NCBI GenBank assembly: GCA_021324685.1
Contig: JAJPIQ010000032.1
Coordinates: 66,878-130,877, forward strand
Length of the DNA stretch: 64,000 bases
Source of the DNA: Bacteroidota bacterium
GTDB taxonomy: Bacteria > Bacteroidota > Ignavibacteria > Palsa-1295
Reading direction: 5' to 3'
Made by a program: the position numbers and the translations under genes. A model generated the notes under the pieces. That model saw only the letters and a program-made list of their open reading frames with translations. It had not been told where the DNA came from and did not search any database. Positions 1 to 64,000 of the stretch are shown piece after piece. Numbering within the stretch: the first letter of the stretch is position 1; each line of letters opens with the position of its first letter.

Positions 1-549
1 AAATTTTTCGCCGCGCTTCCCGAACTTTGCAGGCAGTATCACTTGCGTTCGTGGCATACGTCCACGTGCGGTTTGCATGTTCATGTTTCGCGTAGTGCCT
101 TATCCGAATTGCAAATCGGAAAGATACAGGCGTACATAACTGATCCCGCGTCTTATGCACTGGTTCGAAAGATTGCGGGCCGCGACTCTTCACGATGGGC
201 CGGATTCTCGGAAAAGAAGTACCTCAAAGATCGTCCGCTCGAAATGGGACACTCCGCCGAGCGATACACAGCAATTAATCTTTGCAACGCTAAGACCATT
301 GAGTTCCGACTGTTCAAGGGTACAACCTTAGAGGCGGGAATTTTTCGGAATTTAGAGTTCGTGTTGGCGCTGGCGGAATTCACGTTACCCGGCGGCGGGA
401 TGAGTATTTCTGAATCTCACGGTGGCAGCTCATTTCAAAAGTTTTTGGAGCAAGCCGCCCAACGCAACACCTATCCAAACCTTACACGCTTCTTGACCGC
501 ACGCGGATTTCTTCGCGGTCATAAGCGACACGGGAACATTTTAAAATGA
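1..549 (+). CDS. Amidoligase-family enzyme (5' truncated by window edge)
   Basis: The frame is open to base 1, so the start lies outside the window; 182 codons are visible. The segment CGLHVHVS followed later by RYTAINL and TIEFRLFKGT matches the core of the phage 'putative amidoligase' family (COOH-NH2 ligases of the glutamine-synthetase fold). In that family the His-x-His and the Glu/Arg of the EFR strand help bind metal and nucleotide. Such enzymes are predicted to form amide bonds on peptides or proteins using ATP. The next gene, 20 bases downstream, is a class II glutamine amidotransferase, a partner often found beside phage amidoligases. The family call rests on motifs; the substrate is unknown. 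Confidence 0.72.
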   Translation, partial: KFFAALPELCRQYHLRSWHTSTCGLHVHVSRSALSELQIGKIQAYITDPASYALVRKIAGRDSSRWAGFSEKKYLKDRPLEMGHSAERYTAINLCNAKTIEFRLFKGTTLEAGIFRNLEFVLALAEFTLPGGGMSISESHGGSSFQKFLEQAAQRNTYPNLTRFLTARGFLRGHKRHGNILK

Positions 550-568
550 ACAGGAGAATCAAGTATAT

Positions 569-1438
569 ATGTGTGTAATTGTGGTAAAGAAGCCAACGGA
601 TATTCTCACGAACGCGGATTTCAGACTCTTCGCTCGTGAGAATACAGATGGCTGGGGTTTCGTTTATAATGATGAAAAGGGGACGCACGCAGTGAAGGGG
701 ATGAAACTCCCCCAACTCTTTCAGGCCGCGCCCGTGCTTGAGGGCAAGGAAGCAGTCCTGCATTTTCGTTTGTCAACGCACGGAACGAAAACGGAAGAGA
801 ATTGTCACCCATTCGAAGTGCTTCCAGGGCTTTACTTCCTGCACAACGGCATTTTGCCTATCGCGTGCAGTAAAGATAAGAAGCGTTCCGATACGTGGCA
901 CTTCGCGGAATTAGTGCTAAAGCCGATGTTTGCGGCGATTCCCTCCGCTAAGTTGAGCGACTACATCCGGAGTGGAGCGTTTCGCTATCTACTCGAATCC
1001 GCAATCGGAGCAACTAACAAAGTTGTGCTCTTTGATTCTTTCGGTCCTGTCATTTTCAATCGGGACAAGTGGAGCGAAAAGACCGGCCCAAAAGGGTTGC
1101 TTATGAGCAACGGCTATCCCTATCTTTTTTCGTTTCGCGACGATCCGTTCGAGGATACGGAATTCCCGTTTGGCGCGAATAAAGCCAAGAAGTGGAGGTC
1201 GGAAGATGAATGGCAATACGAAGCGCCGCCGCTGTCCACGCTAACGCCGGATAGCTTTATCGACTTCTTGGAAGAAATGCCGGAACATCGACTTTGTGAT
1301 CCGTCATGGCTTTTCGAAAACGATATTACTCCGGGGATGATCGAAGACTTCGTCTCTTTCTATCCCGCCGAAAGCGCAAAACTACTGGCTAAACTCGCGG
1401 AGGAATATCAAACCTACGTTCAGTATTATTATGAATAA
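569..1438 (+). CDS. Class II glutamine amidotransferase (Ntn-hydrolase) of phage type
   Basis: The 289-residue protein starts Met-Cys, so removal of Met would expose the N-terminal nucleophile Cys2 of GATase II enzymes. Supporting motifs are NTDGWGF (25-31), HFRLSTHG (65-72, the substrate-binding HxR region) and LHNG (91-94, oxyanion region). There is no synthase domain, so the protein should release ammonia from glutamine for a separate partner, most plausibly the amidoligase just upstream. An AGGAG lies 12 bases before the ATG, a rather long spacing. The last 90 residues are acidic and aromatic and are not part of the core fold. It overlaps the next gene by 8 bases. Confidence 0.8.
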   Translation: MCVIVVKKPTDILTNADFRLFARENTDGWGFVYNDEKGTHAVKGMKLPQLFQAAPVLEGKEAVLHFRLSTHGTKTEENCHPFEVLPGLYFLHNGILPIACSKDKKRSDTWHFAELVLKPMFAAIPSAKLSDYIRSGAFRYLLESAIGATNKVVLFDSFGPVIFNRDKWSEKTGPKGLLMSNGYPYLFSFRDDPFEDTEFPFGANKAKKWRSEDEWQYEAPPLSTLTPDSFIDFLEEMPEHRLCDPSWLFENDITPGMIEDFVSFYPAESAKLLAKLAEEYQTYVQYYYE

Positions 1439-1640
1439 CTGCAAATATCTCGAAAGAAAAGCGGTTCCCGAATCGGCCCTAACGCTCTTCGATGGGCCGG
1501 GGGGCCGCATATACTTCGTGCGGGAAGACGGGTTCGAATACGAAAAACCGATGCTGTACTTTCGCCTCCCGGACGGAACGATTCGCGCCTTATCGCTACT
1601 CGGCGAGTTTCGCGCTATGCGAACCGCTCTTTCCAGTTAG
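1431..1640 (+). CDS. Small hypothetical phage protein
   Basis: A 69-residue protein with no recognised domain, rich in charged and aromatic residues. Its ATG overlaps the end of the amidotransferase gene by 8 bases (ATG...TAA), which suggests translational coupling. The same 8-base overlap recurs at 2253-2260 and 3255-3262 in this operon. It is followed by a gap holding the first tRNA-like structure. Confidence 0.6.
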   Translation: MNNCKYLERKAVPESALTLFDGPGGRIYFVREDGFEYEKPMLYFRLPDGTIRALSLLGEFRAMRTALSS

Positions 1641-1654
1641 CACACACAACCCTT

Positions 1655-1707
1655 AACCCTGCCGTGAGACGGTCACACTACGAGAGTTCGAATCTCTCGC
1701 CGGGTTC
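1655..1707 (+). ncRNA. tRNA-like minihelix 1 (acceptor stem + T-arm)
   Basis: A T-arm is plain: GAGAG-TTCGAAT-CTCTC at 1682-1698, extendable by C1681-G1699. It is closed by AACCCTG (1655-1661) against CCGGGTT (1700-1706) with a single T/C mismatch. Between them is only one short hairpin, CCGT-gag-ACGG (1662-1672). There is no anticodon arm, so this is not an ordinary tRNA. Acceptor plus T stem total about 13 base pairs. It lies in the 101-base gap between two genes. Whether it is transcribed separately or processed is not known. Confidence 0.5.
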
Positions 1708-1736
1708 TTATTTCTATTCCCATTAACCGGAGGGAC

Positions 1737-1742
1737 AAACGA
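1737..1742 (+). promoter_or_regulatory. Variant of the element's AAACGAC start motif
   Basis: AAACGA runs directly into the ATG at 1742, replacing the final C of the motif seen at other rightward genes of the element. Here a good Shine-Dalgarno (GGAGGG, 1729-1734) is also present, unlike most other motif sites. Confidence 0.3.
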
Positions 1743-2260
1743 TGCAACTACCGAGATTAAAGGCGTCCGACATGTATCTTTATGAGGAGCAGGACGCAAC
1801 TCATGAGATAGCACAGACATTCCGCTATCTTGCGGAGCCTCAAGAAATCGCGAAGGAGCGCGCCTGCGCTATCGCTCAGGCCGTGAACCGTCACGATAAC
1901 CTGATCCGCGCAGTCACTTGTGTGCTGAACTGTATCGAAGGGCACGAAGAAATCAAGCACCCATTCGAAGACTACGAACCGGAGTCGCTCAGACAGTTAC
2001 AGGACATGGTTCGCGATATTCGGGCAGGGGCAGACGACTTGGAGGATATGAGCGGGAACGTTTCCCAGGCCTCACGAACGAACGATAACAAGCGAACGAT
2101 CCGGGAACTAACGGAAGCCTTGGAGGCGGCGGTTCAGCGGCTCGTTAGTTTAGATAGACAGCTACTCGCGGAGCTTGGAATTAAATTCGAGAACGATTTA
2201 GGAGAGATGATTCGCGGACGCGCCGCACTCGCCAAAGCGAAAGGAGAGCAACATGCTTGA
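1742..2260 (+). CDS. Hypothetical helical phage protein
   Basis: The 172-residue protein is predicted largely helical and highly charged; heptad-like leucines in the second half (LTEALEAAVQRLVSLDRQLL) suggest a coiled coil. No family is recognised. GGAGGG 8 bases before the ATG is a strong ribosome-binding site. It follows tRNA-like structure 1 and overlaps the next gene by 8 bases. Confidence 0.65.
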   Translation: MQLPRLKASDMYLYEEQDATHEIAQTFRYLAEPQEIAKERACAIAQAVNRHDNLIRAVTCVLNCIEGHEEIKHPFEDYEPESLRQLQDMVRDIRAGADDLEDMSGNVSQASRTNDNKRTIRELTEALEAAVQRLVSLDRQLLAELGIKFENDLGEMIRGRAALAKAKGEQHA

Positions 2261-2594
2261 CACAACTCGCATCATATCCATCGACCCGGAGAAACGCAAG
2301 CCGTGTGAGGCGTGCTCCGGCACGGGCTGGCTGTTCGCGAGTACGTCGTTTAAGATCGAACGATGCGATGCGTGCGAACAATACACGAACGACGCCTACG
2401 GTGCATTAGCGTTCGCCGAGGACGTATATATCGAAAGCAAAGGCGAGGTTACCGTTCGCATTTCGGCACAGCTTCAGCGCGGCGAAGCGAGTAGCTGGTG
2501 GTTTTTCGCTAATCCGAAATACGTCTCGGGATTCGTTCTCGCGGTAGCAAAACTGTTCCCGGACTACAATCCCTTATCGGACGAATTCCGCTAA
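2253..2594 (+). CDS. Small zinc-ribbon-like protein
   Basis: The 113-residue protein has an N-terminal CEACSGTGW (DnaJ-type CxxCxGxG knuckle) followed by CDACEQ, a probable four-cysteine zinc site within the first 40 residues. The rest is unassigned. GGAG lies close before the ATG, and the start overlaps the upstream stop by 8 bases. Its TAA stop supplies the first two bases of tRNA-like structure 2. A DNA- or RNA-binding role is possible but not shown. Confidence 0.62.
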   Translation: MLDTTRIISIDPEKRKPCEACSGTGWLFASTSFKIERCDACEQYTNDAYGALAFAEDVYIESKGEVTVRISAQLQRGEASSWWFFANPKYVSGFVLAVAKLFPDYNPLSDEFR

Positions 2595-2637
2595 CCCCGT
2601 TTGGAACATGCGCCGGTTCGATTCCGGCGCGGGGTTC
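2593..2637 (+). ncRNA. tRNA-like minihelix 2 (perfect acceptor stem + T-arm)
   Basis: AACCCCG (2593-2599) pairs perfectly with CGGGGTT (2630-2636). Next to it the T-arm CGCCGG-TTCGATT-CCGGCG (2611-2629) has a canonical seven-base T loop. Only 11 unpaired bases (2600-2610) stand where the D and anticodon arms would be. This is the acceptor/T-arm minihelix known to be a minimal RNase P substrate. It fills the 63-base space between two genes; 11 bases after it begins the CCTAAACGAC motif and then an ATG. Confidence 0.6.
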
Positions 2638-2647
2638 TATTTACTAT

Positions 2648-2657
2648 CCTAAACGAC
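2648..2657 (+). promoter_or_regulatory. CCTAAACGAC start motif
   Basis: The motif abuts the ATG at 2658 with no spacer. No Shine-Dalgarno is present. It lies 11 bases after tRNA-like structure 2. Confidence 0.55.
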
Positions 2658-2996
2658 ATGAAACTTACGGAACGAGAAACTGCAACCGTGCTGGCGGCCT
2701 TGCGCTACTGGCAGGAAGACTTCGGCATTGCCGGTGGCGCGCTTCGAATGCCGCTCCACTTCAACGACTGCGATCCGCTCACGTCCAAGGAGATCGACGA
2801 CTTGTGTGAGCGCATTAATGTCGTCGAGGGTGATGACGCCGAGGGTATGGAGCGATTCGTACGAGAAATTGCGGACGACGAAACGCGTTGCACCTGCGCG
2901 GACGAGAGTTACTTCGGGGAAGACCATACCTCGAACTGCGTATTCGCTAATGCCCACGAACTCATTTACGGATATAGACCGGAGGGGAAACCATGA
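2658..2996 (+). CDS. Small phage protein of the 'AALRYWQ' type
   Basis: The protein is 112 residues when started at the ATG directly after the AAACGAC motif; an upstream start would run into the tRNA-like structure and is disfavoured. The N terminus ETATVLAALRYWQ resembles a short segment common in phage and bacterial hypothetical proteins of unknown role. The C-terminal half has CTCADES...CVF, a possible metal site. It overlaps the next gene by 4 bases (ATGA). Confidence 0.62.
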   Translation: MKLTERETATVLAALRYWQEDFGIAGGALRMPLHFNDCDPLTSKEIDDLCERINVVEGDDAEGMERFVREIADDETRCTCADESYFGEDHTSNCVFANAHELIYGYRPEGKP

Positions 2997-3262
2997 CCCG
3001 AACAGAACTCTTACGCCGCTTTCCCGAACTGGGAACCGACGAGCCGCTGAGCGGCGCAGACGTTGTTGACCGGCTCTCCGCGTGGTATAACGAACTGACA
3101 AACGACGATGGCGAGGCCGACTTCGGCTTCGTTCCGTCCCCGGCGCTCGCCGATGCGTGGGAGCGATACCAAGCGGGCCAAGCCGTCTCTCAGTACGAGC
3201 TTCGCCGATTAGACGAGGAACGCGCTTTGTATTACGAGCGAAAGGAGTATGAAGATGACTAA
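2993..3262 (+). CDS. Small hypothetical protein
   Basis: The 89-residue, strongly acidic protein has no recognised domain. Its ATGA start/stop overlap with the upstream gene and the GGAGGGG before the ATG support translation. Confidence 0.6.
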   Translation: MTRTELLRRFPELGTDEPLSGADVVDRLSAWYNELTNDDGEADFGFVPSPALADAWERYQAGQAVSQYELRRLDEERALYYERKEYEDD

Positions 3263-3662
3263 GAGGATCATTGTACGCGAGATCGAGGAAAACGAAGAAT
3301 ACGAGGTTTCCCAGCGTGTGGAAAGGTATCGGTTCCAATACGACTTTGAGTGTCTTGGACGTTCAACGTGGATCGTATGGGGATGGGATGAAGGCGCTGG
3401 CGATTATACGGACTTCCTCGACACCATTGACGCCGAATACGGCCACATTGAGGACGCCGTGCGCGAATTTTTCAAACTCAACGTGTATGGCGTTTATAAA
3501 CAGTTCCGTCGCGGGCGCGGCTATGAGAAGCCCGCGTTCACGGTGCAGGCCGGCAACTACGAGGAGGCATACGAGCAAGCCCTCGCGCATTTAGGCTACA
3601 AAGACCTCGTTGGCGGTGCAATGGTGGGGGATGTAGAAATCGAAATCCAAAAGGAAGGATGA
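3255..3662 (+). CDS. Hypothetical acidic protein
   Basis: The ATG at 3255 is preferred over the one at 3249 because AGGAG ends seven bases before it, and because it repeats the 8-base overlap used elsewhere in the operon. The 135-residue product is rich in Glu, Tyr and Trp, with aromatic strand-like segments. No family is recognised. Confidence 0.6.
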   Translation: MTKRIIVREIEENEEYEVSQRVERYRFQYDFECLGRSTWIVWGWDEGAGDYTDFLDTIDAEYGHIEDAVREFFKLNVYGVYKQFRRGRGYEKPAFTVQAGNYEEAYEQALAHLGYKDLVGGAMVGDVEIEIQKEG

Positions 3663-3666
3663 GAAG

Positions 3667-3990
3667 ATGCCTAAATACACCGTACATATCTATGCGGTCG
3701 CAAGGGTTCCCGTTGAGGTCGAGGCCGAGTCGATGGAGGGGGCCATTAAGAAGGCCGAAGAAAAGACGAACCTCTACGATGTTCTGGATAGCGAGAAGGC
3801 GTCGTTTGCAGAGGAAGTAACGGGCTATCTCGTCGATGTCGAAGGCGACGAGGGGTGCGAAAACTCCCGCTACTTTAATACGGACGACCTTACCTCGGTT
3901 TCCTTCCGCTTTCTGGGTGGCGAGGGTTCGGCCCCGCTTGCGTTCGCCAACGAAGGCGACGGCGAAAACGAAAGATCGTGGGAATCTTAA
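3667..3990 (+). CDS. Small hypothetical protein, DpnD/PcfM-like beginning
   Basis: The 107-residue protein starts with a short beta-alpha pattern (YTVHIYAVARVPVEVEAESMEGAIKKAEE) also seen in small phage and plasmid proteins of the DpnD/PcfM type; this link is weak. It ends in an acidic tail. It lies 4 bases after the upstream gene and is followed by tRNA-like structure 3. Confidence 0.6.
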   Translation: MPKYTVHIYAVARVPVEVEAESMEGAIKKAEEKTNLYDVLDSEKASFAEEVTGYLVDVEGDEGCENSRYFNTDDLTSVSFRFLGGEGSAPLAFANEGDGENERSWES

Positions 3991-3998
3991 ATCCCACC

Positions 3999-4070
3999 GG
4001 GAGCGACAGGTTGGTGTCGGTCATGCCGCTAAGCGGGGCCGTGAATGGGGTTCGACTCCCCTCGCTTCCA
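3999..4070 (+). ncRNA. tRNA-like structure 3 (72 nt)
   Basis: GGGAGCG (3999-4005) pairs with CGCTTCC (4063-4069) over seven pairs with one G-T wobble, leaving A4070 as discriminator. The T-arm is TGGGG-TTCGACT-CCCCT (4046-4062) with one T-T mismatch. The length suits a tRNA, but the 40-base middle does not give normal D and anticodon arms; it folds instead into a hairpin with stem CCGC-taa-GCGG. No CCA is encoded. It could be a decayed tRNA or a processing signal. AAACGAC follows at once (4072-4078). Confidence 0.5.
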
Positions 4071-4078
4071 CAAACGAC
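4068..4078 (+). promoter_or_regulatory. AAACGAC motif after tRNA-like 3
   Basis: CCACAAACGAC overlaps the 3' end of tRNA-like structure 3. There is no start codon next to it. A second copy lies at 4121-4127, just before the ATG at 4129, with a hairpin between the two. Confidence 0.4.
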
Positions 4079-4083
4079 AAACA

Positions 4084-4112
4084 GACGAGTGTGCCACCCA
4101 AGCCCACTCGTC
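4084..4112 (+). other. Hairpin between two AAACGAC motifs
   Basis: GACGAGTG (4084-4091) and CACTCGTC (4105-4112) form a perfect 8-bp stem with a 13-base loop. There is no T-run after it, so it is not a typical terminator. It stands between two motif copies upstream of the gene at 4129. Confidence 0.45.
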
Positions 4113-4116
4113 ACAA

Positions 4117-4127
4117 CCAAAAACGAC
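4117..4127 (+). promoter_or_regulatory. AAACGAC start motif
   Basis: CCAAAAACGAC ends one base before the ATG at 4129. No Shine-Dalgarno is present. Confidence 0.5.
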
Positions 4128-4128
4128 T

Positions 4129-4494
4129 ATGGAGAACAAACCACACGGCGCTCCTCACGCGAGGAGCGTCACGGAATTAGTCCTCATGGCAAAACGTGAG
4201 GACGCGACCGAGCTGGTGCGTCTGCGCCGCCGGTTACTACGCAACGCCAAAGCCCGGCTCCTACGCTGCAACGAGGATTTGGCAATCTTACGCTCGCGAT
4301 TTCACCCCGGCGACCTCGTCCACTTCCAACCGGACACGGAAGAGGAATGCCTGGGCGGACGCTACATCAAGATCGACATAGTGCTTCCGACCGACACCGG
4401 ATACCCTCGCTACGTTGGCACCGACTATCAAACAGGTGACGAACTAACGATGTCGTGGCGGGAGGCCGAGACGGCGGAGCTTTTAGACGAGTAA
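4129..4494 (+). CDS. Hypothetical basic-helical protein
   Basis: The ATG at 4129 is chosen because the AAACGAC motif ends one base before it; an upstream in-frame start at 4045 would lie inside the tRNA-like structure. The 121-residue product has an Arg/Leu-rich helix (VRLRRRLLRNAKARLLR) followed by a compact strand-rich domain (FHPGDLVHFQ), reminiscent of small beta-barrel folds but not assignable. Confidence 0.6.
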   Translation: MENKPHGAPHARSVTELVLMAKREDATELVRLRRRLLRNAKARLLRCNEDLAILRSRFHPGDLVHFQPDTEEECLGGRYIKIDIVLPTDTGYPRYVGTDYQTGDELTMSWREAETAELLDE

Positions 4495-4503
4495 CTTTTT
4501 AAA

Positions 4504-4513
4504 CCCAAACGAC
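4504..4513 (+). promoter_or_regulatory. AAACGAC start motif
   Basis: CCCAAACGAC ends three bases before the ATG at 4517. There is no purine-rich Shine-Dalgarno. Confidence 0.5.
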
Positions 4514-4516
4514 AAT

Positions 4517-4807
4517 ATGACGACGTTAGAGAAGAAGATCGAGCGGGTGACCGCTCAACGCTACAGCATTGCCCGTAACAAGCCGGTCGTCGTTGGGCTG
4601 ATCCCCGCGAACCCGGCTCCGGACGCACCGGTGGCTGAGCGCAAGGAACGCCTTTCGATCCGCATTGCACGAACGAAAGAGACGCACTACATCGCGCTCG
4701 AAGACATTATCAAAAAAGCCTTATTCGAAAATGCGATGGCGGTCGCCGAGGAGAATGTCCGCACGCGGGCGATCCGTCGCAAAGTCAGGAGGGGGGCGTT
4801 GGGATGA
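4517..4807 (+). CDS. Small basic hypothetical protein
   Basis: The 96-residue, Arg/Lys-rich protein ends RRKVRRGALG. Its start follows an AAACGAC motif, and its stop overlaps the next ATG by 4 bases. No domain is recognised; a nucleic-acid-binding role is only suggested by its charge. Confidence 0.6.
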   Translation: MTTLEKKIERVTAQRYSIARNKPVVVGLIPANPAPDAPVAERKERLSIRIARTKETHYIALEDIIKKALFENAMAVAEENVRTRAIRRKVRRGALG

Positions 4808-4962
4808 GGTGGCGATTCAAGAATCTAAGCGAGTGGCACCGCTGGTTTGCGTGGTTCCCAGTGCGCCTTGACGACGTGGGCGTAACAGTCTGGCTTGAAT
4901 ATGTCGAGCGGAGATTCGATGCGTGCGCGAACCGGTATTATAGGGAGGTGACCGCGCGATGA
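4804..4962 (+). CDS. 52-residue Trp/Arg-rich protein
   Basis: A short gene starting MRWRFKNLSEWHRWF and ending REVTAR, with six tryptophans. It is joined to its neighbours by ATGA overlaps at both ends (4804-4807 and 4959-4962), which is the main evidence that it is real. Function unknown. Confidence 0.55.
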   Translation: MRWRFKNLSEWHRWFAWFPVRLDDVGVTVWLEYVERRFDACANRYYREVTAR

Positions 4963-5060
4963 CGGAGAGCGAAACAAAAACAGAGTACGAGGTTCGCTGC
5001 TATCATGGGTTTGTGAAGCTGCTCAAAGTAACGACTACGACACGAGAGCTTAAATTCTGA
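4959..5060 (+). CDS. 33-residue hypothetical protein
   Basis: The reading frame MTESETKTEYEV...TTRELKF is preceded by a strong AGGGAGGTG eight bases before the ATG. It overlaps the upstream gene by 4 bases and its last base is the first base of the next ATG. Such coupling supports translation despite the small size. Confidence 0.5.
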   Translation: MTESETKTEYEVRCYHGFVKLLKVTTTTRELKF

Positions 5061-5242
5061 TGAAGGCCATAGATATTCGTATATTGCAAGCGGTGTTCAA
5101 GAAGCACAACAAGCTCACGTCCCGCTATTCGTGGGAGCCTCACGAGATTGTGGAGTACGAGCGGCTTATGAAGGAGTTAAATGGAGTGGAGACTGTTTAT
5201 ATCGAGGAAGAGGGAACCCATGAGACTTCAGATCGACCTTGA
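5060..5242 (+). CDS. Small hypothetical protein
   Basis: The 60-residue protein begins MKAIDIRILQAVFKKHNKL. The TGATG junction with the gene before and the overlap with the gene after place it inside the operon. No domain is recognised. Confidence 0.55.
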   Translation: MKAIDIRILQAVFKKHNKLTSRYSWEPHEIVEYERLMKELNGVETVYIEEEGTHETSDRP

Positions 5243-5450
5243 ACTGCATATCGACCCGCTGGTGTTGCGTGGAATGCGTGCCGCCGTGCTGGCCGAATGC
5301 GAAAACGCCGCGAGCGCGCACGATCCCCATGTCTCGGAACGAGCGCATGCGTGGTTCGACTTGAGATCGCTGCTTAACCTCGTTGCGCTGAAGGGGAAAA
5401 TTCTTCACCCGGAGGCCGACTGGGATGAGCCGCGCTTCGTTGAATTTTAG
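5220..5450 (+). CDS. Small hypothetical protein, last gene of left operon
   Basis: The ATG at 5220 is preferred over 5181 because GAGG/GAGGG sits 7-12 bases before it. The 76-residue product starts MRLQIDLELHIDPL. Three strong hairpins follow, consistent with the end of the rightward operon. Confidence 0.55.
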   Translation: MRLQIDLELHIDPLVLRGMRAAVLAECENAASAHDPHVSERAHAWFDLRSLLNLVALKGKILHPEADWDEPRFVEF

Positions 5451-5471
5451 GAGAGCTGTGCGTTGGGCGGA

Positions 5472-5500
5472 GCGAAAAGGAAGAGACTTCTTCCTTTCGC
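5472..5500. terminator. Hairpin 1 of a three-hairpin cluster
   Basis: GCGAAAAGGAAGA (5472-5484) pairs with TCTTCCTTTCGC (5489-5500) around a GACT loop, with one bulged A. It is the first of three stems between the converging left operon and the T9SS gene. Confidence 0.5.
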
Positions 5501-5513
5501 CCGCGCATGGACC

Positions 5514-5555
5514 GGGGCGATCGCGTGTAGAGCGACTGCACGGATCGCCCTCTTT
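5514..5555 (+). terminator. Probable rightward terminator
   Basis: GGGCGATC..CGTG pairs with CACGGATCGCCC with one extra base, and TCTTT follows (5551-5555). It fits termination of the rightward operon that ends at 5450. Confidence 0.55.
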
Positions 5556-5581
5556 ACGCCCGGCAATCCGAACAGACTGTA

Positions 5582-5609
5582 CCGCCTCTCTCGCCCGGAA
5601 GAGAGGCGG
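5582..5609. terminator. Hairpin 3, next to the T9SS gene stop
   Basis: CCGCCTCTCT and AGAGAGGCGG form a perfect 10-bp stem with an 8-base loop, 10 bases beyond the stop of the leftward giant gene. There is no clear T-run on either strand. Confidence 0.5.
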
Positions 5610-5619
5610 CATTAATCGC

Positions 5620-8600
5620 TCAATGCTCGATCGTAAACTGCACGGCTTTATGTTGACCCTGCGTTTGAAGATCGGCATAATAAATACCGCTTGGAAGTTT
5701 GGAGCAATCGAGTTGGAGGCAGAGGCCCAGTTCAGCCTCGGGAGTGGCATTGTACAGCGTGGCGATTTGCGTTCCCATTTCGTTAACGACATCGACTGTT
5801 ACCTGAATCTGGGCAGGCAAGTCCTCAACGCACACTTTCACGGTTCCTTTGACCGGATTCGGATGCACCGTCACGACCAGGTCCTGCTGCTGCGGGGAGC
5901 CTAATGCGGTCGGTGAGGCCTTTTTATAACCCGCCCCTCCGGAAGTATCGGTAGCCTCCGGAAACGAAATCCCGGTCGAGTACAACTCCTCCTGGACAAG
6001 CTGGCCTTGCGTGGCACTGTCTTTAGTCGCTATGACGGTCACGTAGGCGGTCCCCGATGGCGTCGGAACAAGGGGTGCATAAATATGGTAGCCCTGACCG
6101 GTAATTGTGGTATCCCCCGGATCGAGCCCCGGACAACTATAGTTACCGCTACCCGGATTTCTGCCATAAATGACCGCCGAATCGATCACCTGAGTGATTT
6201 CCCCCGTAGCAGAATCCTTGACTACCATTTTGTAAGAAAAATAGTTGGATGGACTCTCCAGCACGAGCGAAAGCTGCGTCGTATCGACAACGAGTACTCG
6301 GTCCATTTCGAGCGTATCCCCCGATGAGACCGCAAAATAATTCGTTCGAACGGTATCTTGCGTCAGTGGCCACGACACTTGCGTAATTCCGTTCTCCGAA
6401 TCGTCAATGGCATATTCCTGAAAGGTTCCAAGAGGCTGGTGTTGCCAAACTGGATTTATCCAATTCCCTGTGGGATTTGGAGGTGGCTGAATGACAGACC
6501 CTCCGCCGGTCAGATGAAGATAAATCGGTACAGCGCATTGTTCTGCGACCGACAACGGCATTACCTTCAATTCTTTTATCAGTTCCGAAGGCGCCTGCAT
6601 TTCAGCTGGAGTTCCCGGCGACGTAACGACCTGTGCAGCGTATAGGCCGTTCTCATCGGCAACCGTGCCTCGGTAAGTCAACACGCCAAGGTCGGGAGGC
6701 ACATCGCACTCATAGGGCAGCGATACGTTCCCGAACTGGGCATAGTCTTTAAGCTTGGTCATCCCATTCCATACGGGGGAAACTCCTGGCGATGAGGTCT
6801 TACATCGGCTCAAGAATTCCTGGTGGACAAATGTGTCCTGATAAATTTCTTCTTTTATTACGGAAGCAGAACCATTGCAAAGAATGTCCTCATATCTCAA
6901 CTGAGGTTGCGGAACGTTGACGTTATTTTTTCCGTCACTGGCGAATGGCTGAAACGAAGTGAGATCGCCCCACACGTTCATCGGATAATACCATCCGAGC
7001 ATTTCCCGAAGAATAGACCTCGTTGCTTGTCCGGGAACCGGAACTTCCCAGGTAATGCCCGGCACTGCAAAATTGGCAGAATTATTCGGTTCGACGGCGA
7101 TCATCGGGTGGATGTTTTTACAAGCACCAAACGAAACCTGCGTCGTTAAAAACTTATTGTAGGTTGTCGTTGCCAGTGGATGATCGACATACGTGAAATC
7201 GATGTCGCTCGACCCGTCCGGATGATCGGCTTCCCAGGCAAAATAGAAGCGTTCGTAAGAATACCCGACATAGCCCGGCGGCTCGTGCGGTGGATCGAGT
7301 TTCGTTTGATCGTACGAAGCGATCGAACACATTCGAAATTGGTCCGTCGCTTTTGAGGGTAGTAGAACGGTATTAACCCCACCGCTATCTAAAACCTCGA
7401 GTGCCGTGACGGTCGTTGCCCCGCTGGTATATGCTACCAGATATCCCTCGCAAGCCGGTGTAATCACCGGAGTCACAAGATTGAAGGAGTTTTCCCCGAC
7501 ATTCCCGGTAATGTCATGCACTCTCGGCGTAAGATATGGCAGTGCCGTCGCAAGGGTAGCGGTCGTCCATGTCGCATAATTCGAAGATGGATCGCTTTTG
7601 GCGAACATCACCTTTCGGGTTCCCTTCGTTTGATCGTTTGTAAAATCATCGACAGAGAACACGATCGCAACTTCGCCAGGTCTTGCATCGGGATTGTGAT
7701 CGAAAGCATATTGCGAGACAGAGGCTATGGAAGGATTGTGGCCGTCCTGGGTATGATCGGTGCCAGGATCGTACACGACCTGCGGCGCATATAAGCCCGT
7801 CCCGGAAATTCCGATCGGGTCCTGCGCTTCATTCTGCGTGCGGCAAAACATGATCTTCCCGTTCTGCTCCCACACCACCCCATAATCGGCAGTCGAGCCT
7901 TTGGGACCAATCTTGGCGATCCGGTGACCGTTATTATATGCCATCCCCGCATAGGGAGTGCGGCCAAGTTCGAGCGAAGTGGCCGGTGCGATCCTCAATA
8001 AAGTGCCTTCGCCCGGGTCGAGTTCTAATTCGTAGTCCGTCGGACTGGAAGCCTTATCAACGAAGGTCTTTCCCGTGCGAAGATTTGTGATCGTGTAATA
8101 CTGAACCCCGCTGCTGGACCAATTTACAGTATTGCCCTGAAAATCCGTCCAATTCGGCTTGAGTACCAAATCGACTATTCTCGCGTCGATAGCTCCCAAA
8201 TACTCGATACTATTATTTGGAGCTGTCGGGTCAAACTGTTGGACGGACGCAATCGAACCATTGGGATTATAATTATAGTTGATCGGCCATGTCCTTCGGT
8301 TTGCGATGGTTACATAAATTGCGTCCTGATCGACAGGGTCGCCGGCATCATTCGGATCGTGGAATATACCAACATTATAGTAGAGTGGGCTTGTGGTGCC
8401 GTTATCAAAATTCCCGCTGTGGTGTGTAAAAGGAATAGCCGTTGCATTTGGTGCGGCAAATGGAGTCTGCTGATCGACCTGAAAACTTGTGTCGATCGTT
8501 AGCGGGAACATCGGCTCGCCAGATGGATGCGGACCGTCCTTGCTATAGATATAAGCGTTCCCATTCGAATTTAGAACCTGACCTGAAGCCCAGGTTTGAT

Positions 8601-11600
8601 CCGAGGTCAGCGCGGGATGATTCCCGGAGTTAATCTGGGCTTCTGCACTTACAAAATCCGCATAATTGAATGCCGTCACCCACTGCAAAGTTTTCAGTTC
8701 TTGCGCGATCGGCGCAATATCCGCCGTGGAACGCTTTACTCCATCCGATCGATCTTTCATACCGTAGTAGGTTGGAATATGAGTAATCGGAGCAACGATC
8801 CAACCCCCTGGATAAAATAGCGGCGCATGATAGTACCAGGGGCTTGCATATGCATGAACGCTATGTCCAGGAAAATCACCATCGAGAGTCCGATCGAAGG
8901 CGAGCCAATCAGAAACACCTGGCAACCCGTCTTGCGTAGCGGTATTAGCGGTGACAAGCTGCGAACTGTCGTTGATTGTTGTTGCGAACCAGGGACCCGC
9001 CGCACTCCCATAATTGGTAGTGAGATTGACGTCCGGCACTTTAAACGACGCATCAGGCCAGTAGGTCGTACCGGTATTAACACCGGCATAATTTTGGACA
9101 GCTTCTATATACTCATCAATCATATTGACGCCATTGGTATTTGTTGCCGTAAGCTGGGTTCCAGCATCGATTAAGATTGTACCAGTGGGAGAATTGCCGT
9201 TATGATTAGGATAAACCTTAAGATCGCTCAAGGCTGGCACCCAACATTTACTTCCAGCCTGATTCATTACATAACGGTCAGGGAAAGTGGTCGAAGGATC
9301 ATGGTTTGCTGTCGTAGCAAAAGGAATTAATCGGTCGGGAGGCAAAAAATTCCACCCTGGAAATTCACTAAAAAGAGGTGAACTATTTGTTGGTTCGCCG
9401 TGTGAAATATCTGAGAACCCGCTATTAATATTATCTTCGAAGTTGTTGCCGCATAGCCCTACGTTTCCGCCTGCGTCGGAACCCATTGGATTGTAGATTA
9501 TTCCTTTCGCTCCCCAGGCAATGCCATCCCAGGTCTCTTCCCTGATTTCCCATGGAGTTACCGGTTGATCTTCAAATCTAAAGTAATCAGCTAAAGATGG
9601 CATGCTCGGCTGCCAATAAAAAGGACCTGTCCCGCAAGAGCAACCAGGACTGGAATTCGCCGGAGGAGTCCCGGCGGCCGGGGGTATAACATGCTTCGGA
9701 TCTGGGGGGAAGCAGTAATAATAATAAGAACTACAGCATCCGGACGTATATTTTACCCACGAGCCGACGGAATATTGTTTTGAACTATCATAGAGAGGGA
9801 TTGGTGATGGTACAAAACTGCTTAGTTGAGAATAGGATAGGCTGGATGGAATTGAACTATCTGATTTAAGATCGTTATAGAGCGTTGCTCTTAGGCCATT
9901 CTGTCCGTTTTCGATGAGCGGCCAGGCATTATACGGTTGCGCCCCAGCAAATACCGAAGGATAACTAAAATAGGGAACCCATTCTGAAGCGGGTTTATCC
10001 TGTGGATAACACGTTTCAGCCGTCTGCTTGTTTGCAGCGGTTACGCCACGGGATGCAATCTGAAACCGAGCCGTATAGGTAGCGTAATCGTCACTATCGC
10101 TTGTGCCGCCTAACGTTGTAGCCCCGTAGGTGCCACTTGGATTCGCTGTCGTCACCGAATTGGCTCCATTCCATCCAGTGATACTCAAGCCAAGTTCCAA
10201 AAAACCCGTATGATTTTTTAATTCGGCTGGAATAGCATCCCCGGCGAACAGCATTCCGGCGAAGGGATTGCCGTTAGCATCATCACAACAGTTAAAGTAC
10301 GCCGGGTTCCCATTCGCGCCAGTAGGAGTGTTGGAATATGTTGGACCTCCGGTAAAGTAAAAAGGTCTTGGTTTAAAGTCATGATCGGGTCGCGGATATT
10401 GCCCGAACTGAATGCTCTCATTTTGAAATGCAGGGGGCGGAGCGTTTGTCCTTGATTGATCCTCGTAAATGGGACGCCACAAAGCCAAATTACTGCCAAG
10501 GTTGCTGCCGGCTCCTGTAATAATGGTAAAAAAGTCTTTTTGGACCCCGCCGTTTTGTGGCTTCTTCGAAAATGCGCGGAACTGTTCATTGATATATGCA
10601 AAACAGCGGAAGAACGGCCAGTCGCCCTCGTTACCGATGTTCAGGCCCAACGCGCCGTTCCATAAGTTTGCCGCATTCGCGTTCGAGTAATAGGCACTAA
10701 AGCTACTAAGCAAGCCATGTGGCAAATTTAAGTTAAATTGGGCAAGATCGAGGTTCCCGCCTGAGCCATCGGGACCCGTATGAGCATTATCGAAGTATCC
10801 GCGATATAAATCGTCCGCCCAGTTCGAACGGATACGAACTCCGCGTACGTAAATGCCGTCGCTTGCCGCCGCTTTTACAAGATTAAACTTTATCGGGCAA
10901 GCCCCGCTATTAAGATTGTTAGTGTAGTTACTTAATAGCGTTCCGCCGCTAAGTTGTACCTTGATTCGGATTACGGCATATGGTTGAGGTTTATAATTAG
11001 ATAATGGGAATGGCGGACTCAGGCTTCTATTTGGAAATCTCAAGTAATTTAAGTTTTCGGTCGGATGCAATGCAAAATCTCGAGCAGTGTCGGGCACTGG
11101 ATTGCTCGCATCGACACCGATATAGTCCAGATAGCTCTGGAAATGCGTTGGGTCCGCGTGCGTGTCGGTATAATTAATGGGAATGATGCTCGTCCCGGCT
11201 ACAGGGGCGTTTCCGGTCGTAGGTGTCAACCAATGCGCTCCATCATCCGCTGAGTAGGTGATCGTCGCCGAGCCGCCAGTCGTTTGAAGGTTGCATAAAA
11301 GATTATAGACAGTTGTCGGAGAGGATGGATAATCAGTCGGATCGAGCCGGTAAATGAAGTCGATATAAAAGGTTGTTGCCGGTGTCGGATTTTCAGGCGA
11401 GCCAACCACCCCAATATAGGTTCCTGGATCGAAAATTTCGGTCCCATCAGTATGTTGATTGAAATCCCATAAATAATAAACGTTTGGATCATTTGGGCTT
11501 AATGGATCGTCGGAGGGATTTTGAATTCCAATATTCGGTCCGGGAGGGTCGATATAATATTCGTTATTGCCTTTTAAAGGATCTCCTGGCGCAGCAGTGG

Positions 11601-11994
11601 CCCAAAATTTAAGAGTGCTTATTCCTGTTGCCGAGGAGGCCAAATCCCACGCTGCGTCGCCATGCTCATTCGAGACGAGATCGCAATCGAGTTCGGCAAA
11701 GAGCGGATTATAGCCACCCGTTGGGGGATTGGCATTCGTTCCCTGCGGAAAAAAATAGTTCAAGTCGACGGAAGGATCAACCGATATACCATAAATGCCG
11801 GGGGATAGGTTATAGAACATATTGAGCCCGAATTTCGAAAGTTCTGAACCGGCGACGCTCCCATTTAAACAACAGCTATTCAACCCGCCGAGCGGAAACA
11901 CCGTGTCGGCCGGGGCCGCTGGCTGTGTTGTCTGAGCATGAAGTGAAACGTTAAGCGCAAGGACGGCGATGATTGAAAGATAAAAGACTTTCAT
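5620..11994 (-). CDS. Giant secreted protein with T9SS sorting domain (2124 aa)
   Basis: A signal peptide is clear (MKVFYLSIIAVLALNVSLHA, cleaved before QTTQ). The last 85 residues form a type A T9SS C-terminal sorting domain: VVTVHPNPVKGTVKV opens it and LPSGIYYADLQTQG precedes the final strand. The protein should therefore be exported across both membranes and anchored or released at the surface. The middle (roughly residues 750-1150) has patches such as REETWDGIAWGAKGIIYN and STADIAPIAQELKTLQWV that recall the TIM-barrel end of some glycoside hydrolases. Residues about 1350-1550 look like bladed repeats (GVVWEQNGKIMFCRTQ). Both readings are tentative. Base composition is more AT-rich than the phage genes around it, and it lies between blocks of element genes, so it looks like cargo. 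Confidence 0.85.
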   Translation of the reverse strand: MKVFYLSIIAVLALNVSLHAQTTQPAAPADTVFPLGGLNSCCLNGSVAGSELSKFGLNMFYNLSPGIYGISVDPSVDLNYFFPQGTNANPPTGGYNPLFAELDCDLVSNEHGDAAWDLASSATGISTLKFWATAAPGDPLKGNNEYYIDPPGPNIGIQNPSDDPLSPNDPNVYYLWDFNQHTDGTEIFDPGTYIGVVGSPENPTPATTFYIDFIYRLDPTDYPSSPTTVYNLLCNLQTTGGSATITYSADDGAHWLTPTTGNAPVAGTSIIPINYTDTHADPTHFQSYLDYIGVDASNPVPDTARDFALHPTENLNYLRFPNRSLSPPFPLSNYKPQPYAVIRIKVQLSGGTLLSNYTNNLNSGACPIKFNLVKAAASDGIYVRGVRIRSNWADDLYRGYFDNAHTGPDGSGGNLDLAQFNLNLPHGLLSSFSAYYSNANAANLWNGALGLNIGNEGDWPFFRCFAYINEQFRAFSKKPQNGGVQKDFFTIITGAGSNLGSNLALWRPIYEDQSRTNAPPPAFQNESIQFGQYPRPDHDFKPRPFYFTGGPTYSNTPTGANGNPAYFNCCDDANGNPFAGMLFAGDAIPAELKNHTGFLELGLSITGWNGANSVTTANPSGTYGATTLGGTSDSDDYATYTARFQIASRGVTAANKQTAETCYPQDKPASEWVPYFSYPSVFAGAQPYNAWPLIENGQNGLRATLYNDLKSDSSIPSSLSYSQLSSFVPSPIPLYDSSKQYSVGSWVKYTSGCCSSYYYYCFPPDPKHVIPPAAGTPPANSSPGCSCGTGPFYWQPSMPSLADYFRFEDQPVTPWEIREETWDGIAWGAKGIIYNPMGSDAGGNVGLCGNNFEDNINSGFSDISHGEPTNSSPLFSEFPGWNFLPPDRLIPFATTANHDPSTTFPDRYVMNQAGSKCWVPALSDLKVYPNHNGNSPTGTILIDAGTQLTATNTNGVNMIDEYIEAVQNYAGVNTGTTYWPDASFKVPDVNLTTNYGSAAGPWFATTINDSSQLVTANTATQDGLPGVSDWLAFDRTLDGDFPGHSVHAYASPWYYHAPLFYPGGWIVAPITHIPTYYGMKDRSDGVKRSTADIAPIAQELKTLQWVTAFNYADFVSAEAQINSGNHPALTSDQTWASGQVLNSNGNAYIYSKDGPHPSGEPMFPLTIDTSFQVDQQTPFAAPNATAIPFTHHSGNFDNGTTSPLYYNVGIFHDPNDAGDPVDQDAIYVTIANRRTWPINYNYNPNGSIASVQQFDPTAPNNSIEYLGAIDARIVDLVLKPNWTDFQGNTVNWSSSGVQYYTITNLRTGKTFVDKASSPTDYELELDPGEGTLLRIAPATSLELGRTPYAGMAYNNGHRIAKIGPKGSTADYGVVWEQNGKIMFCRTQNEAQDPIGISGTGLYAPQVVYDPGTDHTQDGHNPSIASVSQYAFDHNPDARPGEVAIVFSVDDFTNDQTKGTRKVMFAKSDPSSNYATWTTATLATALPYLTPRVHDITGNVGENSFNLVTPVITPACEGYLVAYTSGATTVTALEVLDSGGVNTVLLPSKATDQFRMCSIASYDQTKLDPPHEPPGYVGYSYERFYFAWEADHPDGSSDIDFTYVDHPLATTTYNKFLTTQVSFGACKNIHPMIAVEPNNSANFAVPGITWEVPVPGQATRSILREMLGWYYPMNVWGDLTSFQPFASDGKNNVNVPQPQLRYEDILCNGSASVIKEEIYQDTFVHQEFLSRCKTSSPGVSPVWNGMTKLKDYAQFGNVSLPYECDVPPDLGVLTYRGTVADENGLYAAQVVTSPGTPAEMQAPSELIKELKVMPLSVAEQCAVPIYLHLTGGGSVIQPPPNPTGNWINPVWQHQPLGTFQEYAIDDSENGITQVSWPLTQDTVRTNYFAVSSGDTLEMDRVLVVDTTQLSLVLESPSNYFSYKMVVKDSATGEITQVIDSAVIYGRNPGSGNYSCPGLDPGDTTITGQGYHIYAPLVPTPSGTAYVTVIATKDSATQGQLVQEELYSTGISFPEATDTSGGAGYKKASPTALGSPQQQDLVVTVHPNPVKGTVKVCVEDLPAQIQVTVDVVNEMGTQIATLYNATPEAELGLCLQLDCSKLPSGIYYADLQTQGQHKAVQFTIEH

Positions 11995-12052
11995 GGGATC
12001 GATGGATTGGAAATGGTGAAAACGAACGAATTTTTAAGACGGAGACAGTGGA

Positions 12053-13759
12053 TCATCGGACGATGACGAGCTTTGTACGCGCATCGTGCGATGACCCGTG
12101 AATTAAAACTTCATAAACTCCGGAAGAAAGGCTCGGGAAATACATCCGCAGTTGCTCGGCGCCGCCAAGCATTCGAATCGTTCCCGTTTGGACAATGCTT
12201 CCTAAGAGACTATAAACTTCATAGCTTGCTTCTTCCCCTTCTGGCCAAAAGATCGTGGCCACGCTCCACGTTTGAGCAGGATTCGGCGAAAACGAGAGTG
12301 CTGTCCCGCCCTGCACTGGTAGATTTACTAAATCCACAAATTGCGGATTTAGGTGTACGGGAATTTGTTTCGAGCCGTATATTAGCCATAAGGTGCCATT
12401 CGGTCCGAAGCTTGGATTCCCCAGTAAAAGATCCTCAAGGCTATCGGAATTCGCGTTTAGCGTATCCCCCAATCCTCCGAAACCGCCATAGAAAATATCT
12501 ATCTTGCTATCGAGCGCTTCTCCAGTCACGTAGTAATTTTGGTCAGCGCTGAATTGACTTCCGCCACCAGTATAGAGGACGTCTTTACCCGTACCTGTCA
12601 TGTCACCGGCATTCGTTAGTATACCCGGCCAAATTTCGTAACCTAAAGTTTTGGGCGGTATAATAACGTATACAGCACTATCGATCGTAAGGCGGTGGGA
12701 ACCGAAAGTGGGTCCGCCGCGAAAAATAAAAATCCCATTGTCGCTATCGTTCGTCGTCGGAATCCAAGCGGCCAAATCGACAGAGTTATCGCCTCGTTTC
12801 TTTGGCAGGAGGTGCATGACAATCGCGTTATCTGGCTCGAGCAACCACGCATAATCAGAATCTTTCATCACCTTGTTATCTTTTGAAGTCCAAAAGGTGT
12901 CCCTGCCAATAGCGTTCGCAAGTTTCTGGAGCGAGAACGGAGGATCGTTCCCATAAAAATACACATCCCTCTCACGGACACGGTGGAATTGAATATTGAC
13001 TATCAGAAGGTCGTCTCTTCCGGAACCACGAAAATCTCCCTGAAGTGTATAATAATCGTCGTTTAATGGCCCAAAATTTGCCGACGTATCCTCATACGCC
13101 GTGTCTTTCGCTGCAAGTGTGCCGCCACCACTGAACAGAACTAAATACATACTGTCCTGAGATTCTATGGAATCATTAGTGCCATAGCCAAGAACAATAT
13201 CATCGACCGTGTCGGAAATAAGCGGGGAAATATAGGCGATAAATCTTGAGCCTCCCGCAACAACTCCATTTCCAATAACATGGGTCTCTAACTTCGTTTT
13301 GTTTTTAATGTCATAATTTCCATTTGCATCGGCCCAATAGATAACCCAGGAATTCCATTCCAAAATATCGACGCTCGTCTTATTACGAAAATGGCCGAAC
13401 CGCATGTATTGCGGATCGACATCGGGGAGGTTAGCGGTCGCTTTCACTTTCAAGTCGTGCAAATTAAACGTCGGTCCTGTTGCAACGACCTTCACATTGT
13501 CGATCAACATATTCCCCGGAGTGCCGTCCGGCTGCGGGCCGAGATTGTAAATGAAAGTGCCGAGTCCTTCGCCTTGATTTCCCATGATCGTATCGATCTC
13601 GCCCGGCATGCCGATTTGCGGGAAATAGCAGTCCGAGTCGAGCGATGGGTTTTTAAACGGCGGGTTGCTTTGAGCGCGGGCAGTTACCGGCAATGCGGCG
13701 GCAAGAGCAGTGACACTCGCCCAAACACATAAAAACGCGAAAAATCGAAATGATTTCAC
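12053..13759 (-). CDS. Secreted FG-GAP/VCBS-like protein with T9SS sorting domain
   Basis: A GTG at 13759 gives a well-formed signal peptide (VKSFRFFAFLCVWASVTALAA...ARAQS) and 568 residues; an ATG at 13882 would put 41 extra residues before it. Repeats such as GDFRGSGRDDLLIVN and GDMTGTGKDVLYTGG are FG-GAP/VCBS-type calcium-binding blades, suggesting a beta-propeller. The C terminus (SFSPNPAQTWSVATI ... SLSSGVYEVLIHG) is a T9SS type A sorting domain. It lies 58 bases upstream of the giant T9SS gene on the same strand, so the two are probably co-transcribed. The ligand is unknown. Confidence 0.8.
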   Translation of the reverse strand: MKSFRFFAFLCVWASVTALAAALPVTARAQSNPPFKNPSLDSDCYFPQIGMPGEIDTIMGNQGEGLGTFIYNLGPQPDGTPGNMLIDNVKVVATGPTFNLHDLKVKATANLPDVDPQYMRFGHFRNKTSVDILEWNSWVIYWADANGNYDIKNKTKLETHVIGNGVVAGGSRFIAYISPLISDTVDDIVLGYGTNDSIESQDSMYLVLFSGGGTLAAKDTAYEDTSANFGPLNDDYYTLQGDFRGSGRDDLLIVNIQFHRVRERDVYFYGNDPPFSLQKLANAIGRDTFWTSKDNKVMKDSDYAWLLEPDNAIVMHLLPKKRGDNSVDLAAWIPTTNDSDNGIFIFRGGPTFGSHRLTIDSAVYVIIPPKTLGYEIWPGILTNAGDMTGTGKDVLYTGGGSQFSADQNYYVTGEALDSKIDIFYGGFGGLGDTLNANSDSLEDLLLGNPSFGPNGTLWLIYGSKQIPVHLNPQFVDLVNLPVQGGTALSFSPNPAQTWSVATIFWPEGEEASYEVYSLLGSIVQTGTIRMLGGAEQLRMYFPSLSSGVYEVLIHGSSHDARTKLVIVR

Positions 13760-14119
13760 AATACGAAGACCGATAAGAGCTCGGAAGGTTACAAAACCTA
13801 ATGCACAAAAGTAAGGTAAAAATTTGGGACTGTTATGAACTTCGAATCGATCACGGTTCATCGGCGCTCCCGCCAGGAACATCGCATTCAGGCGTTTAAA
13901 TGTGAGTCCGATTCAAAGACGTTATATTCTGACGTCTAAAACCCGAAGAAAGTGACGATTGCCGCCGATCCGTGAGAGGATTCATTCGAGTTATTAGGTT
14001 TTCCTGAATACAGAAGTTCCGTTTGAGTATTAGGTCGCTCGGATATCCAATTCGTCCTGCGATTTTAAGGCTAATCTAAAATAAATATATTTTGGGCCGC
14101 CACTCTTTTTTATTTTTCT

Positions 14120-14257
14120 ATGGACCATATAGCAACACTCATTCTTATGTGGCTGTTTGTGAATTTGGGAATTCCCGCAATGATAATGTGGATGAAGACC
14201 GACAACGAAAGGATGCTCGATGAAGCCAGACGCAAACGACATAACGATAGCAAATAA
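14120..14257 (+). CDS. 45-residue membrane mini-protein
   Basis: The frame reads MDHIATLILMWLFVNLGIPA then a charged tail ending RRKRHNDSK. It has one predicted membrane helix with a basic cytoplasmic tail. Its end overlaps the XRE gene start by 38 bases in another frame. No ribosome site is evident. It is the only plausible gene in the 13760-14219 stretch, which is otherwise AT-rich and probably holds divergent promoters. Confidence 0.45.
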   Translation: MDHIATLILMWLFVNLGIPAMIMWMKTDNERMLDEARRKRHNDSK

Positions 14258-14696
14258 CATTCGCGCGCTCATTGGTAAGCGCGAGCGTAGCAAAACGCGG
14301 CCCAAGGGCGTCGGAGAAATCGCGACGGATGCCGGCATCGATCCGGTGACATTATGGCGTTATATGAACGCCAAGCGGCGCCCGAGCGAAGAGCAGCTTA
14401 TAAAACTCGCGCAAGGCATCGGTTGTCAGCCCTGGCGTTTTCTCGTTGGCGTCGAGCGGCCGAACGAGAAATTTCCCAACATAGAAGTTCCACATCTCCG
14501 TAAGAAACCTATGTATTCCCGGATCGAAACCGCGATGCGTTCCGACAAGGAGCTGGCACGCTTCTTTGGGGGTATGAATAAAGAGACGTTCGATTGGCTC
14601 CGGGCCAACATGGAGAAGATTGTCGATTATGTCCAGCGTAAACGACAGCAGGACATCGACGAGGGACGCTTCGATAAAAAGAAGCCGATCTATTGA
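14220..14696 (+). CDS. XRE-family transcriptional regulator
   Basis: The 158-residue protein has a Cro/CI-type helix-turn-helix in residues about 30-75: GVGEIATDAGIDPVTLWRYMN, then PSEEQLIKLAQGIGCQPWRFLVG. The C-terminal half is helical and charged, probably for dimerisation. AAGGA precedes the ATG. It begins a rightward group inside the element, divergent from the T9SS cargo genes, so it may govern one or both. Targets are unknown. Confidence 0.75.
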   Translation: MKPDANDITIANNIRALIGKRERSKTRPKGVGEIATDAGIDPVTLWRYMNAKRRPSEEQLIKLAQGIGCQPWRFLVGVERPNEKFPNIEVPHLRKKPMYSRIETAMRSDKELARFFGGMNKETFDWLRANMEKIVDYVQRKRQQDIDEGRFDKKKPIY

Positions 14697-14719
14697 CCGG
14701 AACCGTTCCGCCTCGCTAA

Positions 14720-14729
14720 CCTAAACGAC
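14720..14729 (+). promoter_or_regulatory. CCTAAACGAC start motif
   Basis: The motif ends six bases before the ATG pair at 14736/14739. A small hairpin (CGGAA-ccg-TTCCG) precedes it. Confidence 0.5.
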
Positions 14730-14735
14730 AAATAC

Positions 14736-15071
14736 ATGATGCATCTGCTTACGCGCCGTTGTATCAACGGCCACCCTTTTGATATTATTGCGTATGACGA
14801 CAAAAAAGAAACTCATGAGGACGCATTGCAGGCACTAGAGCGTGAGCGCCGCTCCCACAGCCTACCGCTCGCCTGCCTGTTCTGCGGAACGGGCGGAATT
14901 ATTTCCGAGGACTCCGCAACGCCATTCGACGATCCGCAGGACTTCCTTCCATTTATGCGTAAGCGCGTGAGCGAGTTATATGAGGAGAACGTCGATAATT
15001 TAGTTGGGAGCGTTCTCGCGAATGCGCTCGGGCTACCACCGCCGCGCCATCTTCCGCCACCGCGCGTGTGA
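14736..15071 (+). CDS. Small hypothetical protein with Cys pairs
   Basis: The 111-residue protein has Cys/His positions RRCINGHPF and ACLFCGTGG, a possible split zinc knuckle, and a Pro/Arg-rich C terminus (PPPRHLPPPRV). Start by AAACGAC motif; either of two adjacent ATGs could be used. No family is recognised. Confidence 0.55.
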   Translation: MMHLLTRRCINGHPFDIIAYDDKKETHEDALQALERERRSHSLPLACLFCGTGGIISEDSATPFDDPQDFLPFMRKRVSELYEENVDNLVGSVLANALGLPPPRHLPPPRV

Positions 15072-15156
15072 AACGGCCCAAAACGGAGGAACTCGGCATC
15101 CAGCGCAAGTCGTTCTTTTGTACACGTTCCATCATCCAATTTAGGCCCTTACAATA

Positions 15157-16104
15157 ATGAAAAAAAGATTGTTGATGTCCTTTACCGCGGTTTTTATTGC
15201 TCTTATTTTTTTAGCGATGGGGAAACCGCCGGTCAATCCCCCAACAACTGATCCTCCAATAACCAAGGATCAATTACAGGCGGCGATCGATGCCAAATTC
15301 GCAAAGGCAAGTTTTACTACAACTTTACCAGACGTGGACCTCGAAGGATACCAGCTCCCTGCCAACATGCTTAATAGCTCCCCTTATCTTGTGGGAAGAC
15401 TTGTGAACATTGAGGAATCTAATGGAAAGACAAAGATCGATTTGATCGGCGATTTGGATTATCTCATCAACGCAAATAAGCTCAGTAGTTCTATGGTTTC
15501 CTCTGCTCCATTTTTCAATGACTATGTCACAAAGAGTGTTCACACTAACGTGTCTGCTGTGATGGGAATCGCAGCGAGTCTTAGCGACTCAGAATCAGTC
15601 CACGTTACCTATCAGACAATTCTTAGTTCAACACCTCAGAATCAATTTTTAGATCGAAAACAGTTAGAAGCCGACAACGTTAGTTATGGACTTCAATCGA
15701 AATGGAAAAATCCAAAAATTGTGTATTCTGTTACGGTCAACCGCCTAACGTATCAAAAATTTCGGCAGTTCTCTGGCGGTATTACAGGCTCTAATCTCAT
15801 TGTTAATTTAAACGGGGGAATGTACTACAGTGAGGGAACCGAGGTAAACATTTATGAGGTGTATATCACGGTGGCAGATCCCGTTTTTCCTCAAACTACA
15901 ATTACAGGTGCAGCGGCAACTACAATTTCTACGACCCCACCTCCACCACCTCCTCCTCCGCCGGACACTGATAATATGACAATAAGCGTCAGCGATCAAT
16001 CAGCCCTAACAGTGGGACAAGAAGAAGAAATAAAACCTGACGTTTTGGGAAGAGTTATAAAGGTGGATGAGGTTGCGCGCATTAAATCGCCACGCCGACA
16101 TTAG
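15157..16104 (+). CDS. Secreted proline-rich hypothetical protein
   Basis: The 315-residue protein opens with a hydrophobic signal sequence (MKKRLLMSFTAVFIALIFLA) without a lipobox Cys. A Pro/Thr linker follows, then a strand-rich domain to about residue 245, a nine-proline run near residue 270, and a tail ending in basic residues. No catalytic motif is seen. The gene is more AT-rich than the flanking phage genes, which suggests separate acquisition, like the T9SS pair. It could be an exported moron or cell-surface factor. Confidence 0.6.
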   Translation: MKKRLLMSFTAVFIALIFLAMGKPPVNPPTTDPPITKDQLQAAIDAKFAKASFTTTLPDVDLEGYQLPANMLNSSPYLVGRLVNIEESNGKTKIDLIGDLDYLINANKLSSSMVSSAPFFNDYVTKSVHTNVSAVMGIAASLSDSESVHVTYQTILSSTPQNQFLDRKQLEADNVSYGLQSKWKNPKIVYSVTVNRLTYQKFRQFSGGITGSNLIVNLNGGMYYSEGTEVNIYEVYITVADPVFPQTTITGAAATTISTTPPPPPPPPPDTDNMTISVSDQSALTVGQEEEIKPDVLGRVIKVDEVARIKSPRRH

Positions 16105-16260
16105 TTAGGAGCGTTGGGTGAGGGGAAATATCACAGCCGATTTTTCTCGAGCGAATTTTTTAGTATCATGCCATGTTCGATATTTTGCTGCCGCTGGCTG
16201 GATAGCAGTTTAATCGGTTTCAAACCTACCTAACTGATACAATTGTTTCAATCTTAGGGA

Positions 16261-16424
16261 CTTTCCGAAAGGGAAGTACAACCTGCGAGTCCGGCTACGG
16301 TGGTTTTTGAGCGCCTATCGCGTGAGGCTCTTTGGGATTTTTTCTTTTGGGGTGAGCGGCATAAAAACCGTCAATAATCTCCACACCGAATACCCAAAAC
16401 CGACACTCCATAGGCGCTTTTCTA
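16261..16424 (+). ncRNA. Candidate structured RNA in a gene-free gap
   Basis: Several stems are nested here. CTTTCC-GAAA-GGGAAG (16261-16276) has a GNRA tetraloop. AACC..CCG-gcta-CGG-t-GGTT (16280-16306) ends in T-run. AGCGCCTAT (16310-16318) pairs with ATAGGCGCT (16410-16418), enclosing TTTTGGG (16345-16351) with CCCAAAA (16393-16399) and CGG-CCG inside. TTTT follows the outer stem. AGCGCC can also pair locally with AGGCTC (16325-16330), giving an alternative fold. No known RNA family is recognised. Confidence 0.4.
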
Positions 16425-16480
16425 ATAAGTGCGAATTATCTTTACATTCTCACAGGTATAAGCTGTGATTAGGATGTCAT

Positions 16481-16490
16481 CCTAAACGAC
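16481..16490 (+). promoter_or_regulatory. CCTAAACGAC motif without adjacent gene
   Basis: A perfect motif copy preceded by two small hairpins (CACAG..CTGTG; AGGAT-gtc-ATCCT). No start codon follows closely; instead it precedes the inverted repeat 16497-16574. Confidence 0.45.
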
Positions 16491-16496
16491 AGGACA

Positions 16497-16574
16497 GGGT
16501 GGCGGGGTACGCAGCGGTCGCAGGCTATGTTGGTTGCGAGAAAATTTTGCGATGAGCGCGCCGCCCCGCCACCC
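16497..16574. terminator. Long-range inverted repeat closing the replication operon
   Basis: GGGTGGCGGGG (16497-16507) and CCCCGCCACCC (16564-16574) are perfect 11-base arms around 56 bases; TTATTATT follows on the + strand. It starts 4 bases beyond the primase stop on the - strand. It may end transcription from both sides or be the body of a small RNA that begins near the motif at 16481. Confidence 0.45.
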
Positions 16575-16577
16575 TTA

Positions 16578-17390
16578 TTATTCTGCGCTACTCCTTGCCA
16601 TGAGCCAGTCCGCATAATCGTAGCCATCCGGTTTACCGGGAAACATATTGCGGATGTTGAGAATTTTGGGCAACGCGCCTGCGTCGCGTAGCCTGTCCCC
16701 GCAGAACTTCGCACCCTTCATCCCGGCTTCATCGAGATCGAATGCGATGAGGATATGCCGGCAGGCAAGTGGAGCGGCCTTTTCTTTACTAATCCCGGTG
16801 CATCCTCCGGCTGCAAGCCAGATCGTTCCTGGGAAAAAGTGGGACGCGACGATCGCTGTTTTTTCGCTCTCGACGAGGACGATCGTACCCTTGCGTTTGA
16901 GCTGATGGAGGCCGTATAGGACCTGGGAGCCTCCATCTTTGGTGCGTAATAAAAATTCCACATCGCCCGTACGCTCGAATCCGTCGTAGCGCATTCTCTT
17001 GCCATTGATGATCCGGCCATCCGCGTCCGCCATCCAGTGCGTCACGATCCCGCCCGCCTCCAACCCCACGCGCCACGAGCGCAGCGTCTCGATCGACGTC
17101 AGCTTCGCGAGGATGAGGCCGAACGAATTAACGGCCGGATCGTTGGCTTCTAAGTATTTCAGGGAACGCTTGATAAGCGGCGAGAGCATTTGTTCTGCTT
17201 CTTCGGCTGGCAACAATTTTTTCACGGGTGGGGCTGCTTCAGCCTCTCCCGTTTTTTCGTATGCGGGGGTAACGGTGTAGCCGCATGCGTGGCAGTAGCC
17301 GCACCCCGCCAATCCGCGAAGGGGGGCGAACCCCCTCCGGGCGTGGCAGTGCGGGCATTCTACTCTTCGGGCTTCGAACTCGTGAGTCAT
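16578..17390 (-). CDS. Phage primase-like protein: zinc finger plus Toprim
   Basis: ATG 17390 overlaps the upstream stop (ATGA) and gives 270 residues; the longer frame is not used. Residues 12-39 hold a four-cysteine zinc ribbon (CPHC ... CGYCHAC) like those of DnaG/T7 gp4 primases. The second half has Toprim features: VLVESEKTAIVAS (acidic Glu motif) and ILIAFDLDEAGMKGA (DxD-type motif). It should prime DNA synthesis for the phage helicase encoded in the same operon at 20821-22209. It lacks a helicase domain, so primase and helicase are separate. It is the last gene of the leftward operon. Confidence 0.78.
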   Translation of the reverse strand: MTHEFEARRVECPHCHARRGFAPLRGLAGCGYCHACGYTVTPAYEKTGEAEAAPPVKKLLPAEEAEQMLSPLIKRSLKYLEANDPAVNSFGLILAKLTSIETLRSWRVGLEAGGIVTHWMADADGRIINGKRMRYDGFERTGDVEFLLRTKDGGSQVLYGLHQLKRKGTIVLVESEKTAIVASHFFPGTIWLAAGGCTGISKEKAAPLACRHILIAFDLDEAGMKGAKFCGDRLRDAGALPKILNIRNMFPGKPDGYDYADWLMARSSAE

Positions 17391-17755
17391 ATTCGTTTCT
17401 GAGCTGCGCGCGCTTTCGCTCGGTCGCTTCGGTCGTCGTATTTTCCATACGTTTCGTATTCGAGGTCGTAGTGCATGAGTGTCATCGCGCACCACAGGAC
17501 GGAGGCCAGGTGATGCTGACCGTCCTCGGCATCGTGCCGCTGCCCCATCCAGAATTTCCAGGCGTGCCGCATGAGCGCCGCAAAGATGCGCCCCCACTTC
17601 ATACCCTTTTCCCAGTTGCGATCGGCGTATTTCCGCGCTCCCATTTCGAATACTTCCCCGAGCTCCATCAGGACGGCCGGGCTCATGAGGTCGAAGCGGG
17701 CCTTCCCGCTGTCGTTCTTCACGCCCTCCGGTGCTTGTTCAACTGCCTTACTCAT
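17387..17755 (-). CDS. dATP/dGTP diphosphohydrolase-like protein (MazG-like fold)
   Basis: The 122-residue protein carries GARKYADRNWEKG, then RHAWKFWMG, then DAEDGQHHLASVLWCAMTL. This is the pattern of the all-alpha NTP pyrophosphohydrolase family annotated as dATP/dGTP diphosphohydrolase (the family that includes phage MazZ). Predicted reaction: dNTP to dNMP plus pyrophosphate, adjusting the nucleotide pool. It overlaps both neighbours by 4 bases. No PurZ or modified-base polymerase is seen in this window, so a role in base substitution is not supported here. Confidence 0.72.
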   Translation of the reverse strand: MSKAVEQAPEGVKNDSGKARFDLMSPAVLMELGEVFEMGARKYADRNWEKGMKWGRIFAALMRHAWKFWMGQRHDAEDGQHHLASVLWCAMTLMHYDLEYETYGKYDDRSDRAKARAAQKRI

Positions 17756-18117
17756 TCGGAGTCCTCCCAGAGCGATAGCCGTTCCCTCGCAATATCGAGT
17801 AGCGGGTGATCGATCGCAGCTTTAAACGCACCGTAATGGAACGTTTTAATGCGAAGGGATTCCGCTAAATTATATTCGAGCACAGCACCCCGAGAGGCGT
17901 TCCATCCTGGAAGCGCCACGAGGCCCTCGCAGTCGACGAGGAGCTTTACGTCGTGTTTAAGATATTCTTCCCACGGCAGATCGCGTCTGCCGCCGAAGTT
18001 TTCGGCCGGATTCACGACCTCGTGGCCGCAGCCCCGTAGAACCTTCGCCGCCTCGTTGAAGGCGGGGAAGTTGTAATCGGCGTAGCCCGTCATGGGGCCA
18101 GCTAAATAGAGCTTCAA
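17752..18117 (-). CDS. DUF4406 nucleoside 2-deoxyribosyltransferase-like protein
   Basis: The 121-residue protein starts MKLYLAGPMTGYADYNFPAFNEAA and continues GHEVVNPAEN and WEEYLKHDVKLLVDCEGLVALPGW. This is the flavodoxin-like fold of DUF4406, related to nucleoside 2-deoxyribosyltransferases. Phages commonly carry it near DNA-metabolism genes. It may exchange or hydrolyse nucleobases; the activity is inferred from the fold only. It sits between two pyrophosphohydrolase genes with ATGA overlaps. Confidence 0.78.
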   Translation of the reverse strand: MKLYLAGPMTGYADYNFPAFNEAAKVLRGCGHEVVNPAENFGGRRDLPWEEYLKHDVKLLVDCEGLVALPGWNASRGAVLEYNLAESLRIKTFHYGAFKAAIDHPLLDIARERLSLWEDSE

Positions 18118-18563
18118 AGTTTTCCCTCCCGTTGTTTTTCGAGATCGTCAAGCTGTTTTAAAAATGCGCGCGCCCGCTCCTTGTCGTGGAGCGAGAATTT
18201 GGAAGAGACGTCGTAGGTCTCGTCCTGGATCATTTCGAGCCAGCCGAACGTCTCGTTGGGATCGGTGAGGAGTTCGTGGTCGCGCGGCACGCTCTTATTG
18301 TGATCGCGGATGAGCTTAGAACGAATATCTAATATCTTTCCCAGCTCGTCAATCAGCTTCACTGCGTCTCGACCGATGAATACTGTCGTGTTGTACCGGT
18401 GATAGAGCGACGTCAGAACCCCCCCCAGCTCTTCGGCTGGAATTTCGGAGTTCGTGCGCGCCGCATGGACCATCGCATTGTACTCTTCGATTTCGTCGCC
18501 GTGCTCCGCGAGTAGCCTGTTTAAACGTTCCGAGTAATCCCGGATGTCGCTTTCGACGCTCAC
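18114..18563 (-). CDS. Hypothetical helical protein
   Basis: A GTG at 18563 is chosen because GGAGG lies eight bases upstream and GTGA overlaps the previous stop. The 149-residue product (SVESDIRDYSERLNRLL...) is highly charged and helical, ending in a coiled-coil-like segment (FLKQLDDLEKQREGKL). No family is recognised. Confidence 0.6.
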   Translation of the reverse strand: MSVESDIRDYSERLNRLLAEHGDEIEEYNAMVHAARTNSEIPAEELGGVLTSLYHRYNTTVFIGRDAVKLIDELGKILDIRSKLIRDHNKSVPRDHELLTDPNETFGWLEMIQDETYDVSSKFSLHDKERARAFLKQLDDLEKQREGKL

Positions 18564-18904
18564 GCTGTACCTCCGCTCGTCCGGGCGCTGACGCCATCGT
18601 ACTTGAACTTCTTCCAGTCGCGCTGCTTCACCTCGTTCCACGTCTCCTCTAAAATTTCTTCGAGGTCAAACCCGCGTTTGTTACAGTAGTCGAGAAGAAA
18701 GATGACGATGTCGCCGATCGCGTCTTTTTGTTTAAAGCGGTGCTCGATAAGCGTTCCGCGAATACCCTGCTTCGATTTTAACACCGAGTGGGCGAGCTCG
18801 CCGACCTCTTCCACGACTCCTAAGAGCGAGTAGACCGAGTCGAGCGGTTCGAAATTTTCGAGCGTCCACGCGTGGACCTCGTGTTGTAGCTGTTTTAAAT
18901 TCAT
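18560..18904 (-). CDS. MazG-like nucleotide pyrophosphohydrolase
   Basis: The 114-residue protein has VVEEVGELAHSVLKSKQG and KDAIGDIVIFLLDYCNKRGFDLEEILEETWNEVKQRDW, the EExxE...ExxD-type metal site of single-domain MazG enzymes (the first acidic cluster is V-E-E-V-G-E). It should hydrolyse (d)NTPs to monophosphates. A GTG at 18922 is an alternative start. Together with the two genes downstream it forms a nucleotide-pool module inside the replication operon. Confidence 0.75.
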   Translation of the reverse strand: MNLKQLQHEVHAWTLENFEPLDSVYSLLGVVEEVGELAHSVLKSKQGIRGTLIEHRFKQKDAIGDIVIFLLDYCNKRGFDLEEILEETWNEVKQRDWKKFKYDGVSARTSGGTA

Positions 18905-18961
18905 TGGCAAATAAAATCCCACGCCCCGGCCGGTGGCAGACCTGGAACGTGAAATAGGGCT

Positions 18962-19894
18962 TTAAGGGATAATCTGGCCTTTGGGCGGTGCGGCATCCAC
19001 CTTCTGGGTTCCGACGATCGCGAGCATATAGCCGCTGCGCTTGAAATAGTCGTTGGCTCTGTCAACCGCATCCGCCGACGACTTAGCCCTTGCGTAGTAG
19101 GTGTATTCGGTCCCCGAGTACATTCCTTTCGCATGGATAGCGTACATAGATAGCGGCGCCTGCGTCGCTCCTACACCGCCGTAGTAGCCTCGGACATCCG
19201 CCGCTTCGTCGTAGTCGTCAAAATCGTCGATGTCGAAGACCGGCTCGGGATTGATTCCAATACTCGACTCGATCTTCTGAAGCTTACCGTTGATAACCAG
19301 TTCGTCCGGCATGCCGACCTTTCGGCGGATGAGGCGTAGATTGCGGCCGACATCCGTGAGCGCCGCCTGCGTCGCATTCACGTCGTCGACGTGCGCGCGG
19401 AAGAGCTCGCCCACCTTCTCGCCGATCGTAAGGCGAGCCGCGTGAGATTGCTCCAGCGGATCGAGGCGCTTATCGATCGATCGCTCGAGCGCGTCGACTT
19501 TATTATTGACGAGCGTCGTGAGGTTCGTCCAGGTCCGCGACGAGTAATGGCGGCTCGTGTTTTCGAGCGCTTCCAGTCGCGACAGGATCGGCTTGAGCTG
19601 GGCGTCGAGCGCCTCCGCGAACGCTTTTACTCCTTCGTCGACCAGGCGCACGCGAGCTTCGGTCGTCAAGCTGCCGATCGGGCCAGGACCGAAGTCCGCC
19701 ATTTGGAATTCGCGTTCGAACTCCGTCAGCGTATAGAGCTTTACGATCCCGCTTCCGACGAGTTGAACGAGACAGACGTGGTCCCGCTGCCCGCTCCAGC
19801 GAAACGCCGTTTCGGGGTCCAAATGAATACAGACCGCAAGCTGCCCGGTCTTTGTGTGTTTATAGATCATAAATAGGTTACCAGTCGCGGTCAC
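18962..19894 (-). CDS. Hypothetical phage protein with coiled coil
   Basis: The 310-residue protein has an N-terminal strand-rich part, a long central coiled coil (about residues 80-195, several regions with heptad leucines and few prolines), and a C-terminal segment with YYARAKSSADAVDRANDYFKR. No enzyme motif is seen. ATGA overlap with the upstream gene places it in the operon. Function unknown. Confidence 0.62.
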   Translation of the reverse strand: MTATGNLFMIYKHTKTGQLAVCIHLDPETAFRWSGQRDHVCLVQLVGSGIVKLYTLTEFEREFQMADFGPGPIGSLTTEARVRLVDEGVKAFAEALDAQLKPILSRLEALENTSRHYSSRTWTNLTTLVNNKVDALERSIDKRLDPLEQSHAARLTIGEKVGELFRAHVDDVNATQAALTDVGRNLRLIRRKVGMPDELVINGKLQKIESSIGINPEPVFDIDDFDDYDEAADVRGYYGGVGATQAPLSMYAIHAKGMYSGTEYTYYARAKSSADAVDRANDYFKRSGYMLAIVGTQKVDAAPPKGQIIP

Positions 19895-20163
19895 GAAAAG
19901 AGATTGCCCGAGAGGGTGTCTTTGGGCTTCCTCGATATTCGCTTGACGATTGGTTCGGTTGTCTTCTTCTTAGGTTTGTTGGGTTTCTTTTTCTTTTCGG
20001 GTTCCCTCCGCTTCCACCACTGGAACTGCGGGTCGGGGTCGGCCGAAAAAAAGTGCTCGCCTTTCGGGCAGGGACAGGGGTCGCATAGGAACATCGGATA
20101 ATGGTTGATGTTGATACGCCCCCCGAAGTCCCTACCCGGCTCGCCGCAGCAGGGACAGTTCAT
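19891..20163 (-). CDS. Small zinc-ribbon protein with Lys-rich tail
   Basis: The 90-residue protein begins MNCPCCGEPGRDFGG and has a second cysteine pair CDPCPCPKGEHF, a likely zinc ribbon. The C-terminal half is very basic (EPEKKKKPNKPKKKTTEP). A nucleic-acid-binding role fits but is unproven. Its start lies inside the end of the small membrane-protein gene at 20132. Confidence 0.6.
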   Translation of the reverse strand: MNCPCCGEPGRDFGGRININHYPMFLCDPCPCPKGEHFFSADPDPQFQWWKRREPEKKKKPNKPKKKTTEPIVKRISRKPKDTLSGNLFS

Positions 20164-20284
20164 CTACCAGCCGTACACTACGCGAGCGCTTCGATACCAG
20201 CCGAGAGCCTTTAAAAAAAATCCCGGCCCCGGCATACGCAAGCGCCGTGCAGAAGATACTGGCGACGATCCACTCAATAGTCAT
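20132..20284 (-). CDS. 50-residue single-pass membrane protein
   Basis: The frame MTIEWIVASIFCTALAYAGA then GIFFKGSRLVSKRSRSV has one membrane helix and a basic tail. GGAGGG stands 4-9 bases before the ATG. It overlaps the upstream gene by 11 bases and the downstream zinc-ribbon gene by 32 bases. The good ribosome site and position argue that it is real. It could be a small membrane-anchor or inhibitor; function unknown. Confidence 0.5.
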   Translation of the reverse strand: MTIEWIVASIFCTALAYAGAGIFFKGSRLVSKRSRSVRLVDELSLLRRAG

Positions 20285-20537
20285 GTCCACCCTCCTCCGG
20301 GGCTCGAAGCTCGATCTCCGCGCCGTCGTCGTAAACGGTGATGTGGAGAGTCGTCCCCATGACCCTGATCTTGCTGAGGTCGGACGTCGTTAGCCGCATC
20401 CTGCGGCCGGGCTCTCTGAGTAAGAGCGTTTGCAGTGCCGTCGAGACGAGTAGCGCCGCCTCGCTTTGGATCGGCACGACATAATGTTCCTCTTCTTCGT
20501 CCGGCTGCAACGGTAAGTCGTTGTCGTTTTCTGTCAT
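20274..20537 (-). CDS. Small hypothetical acidic protein
   Basis: ATG 20537 overlaps the previous stop (ATGA) and gives 87 residues starting MTENDNDLPLQPDEEEEHYV. The product is acidic at both ends with a strand-rich core. No family is recognised. Confidence 0.58.
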   Translation of the reverse strand: MTENDNDLPLQPDEEEEHYVVPIQSEAALLVSTALQTLLLREPGRRMRLTTSDLSKIRVMGTTLHITVYDDGAEIELRAPEEGGHDY

Positions 20538-20821
20538 TGTTGTTGTGAGATAGTTACCGCAAGGCAGTCGATAGTGAAGAGTAGTAGCTTCGTCACCCAG
20601 TCGGGCGGCTTCGTGCTCCACTTACCTCCGGGCTCGAGGTTGCGGCGAAGCACGCTCACAACGCGCGGCACGTCGGCCGCGGGGATGGCTTTCACCGGCT
20701 CGTCGTGGGGCGCGGGGGCTACGCTTGGGCTGCTCGCTGGGCGAGTCTCTGGCGCGTTCGCCACGCTAAGGGTGTTGGGCTCTACCCACTCGATTTGCGG
20801 TGTGATTTTTCTTCTGGGCAT
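20534..20821 (-). CDS. Small hypothetical protein downstream of dnaB
   Basis: The 95-residue, Pro/Ala-rich protein starts MPRRKITPQIEWVEPNTL. Its first base is the last base of the dnaB stop, so the two are translationally coupled. A helicase-associated role, for example as a loader, is possible by position only. Confidence 0.55.
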   Translation of the reverse strand: MPRRKITPQIEWVEPNTLSVANAPETRPASSPSVAPAPHDEPVKAIPAADVPRVVSVLRRNLEPGGKWSTKPPDWVTKLLLFTIDCLAVTISQQQ

Positions 20822-22209
20822 TAGATAAGAGCTCCGCTGATGAATTTAGATAAGCACTTGACGAACCGCACGTCCACCATCACGTTCGCTTCTCCGTTGC
20901 GTTGCTTGGCGACGATAAGCTTGTAAGGCTCCCCCAGCTTGCCGAAGTTTTGGCCGCTCACGGGATTCGGGTTCCACGGGAAGAGAACGACGTCGGCGTC
21001 CTGCTCAATGTTACCGCTCTCGCGCAGGTCGCTTAGCTGCGGTCGCGCAGCTTGCTTCTCCTCGCCTTTCGCTCCGCCGCGGCTTTCGATCCCGCGGTTG
21101 AGCTGGCTGAGCGCGATAACGGGGACGTCGAGTTCTTTCGCGACGGCCTTCAGGCTCCCCGTAATGAATCCCACTTCGCGATCGCGAGAGGGCTGTCGAA
21201 CTCCGCACTGCATGAGCTGGAGATAGTCGACGACGAGAAGTTCCACCCCGTATCGGCGCACCATTTCGGTCGCCTTGGACCGGAACTCCATTGGTGTGAT
21301 CGCCGGCGTTTCGTCAATATAGATGGGGAGCGCTTCGAGTTGGTCTACGGCTTCGTAGAACCGCGTGAACTCGTCCTGCTCGAACCGGAGCTTATTGATT
21401 AGCTTCGAGTCGATCTCCGACAAGTTCGCGAGCATTCGAACGACGAGGCTGAATGCGCTCATTTCGAGACTAAAGAATCCGACGGGGCTGCGGTTGAGGG
21501 CGGCGGCAAGCGTCTCGTGAATTGCGAGTGCCGTTTTGCCTTGAGAAGGCCGCGCGGCAAGGATAATGAGATCGCTTTTCTGCCACCCGTCCGTATAAGC
21601 GTCCAGGTCGGACAGTCCCGAAGTGATGCCGTAGATGCCGGGGGCGCTCGACTGGGCGTTAAGCCTGGCGCTGGCCGTCTCGAGGGCTTCCGTCATGGAG
21701 AGTATATGCGCCTTACGCTGGCCGGCCGTGCGAAGAGTGAGTAGTTCTTCGCCTTTTGCCTCCAGGAGCGTAAGCGTATCGACCCGTCCACGCGAAAGCC
21801 CCTCTTGCAGGTCCTCGCCAATACGAATCGCCTCGCGGCCAACGTACTTATCGAGAATGATGGCGCAGTGCGCGCCCACGCCTTCGTGACCTGCAACGGC
21901 GCCGGTGAGCTCGATGAGGTACGCGTCGCCGCCCACCGTGTCGAGTTCCCCTTTACGCTCGAGCCGGTTGCGGACGGTGAGGGAATCGACTACCTCTCCC
22001 TCCGCATACAGCTCCGCCGCAGCAGCATAGATGGTGGCGTGGGACGCGAGGAAGAAAGGGTTCCGCTCGACCGCGCGGGTGCCGATCGTTCGGATGACCT
22101 GTTCCAACGAGTCCCGGCTCGTCATCATCGCGCCCAGGACGCTTTGCTCCGCGCGAGTGTCGTGCGGGGGAAGTCTCGCGGGCGTTGTTTGCTTGGTCTC
22201 TTCGGGCAT
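20821..22209 (-). CDS. dnaB: Replicative DNA helicase (DnaB family)
   Basis: The 462-residue protein has the DnaB N-terminal domain (residues about 15-120; starts DTRAEQSVLGAMM) and a RecA-fold ATPase. Motifs: Walker A ARPSQGKTALA (219-229), FFSLEMS (H1a), VVDYLQLM (Walker B), ALSQLNRGIE (arginine/sensor region) and LSDLRESGNIEQDADVVLF (H4). The usual length is about 450-470. It unwinds the fork 5'-3' and should work with the Toprim primase at 16578-17390. No separate loader is recognised. It probably serves the element rather than the host, being embedded in the phage operon. Confidence 0.92.
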   Translation of the reverse strand: MPEETKQTTPARLPPHDTRAEQSVLGAMMTSRDSLEQVIRTIGTRAVERNPFFLASHATIYAAAAELYAEGEVVDSLTVRNRLERKGELDTVGGDAYLIELTGAVAGHEGVGAHCAIILDKYVGREAIRIGEDLQEGLSRGRVDTLTLLEAKGEELLTLRTAGQRKAHILSMTEALETASARLNAQSSAPGIYGITSGLSDLDAYTDGWQKSDLIILAARPSQGKTALAIHETLAAALNRSPVGFFSLEMSAFSLVVRMLANLSEIDSKLINKLRFEQDEFTRFYEAVDQLEALPIYIDETPAITPMEFRSKATEMVRRYGVELLVVDYLQLMQCGVRQPSRDREVGFITGSLKAVAKELDVPVIALSQLNRGIESRGGAKGEEKQAARPQLSDLRESGNIEQDADVVLFPWNPNPVSGQNFGKLGEPYKLIVAKQRNGEANVMVDVRFVKCLSKFISGALI

Positions 22210-22218
22210 GAAGCGCGC

Positions 22219-22710
22219 TTACATTGTAATTGTGCCAGGCGGCCAGGCTCCAATCCCGATCGGAGCGGGTAGGGGAGTTCCCCACGGATAGGGGTAGTCC
22301 TTCCCGCAACCGAAGCCACAGGCGCACCGGCAATCCTTCTTCGCGAGCTCGAGCCCGAGCTTCGCGAGTATGTCGATGATGCTGTCGTATTGACGCTTCA
22401 CATCTTCGATCTCCTCGCGCCGGGACCCGTTTACGACCTCGACCGTCGTTCCGCCTGGCTCGTCGATGTGGAATTCGAAGGCGAGCCGCGGGTTACCGAG
22501 TCGCACGATCGTTCCGTTGGGAACTACGAGTGTCCTCGACAGGTCAGCATACACCGTCGAATGCCTTTCTTTACCGATAGAATACTCCACAAAGAAACGC
22601 TCGTTATTAATATCGACGTAGGCGCCGTCAAGGAACGATCCGACGATGTCATAAAGCGTGCGCGCGGGCTCTTTCGGCTTTACGCTCTTCATGGTCTTTG
22701 ATTCTGGCAT
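22219..22710 (-). CDS. Hypothetical protein with C-terminal Cys cluster
   Basis: ATG 22710 is preferred; the longer frame overlaps a well-supported gene. The 163-residue product has a strand-rich core and a C-terminal CRCACGFGCGKDYPYPWG segment that may bind metal, then a Pro/Gly tail. No family is recognised. It lies 9 bases upstream of dnaB. Confidence 0.55.
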   Translation of the reverse strand: MPESKTMKSVKPKEPARTLYDIVGSFLDGAYVDINNERFFVEYSIGKERHSTVYADLSRTLVVPNGTIVRLGNPRLAFEFHIDEPGGTTVEVVNGSRREEIEDVKRQYDSIIDILAKLGLELAKKDCRCACGFGCGKDYPYPWGTPLPAPIGIGAWPPGTITM

Positions 22711-22945
22711 AAGCAGCTTCCGCTTCTTGGACCGCCGCTTCGAAGGAAGGGCAGCGTTCATACGTGTTGATGTCGCGATCGCTGGAGGCGATGACGCTCC
22801 AGGTCCAGCGAGCTTTAACGTGGTCGCACATAACGCTCGCGACGGCGTTGTCCTCTTTATCGAGGCCCTGCCACCGTTCGAAGAGGTGACGTTCCGCCGC
22901 GTGAGCGCCAGGAATGCGCTCCCACCGTAGTAGTGTGTTCTCCAC
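22649..22945 (-). CDS. Hypothetical protein with zinc-less wing-like fold
   Basis: The GTG at 22945 gives 98 residues: ENTLLRWERIPGAHAAERHL, then VMCDHVKARWTWSVIASS and a helical tail. The WTWSV and SFEAAVQEAEAAYARI pattern resembles small phage proteins of unknown role. There is no Shine-Dalgarno; the start codon touches a 14-base palindrome. It overlaps the next gene by 62 bases. Confidence 0.5.
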   Translation of the reverse strand: MENTLLRWERIPGAHAAERHLFERWQGLDKEDNAVASVMCDHVKARWTWSVIASSDRDINTYERCPSFEAAVQEAEAAYARIKDHEERKAERARAHAL

Positions 22946-22958
22946 AAATAATTATTTG
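22945..22958. promoter_or_regulatory. 14-bp perfect palindrome at a start codon
   Basis: CAAATAATTATTTG reads the same on both strands and shares its last base on the - strand with the GTG start at 22945. It is AT-rich in GC-richer surroundings and could be an operator or internal promoter of the operon. Confidence 0.35.
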
Positions 22959-23015
22959 GGAGAGAGGGCGCAAGCGTAGGTCGTCTGCCTTGCGCCGTTT
23001 CTCGCGTGGGAATGT

Positions 23016-23306
23016 TCAGACGGAGGCGTTCGCGGGAGCCGGGGCGGTCGTGCTTGGCGCTGGCGCTGGGGTCGCGACCGGCGCGGTGGTCGACGCCGTG
23101 GCCGCGGGGGCGGCCGGCTCCGTTACGGCGATCGGGGAACCCGAGGGCGTGGGGTCGCCCTCTTCGTCGTCGTAGTAGTAGCTGTCATCCTCTTCTTCGA
23201 GGGACTTCCACCACGCTTTGATTTTATCCCAGTTCTTGTCGGCATAAACCGCGCCGGCGACGAGTGCGGCGAGCGCGAAGAGGACTATGACTTGTGCTGT
23301 TGACAT
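23016..23306 (-). CDS. Single-pass membrane protein with Ala/Pro/Thr tail
   Basis: The 96-residue protein has a membrane helix at residues 4-21 (AQVIVLFALAALVAGAVY), then a basic-aromatic stretch, an acidic-tyrosine patch (EEEDDSYYYDDEEG) and a low-complexity tail of Ala, Pro and Thr. It overlaps the RuvC-like gene by 22 bases. Its role is unknown; the tail could be extracytoplasmic or a flexible linker. Confidence 0.55.
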   Translation of the reverse strand: MSTAQVIVLFALAALVAGAVYADKNWDKIKAWWKSLEEEDDSYYYDDEEGDPTPSGSPIAVTEPAAPAATASTTAPVATPAPAPSTTAPAPANASV

Positions 23307-23755
23307 TGTGTTAATTCGTAATTAAGGAGTAAGAGTGCGTCGCAAGTCTTGAGCGTGATCTGTTTCGCGAGTTCGGGATAGAGCGATAAGGCTCTCTCTT
23401 TTAGCTCGCGTTTTCGTTCCTGGCCCTTCGACGTAATGCCGAGTGACTTCTGCCAGACCTGCGGGCGATAATGCGTTAATGGTATTTGGCGCTCGATAAC
23501 CGCTCCGCGCAGAAAGCCGTAGCCTCTGCCGAAGTTAAAGAGCCGCTGCCCTTTGAGGGGATCGCCAGGACCGAGCGAGCCGACATGCTCGATAACGGCC
23601 CGGACGCTCTGCTCGCGGGGCGCGATGCTGTCGATGAGTTTGACCGTGCGGAATTCGTTTTCCGGCATCGGATACAGGCGAATGCCTTCGGAATCTTTTA
23701 CCGCGAATCCTCCGCTGCGGCCGGGATCGATAGCAATGATAATTTCTTCCGGCAC
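23285..23755 (-). CDS. RuvC-like Holliday junction resolvase (phage type)
   Basis: GTG 23755 gives 156 residues, with GAGGAAG before it and its G overlapping the TAG of the upstream frame. Motifs fit the RNase H fold of RuvC: IIIAIDPGRSGGFAV (first catalytic Asp, residue 10), AVIEHVGS (Glu), YRPQVWQKSLGI and TCDALLLLNY (last acidic residue). It should resolve branched DNA during phage replication and packaging. A longer frame to 23875 is an artefact of the overlapping gene. Confidence 0.78.
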   Translation of the reverse strand: MPEEIIIAIDPGRSGGFAVKDSEGIRLYPMPENEFRTVKLIDSIAPREQSVRAVIEHVGSLGPGDPLKGQRLFNFGRGYGFLRGAVIERQIPLTHYRPQVWQKSLGITSKGQERKRELKERALSLYPELAKQITLKTCDALLLLNYELTQCQQHKS

Positions 23756-24134
23756 TACGCTTCCTCGATGTAGGGGAGACGTAGCCGGTGACGTTGGGCG
23801 ATCTCGATAAGGCAGGCTTCGATCTCCGCGTAGAAATCGGCGTCGGGGTTCATCGCGGCGAAGTCGTGGGCCCACTGGAGACTCTCGAGGAGCTGACCCG
23901 AAACGTTACTGAAGTGCTCAGCGACGCGTGGGTAGTGTGTGAGAATCCCCCGGGGACCGCGATCTTCCGGTTCTCCATCGACTCGTCGTATAGCCGGTCG
24001 GGAATCAGAAGGCCGATCGCGCAGCGCGTATCGTTCGCGCCGCGAAGAAAGCAGACGCCCTGCGCCATCCCCGGCTCATTCCGTTCGACGACGAAATGAC
24101 GCCAGACTTGCTCGAAGACGTGTTGGTTAGTCAT
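23755..24134 (-). pseudogene. Frameshifted paralogue of the next upstream gene
   Basis: The first frame (from ATG 24134) reads MTNQHVFEQVWRHFVVERN ... CFLRGANDTRCAIGLLIPDRLYDESMEN. It matches the neighbour's FDRIWTHFVLERK ... LRCAIGLLLPDDLYDVWMEG. After about 23955 this frame loses similarity. A different frame continues YPRVAEHFSNVSGQLLESLQ, WAHDFAAM, DFYAEIEACLIEIAQRH, matching the neighbour's C terminus, and stops at 23755. The switch falls at CCCCC/GGGG (23947-23955 on +) and needs a -1 (or +2) shift. It could be a mutation, a sequencing error in the homopolymers, or a programmed shift. Confidence 0.6.
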
Positions 24135-24658
24135 ACGGGAACCGTCCTGGGAATAGAAAGACCGAATTGCCGTGAGATTTTGAGGAGAGAGCGTTCGATC
24201 TCCGCGTGGAAATCGGTTCCATCCTGCGCCCAGCGGATCGCCGCGTCGCTATGCGCGCCCTGGAGCGCGGAGAGTAGCTTCGGCGGGATGCGCGAGAAGT
24301 ATCTCCAGACGTCCGGGTAACGTTTTACGACCTGCATGATCGGACAACCTTCCATCCATACGTCGTAAAGATCGTCCGGAAGAAGGAGTCCGATCGCACA
24401 CCGCAATCCGCCCTCGCCTCGGTAATTCGAGAAGCCGTTCTCGTTCATACCGCCCGGTTTTCGCTCCAGGACGAAATGTGTCCAGATGCGATCGAACGCC
24501 ATTTGCGGCGTCGGGCCTTGCGGTACGCTCGGCCGTTTCTGCGTGCGGCGAGGCTGGGGGTTGGGACGAAGTGGAAGACGCCTCGTGTCGGCCGGCGACC
24601 CCGCCAGATGGCGGAGCGCACCGGCGAACGGGCGTTGGGTGAGTGGCGCTTTGTTCAT
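24131..24658 (-). CDS. Hypothetical phage protein (intact paralogue)
   Basis: The core begins near MAFDRIWTHFVLERKPGG and continues GGLRCAIGLLLPDDLYDVWME, RYPDVWRYFSRIPPKLLSAL, DFHAEIERSLLKISRQFGL. The ATG at 24658 adds a Pro/Arg-rich 52-residue extension. An ATG at 24502 would match the start of the paralogue better. The RCAIGLL..D.LYD motif recurs in small phage proteins of unknown role. It overlaps the frameshifted paralogue by 4 bases, so the pair arose by tandem duplication. Confidence 0.6.
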   Translation of the reverse strand: MNKAPLTQRPFAGALRHLAGSPADTRRLPLRPNPQPRRTQKRPSVPQGPTPQMAFDRIWTHFVLERKPGGMNENGFSNYRGEGGLRCAIGLLLPDDLYDVWMEGCPIMQVVKRYPDVWRYFSRIPPKLLSALQGAHSDAAIRWAQDGTDFHAEIERSLLKISRQFGLSIPRTVPV

Positions 24659-24659
24659 T

Positions 24660-25109
24660 TCAGAACGCGAGGTCGTCTGAGGCACTCGCTAACGCCTGCG
24701 CCTGGCTGGCGGCGCGTTCCGCCTCTTCGCGTGGAATATAGGTCTGGATTTTGTTCCGGACCTCGCCGTTATACTCTTCGTGGATGATCTTGACCTGCGT
24801 CGAGCAGTTGAGAATCTCGTCGATCTCGAACTGGCCTGCCTCGTAATCGAGACCGACCGACTGGACGAAGTCTTTGAGACGCCATGCCGTCTTTTCGTTG
24901 GTGAGGAGCACGTTGTCGAAGATCGTCGTTTCGAAATCAGGACCAAAGACTTTCACTTTGACCTTGAGCATCGGGTCGTTCGCTTTCGATTTCGTGAGCT
25001 CCGCACTTACGACGACGCCGTCATAAATTGCGAACTTCTTCCCCTCCAGGAGGGGCAATAGGAAGTTACCCCGCGCTTCCACGGGTGGGTTCTTATATGT
25101 TACTGTCAT
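24660..25109 (-). CDS. DUF669-like single-stranded DNA-binding protein
   Basis: The 149-residue protein has a strand-rich core (NFLLPLLEGKKFAIYDGVVV, LKVKVKVFGPDFETTIFDNVLL) followed by a helical part and ends SASDDLAF. The acidic-hydrophobic tip resembles the protein-docking tail of SSBs. Its place directly after a Sak4-like ATPase is the usual position of DUF669/SSB-like proteins in phage recombination modules. The function is inferred from context and tail; the domain match is moderate. Confidence 0.6.
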   Translation of the reverse strand: MTVTYKNPPVEARGNFLLPLLEGKKFAIYDGVVVSAELTKSKANDPMLKVKVKVFGPDFETTIFDNVLLTNEKTAWRLKDFVQSVGLDYEAGQFEIDEILNCSTQVKIIHEEYNGEVRNKIQTYIPREEAERAASQAQALASASDDLAF

Positions 25110-25119
25110 AGGAATTTAT

Positions 25120-26043
25120 TTAAAGAGCGTTGACCTTGGCCCGGAGCTCTGTATCGAGCTTCGCGACCCAGGTGTCCATTGTGACCGTGGAGACTTGGGA
25201 ATAGTCGTCGGCGTTCACGCTCCGAAGCGCTTTCGCACGACGCTGGTCTTTTTCGGCCGGTGAAATAGTTTCAAGGAGATATTCGAATCTCGCGACTTGC
25301 TCCTGCGAGCACGGGTGGAAGAGCTCCGTAGCGCGCGTGATCGTATCGAAGCCGATCCGCTTGCCGAACTCCTCATAGCTCCACTCGAAGGGCTGGAGTT
25401 GCGGGAACGCTTCCAGGCGCGACTTGATCGGTAACGCCTGGCGTTTCTCGCGGCTAAGCTGTTTGATCTGTAAAATCAAGTGGAGGTCGTGCATCGCTTC
25501 GATCGGCACGTCCGCGGTTTTACCGGAGCGCTCGCCGCCGACGTATTCGTCCTTCTCGTAGCAGATAAGGAACGTATTCATATCGAGCCGCGGATGAATC
25601 CAGTCGAGTAGCTTTCGGAGCTTACTCAATACCGGCTTCTTCTCGGCGCCATAGGCCGGGTCCTTACCCGTGGCCTTGATAATGTTTTCGCGCTCTTTCC
25701 GAATCTCCAGGTTCAGGAGCTTCGTGAGGGAGTCGATAACTAAGGTCTGATAGGGATGTTCTTCGGTCGCGAGCCCCTCGACCTGGTCGATAACGCTGTC
25801 TAAGTCGCGACTGCCGTGATCCGGACCGACATACGTTCCGCCGGACTCTTCCAGCAGCTTCATATAATGGCTCAGATCGGCGCCGCCTTCGACATCGATA
25901 TAATAGACCTTCGGGAATTTAAGAGCGGTCCAGGTCTTGCCCACTCCGTACGCTCCGAAGAGGACGACTTTCGGTTTACTGGGACGCGTCTGGGATGGGG
26001 CGATCCCCTTTAGCTTCGAGGCTTTCGTTGTTGCTTTTGCCAA
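25120..26043 (-). CDS. Sak4-like RecA-fold ATPase (phage nucleotide-binding protein)
   Basis: The 307-residue protein has a Walker A GAYGVGKT at residues 30-37, YYIDVEGGADL, then TLVIDSLTKL as Walker B. Such single-domain ATPases (Sak4/AAA_24) act in phage recombination as RecA/Rad51-like annealing or strand-exchange factors with an SSB partner, here the gene 10 bases downstream. The C-terminal 80 residues are helical and may contact that partner. Probably among the first strongly expressed genes of the leftward operon. Confidence 0.78.
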   Translation of the reverse strand: MAKATTKASKLKGIAPSQTRPSKPKVVLFGAYGVGKTWTALKFPKVYYIDVEGGADLSHYMKLLEESGGTYVGPDHGSRDLDSVIDQVEGLATEEHPYQTLVIDSLTKLLNLEIRKERENIIKATGKDPAYGAEKKPVLSKLRKLLDWIHPRLDMNTFLICYEKDEYVGGERSGKTADVPIEAMHDLHLILQIKQLSREKRQALPIKSRLEAFPQLQPFEWSYEEFGKRIGFDTITRATELFHPCSQEQVARFEYLLETISPAEKDQRRAKALRSVNADDYSQVSTVTMDTWVAKLDTELRAKVNAL

Positions 26044-26047
26044 TTAC

Positions 26048-26281
26048 TCATAGGTTTGGTAATCGTTTCTGATGAGGCACTACCGTTACTTGCGTAATCT
26101 GGTATAGTGCATGCGCGAGTTGCTCCGCGCCAATGAGGCGGCGTTCAAAACTCCAGCACAGGGAATGAAGCGCCATATCGCGCCTTGCGCTCACTCGCGC
26201 CGCAGCTTCCGCCGCTAAAAACCGCAGTTCCGCGCGGCGTTGCGATCGTCGGCGAAGAAAGAGCTTAGAAATAAAAGTCAC
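26048..26281 (-). CDS. Small basic hypothetical protein
   Basis: The 77-residue, Arg-rich protein (FLRRRSQRRAELRFLAAEAAARV) has no recognised domain. It overlaps the upstream gene by 4 bases (ATGA) and ends 4 bases before the ATPase start. Confidence 0.5.
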   Translation of the reverse strand: MTFISKLFLRRRSQRRAELRFLAAEAAARVSARRDMALHSLCWSFERRLIGAEQLAHALYQITQVTVVPHQKRLPNL

Positions 26282-26760
26282 GCATGGAATAAGCTGAATT
26301 GCGTGGAGAAGTTAGGACGTGCGGCCGCGAGCGTTTCCGCCCGCGCCCGAATGTCTCGAGCCCTGTTGAGAAGGCTCTGGCCCCGCTTTCGCATCGTCTC
26401 GGAGTGTGCCACCATCTCCTCGGCGCTTTGGGCGCAGACAAAGCCCTTCGACGTTCCGACGACGGGATACCCTTCGTCGGCGAGCTCGTTAATCGCTCGC
26501 ACGATCTCTCGCCTCGAAGCCGCCAGCTCACGCTCCAGCGTCTTGATGGATTTAGGAGCGTTGAGTAGCTGTAAAAGGGCGTGCTTCATAGAGAGAGACA
26601 GAGAGGAGCGCATCGTAAGTTTAGGGACCGTTCCGTAGGCGCCGCTCGCGTGAAGTTCCGTTAAAGTGTGCCGAACCGTTGCGAGGGGTGGCGGACGAAC
26701 CGATGCCACGCCTTCCGCGTTACGACCCACGCGGATACGTTTAAACGCATAATCGCTCAT
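26278..26760 (-). CDS. Winged-helix DNA-binding protein
   Basis: Residues about 55-115 read LSLSMKHALLQLLNAPKSIK, TLERELAASRREIVRAINEL, ADEGYPVVGTSKGFVCAQS. This is a typical winged helix: recognition helix SRREIVRAINELADEG and wing VVGTSKGFVCA. A helical C-terminal tail (MRKRGQSLLNRARDIRARAE) may dimerise. It may control the early leftward operon. Tandem dyad repeats overlap its start codon. Confidence 0.62.
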   Translation of the reverse strand: MSDYAFKRIRVGRNAEGVASVRPPPLATVRHTLTELHASGAYGTVPKLTMRSSLSLSMKHALLQLLNAPKSIKTLERELAASRREIVRAINELADEGYPVVGTSKGFVCAQSAEEMVAHSETMRKRGQSLLNRARDIRARAETLAAARPNFSTQFSLFHA

Positions 26761-26779
26761 GCGGCATGATCGCTCATGC
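26747..26779. repeat. Two tandem 16-bp dyads overlapping a start codon
   Basis: On the - strand GCATGAGCGATCATGC (26779-26764) is followed, one base later, by GCATGAGCGATTATGC (26762-26747). The ATG at 26760 lies in the second copy. The first copy is identical to a repeat before rplO at 55185-55200. Confidence 0.45.
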
Positions 26780-26787
26780 GATTGTAA

Positions 26788-27036
26788 CTATTCTTTGGGC
26801 AGCCTGCCGGTCCTCGTTGCCCACCGGCACACATCGTCCTCCGTGAATCGCGGAGGGCCAAGTGTGCTCCCGTTCGCTACCAACAAGCCATAGCACTTCT
26901 CGTTACGAAGTGTAGAGACTTTGAGCCGGAAGAATGCCGCGATCTCGGCATACGTCACGACTCCGGGGTAGAGCTCCCGCCAGCGTGCGCGAAAACGCTG
27001 CTGGCGAGGTGTGAGAGTTGGGGCAGATTGTGACAT
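26788..27036 (-). CDS. Small helix-turn-helix protein (Xis/MerR-like)
   Basis: ATG 27036 gives 82 residues (start MSQSAPTLTPRQQRF). The core VVTYAEIAAFFRLKVSTLRN, then PRFTEDDVCRWATRTGRL, is a winged HTH with the layout of excisionase or MerR-type DNA-binding domains. It is the first gene of the leftward operon, facing the repressor-like gene at 27198, so a Cro-like or excisionase role is plausible. Upstream start 27057 is less likely. Confidence 0.6.
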   Translation of the reverse strand: MSQSAPTLTPRQQRFRARWRELYPGVVTYAEIAAFFRLKVSTLRNEKCYGLLVANGSTLGPPRFTEDDVCRWATRTGRLPKE

Positions 27037-27057
27037 GCAAAAGAGCCTAAAAATCAA

Positions 27058-27197
27058 TTACATTAATACAACTCAGAACCACTCAGGCATAGTTCGCAAG
27101 AATTATGAATTCCTTGATTCTTCTTATTTTTCACGAACTTACCCTGAGCTACGCGGCGTTACTCTATCCTCACACACCTTCAATCCGACTTTAACTT
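27058..27197. promoter_or_regulatory. Divergent control region between early operon and repressor
   Basis: This AT-rich stretch separates two outward-facing HTH genes. It holds AAGAAT (27099-27104)...ATTCTT as inverted arms around GAATT-atg-AATTC, and outer arms AGTTCG and CGAACT. Separate arms CTCAGG and CCTGAG occur nearby. They are likely operators for the phage switch; promoters are probable but no single -10/-35 pair is convincing. Confidence 0.45.
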
Positions 27198-27623
27198 ATG
27201 GAAAAAACATTTGCCGAGTTGCTCTCCCATTGGATGGAAGAGCGGGGCATGGGAAATACAGATCTTGCCCGAGCAGCCTCAGAAGGCCAGCCGGACGGGT
27301 TCGCTATCTCCAATTCTGGCATCAGCCGTATCGTAAAGGCATTCCGGGAAGGTCCCAACAGCAAGGGCGCCATTGTTCACCCACATCCCAAAACCAAAGC
27401 GCGCTTAATCGCTGCGTTAGGACTCACGAATGAGGAGTTCTATAAAGATGCACCTCGTTTTCGGAGCGCGACACCTCTCGTGGGCACGAAGCCCGAACCC
27501 ATAGATATTGAATACGCGCTACGGAATGGCGCAACCTTCGGTGGTATTCCACTGACGGAAGCCGAACGCCGCGCTCTTTTATCTGTCGTCGAAGTGCTGG
27601 GGCAAAGCCGCCGTAGCGGATGA
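27198..27623 (+). CDS. XRE/CI-like repressor candidate
   Basis: The 141-residue protein has an N-terminal HTH (residues about 5-80: FAELLSHWMEERGMGNTDLA, then ISRIVKAFREGPNSKG, then KARLIAALGLTNEEFYKDA) with a longer than usual loop between helices. A short C-terminal dimerisation part ends LTEAERRALLSVVEVLGQ. It is divergent from the replication operon and upstream of the integrase, the typical place of a phage repressor. Confidence 0.7.
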   Translation: MEKTFAELLSHWMEERGMGNTDLARAASEGQPDGFAISNSGISRIVKAFREGPNSKGAIVHPHPKTKARLIAALGLTNEEFYKDAPRFRSATPLVGTKPEPIDIEYALRNGATFGGIPLTEAERRALLSVVEVLGQSRRSG

Positions 27624-27654
27624 TTCCCAGACCCTCGCCGTTGTTTTTTATATA

Positions 27655-27664
27655 CCTAAACGAC
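27655..27664 (+). promoter_or_regulatory. CCTAAACGAC motif
   Basis: The motif is 31 bases before the ATG at 27696, the largest spacing seen, after a T-run (27641-27649). Confidence 0.4.
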
Positions 27665-27695
27665 TCTATAACTCGCAGTACCCAAAGCTTCTGCC

Positions 27696-27899
27696 ATGAT
27701 AGATTTGCCAAAAACTGACATCCGCGCCTTGCTTGCTCAGGGTGCGGTTGTGTGGGGTCCCGACGGGACGCCTACGCCGCCTTTCCTCCTGGAGCGACTG
27801 GAGGAAAGCCTTCACTACTTTGAGCTTTTTCAACCAATCCTAAACGACAATGGAAAAAAAGAAAAGGAGGACGTCCACCGGAATCAGGCCACTCGGTAA
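27696..27899 (+). CDS. Possible small protein before the integrase
   Basis: A 67-residue frame (MIDLPKTDIRALLAQGAVVW...) whose last 50 bases overlap the integrase start in another frame. The first 45 residues look protein-like and are soluble. It has a motif copy upstream but not adjacent. Uncertain. Confidence 0.4.
   Translation: MIDLPKTDIRALLAQGAVVWGPDGTPTPPFLLERLEESLHYFELFQPILNDNGKKEKEDVHRNQATR
27839..27848 (+). promoter_or_regulatory. CCTAAACGAC start motif of the integrase
   Basis: The motif ends one base before the integrase ATG (27850). A CCTCC-GGAGG hairpin lies about 40 bases upstream. No Shine-Dalgarno. Confidence 0.5.
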
Positions 27900-29433
27900 C
27901 GGTGAGTTCCGGGCCCGCAAGGGCGTGGGGCCTCGTGGGCAACAAAAGCAGCTTTACTTTCGCGGGACGATGAACGAGTGCCGCGCATGGTGGGCTGAAA
28001 TGACGCGTCGGATCGAAGGCGGTTTGCCGCTCTTCGCGCCGATCGATGGGCTGTCGTGGCCCACGAAACACGCCGACGCCGAGTCCGAGGGTGACCGTCA
28101 CATCCACTCCGGGACTACGCTCTACCAACTCGCAGAGGATTACCGCAAGCATCCCGATCTATATGTGTCGCGCGCCCGCTCGACAAAAACCGAGATCGAC
28201 TATGCGTTCCGCGTTTTCCTGGACTGGTGCGACCGGAACGGGATTCGTTCCATCGACGAAATGCAGGCGCGTGGGGAAGATTTTTACGCGTGGATGGTCG
28301 GCGCCTTCGGAGAAAAAGAATACGCGATCGTGAACGTGATGAAGCGCGTGAAAAAGCTCTTCAAGTTCGCGCTCGCAAAGCGCCGTCGCGACCCCTCGTA
28401 TTGCTCGCTGCAATTTAACCCCCTTGAAGACTGCAACCCGCCACAACCCACGCGAGGCGAGGTCCGCTTCTTAACGAAGGAGAGCGAGCACCCTAAACTC
28501 CGGGAATTCATGCGGGTTCCCGAAATGGAGCCCTACGGAACAGAGGAGTATTGGCGCGGGGTATGGGAACTCCTTTACTACACGGGGATGCGGCCGGGCG
28601 AGCTCTGTCATTTACGGTGGAGAAAAGTTCACTTAGCCGATGGGTATATTCTCATCGACCGAACCGCTAAGAGCGAAGCCGAACGGTTAGGCGAGGAGGC
28701 GTTCAGCCCCAAGGTCCGAAAGCGAAGCTCAAGCTTCAATCGCATCGAACTTCACCCCAAAGCCGTGCAGTGGCTCGAGTATTTTAAGGCGCTCCAGTCG
28801 CGCGGCCGCTTTTGTGTAGGGGTGAAGGCGGGGACATTCGCTGCGCCACCGCTCGAAGAAGAGGTCGTGGACGCGATCCTGGCCTATATCGCCGAGGTGG
28901 ATCGCGCTGTGCCGGCGTCCGAACTCTACGACGCACTGGTGGCTCGCGAAGTTATTGAGCCATATACCCAAGCCGCTCCTGCGCGATACCTGGCGATCCG
29001 CCTGGCGCGCACCGACGTGGGTGGGGAACTGGCCCGCAGAGGGCTGGAACGAAAGTACGGTTTCCCACGTCACTTCCCGGAGGGTGACGCCGAAATCATG
29101 CACCCCTCCGGCGAGAAGCAGGTTACCGTTCCTATCTTTCGAGAGCCCGGTCCGTACGTAATTGGAGGCGCGAAGCCGATGCGGGAGCACACCGTGTACG
29201 ATTACTACTGCCGCCTCATCGAACGGACGATGGCCGCCTATCCCGAGCTCGATCTAAGCGACACATCCCCCAAGGTGTTTCGAGCGTCGATCGGCAGCCA
29301 CATGCTCCAACTGAGGGAGGACCTCGTGCGTGTTTCGCGCTTCCTTCGTCATTCGAGCGTGAAAGTCACGGAAGCTCATTACGCATCGCTGCTCCGAAGC
29401 GACATTCGTGCCGCGGTGTCGATTGTACCATAA
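27850..29433 (+). CDS. Tyrosine recombinase (integrase) with inserted domain
   Basis: The 527-residue protein, longer than the usual 350-400, has an N-terminal arm-binding part, a SAM-like core-binding domain (about residues 95-190) and a catalytic domain. Catalytic signs: TGMRPGELCHLRW (first Arg), then SPKVFRASIGSHML (the HxxR box here reads KxxR), FLRHSSVKVT (His) and AHYASL (nucleophile Tyr). About 75 residues (330-405, VDAILAYIAEVDRAVPASEL onward) are inserted between the first Arg and the second box and resemble a winged helix. It should mediate integration next to tRNA-Asn. The KxxR change is tolerated in some family members. Confidence 0.85.
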   Translation: MEKKKRRTSTGIRPLGNGEFRARKGVGPRGQQKQLYFRGTMNECRAWWAEMTRRIEGGLPLFAPIDGLSWPTKHADAESEGDRHIHSGTTLYQLAEDYRKHPDLYVSRARSTKTEIDYAFRVFLDWCDRNGIRSIDEMQARGEDFYAWMVGAFGEKEYAIVNVMKRVKKLFKFALAKRRRDPSYCSLQFNPLEDCNPPQPTRGEVRFLTKESEHPKLREFMRVPEMEPYGTEEYWRGVWELLYYTGMRPGELCHLRWRKVHLADGYILIDRTAKSEAERLGEEAFSPKVRKRSSSFNRIELHPKAVQWLEYFKALQSRGRFCVGVKAGTFAAPPLEEEVVDAILAYIAEVDRAVPASELYDALVAREVIEPYTQAAPARYLAIRLARTDVGGELARRGLERKYGFPRHFPEGDAEIMHPSGEKQVTVPIFREPGPYVIGGAKPMREHTVYDYYCRLIERTMAAYPELDLSDTSPKVFRASIGSHMLQLREDLVRVSRFLRHSSVKVTEAHYASLLRSDIRAAVSIVP

Positions 29434-29437
29434 CAAA

Positions 29438-29447
29438 CCAAAACGAC
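29438..29447 (+). promoter_or_regulatory. AAACGAC start motif
   Basis: CCAAAACGAC ends one base before the ATG at 29449, just after the integrase stop. Confidence 0.5.
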
Positions 29448-29448
29448 A

Positions 29449-30330
29449 ATGAATAGACAAGATACCCTGTCCAGGGTCGTCGAAGAACTACGAACCGAAC
29501 TCGGAGAAGTCCGAGCGGAACTTAAAGCGATCGAAGTACGCGGGCCGGCCTTACGCAGCAGAGAAGAGCGTATCGCCCAGGCGCTCGATACGTTAGTAGG
29601 GGAAGGTTCCACGGGCGATCCGGCGTGGCTGAAAGTGCCGCGGATTACGAACGAGGGCTTGGAGCGCTGTCACGCCCCCGCGCCCAGGAAAGACAAAACT
29701 AAGGCGTCGCCTCGCGCCAAGATGCAGTTGACCGACGGCCACGTCTTGGAGGCTGCAATCTTTATTCAATCGAAGGGACGCCCGCAGCGGTCCGCCGAAA
29801 TCTTTCAACACCTGGTGCATGGCGGCTTCCTTACGGTGCCCGAAGGTTCTGAAATGCCGACCAAGGCATTCGGCATCCGGTTGGGTAGTATCGACCAGAA
29901 CCTTATCGTGTACGATCGGACGAACAAGACCTGGTCGCTGAAAGACCCGTCGCCAAAAGAAAAGCTGCGGCGTCATAAGTCGAATCCGGAGACGCGCATT
30001 CTTCCGTCGTCACCGATCGCCCGCAAGGACCATCTGTTCGTGAGGATCGTTAAGCGTATTCTCGACCGCACCGGAACCGCAATGTCGTCGCAGTCGATCT
30101 ACGCCGAGCTTCAGGAGGAACGTGACTTTCGACTGATTCCACAACCCGTCGAAACGTACATTGATTTTATCGGAACTCTTGCGACGTATAAAGACTTTTT
30201 TGCGCTCGATGAAACAACGCAGCTCTTTTACTCCGTCGCCGATGATCCGGTTCACAACCGTCGAGGCATCGCGGCGGATGGAATTGCGCCCGGCCTCTAC
30301 ACGAATGGTCGAGCCTACGCCGCGCGTTGA
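29449..30330 (+). CDS. Coiled-coil protein with two winged-helix (HARE-like) domains
   Basis: The 293-residue protein has an N-terminal coiled coil (about 5-50: VVEELRTELGEVRAELKAIE). A first winged helix follows (about 95-165: DGHVLEAAIFIQSKGRPQRS, AEIFQHLVHGGFLT, ending YDRTNKTWSLK). A second lies at about 195-270 (FVRIVKRILDRTGTAMSSQS, IYAELQEERDF, FFALDETTQLFYSV). The layout resembles HARE-HTH modules. The first is similar in pattern to the insertion in the integrase, so the protein may assist recombination or its directionality. It is the last element gene before tRNA-Asn. Confidence 0.6.
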   Translation: MNRQDTLSRVVEELRTELGEVRAELKAIEVRGPALRSREERIAQALDTLVGEGSTGDPAWLKVPRITNEGLERCHAPAPRKDKTKASPRAKMQLTDGHVLEAAIFIQSKGRPQRSAEIFQHLVHGGFLTVPEGSEMPTKAFGIRLGSIDQNLIVYDRTNKTWSLKDPSPKEKLRRHKSNPETRILPSSPIARKDHLFVRIVKRILDRTGTAMSSQSIYAELQEERDFRLIPQPVETYIDFIGTLATYKDFFALDETTQLFYSVADDPVHNRRGIAADGIAPGLYTNGRAYAAR

Positions 30331-30353
30331 AATAGCAGAGGGGGTCCCCACGC

Positions 30354-30375
30354 CGGTATGTTATCGGTATGTTAC
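30354..30375 (+). repeat. 11-bp tandem repeat near the element edge
   Basis: CGGTATGTTAT and CGGTATGTTAC follow each other between the last element gene and tRNA-Asn. It could be an integrase arm site, but only two copies are seen. Confidence 0.3.
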
Positions 30376-30405
30376 GACCTCTTTCCCCGCATTCTTGATA
30401 AACTT

Positions 30406-30440
30406 AAAAGCCTCGAATCCAATTCATATTTGAGGCTTTT
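30406..30440 (+). terminator. Rho-independent terminator before tRNA-Asn
   Basis: AAAAGCCTC (30406-30414) and GAGGCTTTT (30432-30440) form a 9-bp stem with a 17-base loop and T-run. It isolates the tRNA gene from the element's rightward transcripts. Confidence 0.7.
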
Positions 30441-30446
30441 CTATAT

Positions 30447-30520
30447 TCCTGAGTAGCTCAGTTGGTTAGAGCATCTGACTGTTAATCAGAGGGTCGTAGG
30501 TTCAAGTCCTACCTCAGGAG
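30447..30520 (+). tRNA. tRNA-Asn (anticodon GTT)
   Basis: A complete cloverleaf: acceptor TCCTGAG/CTCAGGA, D-arm GCTC..GAGC, anticodon arm CTGACTGTTAATCAG with GTT at 30481-30483, T-arm GTAGG-TTCAAGT-CCTAC, discriminator G30520. CCA is not encoded. It marks the right edge of the mobile element, which lies on its 5' side. No partial duplicate of the tRNA is visible elsewhere in the window. Confidence 0.95.
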
Positions 30521-30683
30521 CTTCTCCCGTAAAAGCTCTATAGTGTGCTGTGGCACCTCACTCGTTTGCTGCGGTAAGTCACTCATTTGTGACCTGATTT
30601 ATCAGGGTTTGTATGGTTACCATTTGAGGGTTGGCGAGTCTTCTGAATGATGCCGTACATGGCATTGCAAACTCTCGAATTAC

Positions 30684-32237
30684 ATGGGTCACAGGTTATG
30701 GGTTCGGTCCATGGGGTGGACCGCCGGCAAAGTACGCCCGGAAGTTACGCTGGCCTTGATTTGCACTTTAGTGCTTCCCACACTTTGCTTTTATCCCTTT
30801 TACACAGATATCGATGTCCATCATTGTATCGCTCTTGAAGTCATCCGGTCATCGGACGCACCGTACCGAGCTAGTTTTGTAGCAAATTTGCCGGGTATTG
30901 TAGTAATTCATATTATTGCAATAAAGATATTTGGTCCATCGGTCCTGGGCTTTCGGTTTCTGGAAATTATTGTACAGGCGACGATCGTGATGATAATGTA
31001 TAAGGTCCTTCGTTTGTGGATCTCACAGACCCCGGCACAAATTGGAGTCTCGCTGTATGCCTTTATATATGTTCACGGCCCCGGTTTCTATCTGGGTCAT
31101 CCGGACTGTTTTGCGGTGCTCCCTATCGCCTGTGCCATTGGTTTTCTCATTCGAGGATTTCGAAGTTCAAAGGGCGTTCGGCGAACGCTATTTTTTATTG
31201 GAAGTGGGGCAGCCTATGGAGCCGCCACGTGTTTTCGCCCGACCTTTGGGCTCCTCCTGTTTGCACCGATTCTATTCTTATTCGATCTGCGAGTGCGGGA
31301 CAGCTATAAAGACATTGCTCTTGTTATGATCGGGTTTACCGCGATCGTTGCGATATGCGTGATGAGTTACGCCGGTTCCGCACAGGGGATCGGAGCATTG
31401 TATACTTCTATCGTTATTTATAATTTCGAAGTGTATTCGCATGCGTTTCAATGGACCGCGTATTCGAAACGCTCGTATGTTATTGCGGGCTTGGCGGGTG
31501 TGTGGACCCTTTTGATCTGGCAGCGCACACGATCGGGTGAACCATTTGAAATCAGGCCTCGAAATTCCGGCGAAAGACGATTCCTGGCCGTAACTTTTAT
31601 TGCGCTGCTGGCTGGTATTGCGAGCATGTTCCGATTTTCGGGGTACCATCTGACCCCGGTTTTTGCGCTCTTCATTCCGGTCCTGGCAGCGACCGTATGG
31701 GAATGGAGTAACGAAGGCAGAGGTCGAAAAATATTGTTCCGGCTCGTATATTTTGGAACGATCATTTATCTTTACCCCTGGGGACAGATCGAAGGAATGT
31801 GTCGGAACACGCCGCACGCACAAGCGTTTTCGGACGAATGGTATTCCGACTCCATCTCCTCCCGAGCCGCGTCGTATGCACTCGCACACAGCAAACCCAC
31901 GGACGCTATCGAAGCGACGTTTTGTCCGGCAGTACGTTGGCGGATCGACCGGCCACGAGCTACTCGGTTTAACATACCGCAATGCATCTTATTGACCACG
32001 CCAAATGGAGGATTCACATCGTATCAGCGGGATTGGCAGGCAGAATATATTCACGCGATCCTCGAAACCCGTCCAAAATATTACATCATGCTAAATCTCG
32101 CCGATTCATCGGGGACGGACTCGGTGCTCAAGGGGATGTTTACGATCCCTGGCTTTCAGGACCTGCTCGACCGAAATTATCGGCTCGATACCGTGATCGG
32201 AAGATATTTTTTCTATCTGCGAAACGATCTTAAATAA
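30684..32237 (+). CDS. GT-C glycosyltransferase-like membrane protein (paralogue 1)
   Basis: The 517-residue polytopic protein has about ten membrane helices. Its first outer loop YPFYTDIDVHHCIALEVI carries the acidic DxD typical of GT39/PMT-type enzymes that use lipid-linked sugars. It shares with genes at 46126, 47668 and 59293 a C-terminal block: FTSYQRDWQAEYIHAILETR, then LDRNYRLDTVIGRYFFYLR. The QRDxFA segment of the other copies is HPDCFA here. Likely role: adding sugars to surface lipids or proteins. An alternative start is ATG 30711. The 160 bases between tRNA-Asn and this gene hold no other gene. Confidence 0.72.
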   Translation: MGHRLWVRSMGWTAGKVRPEVTLALICTLVLPTLCFYPFYTDIDVHHCIALEVIRSSDAPYRASFVANLPGIVVIHIIAIKIFGPSVLGFRFLEIIVQATIVMIMYKVLRLWISQTPAQIGVSLYAFIYVHGPGFYLGHPDCFAVLPIACAIGFLIRGFRSSKGVRRTLFFIGSGAAYGAATCFRPTFGLLLFAPILFLFDLRVRDSYKDIALVMIGFTAIVAICVMSYAGSAQGIGALYTSIVIYNFEVYSHAFQWTAYSKRSYVIAGLAGVWTLLIWQRTRSGEPFEIRPRNSGERRFLAVTFIALLAGIASMFRFSGYHLTPVFALFIPVLAATVWEWSNEGRGRKILFRLVYFGTIIYLYPWGQIEGMCRNTPHAQAFSDEWYSDSISSRAASYALAHSKPTDAIEATFCPAVRWRIDRPRATRFNIPQCILLTTPNGGFTSYQRDWQAEYIHAILETRPKYYIMLNLADSSGTDSVLKGMFTIPGFQDLLDRNYRLDTVIGRYFFYLRNDLK

Positions 32238-32335
32238 TGACCTGACTACCCGATTCCTCGCAATAATCGCATGGCTCATCTTTGAATCCTTATGAGACGA
32301 TCGAATGTTCGTATGCTCAATCATCTCATTCACCG

Positions 32336-33040
32336 ATGCTCACGAAACGCCCCTCGCATGAACGCGGCCATTTCGACCATGGCTGGCTAAAGACGTACCA
32401 CACCTTTTCCTTTGCCGATTATTACGATCCGGCGAATACGCAGTTCCGAAGCCTGCGTGTGATCAACGATGACCGCATTGCGGCGGGACGCGGCTTCGGA
32501 ATGCACCCTCATCGGGATATGGAGATTATCACCTATATTCTTTCGGGGGAAATTCGTCATGAGGACTCGATGGGAAACGCCGGGACCATTCGGGCCGGTG
32601 ATGTCCAGCGCATGACGGCCGGTACCGGCATTGTTCATAGCGAGTTCAACCCCTCGGAGAGCGAGCCAGTCCATTTGCTGCAGATTTGGTTATTTCCTTC
32701 ACGGCAGGGCCTGAAGCCAGGATACGAACAGCGCACGTTTCACGATCAGGACAAGCGGAACACGCTCTGCCGTATCGCCTCTCACGACGGAAGAAACGAC
32801 AGCGTGACCATTCACCAGGATGCGTCGGTCTATGCGAGTGTCGTTTCCGACGGCGCGGTACTCACGCACCATTTTATTGCCGGTCGTGCTGGCTTTTTAC
32901 AGGTCGCTCGAGGAAAACTTACCGTGAATGACCTGCCGCTTTCGCATGGCGATAGCGTAGCCCTTGAAGACGAACCGGAAATTCGAATTACCGCTCCGGA
33001 AAATGGCGAGGCCGAATTTTTGTTCTTCGATCTCGGCTAA
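32336..33040 (+). CDS. Pirin family protein (YhhW-like quercetinase)
   Basis: ATG 32336 gives 234 residues starting MLTKRPSHERGHFDHGWLKT; the pattern and length match YhhW-type pirins, so the start at 32282 is rejected. Metal ligands are visible: MHPHRDMEII (two His) and GIVHSEFN (His, Glu), with double-stranded beta-helix motifs between. Such proteins bind iron; some oxidise quercetin, but the physiological role here is unknown. It is followed 2 bases later by an FMN reductase gene, a common redox pairing. Confidence 0.88.
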   Translation: MLTKRPSHERGHFDHGWLKTYHTFSFADYYDPANTQFRSLRVINDDRIAAGRGFGMHPHRDMEIITYILSGEIRHEDSMGNAGTIRAGDVQRMTAGTGIVHSEFNPSESEPVHLLQIWLFPSRQGLKPGYEQRTFHDQDKRNTLCRIASHDGRNDSVTIHQDASVYASVVSDGAVLTHHFIAGRAGFLQVARGKLTVNDLPLSHGDSVALEDEPEIRITAPENGEAEFLFFDLG

Positions 33041-33042
33041 CG

Positions 33043-33588
33043 ATGAATATTCTCGTTCTTCTCGGCAGTCTTAGAAATGGCTCCTATAATCGGATGGCGA
33101 TGAACTCCGCCGAAGCGGTCGCTCCGAAGGAAATGCAGTTCGAATTTGCCGAGATTGGCGATCTGCCACTGTATAATCAGGACGTCGAAAATGCGGGCAT
33201 TCCCGCGCCGGTCGTGCGACTGAAGGACCAAATACGAAAAGCAGACGGACTGCTTTTTGTCACTCCCGAATATAATTATTCGATGCCGGGCGTACTAAAG
33301 AACGCGATCGACTGGGCTTCGCGTCCGCCAAAAGAAAATCCGTTCAACGGAAAACCGTGCGCGATCATGAGCGCCTCGACCGGTATGGGCGGTGGCGCGA
33401 AAGCACAATATCATTTGCGGCAATCGTGCGTGTTCATCAATGTGATCCCAATGAACCGGCCGGAAGTGATCATTACGAAGGCGATGGAGAAGTTCGACGC
33501 CGAAGGTACGCTGACCGACGAGGCGACGAAAAAGATCGTCACCGCCTTCATGCAGTCCTTCAAGGAATGGGTAGAACGATTTCATTGA
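33043..33588 (+). CDS. NADPH-dependent FMN reductase
   Basis: The 181-residue flavodoxin-fold protein has the family signatures [14 protein letters not shown] (phosphate loop for FMN) and [24 protein letters not shown]. It reduces FMN or quinone/azo substrates with NAD(P)H in the cytoplasm. It starts 2 bases after the pirin stop and overlaps the next start, so the three genes form an operon. Confidence 0.9.
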
Positions 33589-33983
33589 GTTCCGAGCGTC
33601 GTTATTATTCGAGCGAAACCCCGTGGGAACCGATTGTCGGCTATGCCCGCGCGGTCAAGGTCGGGAACACTATTTATGTCTCCGGTACGACCGCGACCGG
33701 CCCCGATGGAGCGATCGTGGGCGTGGGGGACGCGGAGGCCCAAACCGTTCAGTGTATTCGTAACATCGAGTCCGCGCTCCACGCGCTCGGGGCGGCGCTG
33801 AAGGACGTCGTTCGAACACGCATTTTTGTGACCGATATCGCACGCGATTGGGAGGCGGTGGGTCGCACGCACGGAACGTTCTTCGGCGACGTTCGACCGG
33901 CGACGAGCATGGTGGAAGTTTCCCGTTTGATCGATCCCTGCATGCTTGTTGAGATCGAAGCCGAAGCAATTATCTCGGAATGA
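33585..33983 (+). CDS. RidA/YjgF-family protein
   Basis: No ATG is available at the right place. A TTG at 33585, overlapping the FMN reductase stop (TTGA), gives 132 residues, the normal length. The sequence reads [18 protein letters not shown], then [40 protein letters not shown], and a final MVEVSRLI...LVEIEAEAI. RidA enzymes hydrolyse reactive enamine/imine intermediates. The last Cys-Met region ([13 protein letters not shown]) has Cys where canonical RidA has its substrate Arg, so it may belong to a different subclass. Confidence 0.8.
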
Positions 33984-33999
33984 GCGGCGTTTTGGAGCC

Positions 34000-35709
34000 A
34001 TGCGTTTCACCCTTCACTGTATCCTCGCCGTTGTTGTTCTCGCCTCGGTATCGTCCTGCGCTCGAAAGGCCGGCATTCACCACACGCTCCGCGAAGGCAA
34101 GGGCGGCAAAAAAATGGGCGGGGCGTTCCATGTGAACGAAACGGCCGATATTCGTTCCCTCGACCCCGTCCAGATGAACGACCAGTCTTCGGTCCAGGTC
34201 GGGGAAAATGTGTACGATCGCCTGCTCGAATTCGATGAGAATCTGAACCTCATTCCCGGCCTTTCGGCGTTGCCGGAAATTTCGAAGGACGGCATGACCT
34301 ATACCTACCATCTTCGCACGGACGTCTACTTCCATGACGATCCCTGCTTCCCAGGTGGAAAGGGAAGGAAATTTGTGGCGTCCGATGTCATTTATTGCTA
34401 TACGCGCGCGCTCGACAAGACGACAAACACCGGCGCCGAACCCTATTTCAAGTATATCAAGGGGGGTGCGGCTTATTACTCCAGCAATAAACTTCCGCCG
34501 GGCGGGATTCCCGGGCTCCAGGCGGCGAACGATTCGACGGTCGTGATCACACTCGAAAAACCGTTTTCGCCGTTCCTTTTTTATCCGGCGGTCGGCTTCG
34601 GATTTATCTATCCACATGAGGCCGTCGATCATTACGGCCGCGATTTCGTCTTTCATCCGGTCGGAACCGGTGCGTTCCGGTTTGTCGAATATAAACAGGC
34701 ACAGTATTGTACGTTGGTCCGCAACGACCGGTATTGGAAGATCGATTCGGCCGGGAACCGACTGCCCTATCTCGACACGGTACAATTCACGTTCATTCCC
34801 GATAATAAAGTCGAACTTCAGCAGTTCGAAGCGAATAAACTCGACCACGTGTATCGCATTCCAAGCGAATTCTTCCAATCGATGGTCGGGGAGAACAAAG
34901 AGCTGAAAGGGAAGTGGTCGAAGTATCACCTGGTCCACGTTCCGGCGCTCGCCGTCCAATTCTATGGTTTTAATACGACCGATCCGGTCGTAAATAATCG
35001 GCACCTCCGCCGCGCGATCGCGTTCGGGGTCGATCGGAATAAGATCATTAAATATATTTTGAAAGGGCAGGCGGCGGGACCGGGAATTTATGGCATTGTC
35101 CCGCCGTCGATGCCGGGATATCCGGTCGAACGGGTACACGGTTTTAGTTTCCATCCCGATAGTGCACTGGCCGAGCTGGCCCTTGCGAAAAAAGAGCTGG
35201 GAGGAACGATTCCGGACCTTACGCTCTATTTTAACGAGGGCGGCGGTCGATATACCGATGTGGCCGAGGCCATACAATCGCAGATCAAAGAAAATTTGGG
35301 GATCGATGTCCATCTCCAAATGCTCGCATTCGCGCAGCTAACGCCGCGGATCGACGATGGCAAAGCGCCGTTCTTCCGCTTAGGATGGATCGCCGATTAT
35401 CCGAACCCAGAAAATTTCCTTAATTTACTCTACGGCAAAAGCATCCCGCCTTCCGGACCGAGTACGATCAATTCCACGCGATATAATAATCCGGAATTCG
35501 ATCGATTGTTCGACTCTGCGATCAATGAGACCGACCGGGTAAAGTCATTCCAACTTTTCGCGCAGGCCGAAGACCTTGCAGTCCAGGACGCACCCTACAT
35601 TGTGCTCTACTACGATGAAGATTACCACCTGCTGCAACCGAACGTGCAGGATTTCCCGGCGAATGCCATGTTCCAGCTCGATATGAAGTACTGCTGGTTC
35701 AGCGAATAG
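34000..35709 (+). CDS. Peptide/oligopeptide ABC transporter substrate-binding lipoprotein
   Basis: ATG 34000 gives a lipoprotein signal (MRFTLHCILAVVVLASVSSC, Cys20) and 569 residues; the upstream start is rejected. The solute-binding family 5 pattern is clear: GGAFHVNETADIRSLDPVQM, ENVYDRLLEFDENLNLIPGL, FHPVGTGAFRFVEYKQ, RRAIAFGVDRNKII and the C-terminal APYIVLYY. It captures oligopeptides or similar solutes at the membrane. No permease or ATPase genes lie beside it, so it works with a transporter encoded elsewhere. It follows ridA by 16 bases. Confidence 0.87.
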   Translation: MRFTLHCILAVVVLASVSSCARKAGIHHTLREGKGGKKMGGAFHVNETADIRSLDPVQMNDQSSVQVGENVYDRLLEFDENLNLIPGLSALPEISKDGMTYTYHLRTDVYFHDDPCFPGGKGRKFVASDVIYCYTRALDKTTNTGAEPYFKYIKGGAAYYSSNKLPPGGIPGLQAANDSTVVITLEKPFSPFLFYPAVGFGFIYPHEAVDHYGRDFVFHPVGTGAFRFVEYKQAQYCTLVRNDRYWKIDSAGNRLPYLDTVQFTFIPDNKVELQQFEANKLDHVYRIPSEFFQSMVGENKELKGKWSKYHLVHVPALAVQFYGFNTTDPVVNNRHLRRAIAFGVDRNKIIKYILKGQAAGPGIYGIVPPSMPGYPVERVHGFSFHPDSALAELALAKKELGGTIPDLTLYFNEGGGRYTDVAEAIQSQIKENLGIDVHLQMLAFAQLTPRIDDGKAPFFRLGWIADYPNPENFLNLLYGKSIPPSGPSTINSTRYNNPEFDRLFDSAINETDRVKSFQLFAQAEDLAVQDAPYIVLYYDEDYHLLQPNVQDFPANAMFQLDMKYCWFSE

Positions 35710-35766
35710 GGAATGAAAAACAAAAAGCACGGTGTTTGAATTGCTGAGTTATTTAACCTGTTTTCT

Positions 35767-36444
35767 ATGAAACAATCGAGTGTCCTGTTCTTTTTTGTCG
35801 GAAGTTTATTTGTCATCGGCTGCGGTCATACGAACAAGTTAGCGCAGTATAAGCTGCGCGCTCAACCGTTCGAAATGTATTCGGGATCGAATACCACGGC
35901 TTCCGCTTCGAGCGATATCAATGGCAGTCCCCACAATGTCACCAGCGATATAGTTGCCGGACTCACCAGTGGATCGCTTTCGCAGGAAACTACCGAAAAA
36001 CTTCGGCGCGCTGCCAATTCGGATTCGCTTGCAGCCGAGATCGGACGTTCGTTCGATCGCGCGCTTATGACCTATCTTGCCGTGCCGCAGGGCCGTGCGT
36101 ACGATCCGAAAGCGCTCTATCGTGCCGAAACACAACTTCAAAGTTACAGCCTTACTTCCGATAGTACCGGCGTCGCCGCGCACATTTCAGCGACCTCTCG
36201 CATTATCGAGCGCTCGACGGGTATCCTGATTTGGCAATACACTTCGAGTAAAGATATCCTGCTCACCTCGAGTAGTTCTTCGATTGCCGGTGCGCGCGCG
36301 ATGATGAGTGCTGTCAATGCGGCCACGCTTGCCGGAATGAGTGAACACGAAATGGCGTCGATTTTTTATAGTGCCGCCGCCCAGGTCGGTTCCGATATTG
36401 CGGAAACGCTGCGTTCGGACGTCGCTGATCTATCGCAGCATTAA
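35767..36444 (+). CDS. Lipoprotein of unknown function
   Basis: A lipobox (FVIGC, Cys19) follows a short hydrophobic signal. The 225-residue product is Ser/Ala-rich and helical, with ISATSRIIERSTGILIWQY, a strand pattern also seen in outer-membrane assembly or curli-type accessory lipoproteins. No clear family is assigned. Confidence 0.6.
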   Translation: MKQSSVLFFFVGSLFVIGCGHTNKLAQYKLRAQPFEMYSGSNTTASASSDINGSPHNVTSDIVAGLTSGSLSQETTEKLRRAANSDSLAAEIGRSFDRALMTYLAVPQGRAYDPKALYRAETQLQSYSLTSDSTGVAAHISATSRIIERSTGILIWQYTSSKDILLTSSSSSIAGARAMMSAVNAATLAGMSEHEMASIFYSAAAQVGSDIAETLRSDVADLSQH

Positions 36445-36551
36445 TAGGTCGTCGTTCGAAAGGAACACGGGTTTGTTACGGTCGAGCAGCCAAAGATCTC
36501 GATCTCCGTATAACCCGCCTATTGGCAAGCTTTCTGTACGCTCGCCACAGC

Positions 36552-36716
36552 ATGGAACATATCGGGACTGTCGTCATCGTTGTCATCGTGTTGGCGCTGA
36601 TTATCGTATTTGCCGTAGGCCGGGCAGCCCGTAAACAAAAGACGGCCAGCGATACGACGGCCTCTAACTCAAAAAAACATCCCGTTCCAGCGCAGTTTTC
36701 GGATCGCGGCCACTGA
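36552..36716 (+). CDS. 54-residue single-pass membrane protein
   Basis: ATG 36552 gives MEHIGTVVIVVIVLALIIVF then a basic tail (GRAARKQKTAS). One membrane helix, cytoplasmic C terminus. It lies alone between two larger genes with no obvious ribosome site; function unknown. Confidence 0.5.
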   Translation: MEHIGTVVIVVIVLALIIVFAVGRAARKQKTASDTTASNSKKHPVPAQFSDRGH

Positions 36717-36748
36717 CAGCCGGTAATGCATCCTTATGGGATGCATCC

Positions 36749-38557
36749 TTAGCGGCTATTGTCCTCTTCTCCGGTATCGCCGAGCGAAGGAATGCTCGCG
36801 GCACTTTGGTAATCGGAATATCGGAAGTTCGCGAGCGCTTCGACGACTTTGTCCTGCTCTCGTTTATACGCCCAGGGTCCTCCGCGAAAGTGCTGCATGG
36901 TAATAAAGTATGCGGCGAGCTGGCCGTCGCCCGTCGTGACATACCCGGCCAGCGCGGTGACGCCATTTAACGTTCCCGTTTTCCCGTGTGCGTTATATTG
37001 TGCCGCCGTTCCGATCATGCGGTGGCGAAGCGTTCCGTCGTAGCCCGCAACGGAAAGCGTATGGGTAAACAGCGGCAGCATTCCGCGCTGTTCGATCGCG
37101 GCGAGAAGGTCGATCACCGTGTTCGCCGTAATACGATCTTCTTTAGAAAGGCCGGAGCCATCGATAAAGGTACAGGCGGTCCCATTGACATTACAGACCT
37201 GGAGCCAGGAGCGCATGAGTTTTCGCGCTCGCTCGTCCGGCGCAGTCGCCGCGACCTGCTGGATCGTCGAAAGTTTACGGAACATGCTTTCCGCAAGGTA
37301 ATTATCGCTCCTCTTATTCATATATTCGAGAAGATCGACAAGATTGGTCTGTTTTTGTGCAACCGTTTGCAGGACCTGGTTCGGCTGTGCGCGGTCGACG
37401 CGGGGCTGGCCGCTAACGGAAATTCCGTTTTGCTGCAACCGCCATTTCATGACCGCGGCCATTGCCATGGGAACATTTTTTACGGCGAAACTATACGTCC
37501 GCTGCTGCCGTGCCGGGATCTGACCCGTGACGGAGATCGTCTGTTGCGGGTCCATGGGACCGCCCGAAGAAGAGACGCGCAGGGTCATCACTCCGCGGGA
37601 CATCGATCGAACGGTGCGGCGGTGGCGTCCACGCCCCACTTTTTTTGTGCGGTACGTGGCCGGTGCGCTGGAACTCCCATGATTGGAAACGACGACGGAA
37701 GCGATCGGTGGATAGATCCGAACGCTGGTCGAAGCACCTTTGGAATATCCGCCGGCGACGGTGACCGTCACGATATTACGGTCAAGCGAAAAATTCGGGA
37801 ACGTCGAAAGCGCTCCGGCTTCGGCCTCCTCTTCATCGTCGTCATCGGAACTATCTGTGTTCGCGGTATCGGCGCTGGCGATCATGCCATTATCGCCCAC
37901 AATAGAGTCGTGGACGGAAATCTCGTTGGTCTGGTGAGCAGCCATATATTCTTTCGCCTGGTCCGAAAGGGGATTTTCGCCGTCCAGATCGCTGATAATA
38001 TCGCCCTGGATGCTGGTAATCCCTTTGGCGCGAAGCTGGCCAGCGAGCAGATCGAGATCGCTCGTGCGAAGCGTCGGGTCTCCGCTTGGGCGCAGGTACA
38101 CATTGCCCACAATACGGGATCCCTGGATCTGCGCGCCCGGAGCTAGATCGAGTTTCGTGGTGAAGGCATATTTCGATCCCAATGCCCAGAGCGTTGTCGA
38201 AGAGGTAAAAAGCTTTTCGGTCGAAGCGGGGAGCACGCTGGCGTCCGGATCGAGCGCGTAGACGTCATGGACGGCATCGTTCGGTTCGAAAAAAACGATC
38301 TTTGCGCTCGTAATTCCGGAACCGCGTTCTAAGATCGAAGCGACCTGCTGGCGGAGATTGTTGAGTGCCCGCGCCGTATCCCCGGACCATCCTTTATACG
38401 TCACGTGCATCGGGTACGCCGACGTATCCGCATAGTGTTCGTTTTCCTTCCAGAGTGTTTTGCTGCCCGGAACCGACGCCTCGATGCGTTCCGGGCGTTT
38501 TGCACCGCAGGAAAGAATGAGAAAGACGACCAGGACCGCAAATGGCGAGCAGGCCAT
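36749..38557 (-). CDS. dacB: D-alanyl-D-alanine carboxypeptidase/endopeptidase (PBP4 type)
   Basis: ATG 38557 gives MACSPFAVLVVFLILSC, a lipoprotein signal, and 602 residues; the longer TTG-started frame runs through a tandem repeat. Class C penicillin-binding motifs are complete: PASTEKLF (SxxK), RSDNYLAES (SxN) and AHGKTGTLNG (KTG). As in PBP4, a large insertion lies between the first two; here it includes an Asp/Glu-rich stretch (SSDDDDEEEAEAG) and Ser-rich linkers. It trims or cleaves peptidoglycan cross-links in the periplasm. The basic HRRTV segment and acidic run are unusual additions. Confidence 0.88.
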   Translation of the reverse strand: MACSPFAVLVVFLILSCGAKRPERIEASVPGSKTLWKENEHYADTSAYPMHVTYKGWSGDTARALNNLRQQVASILERGSGITSAKIVFFEPNDAVHDVYALDPDASVLPASTEKLFTSSTTLWALGSKYAFTTKLDLAPGAQIQGSRIVGNVYLRPSGDPTLRTSDLDLLAGQLRAKGITSIQGDIISDLDGENPLSDQAKEYMAAHQTNEISVHDSIVGDNGMIASADTANTDSSDDDDEEEAEAGALSTFPNFSLDRNIVTVTVAGGYSKGASTSVRIYPPIASVVVSNHGSSSAPATYRTKKVGRGRHRRTVRSMSRGVMTLRVSSSGGPMDPQQTISVTGQIPARQQRTYSFAVKNVPMAMAAVMKWRLQQNGISVSGQPRVDRAQPNQVLQTVAQKQTNLVDLLEYMNKRSDNYLAESMFRKLSTIQQVAATAPDERARKLMRSWLQVCNVNGTACTFIDGSGLSKEDRITANTVIDLLAAIEQRGMLPLFTHTLSVAGYDGTLRHRMIGTAAQYNAHGKTGTLNGVTALAGYVTTGDGQLAAYFITMQHFRGGPWAYKREQDKVVEALANFRYSDYQSAASIPSLGDTGEEDNSR

Positions 38558-38597
38558 GCACCAGTCCCGAAACGTCAGATGTTTTAAGTATTTAAAC

Positions 38598-38638
38598 AAT
38601 CTCAACGGAGTGAAATAAAATCTCAACGGAGTGAAATA
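38598..38638. repeat. Two 21-bp tandem repeats upstream of dacB
   Basis: AATCTCAACGGAGTGAAATA occurs twice with a 21-base period (38598 and 38619), in the 5' leader of dacB. A short local duplication; effect unknown. Confidence 0.55.
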
Positions 38639-38715
38639 ACGGTGTTCGGAGTAACGTGCCGATGTTTTGGAGTAAAGTAACTATTGTTCCGATCCGCGGC
38701 TTCGAGCGGAACGAA

Positions 38716-41286
38716 TTAAATTCCCAAGCTCTCGCGAACGAGGCGCTCCGCGCTCGCGAACGCTTCGCCCAGGCGTTCGGGATATTTTCCGCCGGCCTGC
38801 GCGAGTTGTGGACGGCCTCCGCCGCGCCCGCCGACGGTCTCTGCGACACGCCCGACGAGATCGCCGGCCTTCAGTTTCTTTTCTTTCACAAGATCGTCTG
38901 AAACCGTGGAGACCAGCGATACTTTGTCTTCCGCAAGCTTCGCGCCAAGAAGCGCGACCGCCCCGATCCCGAGTTCGTCGCGGAGCATCTCGGCGAGCGA
39001 CTGCAATTCGCCCGAATCGCGAGCGAGGATCTCTGCGGCGATGAAACGCACACGTGTTCCGTCAACGGGGCGAGCGTCGGAAGCCAGGCGGCGCATTTCG
39101 GTACGCCGGGCCTCCAGTCGAAGTTTCGCAAGGTCCTTTTCGAGGCGCTGTTTTTCCGATTGAAGCGATTCGTACTCGCGGCTGAGTTCCGAATGCTTTT
39201 CTTCCTGCCGCAGGAACCACTGTTCGATCCCTCGTCCCGTTACGGCTTCGACGCGCCGAACGCCGCTGGCGATTGAAGACTCGCTCGTGAATTTGAAAAG
39301 TCCGATCTCGGCCGAATTCGCGACGTGCGTACCGCCGCAAAACTCGCGAGAAAAGGGGCCGAAATCGACGACGTTCACGCGCGCGCCGTACTTATCGCCA
39401 AAGAACATCAGCGCGCCCATTTTCTTCGCTTCTTCGAATGGAATGTTGCGGTGATGAATAAGTTTTATCGATTCGCGCACTTTCTCGTTTACGATCGCTT
39501 CGATCTCATGCAGTTCTTCCGGCGTCACTTTCTGGAAATGGCTGAAATCGAAACGCAGATGGTCCGGCGTAACGAGCGATCCGGCCTGGTGCACATGTTC
39601 ACCGAGAACTTTTCGCAGACCGGAATGCATCAGGTGCGTTGCGGAATGATTCCGCATGATATCGATGCGGCGGGAGCGGTCGATAGCGGCATGTGCCCGC
39701 ACTCCCTCGCCGGCATCGATCGCGTCCTCCTCCAGGATATGCGCGATCGCGGAACCCGATTTTCGGACGTCTTTCACGCGATGCGGATTCCCATCGATGG
39801 TCAGAATGCCCGTGTCCGAAATCTGTCCACCGGACTCTGCATAAAAAGGAGTCCGGTCAAGGATCACCGTATTGCCTTCGACCAGCAGCGCGGTTCCATC
39901 GCCTTCCATCTCGTCGTAGCCGGTGAAGGTCGATTCGACATTCGTTAGCTCGGTCGTGGCAGAGAGGACCTGCTTTTTCGACGCATGCACCCGGAGAGAG
40001 CGTTCTTTCTGCTCCTGCAGAAGCGCGTCGAAGCGGGGCATATCGACGGAAAGCCCGCGCTCGCGCGCGAGGATCTGCGTCAGGTCGATGGGGAACCCGT
40101 AGGTGTCGTATAGCCGGAAGGCATCTTCTCCGGCGATGGCGGGCGATTCGGAGCCCTCGACGGTCTTCGAAATATCCTCGAAGAGCGCAAGTCCTCGGTC
40201 GAGCGTAACGAGAAAGCTTTCTTCTTCGGAACGAATAACCTTCCGAACCAGATCGAGACGGTCACGAATTTCGGGAAAGACGTGACCCAATTGTTCCGAA
40301 GCAACGACGGCGAGATCGAAGAGGAACGGTTCCGAAAACCCGAGATTCCGACCGTACCGCACTGCGCGGCGCAGGATCCGGCGAAGGACATATCCACGCC
40401 CTTCTTTCCCCGGCAGCGCACCGTCGGCAATGGCCGTGGTCAGCGTGCGAATATGGTCCGCAATCACCCGCATCGCAATGTCGGATTTCTCATCCGAGCC
40501 ATACGAGCGGGTGGTTTTCTTCGCTAACCAATGGATGTAAGGCTCGAAGACATCGGTATCGTAATTAGAACCCTTATTCTGAAGTACCGCGCATGCGCGT
40601 TCGAAACCCATGCCGGTATCGACGTGCTTCATGGGGAGCTCTTCGAGCGAACCGTCGGGACTACGGTTATACTGGATAAAAACAAGGTTCCAAATCTCGA
40701 TGACACGCGGATCGCCGGCATTCACCAGGGCACCGCCCGACTTATCCGGCGTGTGATCGTAGTGGATCTCGGAGCAGGGACCGCAGGGACCGGTATCGCC
40801 CATTTCCCAGAAATTGTCCTTTGCGCCGAACCGGAGTATATGCGTCGGATCGATGTCCGTTGCCGATTTCCACATCTCGAACGATTCGTCGTCCGTTTCG
40901 TAGACCGTGGCATAGAGCCGCGATTTATCGAGCTTCCAAACACTCGTCAGCAGTTCCCACGCCCAGCCAATGGCCTCCTTCTTATAGTAATCTCCGAACG
41001 ACCAGTTCCCAAGCATTTCGAAGAAGGTATGATGGTAGGTGTCATGACCGACTTCTTCCAGGTCGTTGTGCTTGCCCGAAACGCGGATCACTTTTTGTGT
41101 GTCGGCCGCGCGAGTGTAGGAACGAGACCCGGTGCCGAGAAAGACGTCCTTGAACTGGTTCATACCGGCGTTCGTAAAGAGGAGCGTCTTATCGCCGTGC
41201 GGGATCACCGGCGCGCTGGGGACGATCTCGTGCCCCCGCGCCCGAAAAAAATCGAGAAAACTCTGTCGGATCTCTTTGGAAGTCAT
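38716..41286 (-). CDS. alaS: Alanyl-tRNA synthetase
   Basis: ATG 41286 gives 856 residues starting MTSKEIRQSFLDFFRARGHE, the standard beginning; longer frames are rejected. The class II aminoacylation core has FTNAGMNQFKDVFLG, HTFFEMLGNWSFGDY and GFPIDLT. The editing domain holds RNHSATHLMHSGL (HxxxH) and FCGGTHV (zinc Cys/His). The C-terminal DHHA1 part ends in the glycine-rich VGGRGGGRPQLAQAGG. Reaction: charging tRNA-Ala and clearing Ser/Gly mischarges. Length is slightly below the 875 of E. coli. Confidence 0.97.
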   Translation of the reverse strand: MTSKEIRQSFLDFFRARGHEIVPSAPVIPHGDKTLLFTNAGMNQFKDVFLGTGSRSYTRAADTQKVIRVSGKHNDLEEVGHDTYHHTFFEMLGNWSFGDYYKKEAIGWAWELLTSVWKLDKSRLYATVYETDDESFEMWKSATDIDPTHILRFGAKDNFWEMGDTGPCGPCSEIHYDHTPDKSGGALVNAGDPRVIEIWNLVFIQYNRSPDGSLEELPMKHVDTGMGFERACAVLQNKGSNYDTDVFEPYIHWLAKKTTRSYGSDEKSDIAMRVIADHIRTLTTAIADGALPGKEGRGYVLRRILRRAVRYGRNLGFSEPFLFDLAVVASEQLGHVFPEIRDRLDLVRKVIRSEEESFLVTLDRGLALFEDISKTVEGSESPAIAGEDAFRLYDTYGFPIDLTQILARERGLSVDMPRFDALLQEQKERSLRVHASKKQVLSATTELTNVESTFTGYDEMEGDGTALLVEGNTVILDRTPFYAESGGQISDTGILTIDGNPHRVKDVRKSGSAIAHILEEDAIDAGEGVRAHAAIDRSRRIDIMRNHSATHLMHSGLRKVLGEHVHQAGSLVTPDHLRFDFSHFQKVTPEELHEIEAIVNEKVRESIKLIHHRNIPFEEAKKMGALMFFGDKYGARVNVVDFGPFSREFCGGTHVANSAEIGLFKFTSESSIASGVRRVEAVTGRGIEQWFLRQEEKHSELSREYESLQSEKQRLEKDLAKLRLEARRTEMRRLASDARPVDGTRVRFIAAEILARDSGELQSLAEMLRDELGIGAVALLGAKLAEDKVSLVSTVSDDLVKEKKLKAGDLVGRVAETVGGRGGGRPQLAQAGGKYPERLGEAFASAERLVRESLGI

Positions 41287-41334
41287 GCGACTGGCTAACA
41301 ACAATGAAGTGGGAATGTTCAAAAAGAAGCCCCA

Positions 41335-41395
41335 CGCCCCCTCACCCGATTTCTCCTGCGGCGAAATGTCCCTCTCCCCACTGCGTGGGGCGAGG
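41335..41395 (+). repeat. Inverted repeat copy A near DUF559 gene
   Basis: A degenerate copy of a roughly 60-bp element: CTCACCC, TTC...GAAA and CCCTCTCCCCACTGCGTGGG in order. Copy B at 41465-41524 is in the opposite orientation. Confidence 0.55.
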
Positions 41396-41464
41396 CGAAT
41401 GTATATGTACCTGGGCAAAAGGAACGTAAATAGGTCTGCACACTCAATGCTAAATTCTAAAACT

Positions 41465-41524
41465 ACCCCTCTCCCCACGCAGTGGGGAGAGGGATGTTTC
41501 GCGTAGCGAAACCGGGTGAGGGAG
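41465..41524 (-). repeat. Inverted repeat copy B near DUF559 gene
   Basis: On the - strand it reads CTCCCTCACCC, GGTTTCGC-tac-GCGAAAC, then CCCTCTCCCCAC and GTGGGGAGAGGG, two internal palindromes. It is more intact than copy A and stands 43 bases before the DUF559 gene. Confidence 0.6.
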
Positions 41525-41566
41525 TGCCCATACCACGGACAGCAATAAATAATTATTTTTGCACTC

Positions 41567-41938
41567 ATGCCTGAACCTCGCCGACGTCCGCGAGCGACCC
41601 CGGAATTGCATCGCCGGGCCGTTAAGCTTCGGCAGGACTCCACCGCGAGTGAGCAGAAGCTTTGGGAGCAACTTCGCAACAGAAGACTTTGTAACCTAAA
41701 GTTCCGACGGCAACACATGATGAAACCGTTCATTCTCGATTTTTACTGTCCCGAACACTCCGTGGCCGTAGAAATCGATGGAAGTATCCACGATCTCCCG
41801 GCATCGCAGATCTACGATGCTACACGACAAGCGAAACTGGAAATGCAGGGCATTCGATTTCTTCGATTTTCTGCCGAGCGAGTAATGACGGATATCGATG
41901 GGGTGCTTCGGGAGATCGCGGCGGCGTGCGGCGAGTGA
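41567..41938 (+). CDS. DUF559 (Vsr-like) endonuclease-fold protein
   Basis: The 123-residue protein has the DUF559 pattern: TASEQKLWEQLRNRRLCNLK, FRRQHMMKPFILDFYCPEHS, VAVEIDGSIHD, RQAKLEMQGIRFLRF, then DIDGVLREI. The D...E.D arrangement is that of the PD-(D/E)xK/Vsr-like nuclease fold. Activity is not established for most members. Flanking inverted repeats of the GGGGAGAGGG type are typical neighbours of these genes, suggesting a REP-like dispersal. Confidence 0.82.
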   Translation: MPEPRRRPRATPELHRRAVKLRQDSTASEQKLWEQLRNRRLCNLKFRRQHMMKPFILDFYCPEHSVAVEIDGSIHDLPASQIYDATRQAKLEMQGIRFLRFSAERVMTDIDGVLREIAAACGE

Positions 41939-42006
41939 GCCCAGGGAGCGGTGGTCACTTTTCAATCCCCTCGAACGGAGTTCATTTTCGTTCCGTTTGA
42001 TACGGT

Positions 42007-42921
42007 ATGAAGTGTCTCGTTTCGATCCTATTGTGCTTCCTCGCCGCGAATGCCTTCGCCTCCCCCGCCGATAGCGGGAAGTGTCCGTGGAAGCTGCCGT
42101 TTACAATAACGATTCATTCAGTGGGTGGACTTCATCACTATATCAGCAATAGTACTGACCTTAAATTGTATCCCAATACCGATTACGGTACAACAGCGGG
42201 TACGGATGATTTTGCAATGACAGTCGATACATCGATATCTGATTGGGAATCACGCGGTGATTCTAACATTGTTTTTCACTACTCAATCAATGGTAGAATT
42301 CTTGTATTTTCCGTATCCGGCTATCATGCGGGAGTTGTTCCATATAGCTATACCGATTCGATTGCTTTCGCACTCCATAAAGATTCCATTATTTTCTTAA
42401 GCTGCGAGGCCAACGACTCCTACCCGTCTTCAGCCTTTATGCCAGGAGTAAGTAAATCTTTTTACTTTCGAATGTCCACTGTGCTCTTTACCGATACCTC
42501 GATGTTTACGATGGATTCCTCGTTTAGCGCGCATAATATTCAGACGAGAAACGACGAAACTGATAATTATTTTACATTCAGCGGGGGTATTTCATACATT
42601 GATCACAAGGATTTCACCGCCTCCTCCGTTATTCTCACTGGTCTTTTTCGCACGACTACCTTTTCCGACCCTCCATCCATCGTTGCCGGAGCTTCGCCAT
42701 CGAATAATATCGGTATTTACAATTCCAATGGCTCTCTCGCCTGTTCGTTCGATCGCTCAGAGCGGGAAAGGACGCTGGACGTTTTCTCGCCGTTGGGAAT
42801 TAAACTTGCGGCCGTCAATATCCCTCCCGCTACCGACCGCGTTTCGCTGCCGCATCTGCAACCCGGCTTTTATTTCCTTCGTCTGGAGGGGAATGTGAGG
42901 AAGGTCTTGCTCGGTGGTTAA
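42007..42921 (+). CDS. Secreted protein with C-terminal sorting-domain-like end
   Basis: The signal peptide MKCLVSILLCFLAANAFA precedes a 285-residue strand-rich mature protein. The last 75 residues (LDVFSPLGIKLAAVNIPPAT, LQPGFYFLRLEGNVRKVLLG) resemble a T9SS type A sorting domain that lacks the usual PNP opening. It is more AT-rich than its neighbours. No other domain is recognised. Confidence 0.65.
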   Translation: MKCLVSILLCFLAANAFASPADSGKCPWKLPFTITIHSVGGLHHYISNSTDLKLYPNTDYGTTAGTDDFAMTVDTSISDWESRGDSNIVFHYSINGRILVFSVSGYHAGVVPYSYTDSIAFALHKDSIIFLSCEANDSYPSSAFMPGVSKSFYFRMSTVLFTDTSMFTMDSSFSAHNIQTRNDETDNYFTFSGGISYIDHKDFTASSVILTGLFRTTTFSDPPSIVAGASPSNNIGIYNSNGSLACSFDRSERERTLDVFSPLGIKLAAVNIPPATDRVSLPHLQPGFYFLRLEGNVRKVLLGG

Positions 42922-42965
42922 CGGCTGAGCTTTTCCCGGCAAGGAATTCGCTTCGATCCTCTGTG

Positions 42966-44138
42966 ATGGTTATCACGGATATCTACGATCTCGAACGCCT
43001 GGCCCGAAAACGTTTGCCGAAGAGCATCTATACCTATTTTGCGAACGGCGGTTATGAAGAGGAAACCCTGCGAAGAAATATTGCCGACCTGCGAAAGTTC
43101 GTGCTCGTGCCCCATGTGCTGAACGATGTTTCCGAGCGTTCGATCGAAGGCACCATGGCAGGCATGCGAGTCTCGATGCCGGTCGGCTTAGCGCCCGTCG
43201 GGGCATGCGGCCTTTCGTATCCGAATGCGGAAGTCGAAGCGGCTCTCGCGGCAAAAGAAGCCGGGGTGCCCTTTTGCCTCAGCACGGTATCGATCGCCAC
43301 CATAGAAGACGTTGCCCGCGCGACGCGCGCTCCTTTTTGGTTCCAGCTCTATCTTATGAAGGACAAAAAGGTCGGCGAGGCGCTCGTCGAACGGGCCAAA
43401 CAGGCCGGCGTGAGCGCGATCGTGCTCAGTATGGACCTGCACGTCCGCAGCCAACGGCACGGCGAGCAAAAGCGCGGCATCGGCGCACCGCCCCGGGTGG
43501 ACCTTACGAATATCGTCGATGCCCTCGTCCATTTTCGCTGGCTGCTTTCGATGGTGCGCAGTAAGCGGCGAACGTTCGGGAATTTAATTGGGCTTGTGCC
43601 CCATGCGAAGAACGTAGGAAAAGTTACCGAATGGCTCGAAGAGCAATTCGACCCCACGCTATCGACCAAAGATATCGACTGGGCGCGAAACGTCTGGCCC
43701 CATAAACTGCTGGTCAAAGGGGTGCTCAGTGCGGACGATGCAAAGCAATGCTTCGATCACGGCGCGGACGGCATTATCGTTTCGAACCACGGCGGGCGCC
43801 AGGTCGATGGCGCCGTCTCGACGGTCTCCGTGCTTGCCGAAATTGTGGATGCCGTAGGCGGCCGGGGAGACGTTATCGTCGATAGCGGGATCCGCTCCGG
43901 CGTCGATGTGCTCAAAATGCTGGCATTGGGTGCGACCGGATGTCTTATCGGGCGAGCGTACGTTTATGGGCTTTCCGCCAATGGGAGGGAGGGGGTACAA
44001 AAAGCCCTTTCGATCATTCGCAAAGAGTTGGACCAGAATATGGCGCTCTGTGGACTGACCAATCTAAAGAATATTCCGCGCGATATTATTCGCGTGCAGG
44101 AAGGTGCCGAGCTGCGAAACCCGGCGATTCATTTTTGA
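42966..44138 (+). CDS. FMN-dependent alpha-hydroxy acid dehydrogenase (LldD/lactate oxidase type)
   Basis: The 390-residue TIM-barrel protein has VPHVLNDVSERS, PVGLAPVGACGL, FWFQLYLMKDK, LLVKGVLSADDA, and the substrate/FMN signature SNHGGRQVDGA followed by DSGIRSGVDVLKMLALGATG. These carry the catalytic His and Arg. It oxidises L-lactate or a similar 2-hydroxy acid; whether electrons go to the membrane or to oxygen cannot be told. An ATG one codon earlier (42963) is an alternative. Confidence 0.88.
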   Translation: MVITDIYDLERLARKRLPKSIYTYFANGGYEEETLRRNIADLRKFVLVPHVLNDVSERSIEGTMAGMRVSMPVGLAPVGACGLSYPNAEVEAALAAKEAGVPFCLSTVSIATIEDVARATRAPFWFQLYLMKDKKVGEALVERAKQAGVSAIVLSMDLHVRSQRHGEQKRGIGAPPRVDLTNIVDALVHFRWLLSMVRSKRRTFGNLIGLVPHAKNVGKVTEWLEEQFDPTLSTKDIDWARNVWPHKLLVKGVLSADDAKQCFDHGADGIIVSNHGGRQVDGAVSTVSVLAEIVDAVGGRGDVIVDSGIRSGVDVLKMLALGATGCLIGRAYVYGLSANGREGVQKALSIIRKELDQNMALCGLTNLKNIPRDIIRVQEGAELRNPAIHF

Positions 44139-44157
44139 AATTGAGGTAACGCTTCGT

Positions 44158-44493
44158 TCAGGTAAGGACCTGCGTATGCAGTGCGATCTCTTCAAGGACG
44201 GAAGAGACGTGCAGGCAGTCCATAATGTCCCCTTCGAAGACCAGCGCCTGTCCACGCGTATGGACGTCCCAGGCGACACTGGCGGCCTCTCGTTTCGAGC
44301 ATCCCGTAGCCTTGGAGACCTGCATGATCACTTCGTCGAACGTATGAACGTTATCGTTAAACAAAATCACGCGTGTCGAAAGCCCTTCGAGGACGTCGGT
44401 TTCTTCCGAAAATCCGGGTAAGGAGAATTCTTCTGCGAAGGATGGACTATCCGACGCGGTGGGCCAAAGTTCAGAGGCAAGATCGACTAACAT
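44158..44493 (-). CDS. clpS: ClpS-like adaptor protein
   Basis: The 111-residue protein has an unconserved, acidic N-terminal 38 residues and the ClpS core: RVILFNDNVHTFDEVIMQVS, KATGCSKREAASVAWDVHT, GQALVFEGD. The NDNVHTF motif binds N-degron substrates for ClpAP. No clpA lies beside it; it follows nfu and mrp on the same strand. N-terminal extension is longer than usual. Confidence 0.82.
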   Translation of the reverse strand: MLVDLASELWPTASDSPSFAEEFSLPGFSEETDVLEGLSTRVILFNDNVHTFDEVIMQVSKATGCSKREAASVAWDVHTRGQALVFEGDIMDCLHVSSVLEEIALHTQVLT

Positions 44494-44559
44494 TATCGCA
44501 ACAAGTTTTGGGTTTTCCTATAACACATCAAAAGACGAAATGGCTTCGAACAAATTCGA

Positions 44560-44880
44560 TTAATTTCGCTTACATTCGAAAATTTCTTCGATTTGAGTAT
44601 TCGAAACGGCCTCGACCCTGCGTAATTCCGGTGCATCGTGGAGCACGGCACGTTCGATACCGGCCCGGAGCGTCATGGAGGACAGGGAGCAGGTCCGGCA
44701 GGCGCCGACCAGGCAGACCTCGGCTACGCGAGATTCCATATCGATCCGAACGAGCTCGACACTGCCGCCATCGACCAGCAGATAAGGCTTGACGTGCTCC
44801 AGGGCACGCCGGACTCTCGTTTCAAGATCGCTCGCCGCCGCCGCACGGCCATTGTTACTGATTTCCTGAATATCAACCAT
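44560..44880 (-). CDS. NFU-type iron-sulfur scaffold protein
   Basis: ATG 44880 gives 106 residues; the longer frame translates upstream tandem repeats and is rejected. The C-terminal NifU domain is clear: VKPYLLVDGGSVELVRI and GACRTCSLSSMTLRAGIE with the CxxC cluster ligands. It hands Fe-S clusters to apoproteins. It is directly downstream of mrp, another Fe-S carrier, which supports a shared role. Confidence 0.87.
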   Translation of the reverse strand: MVDIQEISNNGRAAAASDLETRVRRALEHVKPYLLVDGGSVELVRIDMESRVAEVCLVGACRTCSLSSMTLRAGIERAVLHDAPELRRVEAVSNTQIEEIFECKRN

Positions 44881-44884
44881 TTCG

Positions 44885-44938
44885 TTGTTTCTCAAACCAG
44901 TGTTGTTTCTCAAACCAGTGTTGTTTCTCAAACCAGTG
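44885..44938. repeat. Three 18-bp tandem repeats in the nfu leader
   Basis: TTGTTTCTCAAACCAGTG is repeated exactly three times (starts 44885, 44903, 44921), 4 bases from the nfu start codon. The copy number may vary between strains. Confidence 0.75.
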
Positions 44939-44960
44939 TAATATGCCAAACGAATACTGA

Positions 44961-46082
44961 TTAGAGTTCGATCTGGACGGGGGTATGTTCCGGCGCGAAC
45001 GCGAGGATCGAGACCTGTCGGGCCATCTCGCATGCGATGTTGGCGAACGCCTTCCCGGCCGGTGAATCGGGTGCAGTCGCAACGATCGGATGTCCGGCAT
45101 CGCCGCCTTCGCGAACGGCAGTCACCAACGGCAACTCTCCTAAAAACGGTACTTCAAAATTCTTCGCTGCTCGCGCGCCGCCGCCATGCGCAAAAATTTC
45201 TTCTCGTTCGCCGCAGTGTGAACAAATAAAATAGCTCATGTTCTCGACGATGCCGATCACCGGCACGTGAACTTTTTCGAACATGCGAATGCCCTTCCGC
45301 GCATCGGCCAGGGCGACGTCCTGCGGCGTCGTTACGATCACGGCGCCGGTCAGCGCGAGCGACTGCACCAGCGTAAGCTGGATATCGCCGGTGCCCGGCG
45401 GGAGATCGAACAGAAGGTAATCGAGTTCGCCCCAATCGACATCGGTCATAAATTGCTTGAGGGCGCCGGACGCCATCGGGCCGCGCCACACCACCGCCGT
45501 ATCGGGATCGACCAAAAAGCCGATCGACATGATCTTGATGCCTTCGGCTTCGAGAGGGATCATTTTCACCTTATTCTCCGCCACCTGGCGTGCGGCCGGC
45601 TTCGCGCGTTCTAATCCAAACATGATCGGAATGCTCGGGCCGTAGATATCCGCATCGAGCAGCCCGACTTTTGCGCCGTCTCGCGCGAGTTGAACGGCAA
45701 GGTTCGCCGCAACGGTCGATTTTCCAACGCCGCCTTTACCCGAAGCGACCGCGATCGTGTTTTTTACTCCGGGCAGAATTTCCCCCTGTTGTTTTTGAGT
45801 TCCATGTGGCACTCGCGAAGTCATGCGCACGTGCACGTTCCCATGGCCCGCAATGCGTTCGACCGCTCGCTCCGCCTGAGATTGCAGCTCATCGCGTACC
45901 GGACAGGAGGGCGTAGTCAGTTCGAATGTGAAGCTCACATGACTTCCTTCGATCTTAAGATCGTGGATCATCCCGAGCGAGACGATGTCTTGCCGGAGAT
46001 CGGGGTCGTTCACGGTACGGAGCGCGTCGAGGACGTCCGATTCGGAAATTGCAGTGTTGGAGGATTTGGAAAAGAGGCCCAT
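44961..46082 (-). CDS. mrp: Mrp/ApbC iron-sulfur carrier P-loop NTPase
   Basis: ATG 46082 gives 373 residues. The N-terminal DUF59/MIP18 domain (about 10-90; DPDLRQDIVSLGMIHDLKI) precedes the deviant Walker A IAVASGKGGVGKSTVAAN, LLDADIYGPSIPIMFG, DLPPGTGDIQLTL and the cluster-binding CSHCG. It carries Fe-S clusters in the cytoplasm. nfu lies downstream and two glycosyltransferase-like genes upstream on the same strand; the gap to the upstream gene is 43 bases. Confidence 0.93.
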   Translation of the reverse strand: MGLFSKSSNTAISESDVLDALRTVNDPDLRQDIVSLGMIHDLKIEGSHVSFTFELTTPSCPVRDELQSQAERAVERIAGHGNVHVRMTSRVPHGTQKQQGEILPGVKNTIAVASGKGGVGKSTVAANLAVQLARDGAKVGLLDADIYGPSIPIMFGLERAKPAARQVAENKVKMIPLEAEGIKIMSIGFLVDPDTAVVWRGPMASGALKQFMTDVDWGELDYLLFDLPPGTGDIQLTLVQSLALTGAVIVTTPQDVALADARKGIRMFEKVHVPVIGIVENMSYFICSHCGEREEIFAHGGGARAAKNFEVPFLGELPLVTAVREGGDAGHPIVATAPDSPAGKAFANIACEMARQVSILAFAPEHTPVQIEL

Positions 46083-46125
46083 GCCAGCAAACTTTCGCGC
46101 AAAACCGGCGTGGTATTCTATAAGT

Positions 46126-47661
46126 TCACTCCGCTCGGCGATACAAATAATATGTTCCGATCGCGGTATCGAGGTGATAACGGTCCAGAAGGGGTTGAAA
46201 GCCGGGCAATGTGAGGAGTAGATCGAGCGTCGTCCGGTTCGTCGAGGCATCGAGCGCATTATCGACCACAATAAACCGTGTCCGAGCTTCCTCGAGCGAG
46301 CGGACATACTCGCTCCGCCACGCGTTCTGGTAGTCGGTAAAATTCCCATTCGGGTTCGCGAAGAGTCCCTGTATCGTAGTGAAGCGAGTCGCGAACGGCC
46401 GGTCAATGCGCCAGCGAGGCCCCGGCGATGTGAACGAGGCTACTTCGACGGCTTCGAAGGGCTTGGAATGCTCTTCGACATAGTTCGCAATCGACCCGTC
46501 TTGTCCGGAAAAGCGATCGAGATCGTGAGTGAAAATGGAAAAAGCTCCCAAAGAAAAAGAAGAGGCGACCAGGGACCACGGATAGAGAATAACAATCGCG
46601 AGCGCGACTGTCGCCGTACGAAATCCTGTGGCCCGAGGGCGTTTGCCGCAGGCTTCCCATAATACCGCAGCGACCACCGGCATGATACACGCAAAGAACG
46701 GGGCGAAATGATAGCTTGCCAATCGCCGCATCACTGCAATGCCGGCGATCAGGCTAAAAAAGACGAATACGATATAGAATATTTCCCGATTCGATGCCGG
46801 ACGGTAGATCGAACGTTCCCTTCGCCGCGCATGAACGATGACCGCAACGAGCCAGACCGCCAGGAGCGCAACGGCGACCCACGCGCGGCGGGAATAATCC
46901 CGGAACGCGAATAAATGGCTATACACTTCGATATTGTACCGGATTGTCGCCAGGTAAAATTGTTCTATGCCATGGGGAATCAATACATAGGGCAGGAGTC
47001 CGATCGCAACAATACTTCCAAAGCCGAACGCGATCGAGAGCAGCGGTTTCAAATCTTTGATGCTGCGGATTTGGAACAGTGCCAACGGCGGAAGCAGCAA
47101 CAGCCCGTAGGTAGGCCGAATCCAAAAAGCAATCCCGATAAAAATTCCAGTTCCTGCGAAAAAAATCCATGGTCGGGATTGCGATCGGTAGGCAGAAACG
47201 GTGCACCATATACTCGAGAGAATGGGCAGGATCGCAAAGGCATCGCGCTGACTCATGTATTGGCCCGGACCGTTAATGTAAAATAGCGCATAGAGTGCGA
47301 TGCCGAAAAGTGCGGCGCCCCGGTCGAGCCAGAACCGTCCGATCTTATAAAGAAGGACCAGGCTTGCAATCTGGAAGAGGACATCCATAAGGCGAAGCGA
47401 GAACTCGGAATTACCGAAAAGGGCCATCGCGCTCGCATGGATGAAGACCGTGCCTGGGAAATTACTGTCCCAACTCCCAAGGTAGGGCAGCCCATGGAAA
47501 CGGTAAAAGGTCCAGGCCATCACTTGCTGGATGTCGATGTCGGCATGAAAGGGATAGAGGAAGATCGCCGGAAGAACGAACAGCGTGAGCAAAGCCAGGG
47601 CCAGCACAGCGCGCCGGCGAGCGGGAACGAAAGAAAACGGCATCGGAGGCTGTAACGGCAC
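46126..47661 (-). CDS. GT-C glycosyltransferase-like membrane protein (paralogue 2)
   Basis: The 511-residue protein has about ten membrane helices. It carries YPFHADIDIQQVM (acidic first loop), LPYLGSWDSNFPGTVFIH, QRDAFAILPILSS and the C-terminal family block FTDYQNAWRSEYVRSLEEAR, then DRYHLDTAIGTYYLYRR. It lies head to tail with paralogue 3, only 6 bases apart, so they are probably one operon. The sugar donor is presumably lipid-linked; the acceptor is unknown. Confidence 0.75.
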   Translation of the reverse strand: MPLQPPMPFSFVPARRRAVLALALLTLFVLPAIFLYPFHADIDIQQVMAWTFYRFHGLPYLGSWDSNFPGTVFIHASAMALFGNSEFSLRLMDVLFQIASLVLLYKIGRFWLDRGAALFGIALYALFYINGPGQYMSQRDAFAILPILSSIWCTVSAYRSQSRPWIFFAGTGIFIGIAFWIRPTYGLLLLPPLALFQIRSIKDLKPLLSIAFGFGSIVAIGLLPYVLIPHGIEQFYLATIRYNIEVYSHLFAFRDYSRRAWVAVALLAVWLVAVIVHARRRERSIYRPASNREIFYIVFVFFSLIAGIAVMRRLASYHFAPFFACIMPVVAAVLWEACGKRPRATGFRTATVALAIVILYPWSLVASSFSLGAFSIFTHDLDRFSGQDGSIANYVEEHSKPFEAVEVASFTSPGPRWRIDRPFATRFTTIQGLFANPNGNFTDYQNAWRSEYVRSLEEARTRFIVVDNALDASTNRTTLDLLLTLPGFQPLLDRYHLDTAIGTYYLYRRAE

Positions 47662-47667
47662 GTCCGG

Positions 47668-49266
47668 TTATCGAGTTCGTCCAACCTCCTTGTAAATCGC
47701 GTGCATCGGGAAAATCGTATCGAAGATATAGTGTTGCTCGATGAAATCCTTAATTTCCGGAGTGTATGGCAGGCACGCGCTATAAAAAAATTGTGGTTGG
47801 CCTCCGAGATCGCGGGAGAACACAATGTAGCGCGGCAACGTCGTTTGAAGCGATGCAAAAAATTCGCGCCTCCATTCGTTTTGATAGTCCATGGTCTTTC
47901 CGGTATAGCTCGTAAATACAAATTGCCACGGTGCCTGAAACCGGTTCGATTTTCGGCGATGGGTTCGCCAGGAGATCCCGGGATCGCCCATGATCTCGAC
48001 ATAGTCGCTTCGATCTGTGTGACGATCGAGAAAACCGGCGATCGCGGCGTCCTCCGAAGCGACACTGTCGGCAAAGGAGTAACATCGATAGGCAGATTCG
48101 AGCGAGCCACCCGCGATAAACGATCGGACGAGACCCCACGGATATAAGAGGGCGGCAAGCAGGAAGAGGAGTGCCATGAGCGCTGTTCGGCGCCACTGTT
48201 GAAAAGGCTGAATAGCATCCCAGAACGACTTACTTAGCACCGGAATGAATCCCGCATAAAAAGCAGAGAAATGAACGGCCGCGAGCGCCTGCTGCATAAA
48301 CATTCCCACCCACAGCGATCCAAATAAGATGTAGAGAAATCGCCTCTCTCGATTCGAATCGATCACAGGAGCGTTCCCTTTTATTTTCCGGAACGAATGA
48401 TAGAGTATCCATGCGGTGCCGAGAATGAAAAGAACGAGCGTTCGTAATTCGAGCAGGTTATGAAGATACTCTTTAAAGCGAGCGGCCGACGGTGGAATAT
48501 GAGAATAAATGTCCGAATTATAGCGGATCGCCGCACAGTACAGGTTATAGAGACCGTCTGTGCGAAGCGCATACGAAAGGAGCAAAAGGAAAATAGGAAT
48601 GAAAAATCCAAGACCGGCCAGTGCAATGGCCCGAAGATCCGTTATTCGAAACAGCGTGAAGAAGGGAACGGCGATCAGCACGGCATACGTGGGACGAAAA
48701 CAGGTGGCAAAGCCTGCCATCGCCCCACCGGCGAATAAGAGCCAATACTTCTCCTTTATTTCCGTTTTGCGGAACGCCCGGATAAAGAAGTATGCAGTTA
48801 GAAGTATGGCGAAGATTGCGAACGAATCCCGTTGGCCCATACAGTCCAACCGGCCATAGGCATAGAACAACGCAAAAACGATACAGCCAAAGCAAGATTC
48901 GGCGGGCGATAGCCATAATCGGCTCGTTTTGTAGAGGGCCAGTATGGTACACAGGATCGCGATATATTCCACCGTTCGGAACGCCAGCATCGATTCGCCC
49001 AGCGTTGCGATAGCGAGCGCATGAAATAAAGTGACGGCCGGAAAGGCATTATCCCACGCGTCAAGATAGGGTAGTCCGCCATAGCGGACGAAAACCGTTC
49101 CTGCCCATTGCCAGACGTCGTTATCGGCATTGAAGGGATAAAGCAGAATCGCCGGCAGGATTCCAAACGCAATGAGGCCCGCGCTAAGCCACCGTTTATG
49201 ATACAGACAAAAATCCAGGACCGTACGGATGGCGTACCTCCTGGAACGCTCATGTGACCGGAACAT
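47668..49266 (-). CDS. GT-C glycosyltransferase-like membrane protein (paralogue 3)
   Basis: ATG 49266 (532 residues) or 49311 may be the start. Features parallel paralogue 2: YPFNADNDVWQWAGTVFV, LPYLDAWDNAFPAVTLFH, GQRDSFAIFAILL and a C-terminal MDYQNEWRREFFASL, FIEQHYIFDTIFPMHAIYK. The C terminus is the most divergent of the group. Membrane protein of the GT39-like type. Confidence 0.73.
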   Translation of the reverse strand: MFRSHERSRRYAIRTVLDFCLYHKRWLSAGLIAFGILPAILLYPFNADNDVWQWAGTVFVRYGGLPYLDAWDNAFPAVTLFHALAIATLGESMLAFRTVEYIAILCTILALYKTSRLWLSPAESCFGCIVFALFYAYGRLDCMGQRDSFAIFAILLTAYFFIRAFRKTEIKEKYWLLFAGGAMAGFATCFRPTYAVLIAVPFFTLFRITDLRAIALAGLGFFIPIFLLLLSYALRTDGLYNLYCAAIRYNSDIYSHIPPSAARFKEYLHNLLELRTLVLFILGTAWILYHSFRKIKGNAPVIDSNRERRFLYILFGSLWVGMFMQQALAAVHFSAFYAGFIPVLSKSFWDAIQPFQQWRRTALMALLFLLAALLYPWGLVRSFIAGGSLESAYRCYSFADSVASEDAAIAGFLDRHTDRSDYVEIMGDPGISWRTHRRKSNRFQAPWQFVFTSYTGKTMDYQNEWRREFFASLQTTLPRYIVFSRDLGGQPQFFYSACLPYTPEIKDFIEQHYIFDTIFPMHAIYKEVGRTR

Positions 49267-49393
49267 AATTTTGGAACGAAAGTCACGGGAATATCCCGTA
49301 TGCAATTCCAACTTTCAATGGGAACGAGAAAGTTTTGAGGGCACTCCGAATTGCCCTGTCGCTGTTACAAGGCCGCCTTAATTTTCGAAGACC

Positions 49394-49837
49394 ATGAATC
49401 GAATCGTCATTGCGTTATTATTCTTTCTTTCTTTTGCCATCGGCTGCACCGGTAATGAAAAGTTAAATTCGGACACGAACGAAGCTTCCGTTGCAGGCAC
49501 TTCGACCTCCGAATCTGCACTGGAAATCCCGATGACAGCGGATGTCATTGCCAAAGGACATACTATTTACGAGAACACCTGCTCGCCATGCCATGGCGTC
49601 AACGGCAAAGGCGATGGCCCCGCGGCCGCGGCGTTCAACCCGAAGCCACGCGACCACTCGAACGGTGCGTATATGGATAAGCTCTCCAACCGTCATATTT
49701 TTAATGTCGTACGATACGGAGGGCAGATGTACGGCTATCCCACGATGCCGGCGCAGCCCCAGCTTTCCGACGACCAGATCGAACAGGTCGTGGCGTTTGT
49801 CCGCACGCTAAGCAATACATATAAGGGACCGAAGTAA
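49394..49837 (+). CDS. Lipoprotein cytochrome c
   Basis: The 147-residue protein has a lipobox (FAIGC, Cys18), a Ser/Thr-rich linker, and a class I cytochrome c domain with CSPCHG for covalent heme attachment and YPTMPAQPQLSDDQIEQVV supplying the Met ligand. It acts as a membrane-tethered electron carrier in the periplasm. The DxA-type segment GDGPAAAAFNPKPRDHSNG is typical of cytochromes linked to oxidases or Act complexes, but no partner genes are adjacent. Confidence 0.88.
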   Translation: MNRIVIALLFFLSFAIGCTGNEKLNSDTNEASVAGTSTSESALEIPMTADVIAKGHTIYENTCSPCHGVNGKGDGPAAAAFNPKPRDHSNGAYMDKLSNRHIFNVVRYGGQMYGYPTMPAQPQLSDDQIEQVVAFVRTLSNTYKGPK

Positions 49838-49938
49838 ACAGTTGCAGGGGAACAAGCTTGGCTCAGTCACTAGAATTTCGGCATTCTCATTTGTGGAATT
49901 CCGTGAAAGTATATGGTTGAATTTCGTCATTTGTTGTA

Positions 49939-50337
49939 ATGAAATCACGGGCCGCAGCTATAGTTGTGCATCGAAACCATCTGCTGCTCATACATCGTGA
50001 GAAAGCCGGTGCTCAGTATTTCACGCTTCCCGGTGGCGGGATCGAAATGGGCGAGACACCGGAGGCTGCGTGTCTTCGCGAATTAGCGGAGGAAACCGGT
50101 TTGCGTGGTACGATTCACTCGAAGTGTTGTGTGACTCAAAGCAATGGTCGCTTGGAGTACTTTTTCTGTATTACGGAATTCCGTGGTATTCCGAGACTTG
50201 GAGGTCCCGAAAAGCATCGGAACTCAGAGGGAAATAAATACACATTGCTATGGGTGCCGCTGGACGATCTGCGTTCGTTCGATATCAGGCCTGAAGGTAT
50301 CAAAGAAAGAATTCAAGATTTTGTAGCCAGTTTGTGA
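49939..50337 (+). CDS. Nudix hydrolase
   Basis: The 132-residue protein has a perfect Nudix box, GGGIEMGETPEAACLREL then AEETGL. N-terminal RAAAIVVHRNHLLLIHREKA is the usual strand pattern. It hydrolyses a nucleoside diphosphate derivative; the substrate cannot be told. Ends 37 bases from the convergent gene at 50375. Confidence 0.88.
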   Translation: MKSRAAAIVVHRNHLLLIHREKAGAQYFTLPGGGIEMGETPEAACLRELAEETGLRGTIHSKCCVTQSNGRLEYFFCITEFRGIPRLGGPEKHRNSEGNKYTLLWVPLDDLRSFDIRPEGIKERIQDFVASL

Positions 50338-50374
50338 ACTTCCCCAGTGATCGGCACGCGGGGATCTGTAATGC

Positions 50375-51310
50375 TTAGAAGCGAATAAGATCGGTCCCCG
50401 TTATCCGAATTCCGGCGAGAAGGAACTGTGCGTTTCTTGGAATTGGAACGGCGCCATCGTCTTCCCAATGCTCCCAGCCGGCGTAGACCTGCATGCGTCC
50501 GGCGACCCCATGGAACTCGAAGCCAAGTTCGGCATGGCCGTCGAAGGTAACCTTCGCAATGTGTGAAAAGCGGCCGAAGAAATTCGTATCCCTTCCGAAT
50601 GCGGTAAAATCGGTGAAGACCATGAGATAAAGCGAGCTTGCATTCCAATTCGCGAGCTTCGATTGGAATGCTTCGCCAAAGGACCACTCGATCGCCTGAA
50701 AATCGGTCCCAAGATGTTCGTCCGATCTTGGAAGGCGGTAATCTTCACCGAGATAATAGAGGTCGCCATGCAGCCAGGCAACGGTCGGCACGGCAAGGCC
50801 CAGCAGGCGGTCGCTCGTCCAGATCGCTTTGCCCGAAAGAGAGCCGTAAATGAGCGTCCGTTCGCCGAATACATCGCTGTACTGGCCCGGGTCGCCGTTG
50901 TCAATGTCGTGACGGCAGGTATAGATCGTTCCGACCTGCCACTCGAAATCGGAACTTTCTTTTGCCGCATAGACGAGGCCCTCGTGCCAGAACGCTCCGC
51001 GCGGACGAAAATCGATCGCATCGTTCAAGTCCGCGGTCAATTCCATTCCCGAAAACCCGAAGAGCGATTTGTCGCCATTCCATCGGGCGAACTCGAAGAT
51101 CGCGCCCATCGTGATGTCCCAGGCCCAGCGGGCGCTATCGCTTCCAAAACCTCGCTGGACCTGCGCCCAGTAGCCGCCGTGACCGAAGAGAGAAGTTGTA
51201 TCCGCGTGCCCATCCCACGTTGGTTGCACTAAAAAACTACGCGTCGGCCAAACCGGACCGGCTCGAACCTCGAGTGGAATGATAAGGAGCAGCACAAAAA
51301 GATATTTCAT
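50375..51310 (-). CDS. Secreted/outer-membrane protein, DUF1207-like
   Basis: ATG 51310 gives a signal peptide (MKYLFVLLLIIPLEVRA) and 311 residues. Alternating aromatic and polar strands (FGHGGYWAQVQRGFG, WQVGTIYTCRHDIDNGD, LMVFTDFTAFGRD) and a final strand ending in Phe fit an outer-membrane beta-barrel. The pattern is like DUF1207 proteins of unknown role. Tentative. Confidence 0.62.
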   Translation of the reverse strand: MKYLFVLLLIIPLEVRAGPVWPTRSFLVQPTWDGHADTTSLFGHGGYWAQVQRGFGSDSARWAWDITMGAIFEFARWNGDKSLFGFSGMELTADLNDAIDFRPRGAFWHEGLVYAAKESSDFEWQVGTIYTCRHDIDNGDPGQYSDVFGERTLIYGSLSGKAIWTSDRLLGLAVPTVAWLHGDLYYLGEDYRLPRSDEHLGTDFQAIEWSFGEAFQSKLANWNASSLYLMVFTDFTAFGRDTNFFGRFSHIAKVTFDGHAELGFEFHGVAGRMQVYAGWEHWEDDGAVPIPRNAQFLLAGIRITGTDLIRF

Positions 51311-51521
51311 AACTGTATTCTCACTTGAAACGGCTGCGCTTGCAATATACGAAAAGTAATCATGGAACATCGATCGAACTTAAAATCGACTGCGAGCTTA
51401 AATCAAACTACCGTAAAAAATTTAATCTAAGCGGAATAGCGCCCAGCGCGTTAGAATCGTTGCTTTTTGCTTTTCTCTATGCGTAGCATTTCATTATTCT
51501 TCAAAAAAGTATAAGCCAGGC

Positions 51522-51660
51522 TTGACTTTCGGTTTTCCGCGCCGTATTTTTGTCTTTCTATAGACAGCGCGCTCTGCCCCGTGCGTGTGTGCTTCTGCGA
51601 GACGATCGTAGGGCAAAGGGTTTGGTTGCGTATTCCGCGCGGGGCAGAGTCTTTCTTTGT
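51522..51660 (+). ncRNA. Candidate small structured RNA with its own promoter
   Basis: TTGACT (51522-51527), 17 bases, then TATTTT (51545-51550) form a good sigma-70-type promoter. Just downstream CTCTGCCCCG (51572-51581) pairs perfectly with CGGGGCAGAG (51640-51649), enclosing a hairpin CTGCGA-gacga-TCGTAG; TCTTTCTTT follows. The unbranched, rod-like form recalls 6S RNA, though shorter; no family is recognised. Most of 51371-51997 has no gene; the only sizeable frame (51550-51789) is not protein-like. Confidence 0.45.
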
Positions 51661-51785
51661 CAGGGACTCTTTTTTCGTTTTATAGACACTTTTTTAAGTC
51701 GTTTTTTAGTCTGGAGTTTGTCAATTTCGTCTCTTCTGCAAGACCCGCATTTTCCATATCGCAGGCCTCGCCGTAAGGGCAGTAA

Positions 51786-51882
51786 TTGACATTGTTGAAT
51801 CCGAGCGCTTTCGGTCCTCTTCAACCGGAAGTTCTCCTAAGGAGCTGCCGGGGAGGAATGGACATCCTTCCCGGCTTTTTTT
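51786..51882 (+). terminator. Leader with strong terminator upstream of sucD
   Basis: GCCGGGGAGGA (51847-51857) pairs with TCCTTCCCGGC (51865-51875) and seven Ts follow. Upstream lie TTGACA (51786-51791) and a CTCCTAAGGAG palindrome. It could end a short RNA or act as an attenuator 115 bases before sucD. Confidence 0.6.
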
Positions 51883-51997
51883 ATGGTTCCCGTTTCCGAC
51901 CGCCCGTCTCTCGAAAATCTCTTAAATCGGGCTGCTCACAGTGCGTTCTTCGTATTTTTGTAAAGATTCAGATCCATCCATACCCAAACGAATTTAC

Positions 51998-53230
51998 ATG
52001 AGTGTTTTAGTAGATAAGCATACGCGGCTTTTGGTGCAGGGGATTACCGGCTCCGAAGGGTCCTTCCATACCCAGCAAATGAAGGAATATGGTACGAACG
52101 TCGTGGCCGGCGTAACTCCTGGCAAAGGCGGTACGACGCACGAAGGAGTGCCGGTGTTCAATACCGTTGCCGATGCCGTCCGCGAGACGGGCGCCAACGC
52201 GGCCTGCATTTTCGTTCCGCCACCCTTCGCAGCGGACGCGATCCTCGAATCCGCCGCCGCCGAACTTCCGCTCATTGTCTGTATCACGGAAGGGATCCCG
52301 GTACGCGACATGATTCCCGTCTATGAATTCGTGAAGCATTCGAAATCGCGGCTCATCGGACCCAACTGCCCCGGCGTGATCTCTCCCGGAAAAGCGAAGA
52401 TCGGTATTATGCCCGGTTTCATCCACAAAGAGGGGCGCGTGGGAATTATCTCCCGTTCCGGGACCCTGACCTACGAAGCCGTGAAGCAATTGACCGACGC
52501 GGGACTCGGACAATCGACCGCCATCGGGATCGGCGGCGATCCCATTATTGGAACGCGGTTCCTGGACGCCATCAAGCTATTCGCGAATGACGATGAGACC
52601 GATGCGGTCATCATGATCGGAGAGATCGGCGGCACGGCGGAAGAAGAAGCGGCCGCATGGATTGGCGCGCATTTCCACAAGCCGGTCGTCGGATTTATCG
52701 CAGGGCGTACCGCGCCTCCGGGCCGTCGGATGGGCCATGCCGGAGCGATCATCGCAGGCGGCAAAGGCACCGCCGACGAAAAAATGCGGGCGATGAAAGA
52801 GAATGGGATTATGGTCGTCGAAACTCCGGCCGAAATGGGCGAGACAGTGCGCAAAGCACTGTCGAGTGCCCCGAAACGGAAATCGGCCGGTATAAAAGTT
52901 ACCGCCCAGGTCGGTCCCACGAAAAAAGCTTCCGGAATGGCAAAACGCGTCATGAAGGAGATGGGATATGTTCCGATTTCGGAAGCGAAAGCCGGCAAAA
53001 AATCGAAAACTCCTAAAAAAACCGCACCTCTCAGTCGCAACGCAAAAATACCTTCGAAGCCGAAGGCAAAACCAAAAGCCACGAAAAAAACGGCAGGAGC
53101 CAAAGGACGGAAGCAAACAGTGGCAGCCAAAGGTCGAAAACCGACGGCAATAACTAAAGGACGGAAACCAACGGCAATAGCTACAGGACGAAAACAAACG
53201 AGACCGGCCAAAGGGCGTGGCCGTCGATAA
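51998..53230 (+). CDS. sucD: Succinyl-CoA ligase alpha subunit with long basic tail
   Basis: ATG 51998 gives 410 residues. Residues 1-290 are standard Suc[67 protein letters not shown], and [17 protein letters not shown] with the phosphorylated His. It forms succinyl-CoA/succinate with ATP or GTP in the TCA cycle. Residues about 291-410 are an added Lys/Arg/Ala/Pro-rich tail with repeats of the KGRKPTAI type, resembling histone H1-like proteins. sucC is not adjacent. The tail is encoded by repetitive DNA and could vary in length. Confidence 0.93.
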
Positions 53231-53261
53231 GGTTGGCAGGATTTTTATTCTTTTCTGATGC

Positions 53262-53864
53262 ATGGAGGCCCGTATCGCAAAATATATGTTTCTCTTTGGC
53301 CTCCTTTCGCTCGTGGGGACGAACATACGAGCCCAGGACACCGCCCAATATCGAAATAAGGCCTGGCGCGATTCTGTGACCGAATACGAAGGCCGCCTCG
53401 AAGCATACCATCAGGAACTTTATAGTTACGACTGGGGCATGACCCTGGGGATGCTGCCGGTCGTCGGCGAGGGAATTTATCTTGGGAAGTGGCGCACCGG
53501 GATCGAGTTTTCTGCAGCTCGGGCCATTGCGGTCGCCATCGCGGCTGTAGGGACGGTCCGGCTTATTGGCGCCAAGCCCAGTATCGGTGTGGATATCGGC
53601 ATGCTCGTGGGCGGCATGGCAGGATATATCGGCCTTAAACTATGGGAACTTGCGGACGTCCGCCACACGGTCTCCGAGCGCAACGAGGAGCTTGTGCAAC
53701 GATTTCAGATCGACACGGCCGATGTCGTTCCGCACTCGATCCGCTATCCGACGAAGCCCTGGCCCAACTGGATCACCAGTTGGCCACCCGCGCGCGCCCC
53801 CCAGGAGTCCAGGGAGGCCGTGAACGCGCCGCTGCCGCATTTAGGCGCAACGGGCCCGCAATAA
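53262..53864 (+). CDS. Exported membrane protein of unknown function
   Basis: The 200-residue protein has a signal peptide (ending NIRAQDT), a short helical region, and two hydrophobic segments (SAARAIAVAIAAVGTVRLIG, GVDIGMLVGGMAGYIGLKLW) typical of small envelope proteins of the DUF5683 sort. The Pro-rich C terminus is disordered. Family not certain. Confidence 0.55.
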   Translation: MEARIAKYMFLFGLLSLVGTNIRAQDTAQYRNKAWRDSVTEYEGRLEAYHQELYSYDWGMTLGMLPVVGEGIYLGKWRTGIEFSAARAIAVAIAAVGTVRLIGAKPSIGVDIGMLVGGMAGYIGLKLWELADVRHTVSERNEELVQRFQIDTADVVPHSIRYPTKPWPNWITSWPPARAPQESREAVNAPLPHLGATGPQ

Positions 53865-53939
53865 TTTGCGTTATACGCCGCTCGAGAATTTCACGCATCA
53901 CTTCACGCATCCCATTTACGAATCTCGTTTCTGATTTTT

Positions 53940-54371
53940 ATGGCTTTAGAACGCACGCTTTGCATCATCAAGCCGGACGCCGTCCGCGCCGGGAATATCG
54001 GCAATATCATTGCCCACATTCAAAAAGAAGGGTTCCGCATTCTTGCATTGCGCATGACCTCGCTCACTCAAAAATCGGCCGGGAAGTTTTACGAGGTGCA
54101 TCGAGGCCGGCCTTTTTACGAAGGTCTGGTCGAATTCATGTCCGGCGGCGCCTGTGTGCCGATCGCGCTCGAAAAAGAGAATGCCATTGCCGAGTGGCGC
54201 CGTGTCATCGGCGCGACCGATCCCGCCGAGGCTGCCGCGGGGACCATCCGCAAGCTCTACGCGAAAAACAAAGGCGAGAATGCCGTCCATGGGTCGGACT
54301 CGGTCGAGAACGGTCTGCGCGAGATCGCGTTTTTCTTCACCGAAGCGGAGTTGGCAGAGTTAGGCGCGTAA
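53940..54371 (+). CDS. ndk: Nucleoside diphosphate kinase
   Basis: The 143-residue protein has [33 protein letters not shown], and [12 protein letters not shown] containing the phospho-His. It balances (d)NTPs by transferring the gamma phosphate. Length and motifs are standard. Confidence 0.96.
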
Positions 54372-54376
54372 AAAAA

Positions 54377-54402
54377 CGATCCCTCCGGCGAGGGAGGGAT
54401 CG
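54377..54402 (-). terminator. Terminator for the leftward gene at 54419
   Basis: GATCCCTCC (54378-54386) pairs with GGAGGGATC (54393-54401); on the - strand a run of T follows (54376-54371). It therefore ends the leftward gene rather than ndk, though it may stop both. Confidence 0.65.
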
Positions 54403-54418
54403 AACGATTAAAATCGTC

Positions 54419-54691
54419 TTAAGCCACGGAGGCTATGGGTCGTCGCCAACCGTGCAGCAGGTGCCAACAATGATGAAGCGAATTTTCGAAGGCCGTCGAA
54501 AACTTCGTCCGTAACCCTTCCCCGCGGCGGAGGCCGTATCGCATAGAATTTCGTGGGGTCGAGTGTCCCGTGCGCGCGGAATGTTTTTCCGTGTAGAGCA
54601 CTGGCTCGTAATTTTCGATCGCTTTTGCGCGATCGCTGAGAAACACAAGGGAAGCAAAGAGCTTTATCGCGATAGCCGTTCGGCGTTTCAT
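54419..54691 (-). CDS. Small exported protein of unknown function
   Basis: The 90-residue protein has a signal peptide (MKRRTAIAIKLFASLVFLS), then a basic, aromatic C-terminal part (NSLHHCWHLLHGWRRPIASV). GGAGGG lies 7 bases before the ATG, a strong ribosome site, and a terminator follows its stop. These support a real gene. Family unknown. Confidence 0.55.
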   Translation of the reverse strand: MKRRTAIAIKLFASLVFLSDRAKAIENYEPVLYTEKHSARTGHSTPRNSMRYGLRRGEGLRTKFSTAFENSLHHCWHLLHGWRRPIASVA

Positions 54692-54768
54692 GCGATCGCC
54701 CTCCTTCCTGTTATGATATTGTATGGTTGTTTCATGAGTATAGTGATGTTTGATTTGAGTGAATAAAA

Positions 54769-54795
54769 AAAGGCCGGCGAATGGCCGGCCTTTTC
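54769..54795. terminator. Bidirectional terminator
   Basis: AAAAGGCCGGC and GCCGGCCTTTT form an 11-bp stem with a 5-base loop and T-runs on both strands. From here to rplO (54796-55228) no convincing gene is seen. Confidence 0.7.
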
Positions 54796-55165
54796 AAAAT
54801 CGATGAGTGGGGGACGCAGTCAGCGCCTAAAAGTTCCATCGAATCCAGCCGGCAGACTCCTGCAGCAATGCCAGGGGTGGCACGCACAATGCTCCATCCG
54901 GTAGATGGTCGAGGAAATCATAGAGGTGAAGTAAAAAATGGACGAGCGCCTATTGTTCCGCGAATGAAGGCCTAAAGTTCGGAGGGCTCGAGGGTCTCTC
55001 GATCGGGGTCGAGTCGTCTTCTGGACTCCTGGTTGACAAAATCCAGTCTGAAGTGTGCAATCCCATTTTGAGGTGTGCGATGACGATAAATAATCGGAAC
55101 TACGGCGGGGCGATGCTGTTATCCTCCTTTCCATTTGCGAGCGGAGACCGAAAACTCCGCGAAAA

Positions 55166-55200
55166 GCATGAGCAATCATGCACCGCATGAGCGATCATGC
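55166..55200. promoter_or_regulatory. Two tandem 16-bp dyads upstream of rplO
   Basis: GCATGAGCAATCATGC (55166-55181) and GCATGAGCGATCATGC (55185-55200) each have arms GCATGA/TCATGC. They lie 29 bases before the rplO start, a likely promoter or operator zone. A hairpin GCGGAG..CTCCGC precedes them (55141-55160). Confidence 0.45.
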
Positions 55201-55228
55201 ATTTTAGTCACCAATAAACGAATTGACA

Positions 55229-55693
55229 ATGGCGTTTAGCAATCCTCGGCCTGCTACAGGGTCGAACAAAAATCGTAAGCGTGTTGGCCGGGGCGAAGGC
55301 TCGGGCCACGGAAAGACCTCGACACGCGGGTCCAACGGGGCCGGGTCGCGCTCCGGTAATCGTTATAAAGCCGGTTTTGAAGGCGGACAGATGCCTCTGG
55401 CCCGTCGGCTCCCCAAATTTGGCTTCCACTCCCCTCATCGCGTAGAATACCAGGTCGTAAACGTCGATACGCTCGAGGCCTGCGTTGTGAACGGCCGACT
55501 TCCCAAAGATGCTCCGATCACTCCGGACGTTCTGTGGCAGGCCGGGCTTATCAATCGCCAGGGCATGCCGGTAAAGATCCTCGGAAGCGGCGAGCTTACG
55601 CAGAAATTAAATGTCGAGGCGCACAAACTCTCGAAGAGCGCCATCGAAAAGATCGAAAAATCCGGTGGTACTGCCAAGCAATTAATGGCATAA
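55229..55693 (+). CDS. rplO: 50S ribosomal protein L15
   Basis: The 154-residue protein has the L15 signature: RVGRGEGSGHGKTSTRGSNG, AGFEGGQMPLARRLPKFGF, and a C-terminal domain ending SGGTAKQLMA. Start ATG 55229. It binds 23S rRNA in late 50S assembly. Unusually, rpmD and rpsE are not upstream; see findings. secY follows after 107 bases. Confidence 0.94.
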   Translation: MAFSNPRPATGSNKNRKRVGRGEGSGHGKTSTRGSNGAGSRSGNRYKAGFEGGQMPLARRLPKFGFHSPHRVEYQVVNVDTLEACVVNGRLPKDAPITPDVLWQAGLINRQGMPVKILGSGELTQKLNVEAHKLSKSAIEKIEKSGGTAKQLMA

Positions 55694-55779
55694 CCACGTC
55701 ATTTCCGGGAAACCAATACGGGATTGACAAACCAAAAATCGTCCGCGTAATTTATTGAAATCGCGCAATCCATTGAATC

Positions 55780-55797
55780 GCGTAATCCAGGTTCTGA
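55780..55797 (+). repeat. Short dispersed repeat before secY
   Basis: GCGTAATCCAGGTTCTGA lies 3 bases before the secY start and is nearly the reverse complement of the start of the repeat at 57134. Confidence 0.4.
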
Positions 55798-55800
55798 CTT

Positions 55801-57132
55801 ATGAGTCGTTTAACCGATAGTTTTCGCAATATCTTCAAGATCGAGGAGCTGAAGGACCGAATCCTCTTCACGATCGTCTGCTTAGTCGCGGTGCGGCTCG
55901 GTGCGCATATCACGCTGCCCGGTGTCGACTACAACGAGCTGACCAAGAACATGTCCTCGAACAATGGGCTCTTTGGTCTTTACGATCTCTTCGTCGGCGG
56001 CGCCTTCAAGAATGCTGCCATTTTCGGTCTCGGCATTATGCCGTATATTTCGTCCTCGATCATTATTCAGCTTTTGGGGGCCGTGGTGCCGTATTTCCAA
56101 AAGTTGCAAAAAGAGGGGGAGGACGGCCGCAAAAAGATCACGCAGATGACTCGCCTCGGAACGGTCCTCGTTTCGATCGGTCAGGCCTCCGGTATGGCGG
56201 TCTACCTCGAAAAACAGAACGTCGTAGCAGCTGGCGTAAGCCCGTTCTTTTTTGTGATCACGACGGTCATTTGCCTTACCGCCGGATGTATGATCATGAT
56301 GTGGCTCGGTGAGCAGATCACGGAGCGCGGAATCGGCAACGGAATATCGCTCATCATCTTCATCGGCATTGTTGCGCGGTTCCCGAATGCGATCCTGACC
56401 GAAGTGCAGATGGTCCAGACGAACCAGCACAATATCATTGTGGAACTTGTGCTCTGGGCGTTCTTTGTCGCCATCGTCGCATTTTGCGTGCTCATTACGC
56501 AGGGCATTCGAAAAATCCCCGTGCAATACGCCAAACGGGTGATCGGAAGAAAAGTCTATGGCGGGGTGACGCAACACATTCCGATGCGCGTGAATACGGC
56601 CGGCGTTATGCCGATCATCTTTGCACAGTCGATCCTCTTCATTCCGACGACGATCGCGCAGTTCTTCCAGGGATCGAGCTTTGGCGATTTCCTAAACAGC
56701 TTTTTCAGCTATCGCTCGATGGGGTATTCGATCGTTTTCGCGATCATGATCATTTTCTTCACCTATTTCTATACCGCGATCGCGTTCAATCCACGCGATG
56801 TTGCGGACACGATGAAGAAACAGGGCGGATTCATTCCCGGCGTACGGCCTGGCAAAAATACGTCGGACTATATCGATAACATCCTGACGCATATCACATT
56901 GCCGGGAGCGATCTTTCTCGCGATCGTCGCGATCCTGCCCGCATTCGTCAGTTATCTTGGGGTCACGAGCGATTTCGCGCAGTTCTTCGGCGGCACGAGC
57001 CTTTTGATTATGGTCGGCGTAGCGCTGGACACCCTGCAGCAGATCGAGTCGCACCTGACCATGCGTAACTACGAAGGCCTCATGAAAGCCGGACGCATCA
57101 AGGGCCGTGTTGGCGCCGGTGGCTGGGGCTAA
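55801..57132 (+). CDS. secY: Protein translocase subunit SecY
   Basis: The 443-residue protein has ten membrane helices and SecY signatures: GIMPYISSSIIIQLL, KITQMTRLGT, RGIGNGISLIIF, RKIPVQYAKRV and the late FNPRDVADTMKKQGGFIPG. It forms the membrane channel with SecE/SecG. Length is usual for Bacteroidota. C terminus is short and Gly-rich. Confidence 0.96.
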   Translation: MSRLTDSFRNIFKIEELKDRILFTIVCLVAVRLGAHITLPGVDYNELTKNMSSNNGLFGLYDLFVGGAFKNAAIFGLGIMPYISSSIIIQLLGAVVPYFQKLQKEGEDGRKKITQMTRLGTVLVSIGQASGMAVYLEKQNVVAAGVSPFFFVITTVICLTAGCMIMMWLGEQITERGIGNGISLIIFIGIVARFPNAILTEVQMVQTNQHNIIVELVLWAFFVAIVAFCVLITQGIRKIPVQYAKRVIGRKVYGGVTQHIPMRVNTAGVMPIIFAQSILFIPTTIAQFFQGSSFGDFLNSFFSYRSMGYSIVFAIMIIFFTYFYTAIAFNPRDVADTMKKQGGFIPGVRPGKNTSDYIDNILTHITLPGAIFLAIVAILPAFVSYLGVTSDFAQFFGGTSLLIMVGVALDTLQQIESHLTMRNYEGLMKAGRIKGRVGAGGWG

Positions 57133-57133
57133 T

Positions 57134-57261
57134 CCTGAACCAGGATTACGCTGATTAAACTGATATCGCTGATGTTTTAGATTTCGCAGACACTTTGATT
57201 TTGCTGATACATTCACATGGCTTCGACCGTAGAATGCCGAAGTACATCATCAGCGTAATCC
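57134..57261. repeat. Inverted repeat between secY and map
   Basis: GGATTACGCTGAT (57143-57155) and ATCAGCGTAATCC (57249-57261) are perfect 13-base arms. The space between holds further loosely repeated GCTGAT units (57168, 57204) and no gene. Confidence 0.55.
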
Positions 57262-57267
57262 AGGGTT

Positions 57268-58050
57268 ATGTTTAGGCAAGCCACTCATCTCATCAAGTCT
57301 GAAGCCGAGATCGCGAAGATCCGTGCGGCGTCGCATATTGTGGCCGAATGCCTGAAGCATATCGAGACCCTCGTGCAGCCGGGTGTCACTCCGATGGCCC
57401 TCAATCTTGCGGCCGAAGAATTTATTGTCCAGAGCGGCGGCTACCCTGCGTTCAAAGGCTATAAAGTAGGACGGCAAACGTTCCAATATGCGGCCTGTAC
57501 CTCGATCAATAGCGCCGTGGTCCACGGGATTCCGACGCATACTCCGCTCCGGGAAGGCGATATTATCTCCATCGATGTCGGCGTCGAAAAAGAGGGCTGG
57601 TTCGGCGATGGCGCATGGACGTTTGCAGTCGGGAAAATTTCCGCCGATCATCAAAAGCTGATGGATGTCACCCGCGAATCGCTCCTGATGGGGGTCGGCC
57701 GTGCGCGGGCGGGGGGGCGGCTCTTCGATATTTCCGAGGCGATCCAGGACTATTGCGAAATGCATGGGTATGGCGTCGTGAAGGACCTGGTCGGCCATGG
57801 GATCTGTTCCCATCCCCACGAGGACCCGCAGGTGCCTAATTACGTTCCCGGACCCTCCGAAGGCTTCGTGAATATCGAGTTGGTGGAAGGAATGACCCTC
57901 GCGATCGAGCCGATGATCAACATGGGAACCGCGCGCGTCAAGACCGCAAAGGATAAATGGACCGTCGTCACGGCCGATGGCAAACCGAGCGCCCATTTCG
58001 AGCACACCGTCGTCGTTCGCCGCGATGGAGGAGAGATCCTGACCCGGTAG
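57268..58050 (+). CDS. map: Methionine aminopeptidase, type I
   Basis: The 260-residue protein has the five metal ligands: ISIDVGVEKEGW (Asp), FGDGAWTF (Asp), LVGHGICSHPHEDPQVPNY (His), MTLAIEPM (Glu) and FEHTVVV (Glu). The stretch after GHG differs from the common GIG.xFHE form, with CSHPHED instead. It removes N-terminal Met from nascent proteins. rplO-secY-map order is conserved in bacteria; infA and rpmJ do not follow here. Confidence 0.94.
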   Translation: MFRQATHLIKSEAEIAKIRAASHIVAECLKHIETLVQPGVTPMALNLAAEEFIVQSGGYPAFKGYKVGRQTFQYAACTSINSAVVHGIPTHTPLREGDIISIDVGVEKEGWFGDGAWTFAVGKISADHQKLMDVTRESLLMGVGRARAGGRLFDISEAIQDYCEMHGYGVVKDLVGHGICSHPHEDPQVPNYVPGPSEGFVNIELVEGMTLAIEPMINMGTARVKTAKDKWTVVTADGKPSAHFEHTVVVRRDGGEILTR

Positions 58051-58164
58051 CCCTCCGGCAGGGGTCGCTTTCGTAGCCCTGGCGGCTCCAGCACTTTATT
58101 GGCAGCCATGCCGTTGTTTCGGTGACCCTGTTTCTTTGCCGGCGTCTCAATTTTGCCATTTGCC

Positions 58165-59364
58165 ATGGCCCGTTCCGAACGTCATTATCCTGCGCTCGAT
58201 GGTCTTCGCGGTGTAGCCGCACTCATGATCGTCGTATATCATTTTTTGACCGTGGCCCCGATCGGCGGCGCACTCCATGCGTATGCGTCCCGGGCCCTGG
58301 GGTTTACGTGGGCCGGCGTCGATCTGTTTTTCGTCCTTTCCGGATTTTTAATTACGGGGATCCTTGCCGATTCTCGTTCCCGCAAACATTATTTTCGGAA
58401 TTTTTATGCGCGGCGCATCCTGCGCATCTTTCCGCTCTATTATCTGGTGCTCGTAGTCGTACTGGTCGTCCTTCCCGGCGTTGGCGTGCCCACCGAAGTT
58501 CCCACGTCGTACCGCCCATTCTTTTGGACTTATTCCACCAATTTCTTCTTCGCCTCGTTCGGTTGGATCGAGCATCGCCTTACGCACCTCTGGAGCCTTG
58601 CGATCGAAGAACAATTTTATCTTGTCTGGCCGCTGGTCGTTTTTTGGGCGAGCGACCTGGAAAAGCTTCGGCGGGGCTTGCCCTTTGCCGTCCTGACACT
58701 TATGGCCTTGCGCGTCGTGCTGATTTCGAACGGCGTTCCGTTGAACACGCTCTATCTCCTCACGGTCACGCATTGCGACGGACTTCTTGCCGGCGCGTAT
58801 CTGGCACTTGCGCTTAAGAGTTCCAAGCCGATACCGCAGGCGGTCCGAAAACCGTCGTGGTTCCTCGTCTTAGGTCTGTGTATCGTCTCCGTTGCATTCT
58901 CGAATTCTTTTCGATGGAATTCCGTAGGGACGGCACCGCCGGCCTGGAGACTGTTGCAAGCGACCTTCACCTATACCTCTCTGGCGGTATTATTCATGAT
59001 GGTGGTGTATCGATCGATTTCCGAGGAAGGCTCACGACTGCGGCGTTTTTTTTCGAATGCGGTGCTCCGATGGTTTGGGAAGTATAGTTACGCGCTCTAC
59101 GTCCTGCATGTTCCGGTAGCCGTCTGGCTTCTCGAATCGCACGGGCAGTCGCTGACGCGCGCGATCGGCCGCCCATGGCTCGCAGACGTTGTCTTATTCA
59201 CACTCTTTGCGGGTTCTTCGACACTCCTCGCATATCTAAGCTGGCACCTGTTTGAAAAACACTTTTTAAAATTAAAGCGGTATTTTTCCTCGTCATTCGT
59301 TCCTGCGGTAGAACCGGAAGCCGCGGATGACGGTATCCGGATGGTAGCGGTCCTGGAGCAATGA
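58165..59364 (+). CDS. Acyltransferase 3 family membrane protein (OafA-like)
   Basis: ATG 58165 gives 399 residues with about ten membrane helices. Signatures: HYPALDGLRGVAALMIVVYHF (catalytic-type His in the first loop), GVDLFFVLSGFLITGIL, RRILRIFPLYYLVLV and LWSLAIEEQFYLVWPL. Such proteins O-acylate surface sugars or lipids. Its 3' end overlaps the convergent glycosyltransferase-like gene by 72 bases. A second family member lies at 60848. Confidence 0.88.
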   Translation: MARSERHYPALDGLRGVAALMIVVYHFLTVAPIGGALHAYASRALGFTWAGVDLFFVLSGFLITGILADSRSRKHYFRNFYARRILRIFPLYYLVLVVVLVVLPGVGVPTEVPTSYRPFFWTYSTNFFFASFGWIEHRLTHLWSLAIEEQFYLVWPLVVFWASDLEKLRRGLPFAVLTLMALRVVLISNGVPLNTLYLLTVTHCDGLLAGAYLALALKSSKPIPQAVRKPSWFLVLGLCIVSVAFSNSFRWNSVGTAPPAWRLLQATFTYTSLAVLFMMVVYRSISEEGSRLRRFFSNAVLRWFGKYSYALYVLHVPVAVWLLESHGQSLTRAIGRPWLADVVLFTLFAGSSTLLAYLSWHLFEKHFLKLKRYFSSSFVPAVEPEAADDGIRMVAVLEQ

Positions 59365-60858
59365 AGGAAATCCCGGTATTTCCTGTGCCAGTTCGATGGG
59401 GGACGCGAGTGAAAACGGATGGTACCCATTATCGGCGAATACGATGAATGCCGGACGCACACGGGCTAACGTCTCGACAAATTCTTTCCGCCATTCGAGC
59501 TGGTAATCCGTGAACCGGCCGTCTTTCGTTTTTGCGGCCAGGGGAACGATCTCGGTAAACCGTGTGGCCGACGGAAGTCCCGCCTTCACGCGGATGTACG
59601 GCCGATCGAAACAAATGACTTCCACCGGCTCTTTCCTGGGGTCCATCGCTTTTACGTATTGGACCGCTTCGGCCTCCGCGTCAAAGCCAGCGAGTGAATC
59701 CGAGTCGATGATCGCATGCATATAGGCGATCGGGGAATGACCGCTGCGGTCGCCATCGATCACGTCGTGAACAAAGTTCCGAGGATAGAGTCGATAGGCA
59801 AAATAAAAGAAAAGGAGAGCGGTGCATGCGATCGTCAGGAGATTTCTCCTGACCAGGACGGGCGAGCATATTCCAAGGGCGACCACCGGCGAGAGGAGCA
59901 GGAGTAGGGGCAGAAAATGGTCCGCCTGAAAGGTATGCAGGAAGAAGATCGAGATAATGGAACTAATAACAAGCAGGGTATAGAGCGTGATCGCAAAACG
60001 AGATACCGTCGCAACGGGCTTTTTTAAAACGACGAGCATGCCGAGCGCGATCATAGCCAGAAGGGTGTAAGCCGCGGTGACGTATCCGGTTTGCTGCAGC
60101 GCGAAGAGAAAGGCTTCGTCCGTCGCTCGATATTGCGCATAGACATCGAGATCGAAGCGGACCGTGAAGTCGAGAAAGTCCTGAAGGCCATGGGGCGTCA
60201 CCGCAAAGGGGATCAGCATTAACACGAATGCGATTCCACAGCCCCAAAGAAAATTCCAAAATCGCGGGGTCAGGCGGCGTTCGATAAGAATGTACGTAAG
60301 AAGAACACTGAGTGAAAAGAGCCCGTAGGTAGGCCGGATGACCGCGCAACTTGCAATGAGGATCCCGGCCAGGATCGTGCGATAGCGAGGAGCAGGATCG
60401 CGTTCGAAATCCGCGCACACGAGGTTCAGGCCCGCCAGCAAAAAAAAGACAACGAATGCATCGCGCTGGCCGGCCGTCGTATTTGCCAGCGATACATAGA
60501 TCAGCGGGTAAATCAGGGAAGCGAGAAGCGACACCAGCGTTGGGAACCAGCGTACCAGCAGCCGATACAACAGAAGGCAGGCGGCGATTTCGAACATTGT
60601 ATCGAAGATGCGAAAGCCAAGGTCGCTCGTGCCGAACAATGCGATGGCCAGCGCGTGGAGATATACGATGCCGGGAAAGTTCACGTCCCAGCTCCCGACA
60701 TAGGGAAGTTTGCCGTAGGCGATAAGGTCCCAACCCATGGTCTGATAGACCCAGTTGTCCCAACTGAGCGGCAGGACGAGCTCGATGAGAAGAATACCGG
60801 CGGAGAGCACGCCGCACAGGATCAGTCCCTGACGCTTCGAGATCATATTATGCGGCAC
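59293..60858 (-). CDS. GT-C glycosyltransferase-like membrane protein (paralogue 4)
   Basis: The 521-residue polytopic protein matches paralogues 1-3: LPLSWDNWVYQTMGWDLIAY, LPYVGSWDVNFPGIVYLHAL, GQRDAFVVFFLL, and at the end FTDYQLEWRKEFVETLARVR then DRYHPDTVIRGFRFYRR. It overlaps the upstream acyltransferase gene by 11 bases, so the two are probably co-translated, linking sugar transfer and acylation. Its stop lies inside the end of the opposite acyltransferase gene. Confidence 0.77.
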   Translation of the reverse strand: MPHNMISKRQGLILCGVLSAGILLIELVLPLSWDNWVYQTMGWDLIAYGKLPYVGSWDVNFPGIVYLHALAIALFGTSDLGFRIFDTMFEIAACLLLYRLLVRWFPTLVSLLASLIYPLIYVSLANTTAGQRDAFVVFFLLAGLNLVCADFERDPAPRYRTILAGILIASCAVIRPTYGLFSLSVLLTYILIERRLTPRFWNFLWGCGIAFVLMLIPFAVTPHGLQDFLDFTVRFDLDVYAQYRATDEAFLFALQQTGYVTAAYTLLAMIALGMLVVLKKPVATVSRFAITLYTLLVISSIISIFFLHTFQADHFLPLLLLLSPVVALGICSPVLVRRNLLTIACTALLFFYFAYRLYPRNFVHDVIDGDRSGHSPIAYMHAIIDSDSLAGFDAEAEAVQYVKAMDPRKEPVEVICFDRPYIRVKAGLPSATRFTEIVPLAAKTKDGRFTDYQLEWRKEFVETLARVRPAFIVFADNGYHPFSLASPIELAQEIPGFPSLLQDRYHPDTVIRGFRFYRRNE

Positions 60859-62068
60859 GCTCGGCTGCGATCGAAGGAATCCCGAATTCCGGTCCCGGTT
60901 CGGCGGGCTTTCGATAGGGGAAGTATTTCTTGAGCTTCAAAAAGTGCTTTTCGAGGAGATGCCAAGAGAATACGGCGGCCGCGATCGAGAGCACGACCTC
61001 GATCGCAATGATATACACACTGTGCAGGAACGACCAGGTAGGTGAAAGGTGCAGCAGGAAATCCGGTGTCGGGACGTGCCAGCCGACCCAATAGACGATG
61101 GGGGCATGGAGGACATACAGTGCATAACTATATTTCCCGAGCTCGCGAAGCGGGCGGTGCATAAGAAACCGCTGCACGCGATTGCCTCCGGGTGTGATAC
61201 AACGGAAGACAAGATACCCGAGTGGCAGCGCCACAAGGCTAAGGCCCAACACTTGTCCGGACCGAGGCCACGTAAGCACGTCGAACTGGAATTGGTCGTT
61301 CCGAAGGAACGCAAAAACGATGAGGAATGCGATCGATCCTCCGCCGAAGATCCAGTCGAACGTCCGGAGTACGCGTGGGCGCTCGCGTATTCGTTCCAGA
61401 AGTCCGCCTCGTACGAACACACTCAGAAGTGCGCCGAGCAGCAGGCCGTCCACGCGACAAAACGTCATCGTACACACGTAGAATGCGGTCGCGCCGGCAG
61501 CGAGCGAGAGCGCGCGAATGCAGGGAATAGAAACGAAGAGCGCAGCGACCGTCCACCCTACGCGGGGCTTCGGTATCAGGAAGATCAGGAGCGGCCAGCA
61601 AAGATAGAATTGCTCTTCGATGGCAAGCGTCCACGATTGGCTCACGTTGTGGTCCGGCATGGCGCCCTGCAGGGCGGCGTAAATGTTCGTCGTATACGTC
61701 CATTGCCAGGGCTCGACGGCACGGATGCTCTCGTTCAGTTGGGAACCGAAAAGGGGCAGCGCGATATACACGATCGCGAGAAAGCCGTAATAGAGTGGGA
61801 AAATTCTTACGAACCGGCGTCCGTAAAAGGAACGAAAGTAGGTCCGGGAGTCCTTCGTTTCGAGTAGTATATTTGTAATGAGGAACCCGGAGAGCACGAA
61901 AAAGAGATCGACTCCGGTCCAGAGCAAACTCGTCGCCCGCCACCAAGCCTTGTCGAACGTGCTCGACATCCAGTAGGAGAAGGCCGAATGGTGCAGCACG
62001 ATCATCAGCGCGGCCAGGCCTCGAAGGCCATCTAAAGCGGGATAATGCGTTTCTCGGATCGTGGACAT
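60848..62068 (-). CDS. Acyltransferase 3 family membrane protein
   Basis: ATG 62068 gives 406 residues. Signatures match the gene at 58165: HYPALDGLRGLAALMIVLHHS, GVDLFFVLSGFLITNILLE, RRFVRIFPLYYGFLA, SWTLAIEEQFYLCWPL, and KYSYALYVLHAP near the end. The two are paralogues about 1.5 kb apart around paralogue 4. O-acylation of an envelope sugar is likely. Confidence 0.87.
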   Translation of the reverse strand: MSTIRETHYPALDGLRGLAALMIVLHHSAFSYWMSSTFDKAWWRATSLLWTGVDLFFVLSGFLITNILLETKDSRTYFRSFYGRRFVRIFPLYYGFLAIVYIALPLFGSQLNESIRAVEPWQWTYTTNIYAALQGAMPDHNVSQSWTLAIEEQFYLCWPLLIFLIPKPRVGWTVAALFVSIPCIRALSLAAGATAFYVCTMTFCRVDGLLLGALLSVFVRGGLLERIRERPRVLRTFDWIFGGGSIAFLIVFAFLRNDQFQFDVLTWPRSGQVLGLSLVALPLGYLVFRCITPGGNRVQRFLMHRPLRELGKYSYALYVLHAPIVYWVGWHVPTPDFLLHLSPTWSFLHSVYIIAIEVVLSIAAAVFSWHLLEKHFLKLKKYFPYRKPAEPGPEFGIPSIAAERAA

Positions 62069-62130
62069 GTCAAAAGATCGTTCCTTTGGCAAGGCGAACG
62101 GGGCAATTTCTTAAGACCGACAACACACAA

Positions 62131-63792
62131 ATGAGCGATCGGATTCTCTCCGGACAGCGGACATCGTTCTGGGAAATAGGAGGCGCGTTCCTGCTCGGAG
62201 CGATCGCCGTAACGCTCCTTGCGGTGCAATGCGCGAGTCTCTATCGGTTCCCGCAGCCGGATGCCGGCCGATGGTATGGCGATGAGACCTGGCAAATGCG
62301 CGAGTTCCAGACGCAGGTGCAGACGGGCGTGCTCCGCGATCCCGACGCCCCGGCATCGAGCATTTATCATCACAATGGCATCGTTCCCAACTCGCTCTGG
62401 CTCGATGCGATGGTCTTCGGGGGTGCCGAAGCGCTGTTGTTCCCGAATTATTCCACGGTCGCTATCGGGCGGACCGTGACCTTCGCGTTTGCGCTTGTGC
62501 TGCTCGCGTTCTTTTATTACGGTCTGCGAAAATGGGAACTGCCACCCTGGCTTGCCCTTGCGGGCGTCGTGGCGCTGGCCGCAAACCGCGACTTTTTTTA
62601 TGCCTCCCACTCGGCGAGGTACGATCTCTGGACGGCGCTCGGCGTCCTGATCGGCATTGTACTGCTGGCCAATGCCTGGAATAAGGTCCGGCATCAGCGC
62701 AAACCCGACCGCGGGCGGCACTATTTTCTTATGCTGTTTCCCGCACTTACCCTCGCGTGGAACTTCCATGTGGTGCGGATTCTTTGGCTTCCGTTTGTGG
62801 CGCTCGTTGTCCTTTATTTCTCGATAAATCGCGGAATGGCGATCCGCCTCCTCGTGGGCAATGGTATCGCTGCGATCGCACTACTTCTGCCCTCCATCCT
62901 TATCCTCCACTCGCACCACTTGTTCCATTACGGTTCCGAGCCATCGATGCTGGGCCTGACTTTTGGCGATCTTCCGTTGGTTCGCCCGTTCACCGATCGG
63001 TTACTCCGTATGACGGTCGTGGAACGGTTCCTCAGCCTTCAATCTGAAGCGCCGGTCGCCCTGTATCTCGCTGTGGGGGCGGTAGTCCTTTCCGCCGCCT
63101 TACTGGCGTTTCAAAGAGTTCGCTTACGGTCCGGCAGCCGTTCACGATCCGGGCTGCTATTGCTTACAGCGCTTGCCATCGCTTCCTGGGCGCTCACGCT
63201 CCGGGATATGCGGTATTACGACATCCAGATTCTACCCGCGATCGTGTTTACCGCGCTGGTGCTCGGTTATACGGTCATGAGAGACTCCGGGATCGTTACG
63301 AAACGCGTCGGAATCATTATGTTGCTCGCGCTTGTGGCGATCGCCGCCGGACTTTCGTTTCGCGATGCGAGCGTAGCCGGCCAAAGGAGCAGGATCCTTG
63401 CGAACGATCTTGAGCGGGTGACATCGACGGTCAAATCTGATATTCAGGCGCACGCGCTCGGCGGTAGGCCCGTCGTGCTGGCGGAACTCCAGTTGCAGGA
63501 CTATTTACTCACAGACCCTCGCCTTCGGACGATCAATGCGCTCTTTCGGGAGTATCCAGACACGCCGATGACACTTCCACAATTCCTCGCGCGAGAACAT
63601 GTCGACTTCATCTTCACCGCGAAACGATCTTCCATATTTACCGATCTTGCCGGGAAGCAACCGCTCGAAGATAGTTTACTCCGCAATGCGTCCGAATTCC
63701 ATGGCCATTTCAGCGATGCCGGATTCGATTATTTTGGCAGTGAACCCGCGCCGGAAGATACACTTGTCCTTTATCCGGTCCCTAATCCGTAG
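62131..63792 (+). CDS. Divergent GT-C glycosyltransferase-like membrane protein
   Basis: ATG 62131 gives 553 residues with many membrane helices. The first outer loop carries WYGDETWQMREFQ, an acidic motif like the DE of GT39/GT83 enzymes. It lacks the C-terminal block of paralogues 1-4, so it is a different branch. It starts 62 bases from the divergent acyltransferase start, suggesting shared control. Confidence 0.68.
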   Translation: MSDRILSGQRTSFWEIGGAFLLGAIAVTLLAVQCASLYRFPQPDAGRWYGDETWQMREFQTQVQTGVLRDPDAPASSIYHHNGIVPNSLWLDAMVFGGAEALLFPNYSTVAIGRTVTFAFALVLLAFFYYGLRKWELPPWLALAGVVALAANRDFFYASHSARYDLWTALGVLIGIVLLANAWNKVRHQRKPDRGRHYFLMLFPALTLAWNFHVVRILWLPFVALVVLYFSINRGMAIRLLVGNGIAAIALLLPSILILHSHHLFHYGSEPSMLGLTFGDLPLVRPFTDRLLRMTVVERFLSLQSEAPVALYLAVGAVVLSAALLAFQRVRLRSGSRSRSGLLLLTALAIASWALTLRDMRYYDIQILPAIVFTALVLGYTVMRDSGIVTKRVGIIMLLALVAIAAGLSFRDASVAGQRSRILANDLERVTSTVKSDIQAHALGGRPVVLAELQLQDYLLTDPRLRTINALFREYPDTPMTLPQFLAREHVDFIFTAKRSSIFTDLAGKQPLEDSLLRNASEFHGHFSDAGFDYFGSEPAPEDTLVLYPVPNP

Positions 63793-63803
63793 TCGGAGAA
63801 TGA

Positions 63804-63827
63804 GCCGGCAGCGCGGAGGCTGCCGGC
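63804..63827. terminator. Hairpin between converging genes
   Basis: GCCGGCAGC (63804-63812) and GCTGCCGGC (63819-63827) pair perfectly around 6 bases. It lies between the stops of two converging genes; T-runs are weak. Confidence 0.55.
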
Positions 63828-63850
63828 GATGTGTCCGAATCTCAAAAAGA

Positions 63851-64000
63851 TTACTCGCCCACGATCATGATCTTGTTCGTGACCGAGCCGGAGTTGGCGG
63901 TCTCGAGCGTGTAAAAATAGGCGCCGGGCGCGACCCGGTTCCCAGCGGCATCGCGCGCATCCCACGTGATGGACTGCGGGCCTCCCTCCATTGGGCGGTC
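63851..64000 (-). CDS. C terminus of a secreted protein (FlgD/T9SS-type), cut by window end
   Basis: Fifty codons are visible on the - strand, ending WDARDAAGNRVAPGAYFYTL, then NKIMIVGE and TAA. The pattern W.G.D..G..V..G.YFY.L is the FlgD-like/T9SS C-terminal Ig fold common in Bacteroidota secreted proteins. The rest of the gene lies outside the window. Confidence 0.75.
   Translation of the reverse strand, partial: DRPMEGGPQSITWDARDAAGNRVAPGAYFYTLETANSGSVTNKIMIVGE

Follow-up and report, generated by a model that had tools for sequence, protein, structure and literature searches.

tRNA-like elements in the early operon of a prophage: candidate processing or stability signals on a polycistronic mRNA

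Why should pieces of tRNA lie between the protein-coding genes of a phage operon? The question is raised by a 64,000-nucleotide stretch of DNA (the window), which corresponds to C4:66878-130877 of a 3.47-Mb bacterial genome. Three structures, each a T-arm closed by an acceptor stem, had been predicted near its start, and all three were recovered there: in canonical register they occupy 1656-1707 (T5), 2594-2637 (T6) and 3999-4071 (T7) of the plus strand. A scan in canonical tRNA register (T-loop TTCRANY, 5-bp T-stem and 7-bp acceptor stem) made the count larger than first described. At least seven elements (T1-T7) are present in the prophage, all on the plus strand. Four of them (T1-T4) precede the window, at L003:11230-11332, L003:11421-11504, L003:11790-11843 and L003:18617-18702. 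Read by eye, the stretch L003:19125-19172 is probably a degenerate eighth copy.

The elements and their setting

The prophage spans about 72.2 kb (C4:25107-97362) and is inserted in a tRNA-Asn gene. Its bounds follow from a 42-bp piece of that gene which is exactly repeated at C4:25107-25148 and at window positions 30444-30485. The latter copy, on the plus strand, is the right attachment core, represents the 5′ part of tRNA-Asn(GTT) and marks the right end of the prophage; beside it lies a phage integrase gene (PF00589; 27850-29433, plus strand). Genes for the terminase, portal and major head protein are on the minus strand of the prophage. The plus strand carries the exonuclease, HD, DnaA-C, amidoligase and glutamine amidotransferase genes and represents the early region. 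Within the window it includes the C-terminal part of the phage amidoligase (PF12224; 43-549, plus strand) and a class II glutamine amidotransferase-like protein (PF13230; 569-1438, plus strand).

All seven elements lie in intergenic gaps of this early region (C4:58.2-71.0 kb), on the coding strand and between plus-strand genes, as expected of tRNA punctuation. The gaps that bear them measure 63-782 nt; most other junctions of the early operon overlap or are shorter than 25 nt, and most of its large gaps contain an element. The predicted placement of T5, T6 and T7 between otherwise overlapping genes holds, as their gaps measure 101, 63 and 141 nt and the genes around them mostly overlap. Gap position alone is weak evidence, since any small RNA gene would occupy a gap.

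T5 combines an acceptor stem of 6/7 pairs (ACCCTGC/GCCGGGT) with the T-arm GAGAG-TTCGAAT-CTCTC (T-stem 5/5), a 19-nt linker and U73 C74. It starts 15 nt past the stop of ORF 1431-1640 and ends 34 nt ahead of ATG 1742. T6 is indeed the perfect minihelix it was said to be, with 7/7 acceptor pairs (ACCCCGT/GCGGGGT), the T-arm GCCGG-TTCGATT-CCGGC (T-stem 5/5), an 11-nt linker and U73 C74. The final A of the preceding gene's stop codon, TAA (2592-2594), doubles as the first base of T6, and ATG 2658 follows 20 nt downstream. T7 has a complete acceptor stem (GGGAGCG/CGCTTCC, 7/7), the T-arm TGGGG-TTCGACT-CCCCT (T-stem 4/5), A73 C74 and a 40-nt linker that is not tRNA-like. The description as matching acceptor stems with canonical T-arms is confirmed, with the T5 acceptor and the T7 T-stem each one pair short. 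The 13-bp stem claimed for T5 and T6 likewise exists, by virtue of an extra A(-1):U73 pair in both, but in T5 it is interrupted by one U:C mismatch.

Of the elements outside the window, T1 is a complete cloverleaf with a D-arm and, alone among the seven, a full encoded CCA; in place of the anticodon loop it has a 32-nt hairpin that lacks U33. T2 follows T1 in the same gap, in tandem and with no gene between the two. None of the seven has a convincing anticodon, and their linkers share no common sequence.

Chance can be ruled out as the source of such elements. When the 33.7-kb phage region was Markov-shuffled, 0.19 matches were obtained at a score of at least 28 and 0.04 at a score of at least 30; the real region holds one canonical phage tRNA in addition to the seven elements. 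Elsewhere in this genome, 238 kb of sequence contained only two weak non-tRNA matches (scores 28-29) at this level.

Searches of sequence collections with the portal, terminase, amidoligase and glutamine amidotransferase returned only the same prophage or very distant ones. The record IMGVR_UViG_3300005529_000043, which shows no difference over the compared stretches, is evidently this prophage again; by portal protein, the next relative shares 26% identity. Apart from canonical tRNAs, 42 other viral contigs, together about 376 kb, contained no match of 29 or more. A further 313 kb or so, from five virus records and a bacterial contig with a distant portal gene, yielded a sole strong non-tRNA match, with a score of 30; the weaker ones scored 28 or less, and one of these is the T-arm of a tmRNA. 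The strong match is a perfect minihelix (L088:17692-17738) in IMGVR_UViG_3300046786_000774, a distant phage that encodes a related glutamine amidotransferase. It has a 13-nt linker and an encoded CCA, and the start codon ATG 17754 lies some 15 nt downstream of it. It is a single, isolated second example in an unrelated phage, for which a search found no relatives. A minihelix covariance model run over 13 genomes of the host order found, besides T6, only tRNA and tmRNA ends. T6 scores 42.5 bits under this model, which was built from it, and T1-T5 and T7 score weakly, so that the silence of the model is limited evidence. We came across no account of phage elements of this kind in the open-access literature.

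Stems kept and middles diverged

The T-arms point to the origin of the elements. That of T5 is identical to host tRNA-Ser(GGA) over 18/18 nt, that of T1 to host tRNA-Gly(GCC) over 19/19 nt, and that of T7 to the T-arm of the host tmRNA over 17/17 nt; the T2 T-arm exactly matches host tRNA-Gly(CCC). Such exact matches to particular host RNAs mark the elements as descendants of tRNAs or tmRNA. Integrating elements are known to leave tRNA gene fragments, and partial tRNAs are associated with prophages (PMC9897764). Those fragments are one-sided and lie at att sites, whereas the elements have both acceptor strands and lie away from the tRNA-Asn attachment site. We also rejected att-site fragments as a source because the att core is tRNA-Asn (C4:25107 and 97321), while the elements are located elsewhere and match other tRNAs.

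Descent from tRNAs does not make them tRNAs. ARAGORN called only T7 among T5-T7, as tRNA-Leu(AAG), and none of the three reached the Rfam tRNA gathering score. As a tmRNA, T7 fails as well: it scores 28.5 bits with RF00023, whose cut-off is 47, and an ordinary host tRNA scores 32.1. T1 retains its D-arm, but a 32-nt anticodon loop speaks against decoding. Its linker does resemble host tRNA D/anticodon regions; those of T2-T7 score no better in this respect than their own shuffles, and the long ones (T2, T4 and T7; 40-53 nt) are equally devoid of tRNA similarity. We therefore rejected the reading as decoding tRNAs. With no detectable tRNA similarity between their stems, T2-T7 are not functional tRNAs, and they are not just tRNA genes in decay either.

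The stems are a different matter. Over the seven elements, 82/84 pairs are formed (48/49 in acceptor stems and 34/35 in T-stems) by seven different sequences. When partners were swapped between elements, means of 3.2/7 acceptor and 3.3/5 T-stem pairs were obtained. As these pair counts are partly selected by a scan that requires an acceptor, we also scanned for T-arms only. All strong plus-strand T-arms (7/7) proved to have a matching acceptor stem and a C after N73, and no half-decayed intermediates were found among them. C74 is encoded in 7/7 elements, as it is in 48/48 tRNA genes called in the host genome (47/47 without T7, which that list includes); the rest of the CCA is absent from most host tRNA genes. 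Retention of the stems and C74 next to tRNA-unlike linkers in T2-T7 suggests that the processing module is the target of selection.

An alignment of eight sequences, namely the seven elements and the minihelix of the second phage, has 97.9% of its cells paired and a covariation score of 1.16, versus 0.31 in shuffles. RNA folding, proposed with the original prediction, agrees with the structures insofar as the energy with both stems imposed lies 0-2.9 kcal/mol above the free folding minimum. Folding without constraints does not by itself settle the matter (z from -2.9 to +0.5), and the T-arm of T7 is absent from its unconstrained minimum.

These results bear on the view that the elements are non-functional remnants of phage tRNA genes whose middles were lost by deletion and decay. 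One deletion is enough to make a minihelix, the T-arms of T5, T7 and T1 match particular host RNAs exactly or almost exactly, and the probable copy at L003:19125-19172 looks decayed. Mere decay, however, would hardly keep 82/84 pairs and every C74 while linkers, long ones included, lost all similarity, and it should have left intermediates in the T-arm-only scan. We regard this explanation as unlikely.

Processing of the early transcript

If the module is selected, which machinery would read it? E. coli RNase P RNA cuts model hairpins composed of an acceptor and a T-stem-loop, which are minimal substrates, and N73-C74 is a contact of RNase P RNA (PMC11143913). The elements keep this arrangement, that is, a coaxial 7-bp acceptor and 5-bp T-stem with a T-loop, followed by C74, and the host genome has a type A RNase P RNA (C70:7957-8398; 172.8 bits). 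To this extent the original prediction is supported. RNase P prefers an encoded CCA, and its presence in T1 alone counts against the reading, although the host tRNA genes likewise mostly end in C74 without it. The fact that T5 and T6 begin with A rather than G, in a paired -1 context, counts against reading by RNase P.

The proposal that RNase Z cuts their 3′ ends fails. Neither TIGR02651 nor NF000801 detected an RNase Z in 13 genomes of the host order (controls were positive in 13-14 of 14); the best TIGR02651 score was 34 bits versus a cut-off of 293, and NF000801 gave no match. The best matches are metallo-beta-lactamase proteins of 254-291 aa. The one from this genome, the single protein tested further, is a 254-aa metallo-hydrolase nearest to PRK02113/GPMC-type families. 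We therefore rejected the elements as RNase Z substrates.

The motif AAACGA(C/T) was expected to follow each structure, and it does begin 29, 13 and 0 nt past C74 of T5, T6 and T7. The first copy, AAACGAT (1737-1743), overlaps ATG 1742; the second, CCTAAACGACAT (2648-2659), precedes and overlaps ATG 2658; and the third, CACAAACGACAA (4069-4080), overlaps the 3′ end of T7 and has no adjacent ATG. A specific link to the structures does not hold, however, since most copies lack one and no start motif is present downstream of T1-T3. CAAAAACGACTA (4118-4129, before ATG 4129) has no structure of its own, and no tRNA-like element accompanies CCCAAACGACAA (4504-4515, before ATG 4517), CCTAAACGACAA at 14720-14731 (before ATG 14736) and at 27839-27850 (before the integrase ATG 27850), or CCAAAACGACAA (29438-29449, before ATG 29449). 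All of these copies are on the plus strand.

With at most one mismatch, CCTAAACGACAA has 10 copies in the prophage, all on the plus strand, and none in the 78.6 kb of host DNA on its flanks; if weaker forms are included, about ten motif copies lie no more than a few bases from an ATG. A host start signal was rejected because, by the att sites, window positions 1-30485 belong to the prophage. In viral contigs the motif gave chance-like single matches and no phage family. By its distribution, AAACGAC is a phage-wide gene-start motif in its own right, separate from the elements; the motif would act in transcription or translation.

Taken together, we tentatively favour the elements as tRNA-derived processing or stability signals, which would cut or cap the polycistronic early mRNA. 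Reasons for preferring RNase P processing or capping are that the parts kept are those RNase P reads, that its RNA is present and that the elements lie in gaps. They would recruit the host tRNA end-processing machinery, RNase P above all. A cut 5′ of each acceptor stem would divide the polycistronic early mRNA into segments, and the downstream segment would carry the element as a structured, monophosphorylated 5′ end, altering its stability and expression. The 3′ side may be matured as for host tRNAs, by exonuclease trimming to C74 and CCA addition instead of RNase Z, perhaps on only a fraction of transcripts. CCTAAACGACAA would mark, as a separate signal, the start of the next gene cluster.

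A fuller version is possible, though we hold it with less confidence: captured tRNA genes would have turned into non-decoding minihelices at which host RNase P cuts the early mRNA into units, in a lineage that yielded no RNase Z, as a phage counterpart of mitochondrial tRNA punctuation. Besides the 5′ ends of T5 and T6, two observations fit simple punctuation badly, namely the T1/T2 tandem and the overlap of T6 with a stop codon. In the latter case, an RNase P cut would leave a non-stop mRNA unless it were coupled to translation.

The tandem brings up the alternative that survives best, although we find it doubtful. The same processing would release stable, CCA-tailed, non-decoding tRNA-like RNAs acting in trans, as decoys for tRNA-cutting defence nucleases or sponges for tRNA-binding proteins, with T1 serving as a hairpin on a tRNA scaffold. 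Free RNAs of this kind would account for the cloverleaf of T1, with its D-arm, CCA and 32-nt hairpin lacking U33, for T1 and T2 sharing a gap that holds no gene between them, and for the want of a convincing anticodon throughout. Yet minihelices of 44-54 nt offer an anticodon nuclease nothing to see, the elements are spread singly over operon gaps and not clustered, and their linkers have no sequence in common. Uncut structures that protect or insulate the mRNA, as 3′ exonuclease blocks or as 5′ structures setting translation of the next gene, are very improbable: they suit the stable fold (13-bp and 12-bp stacks with T-loops), the gap positions and the T6 overlap, which could couple it to terminating ribosomes, but leave unexplained why the T-loop consensus and C74 were kept rather than just a stem.

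Known systems and significance

In mitochondrial polycistronic RNA, tRNAs lie between protein genes, and 5′ and 3′ processing frees the mRNAs. The prophage elements resemble this punctuation in placing tRNA shapes between protein genes of the same strand and in the proposed freeing of mRNAs. They differ in being non-decoding and phage-borne, in a 3′ processing that cannot rely on RNase Z, and in that the cutting of the prophage mRNA is something we infer. Phage RNAs cut by RNase P include phi80 M3 RNA and the P1/P7 C4 antisense RNA (M3 and C4 are named in PMC11143913). By description, these substrates of bacterial RNase P are likewise phage-coded and not tRNAs, but M3 and C4 are single RNAs, whereas the prophage has seven T-loop-bearing minihelices along one operon.

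Sites for RNase P in operon mRNAs are not known to have true T-loops or matched acceptor stems. That bacterial operon mRNAs are cut by RNase P between cistrons is stated in the part of PMC11143913 that cites Alifano 1994 and Li and Altman 2003. Both kinds of site lie between cistrons of a polycistronic mRNA, but the prophage ones are clearly tRNA-derived. The mascRNA of MALAT1 is a tRNA-like element in a long transcript, whose end is defined by an RNase P cut, and RNase Z is needed. Placement of a tRNA-like element within a long transcript is common to both systems; mascRNA is eukaryotic, single and RNase Z-dependent, whereas the prophage elements belong to a bacterial virus and number seven. 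They would thus be of a known kind, that of tRNA-like RNase P-type elements, and what is unusual here is their number, stripped-down form and setting.

If the elements are cut, a phage operon would be divided by stripped-down tRNA mimics. They would then also represent a naturally selected collection of minimal RNase P substrates, informative on what the enzyme requires in vivo. They would show, too, that phages can retain 'tRNA genes' for the processing signals in them rather than for decoding, a possibility missed in phage annotation, since tRNA finders fail to call most of these elements.

Prophage boundaries and gene content

Positions 1-30485 of the window are prophage. The attachment sites lie at window 30444-30521 and, on the same contig (C4), at C4:25107-25148, in the 5′ half of tRNA-Asn(GTT). 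An amidoligase gene and a class II glutamine amidotransferase gene form a pair at window 43-1438, and these genes are likewise neighbours in distant phages, among them Podoviridae sp. ctgrD200. The protein encoded at window 5620-11994, also within the prophage bounds, is 2124 aa long and carries a type IX secretion C-terminal sorting domain (PF18962).

The gene-start motif of the prophage, CCTAAACGACAA, is phage-specific and strand-biased, with most copies immediately upstream of start codons. We observed it at window 2648-2659, 4504-4515, 14720-14731, 16481-16492, 27655-27666, 27839-27850 and 29438-29449, and further copies are found upstream of the window.

tRNA 3′ ends in the host order

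An encoded CCA is absent from most tRNA genes. C74 is encoded in all of the tRNA genes examined in the source genome (48 of 48, a count that takes in the phage's own tRNA-like element T7, window 3999-4071). Two models found no RNase Z in 13 genomes of the order, namely the source genome and 12 others.

tRNA-like elements in the operon and in other phages

An unrelated phage has a lone minihelix with an encoded CCA (L088:17692-17738, contig of IMGVR_UViG_3300046786_000774). This minihelix lies upstream of a gene, and the roughly 380 nt that precede it contain no evident gene. Another viral contig, IMGVR_UViG_3300033067_001302, carries a tmRNA gene (G407:C1:80253-80606) with the predicted tag ARDTA.

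In the prophage stretch upstream of the window (L003), the operon that carries the tRNA-like elements contains a 67-nt gap (L003:15513-15579) with a long hairpin that lacks a T-loop. Element T1 of the same operon (L003:11230-11332) is a cloverleaf with a D-arm and CCA, in which a 32-nt hairpin takes the place of the anticodon loop. T1 is a natural "tRNA scaffold".
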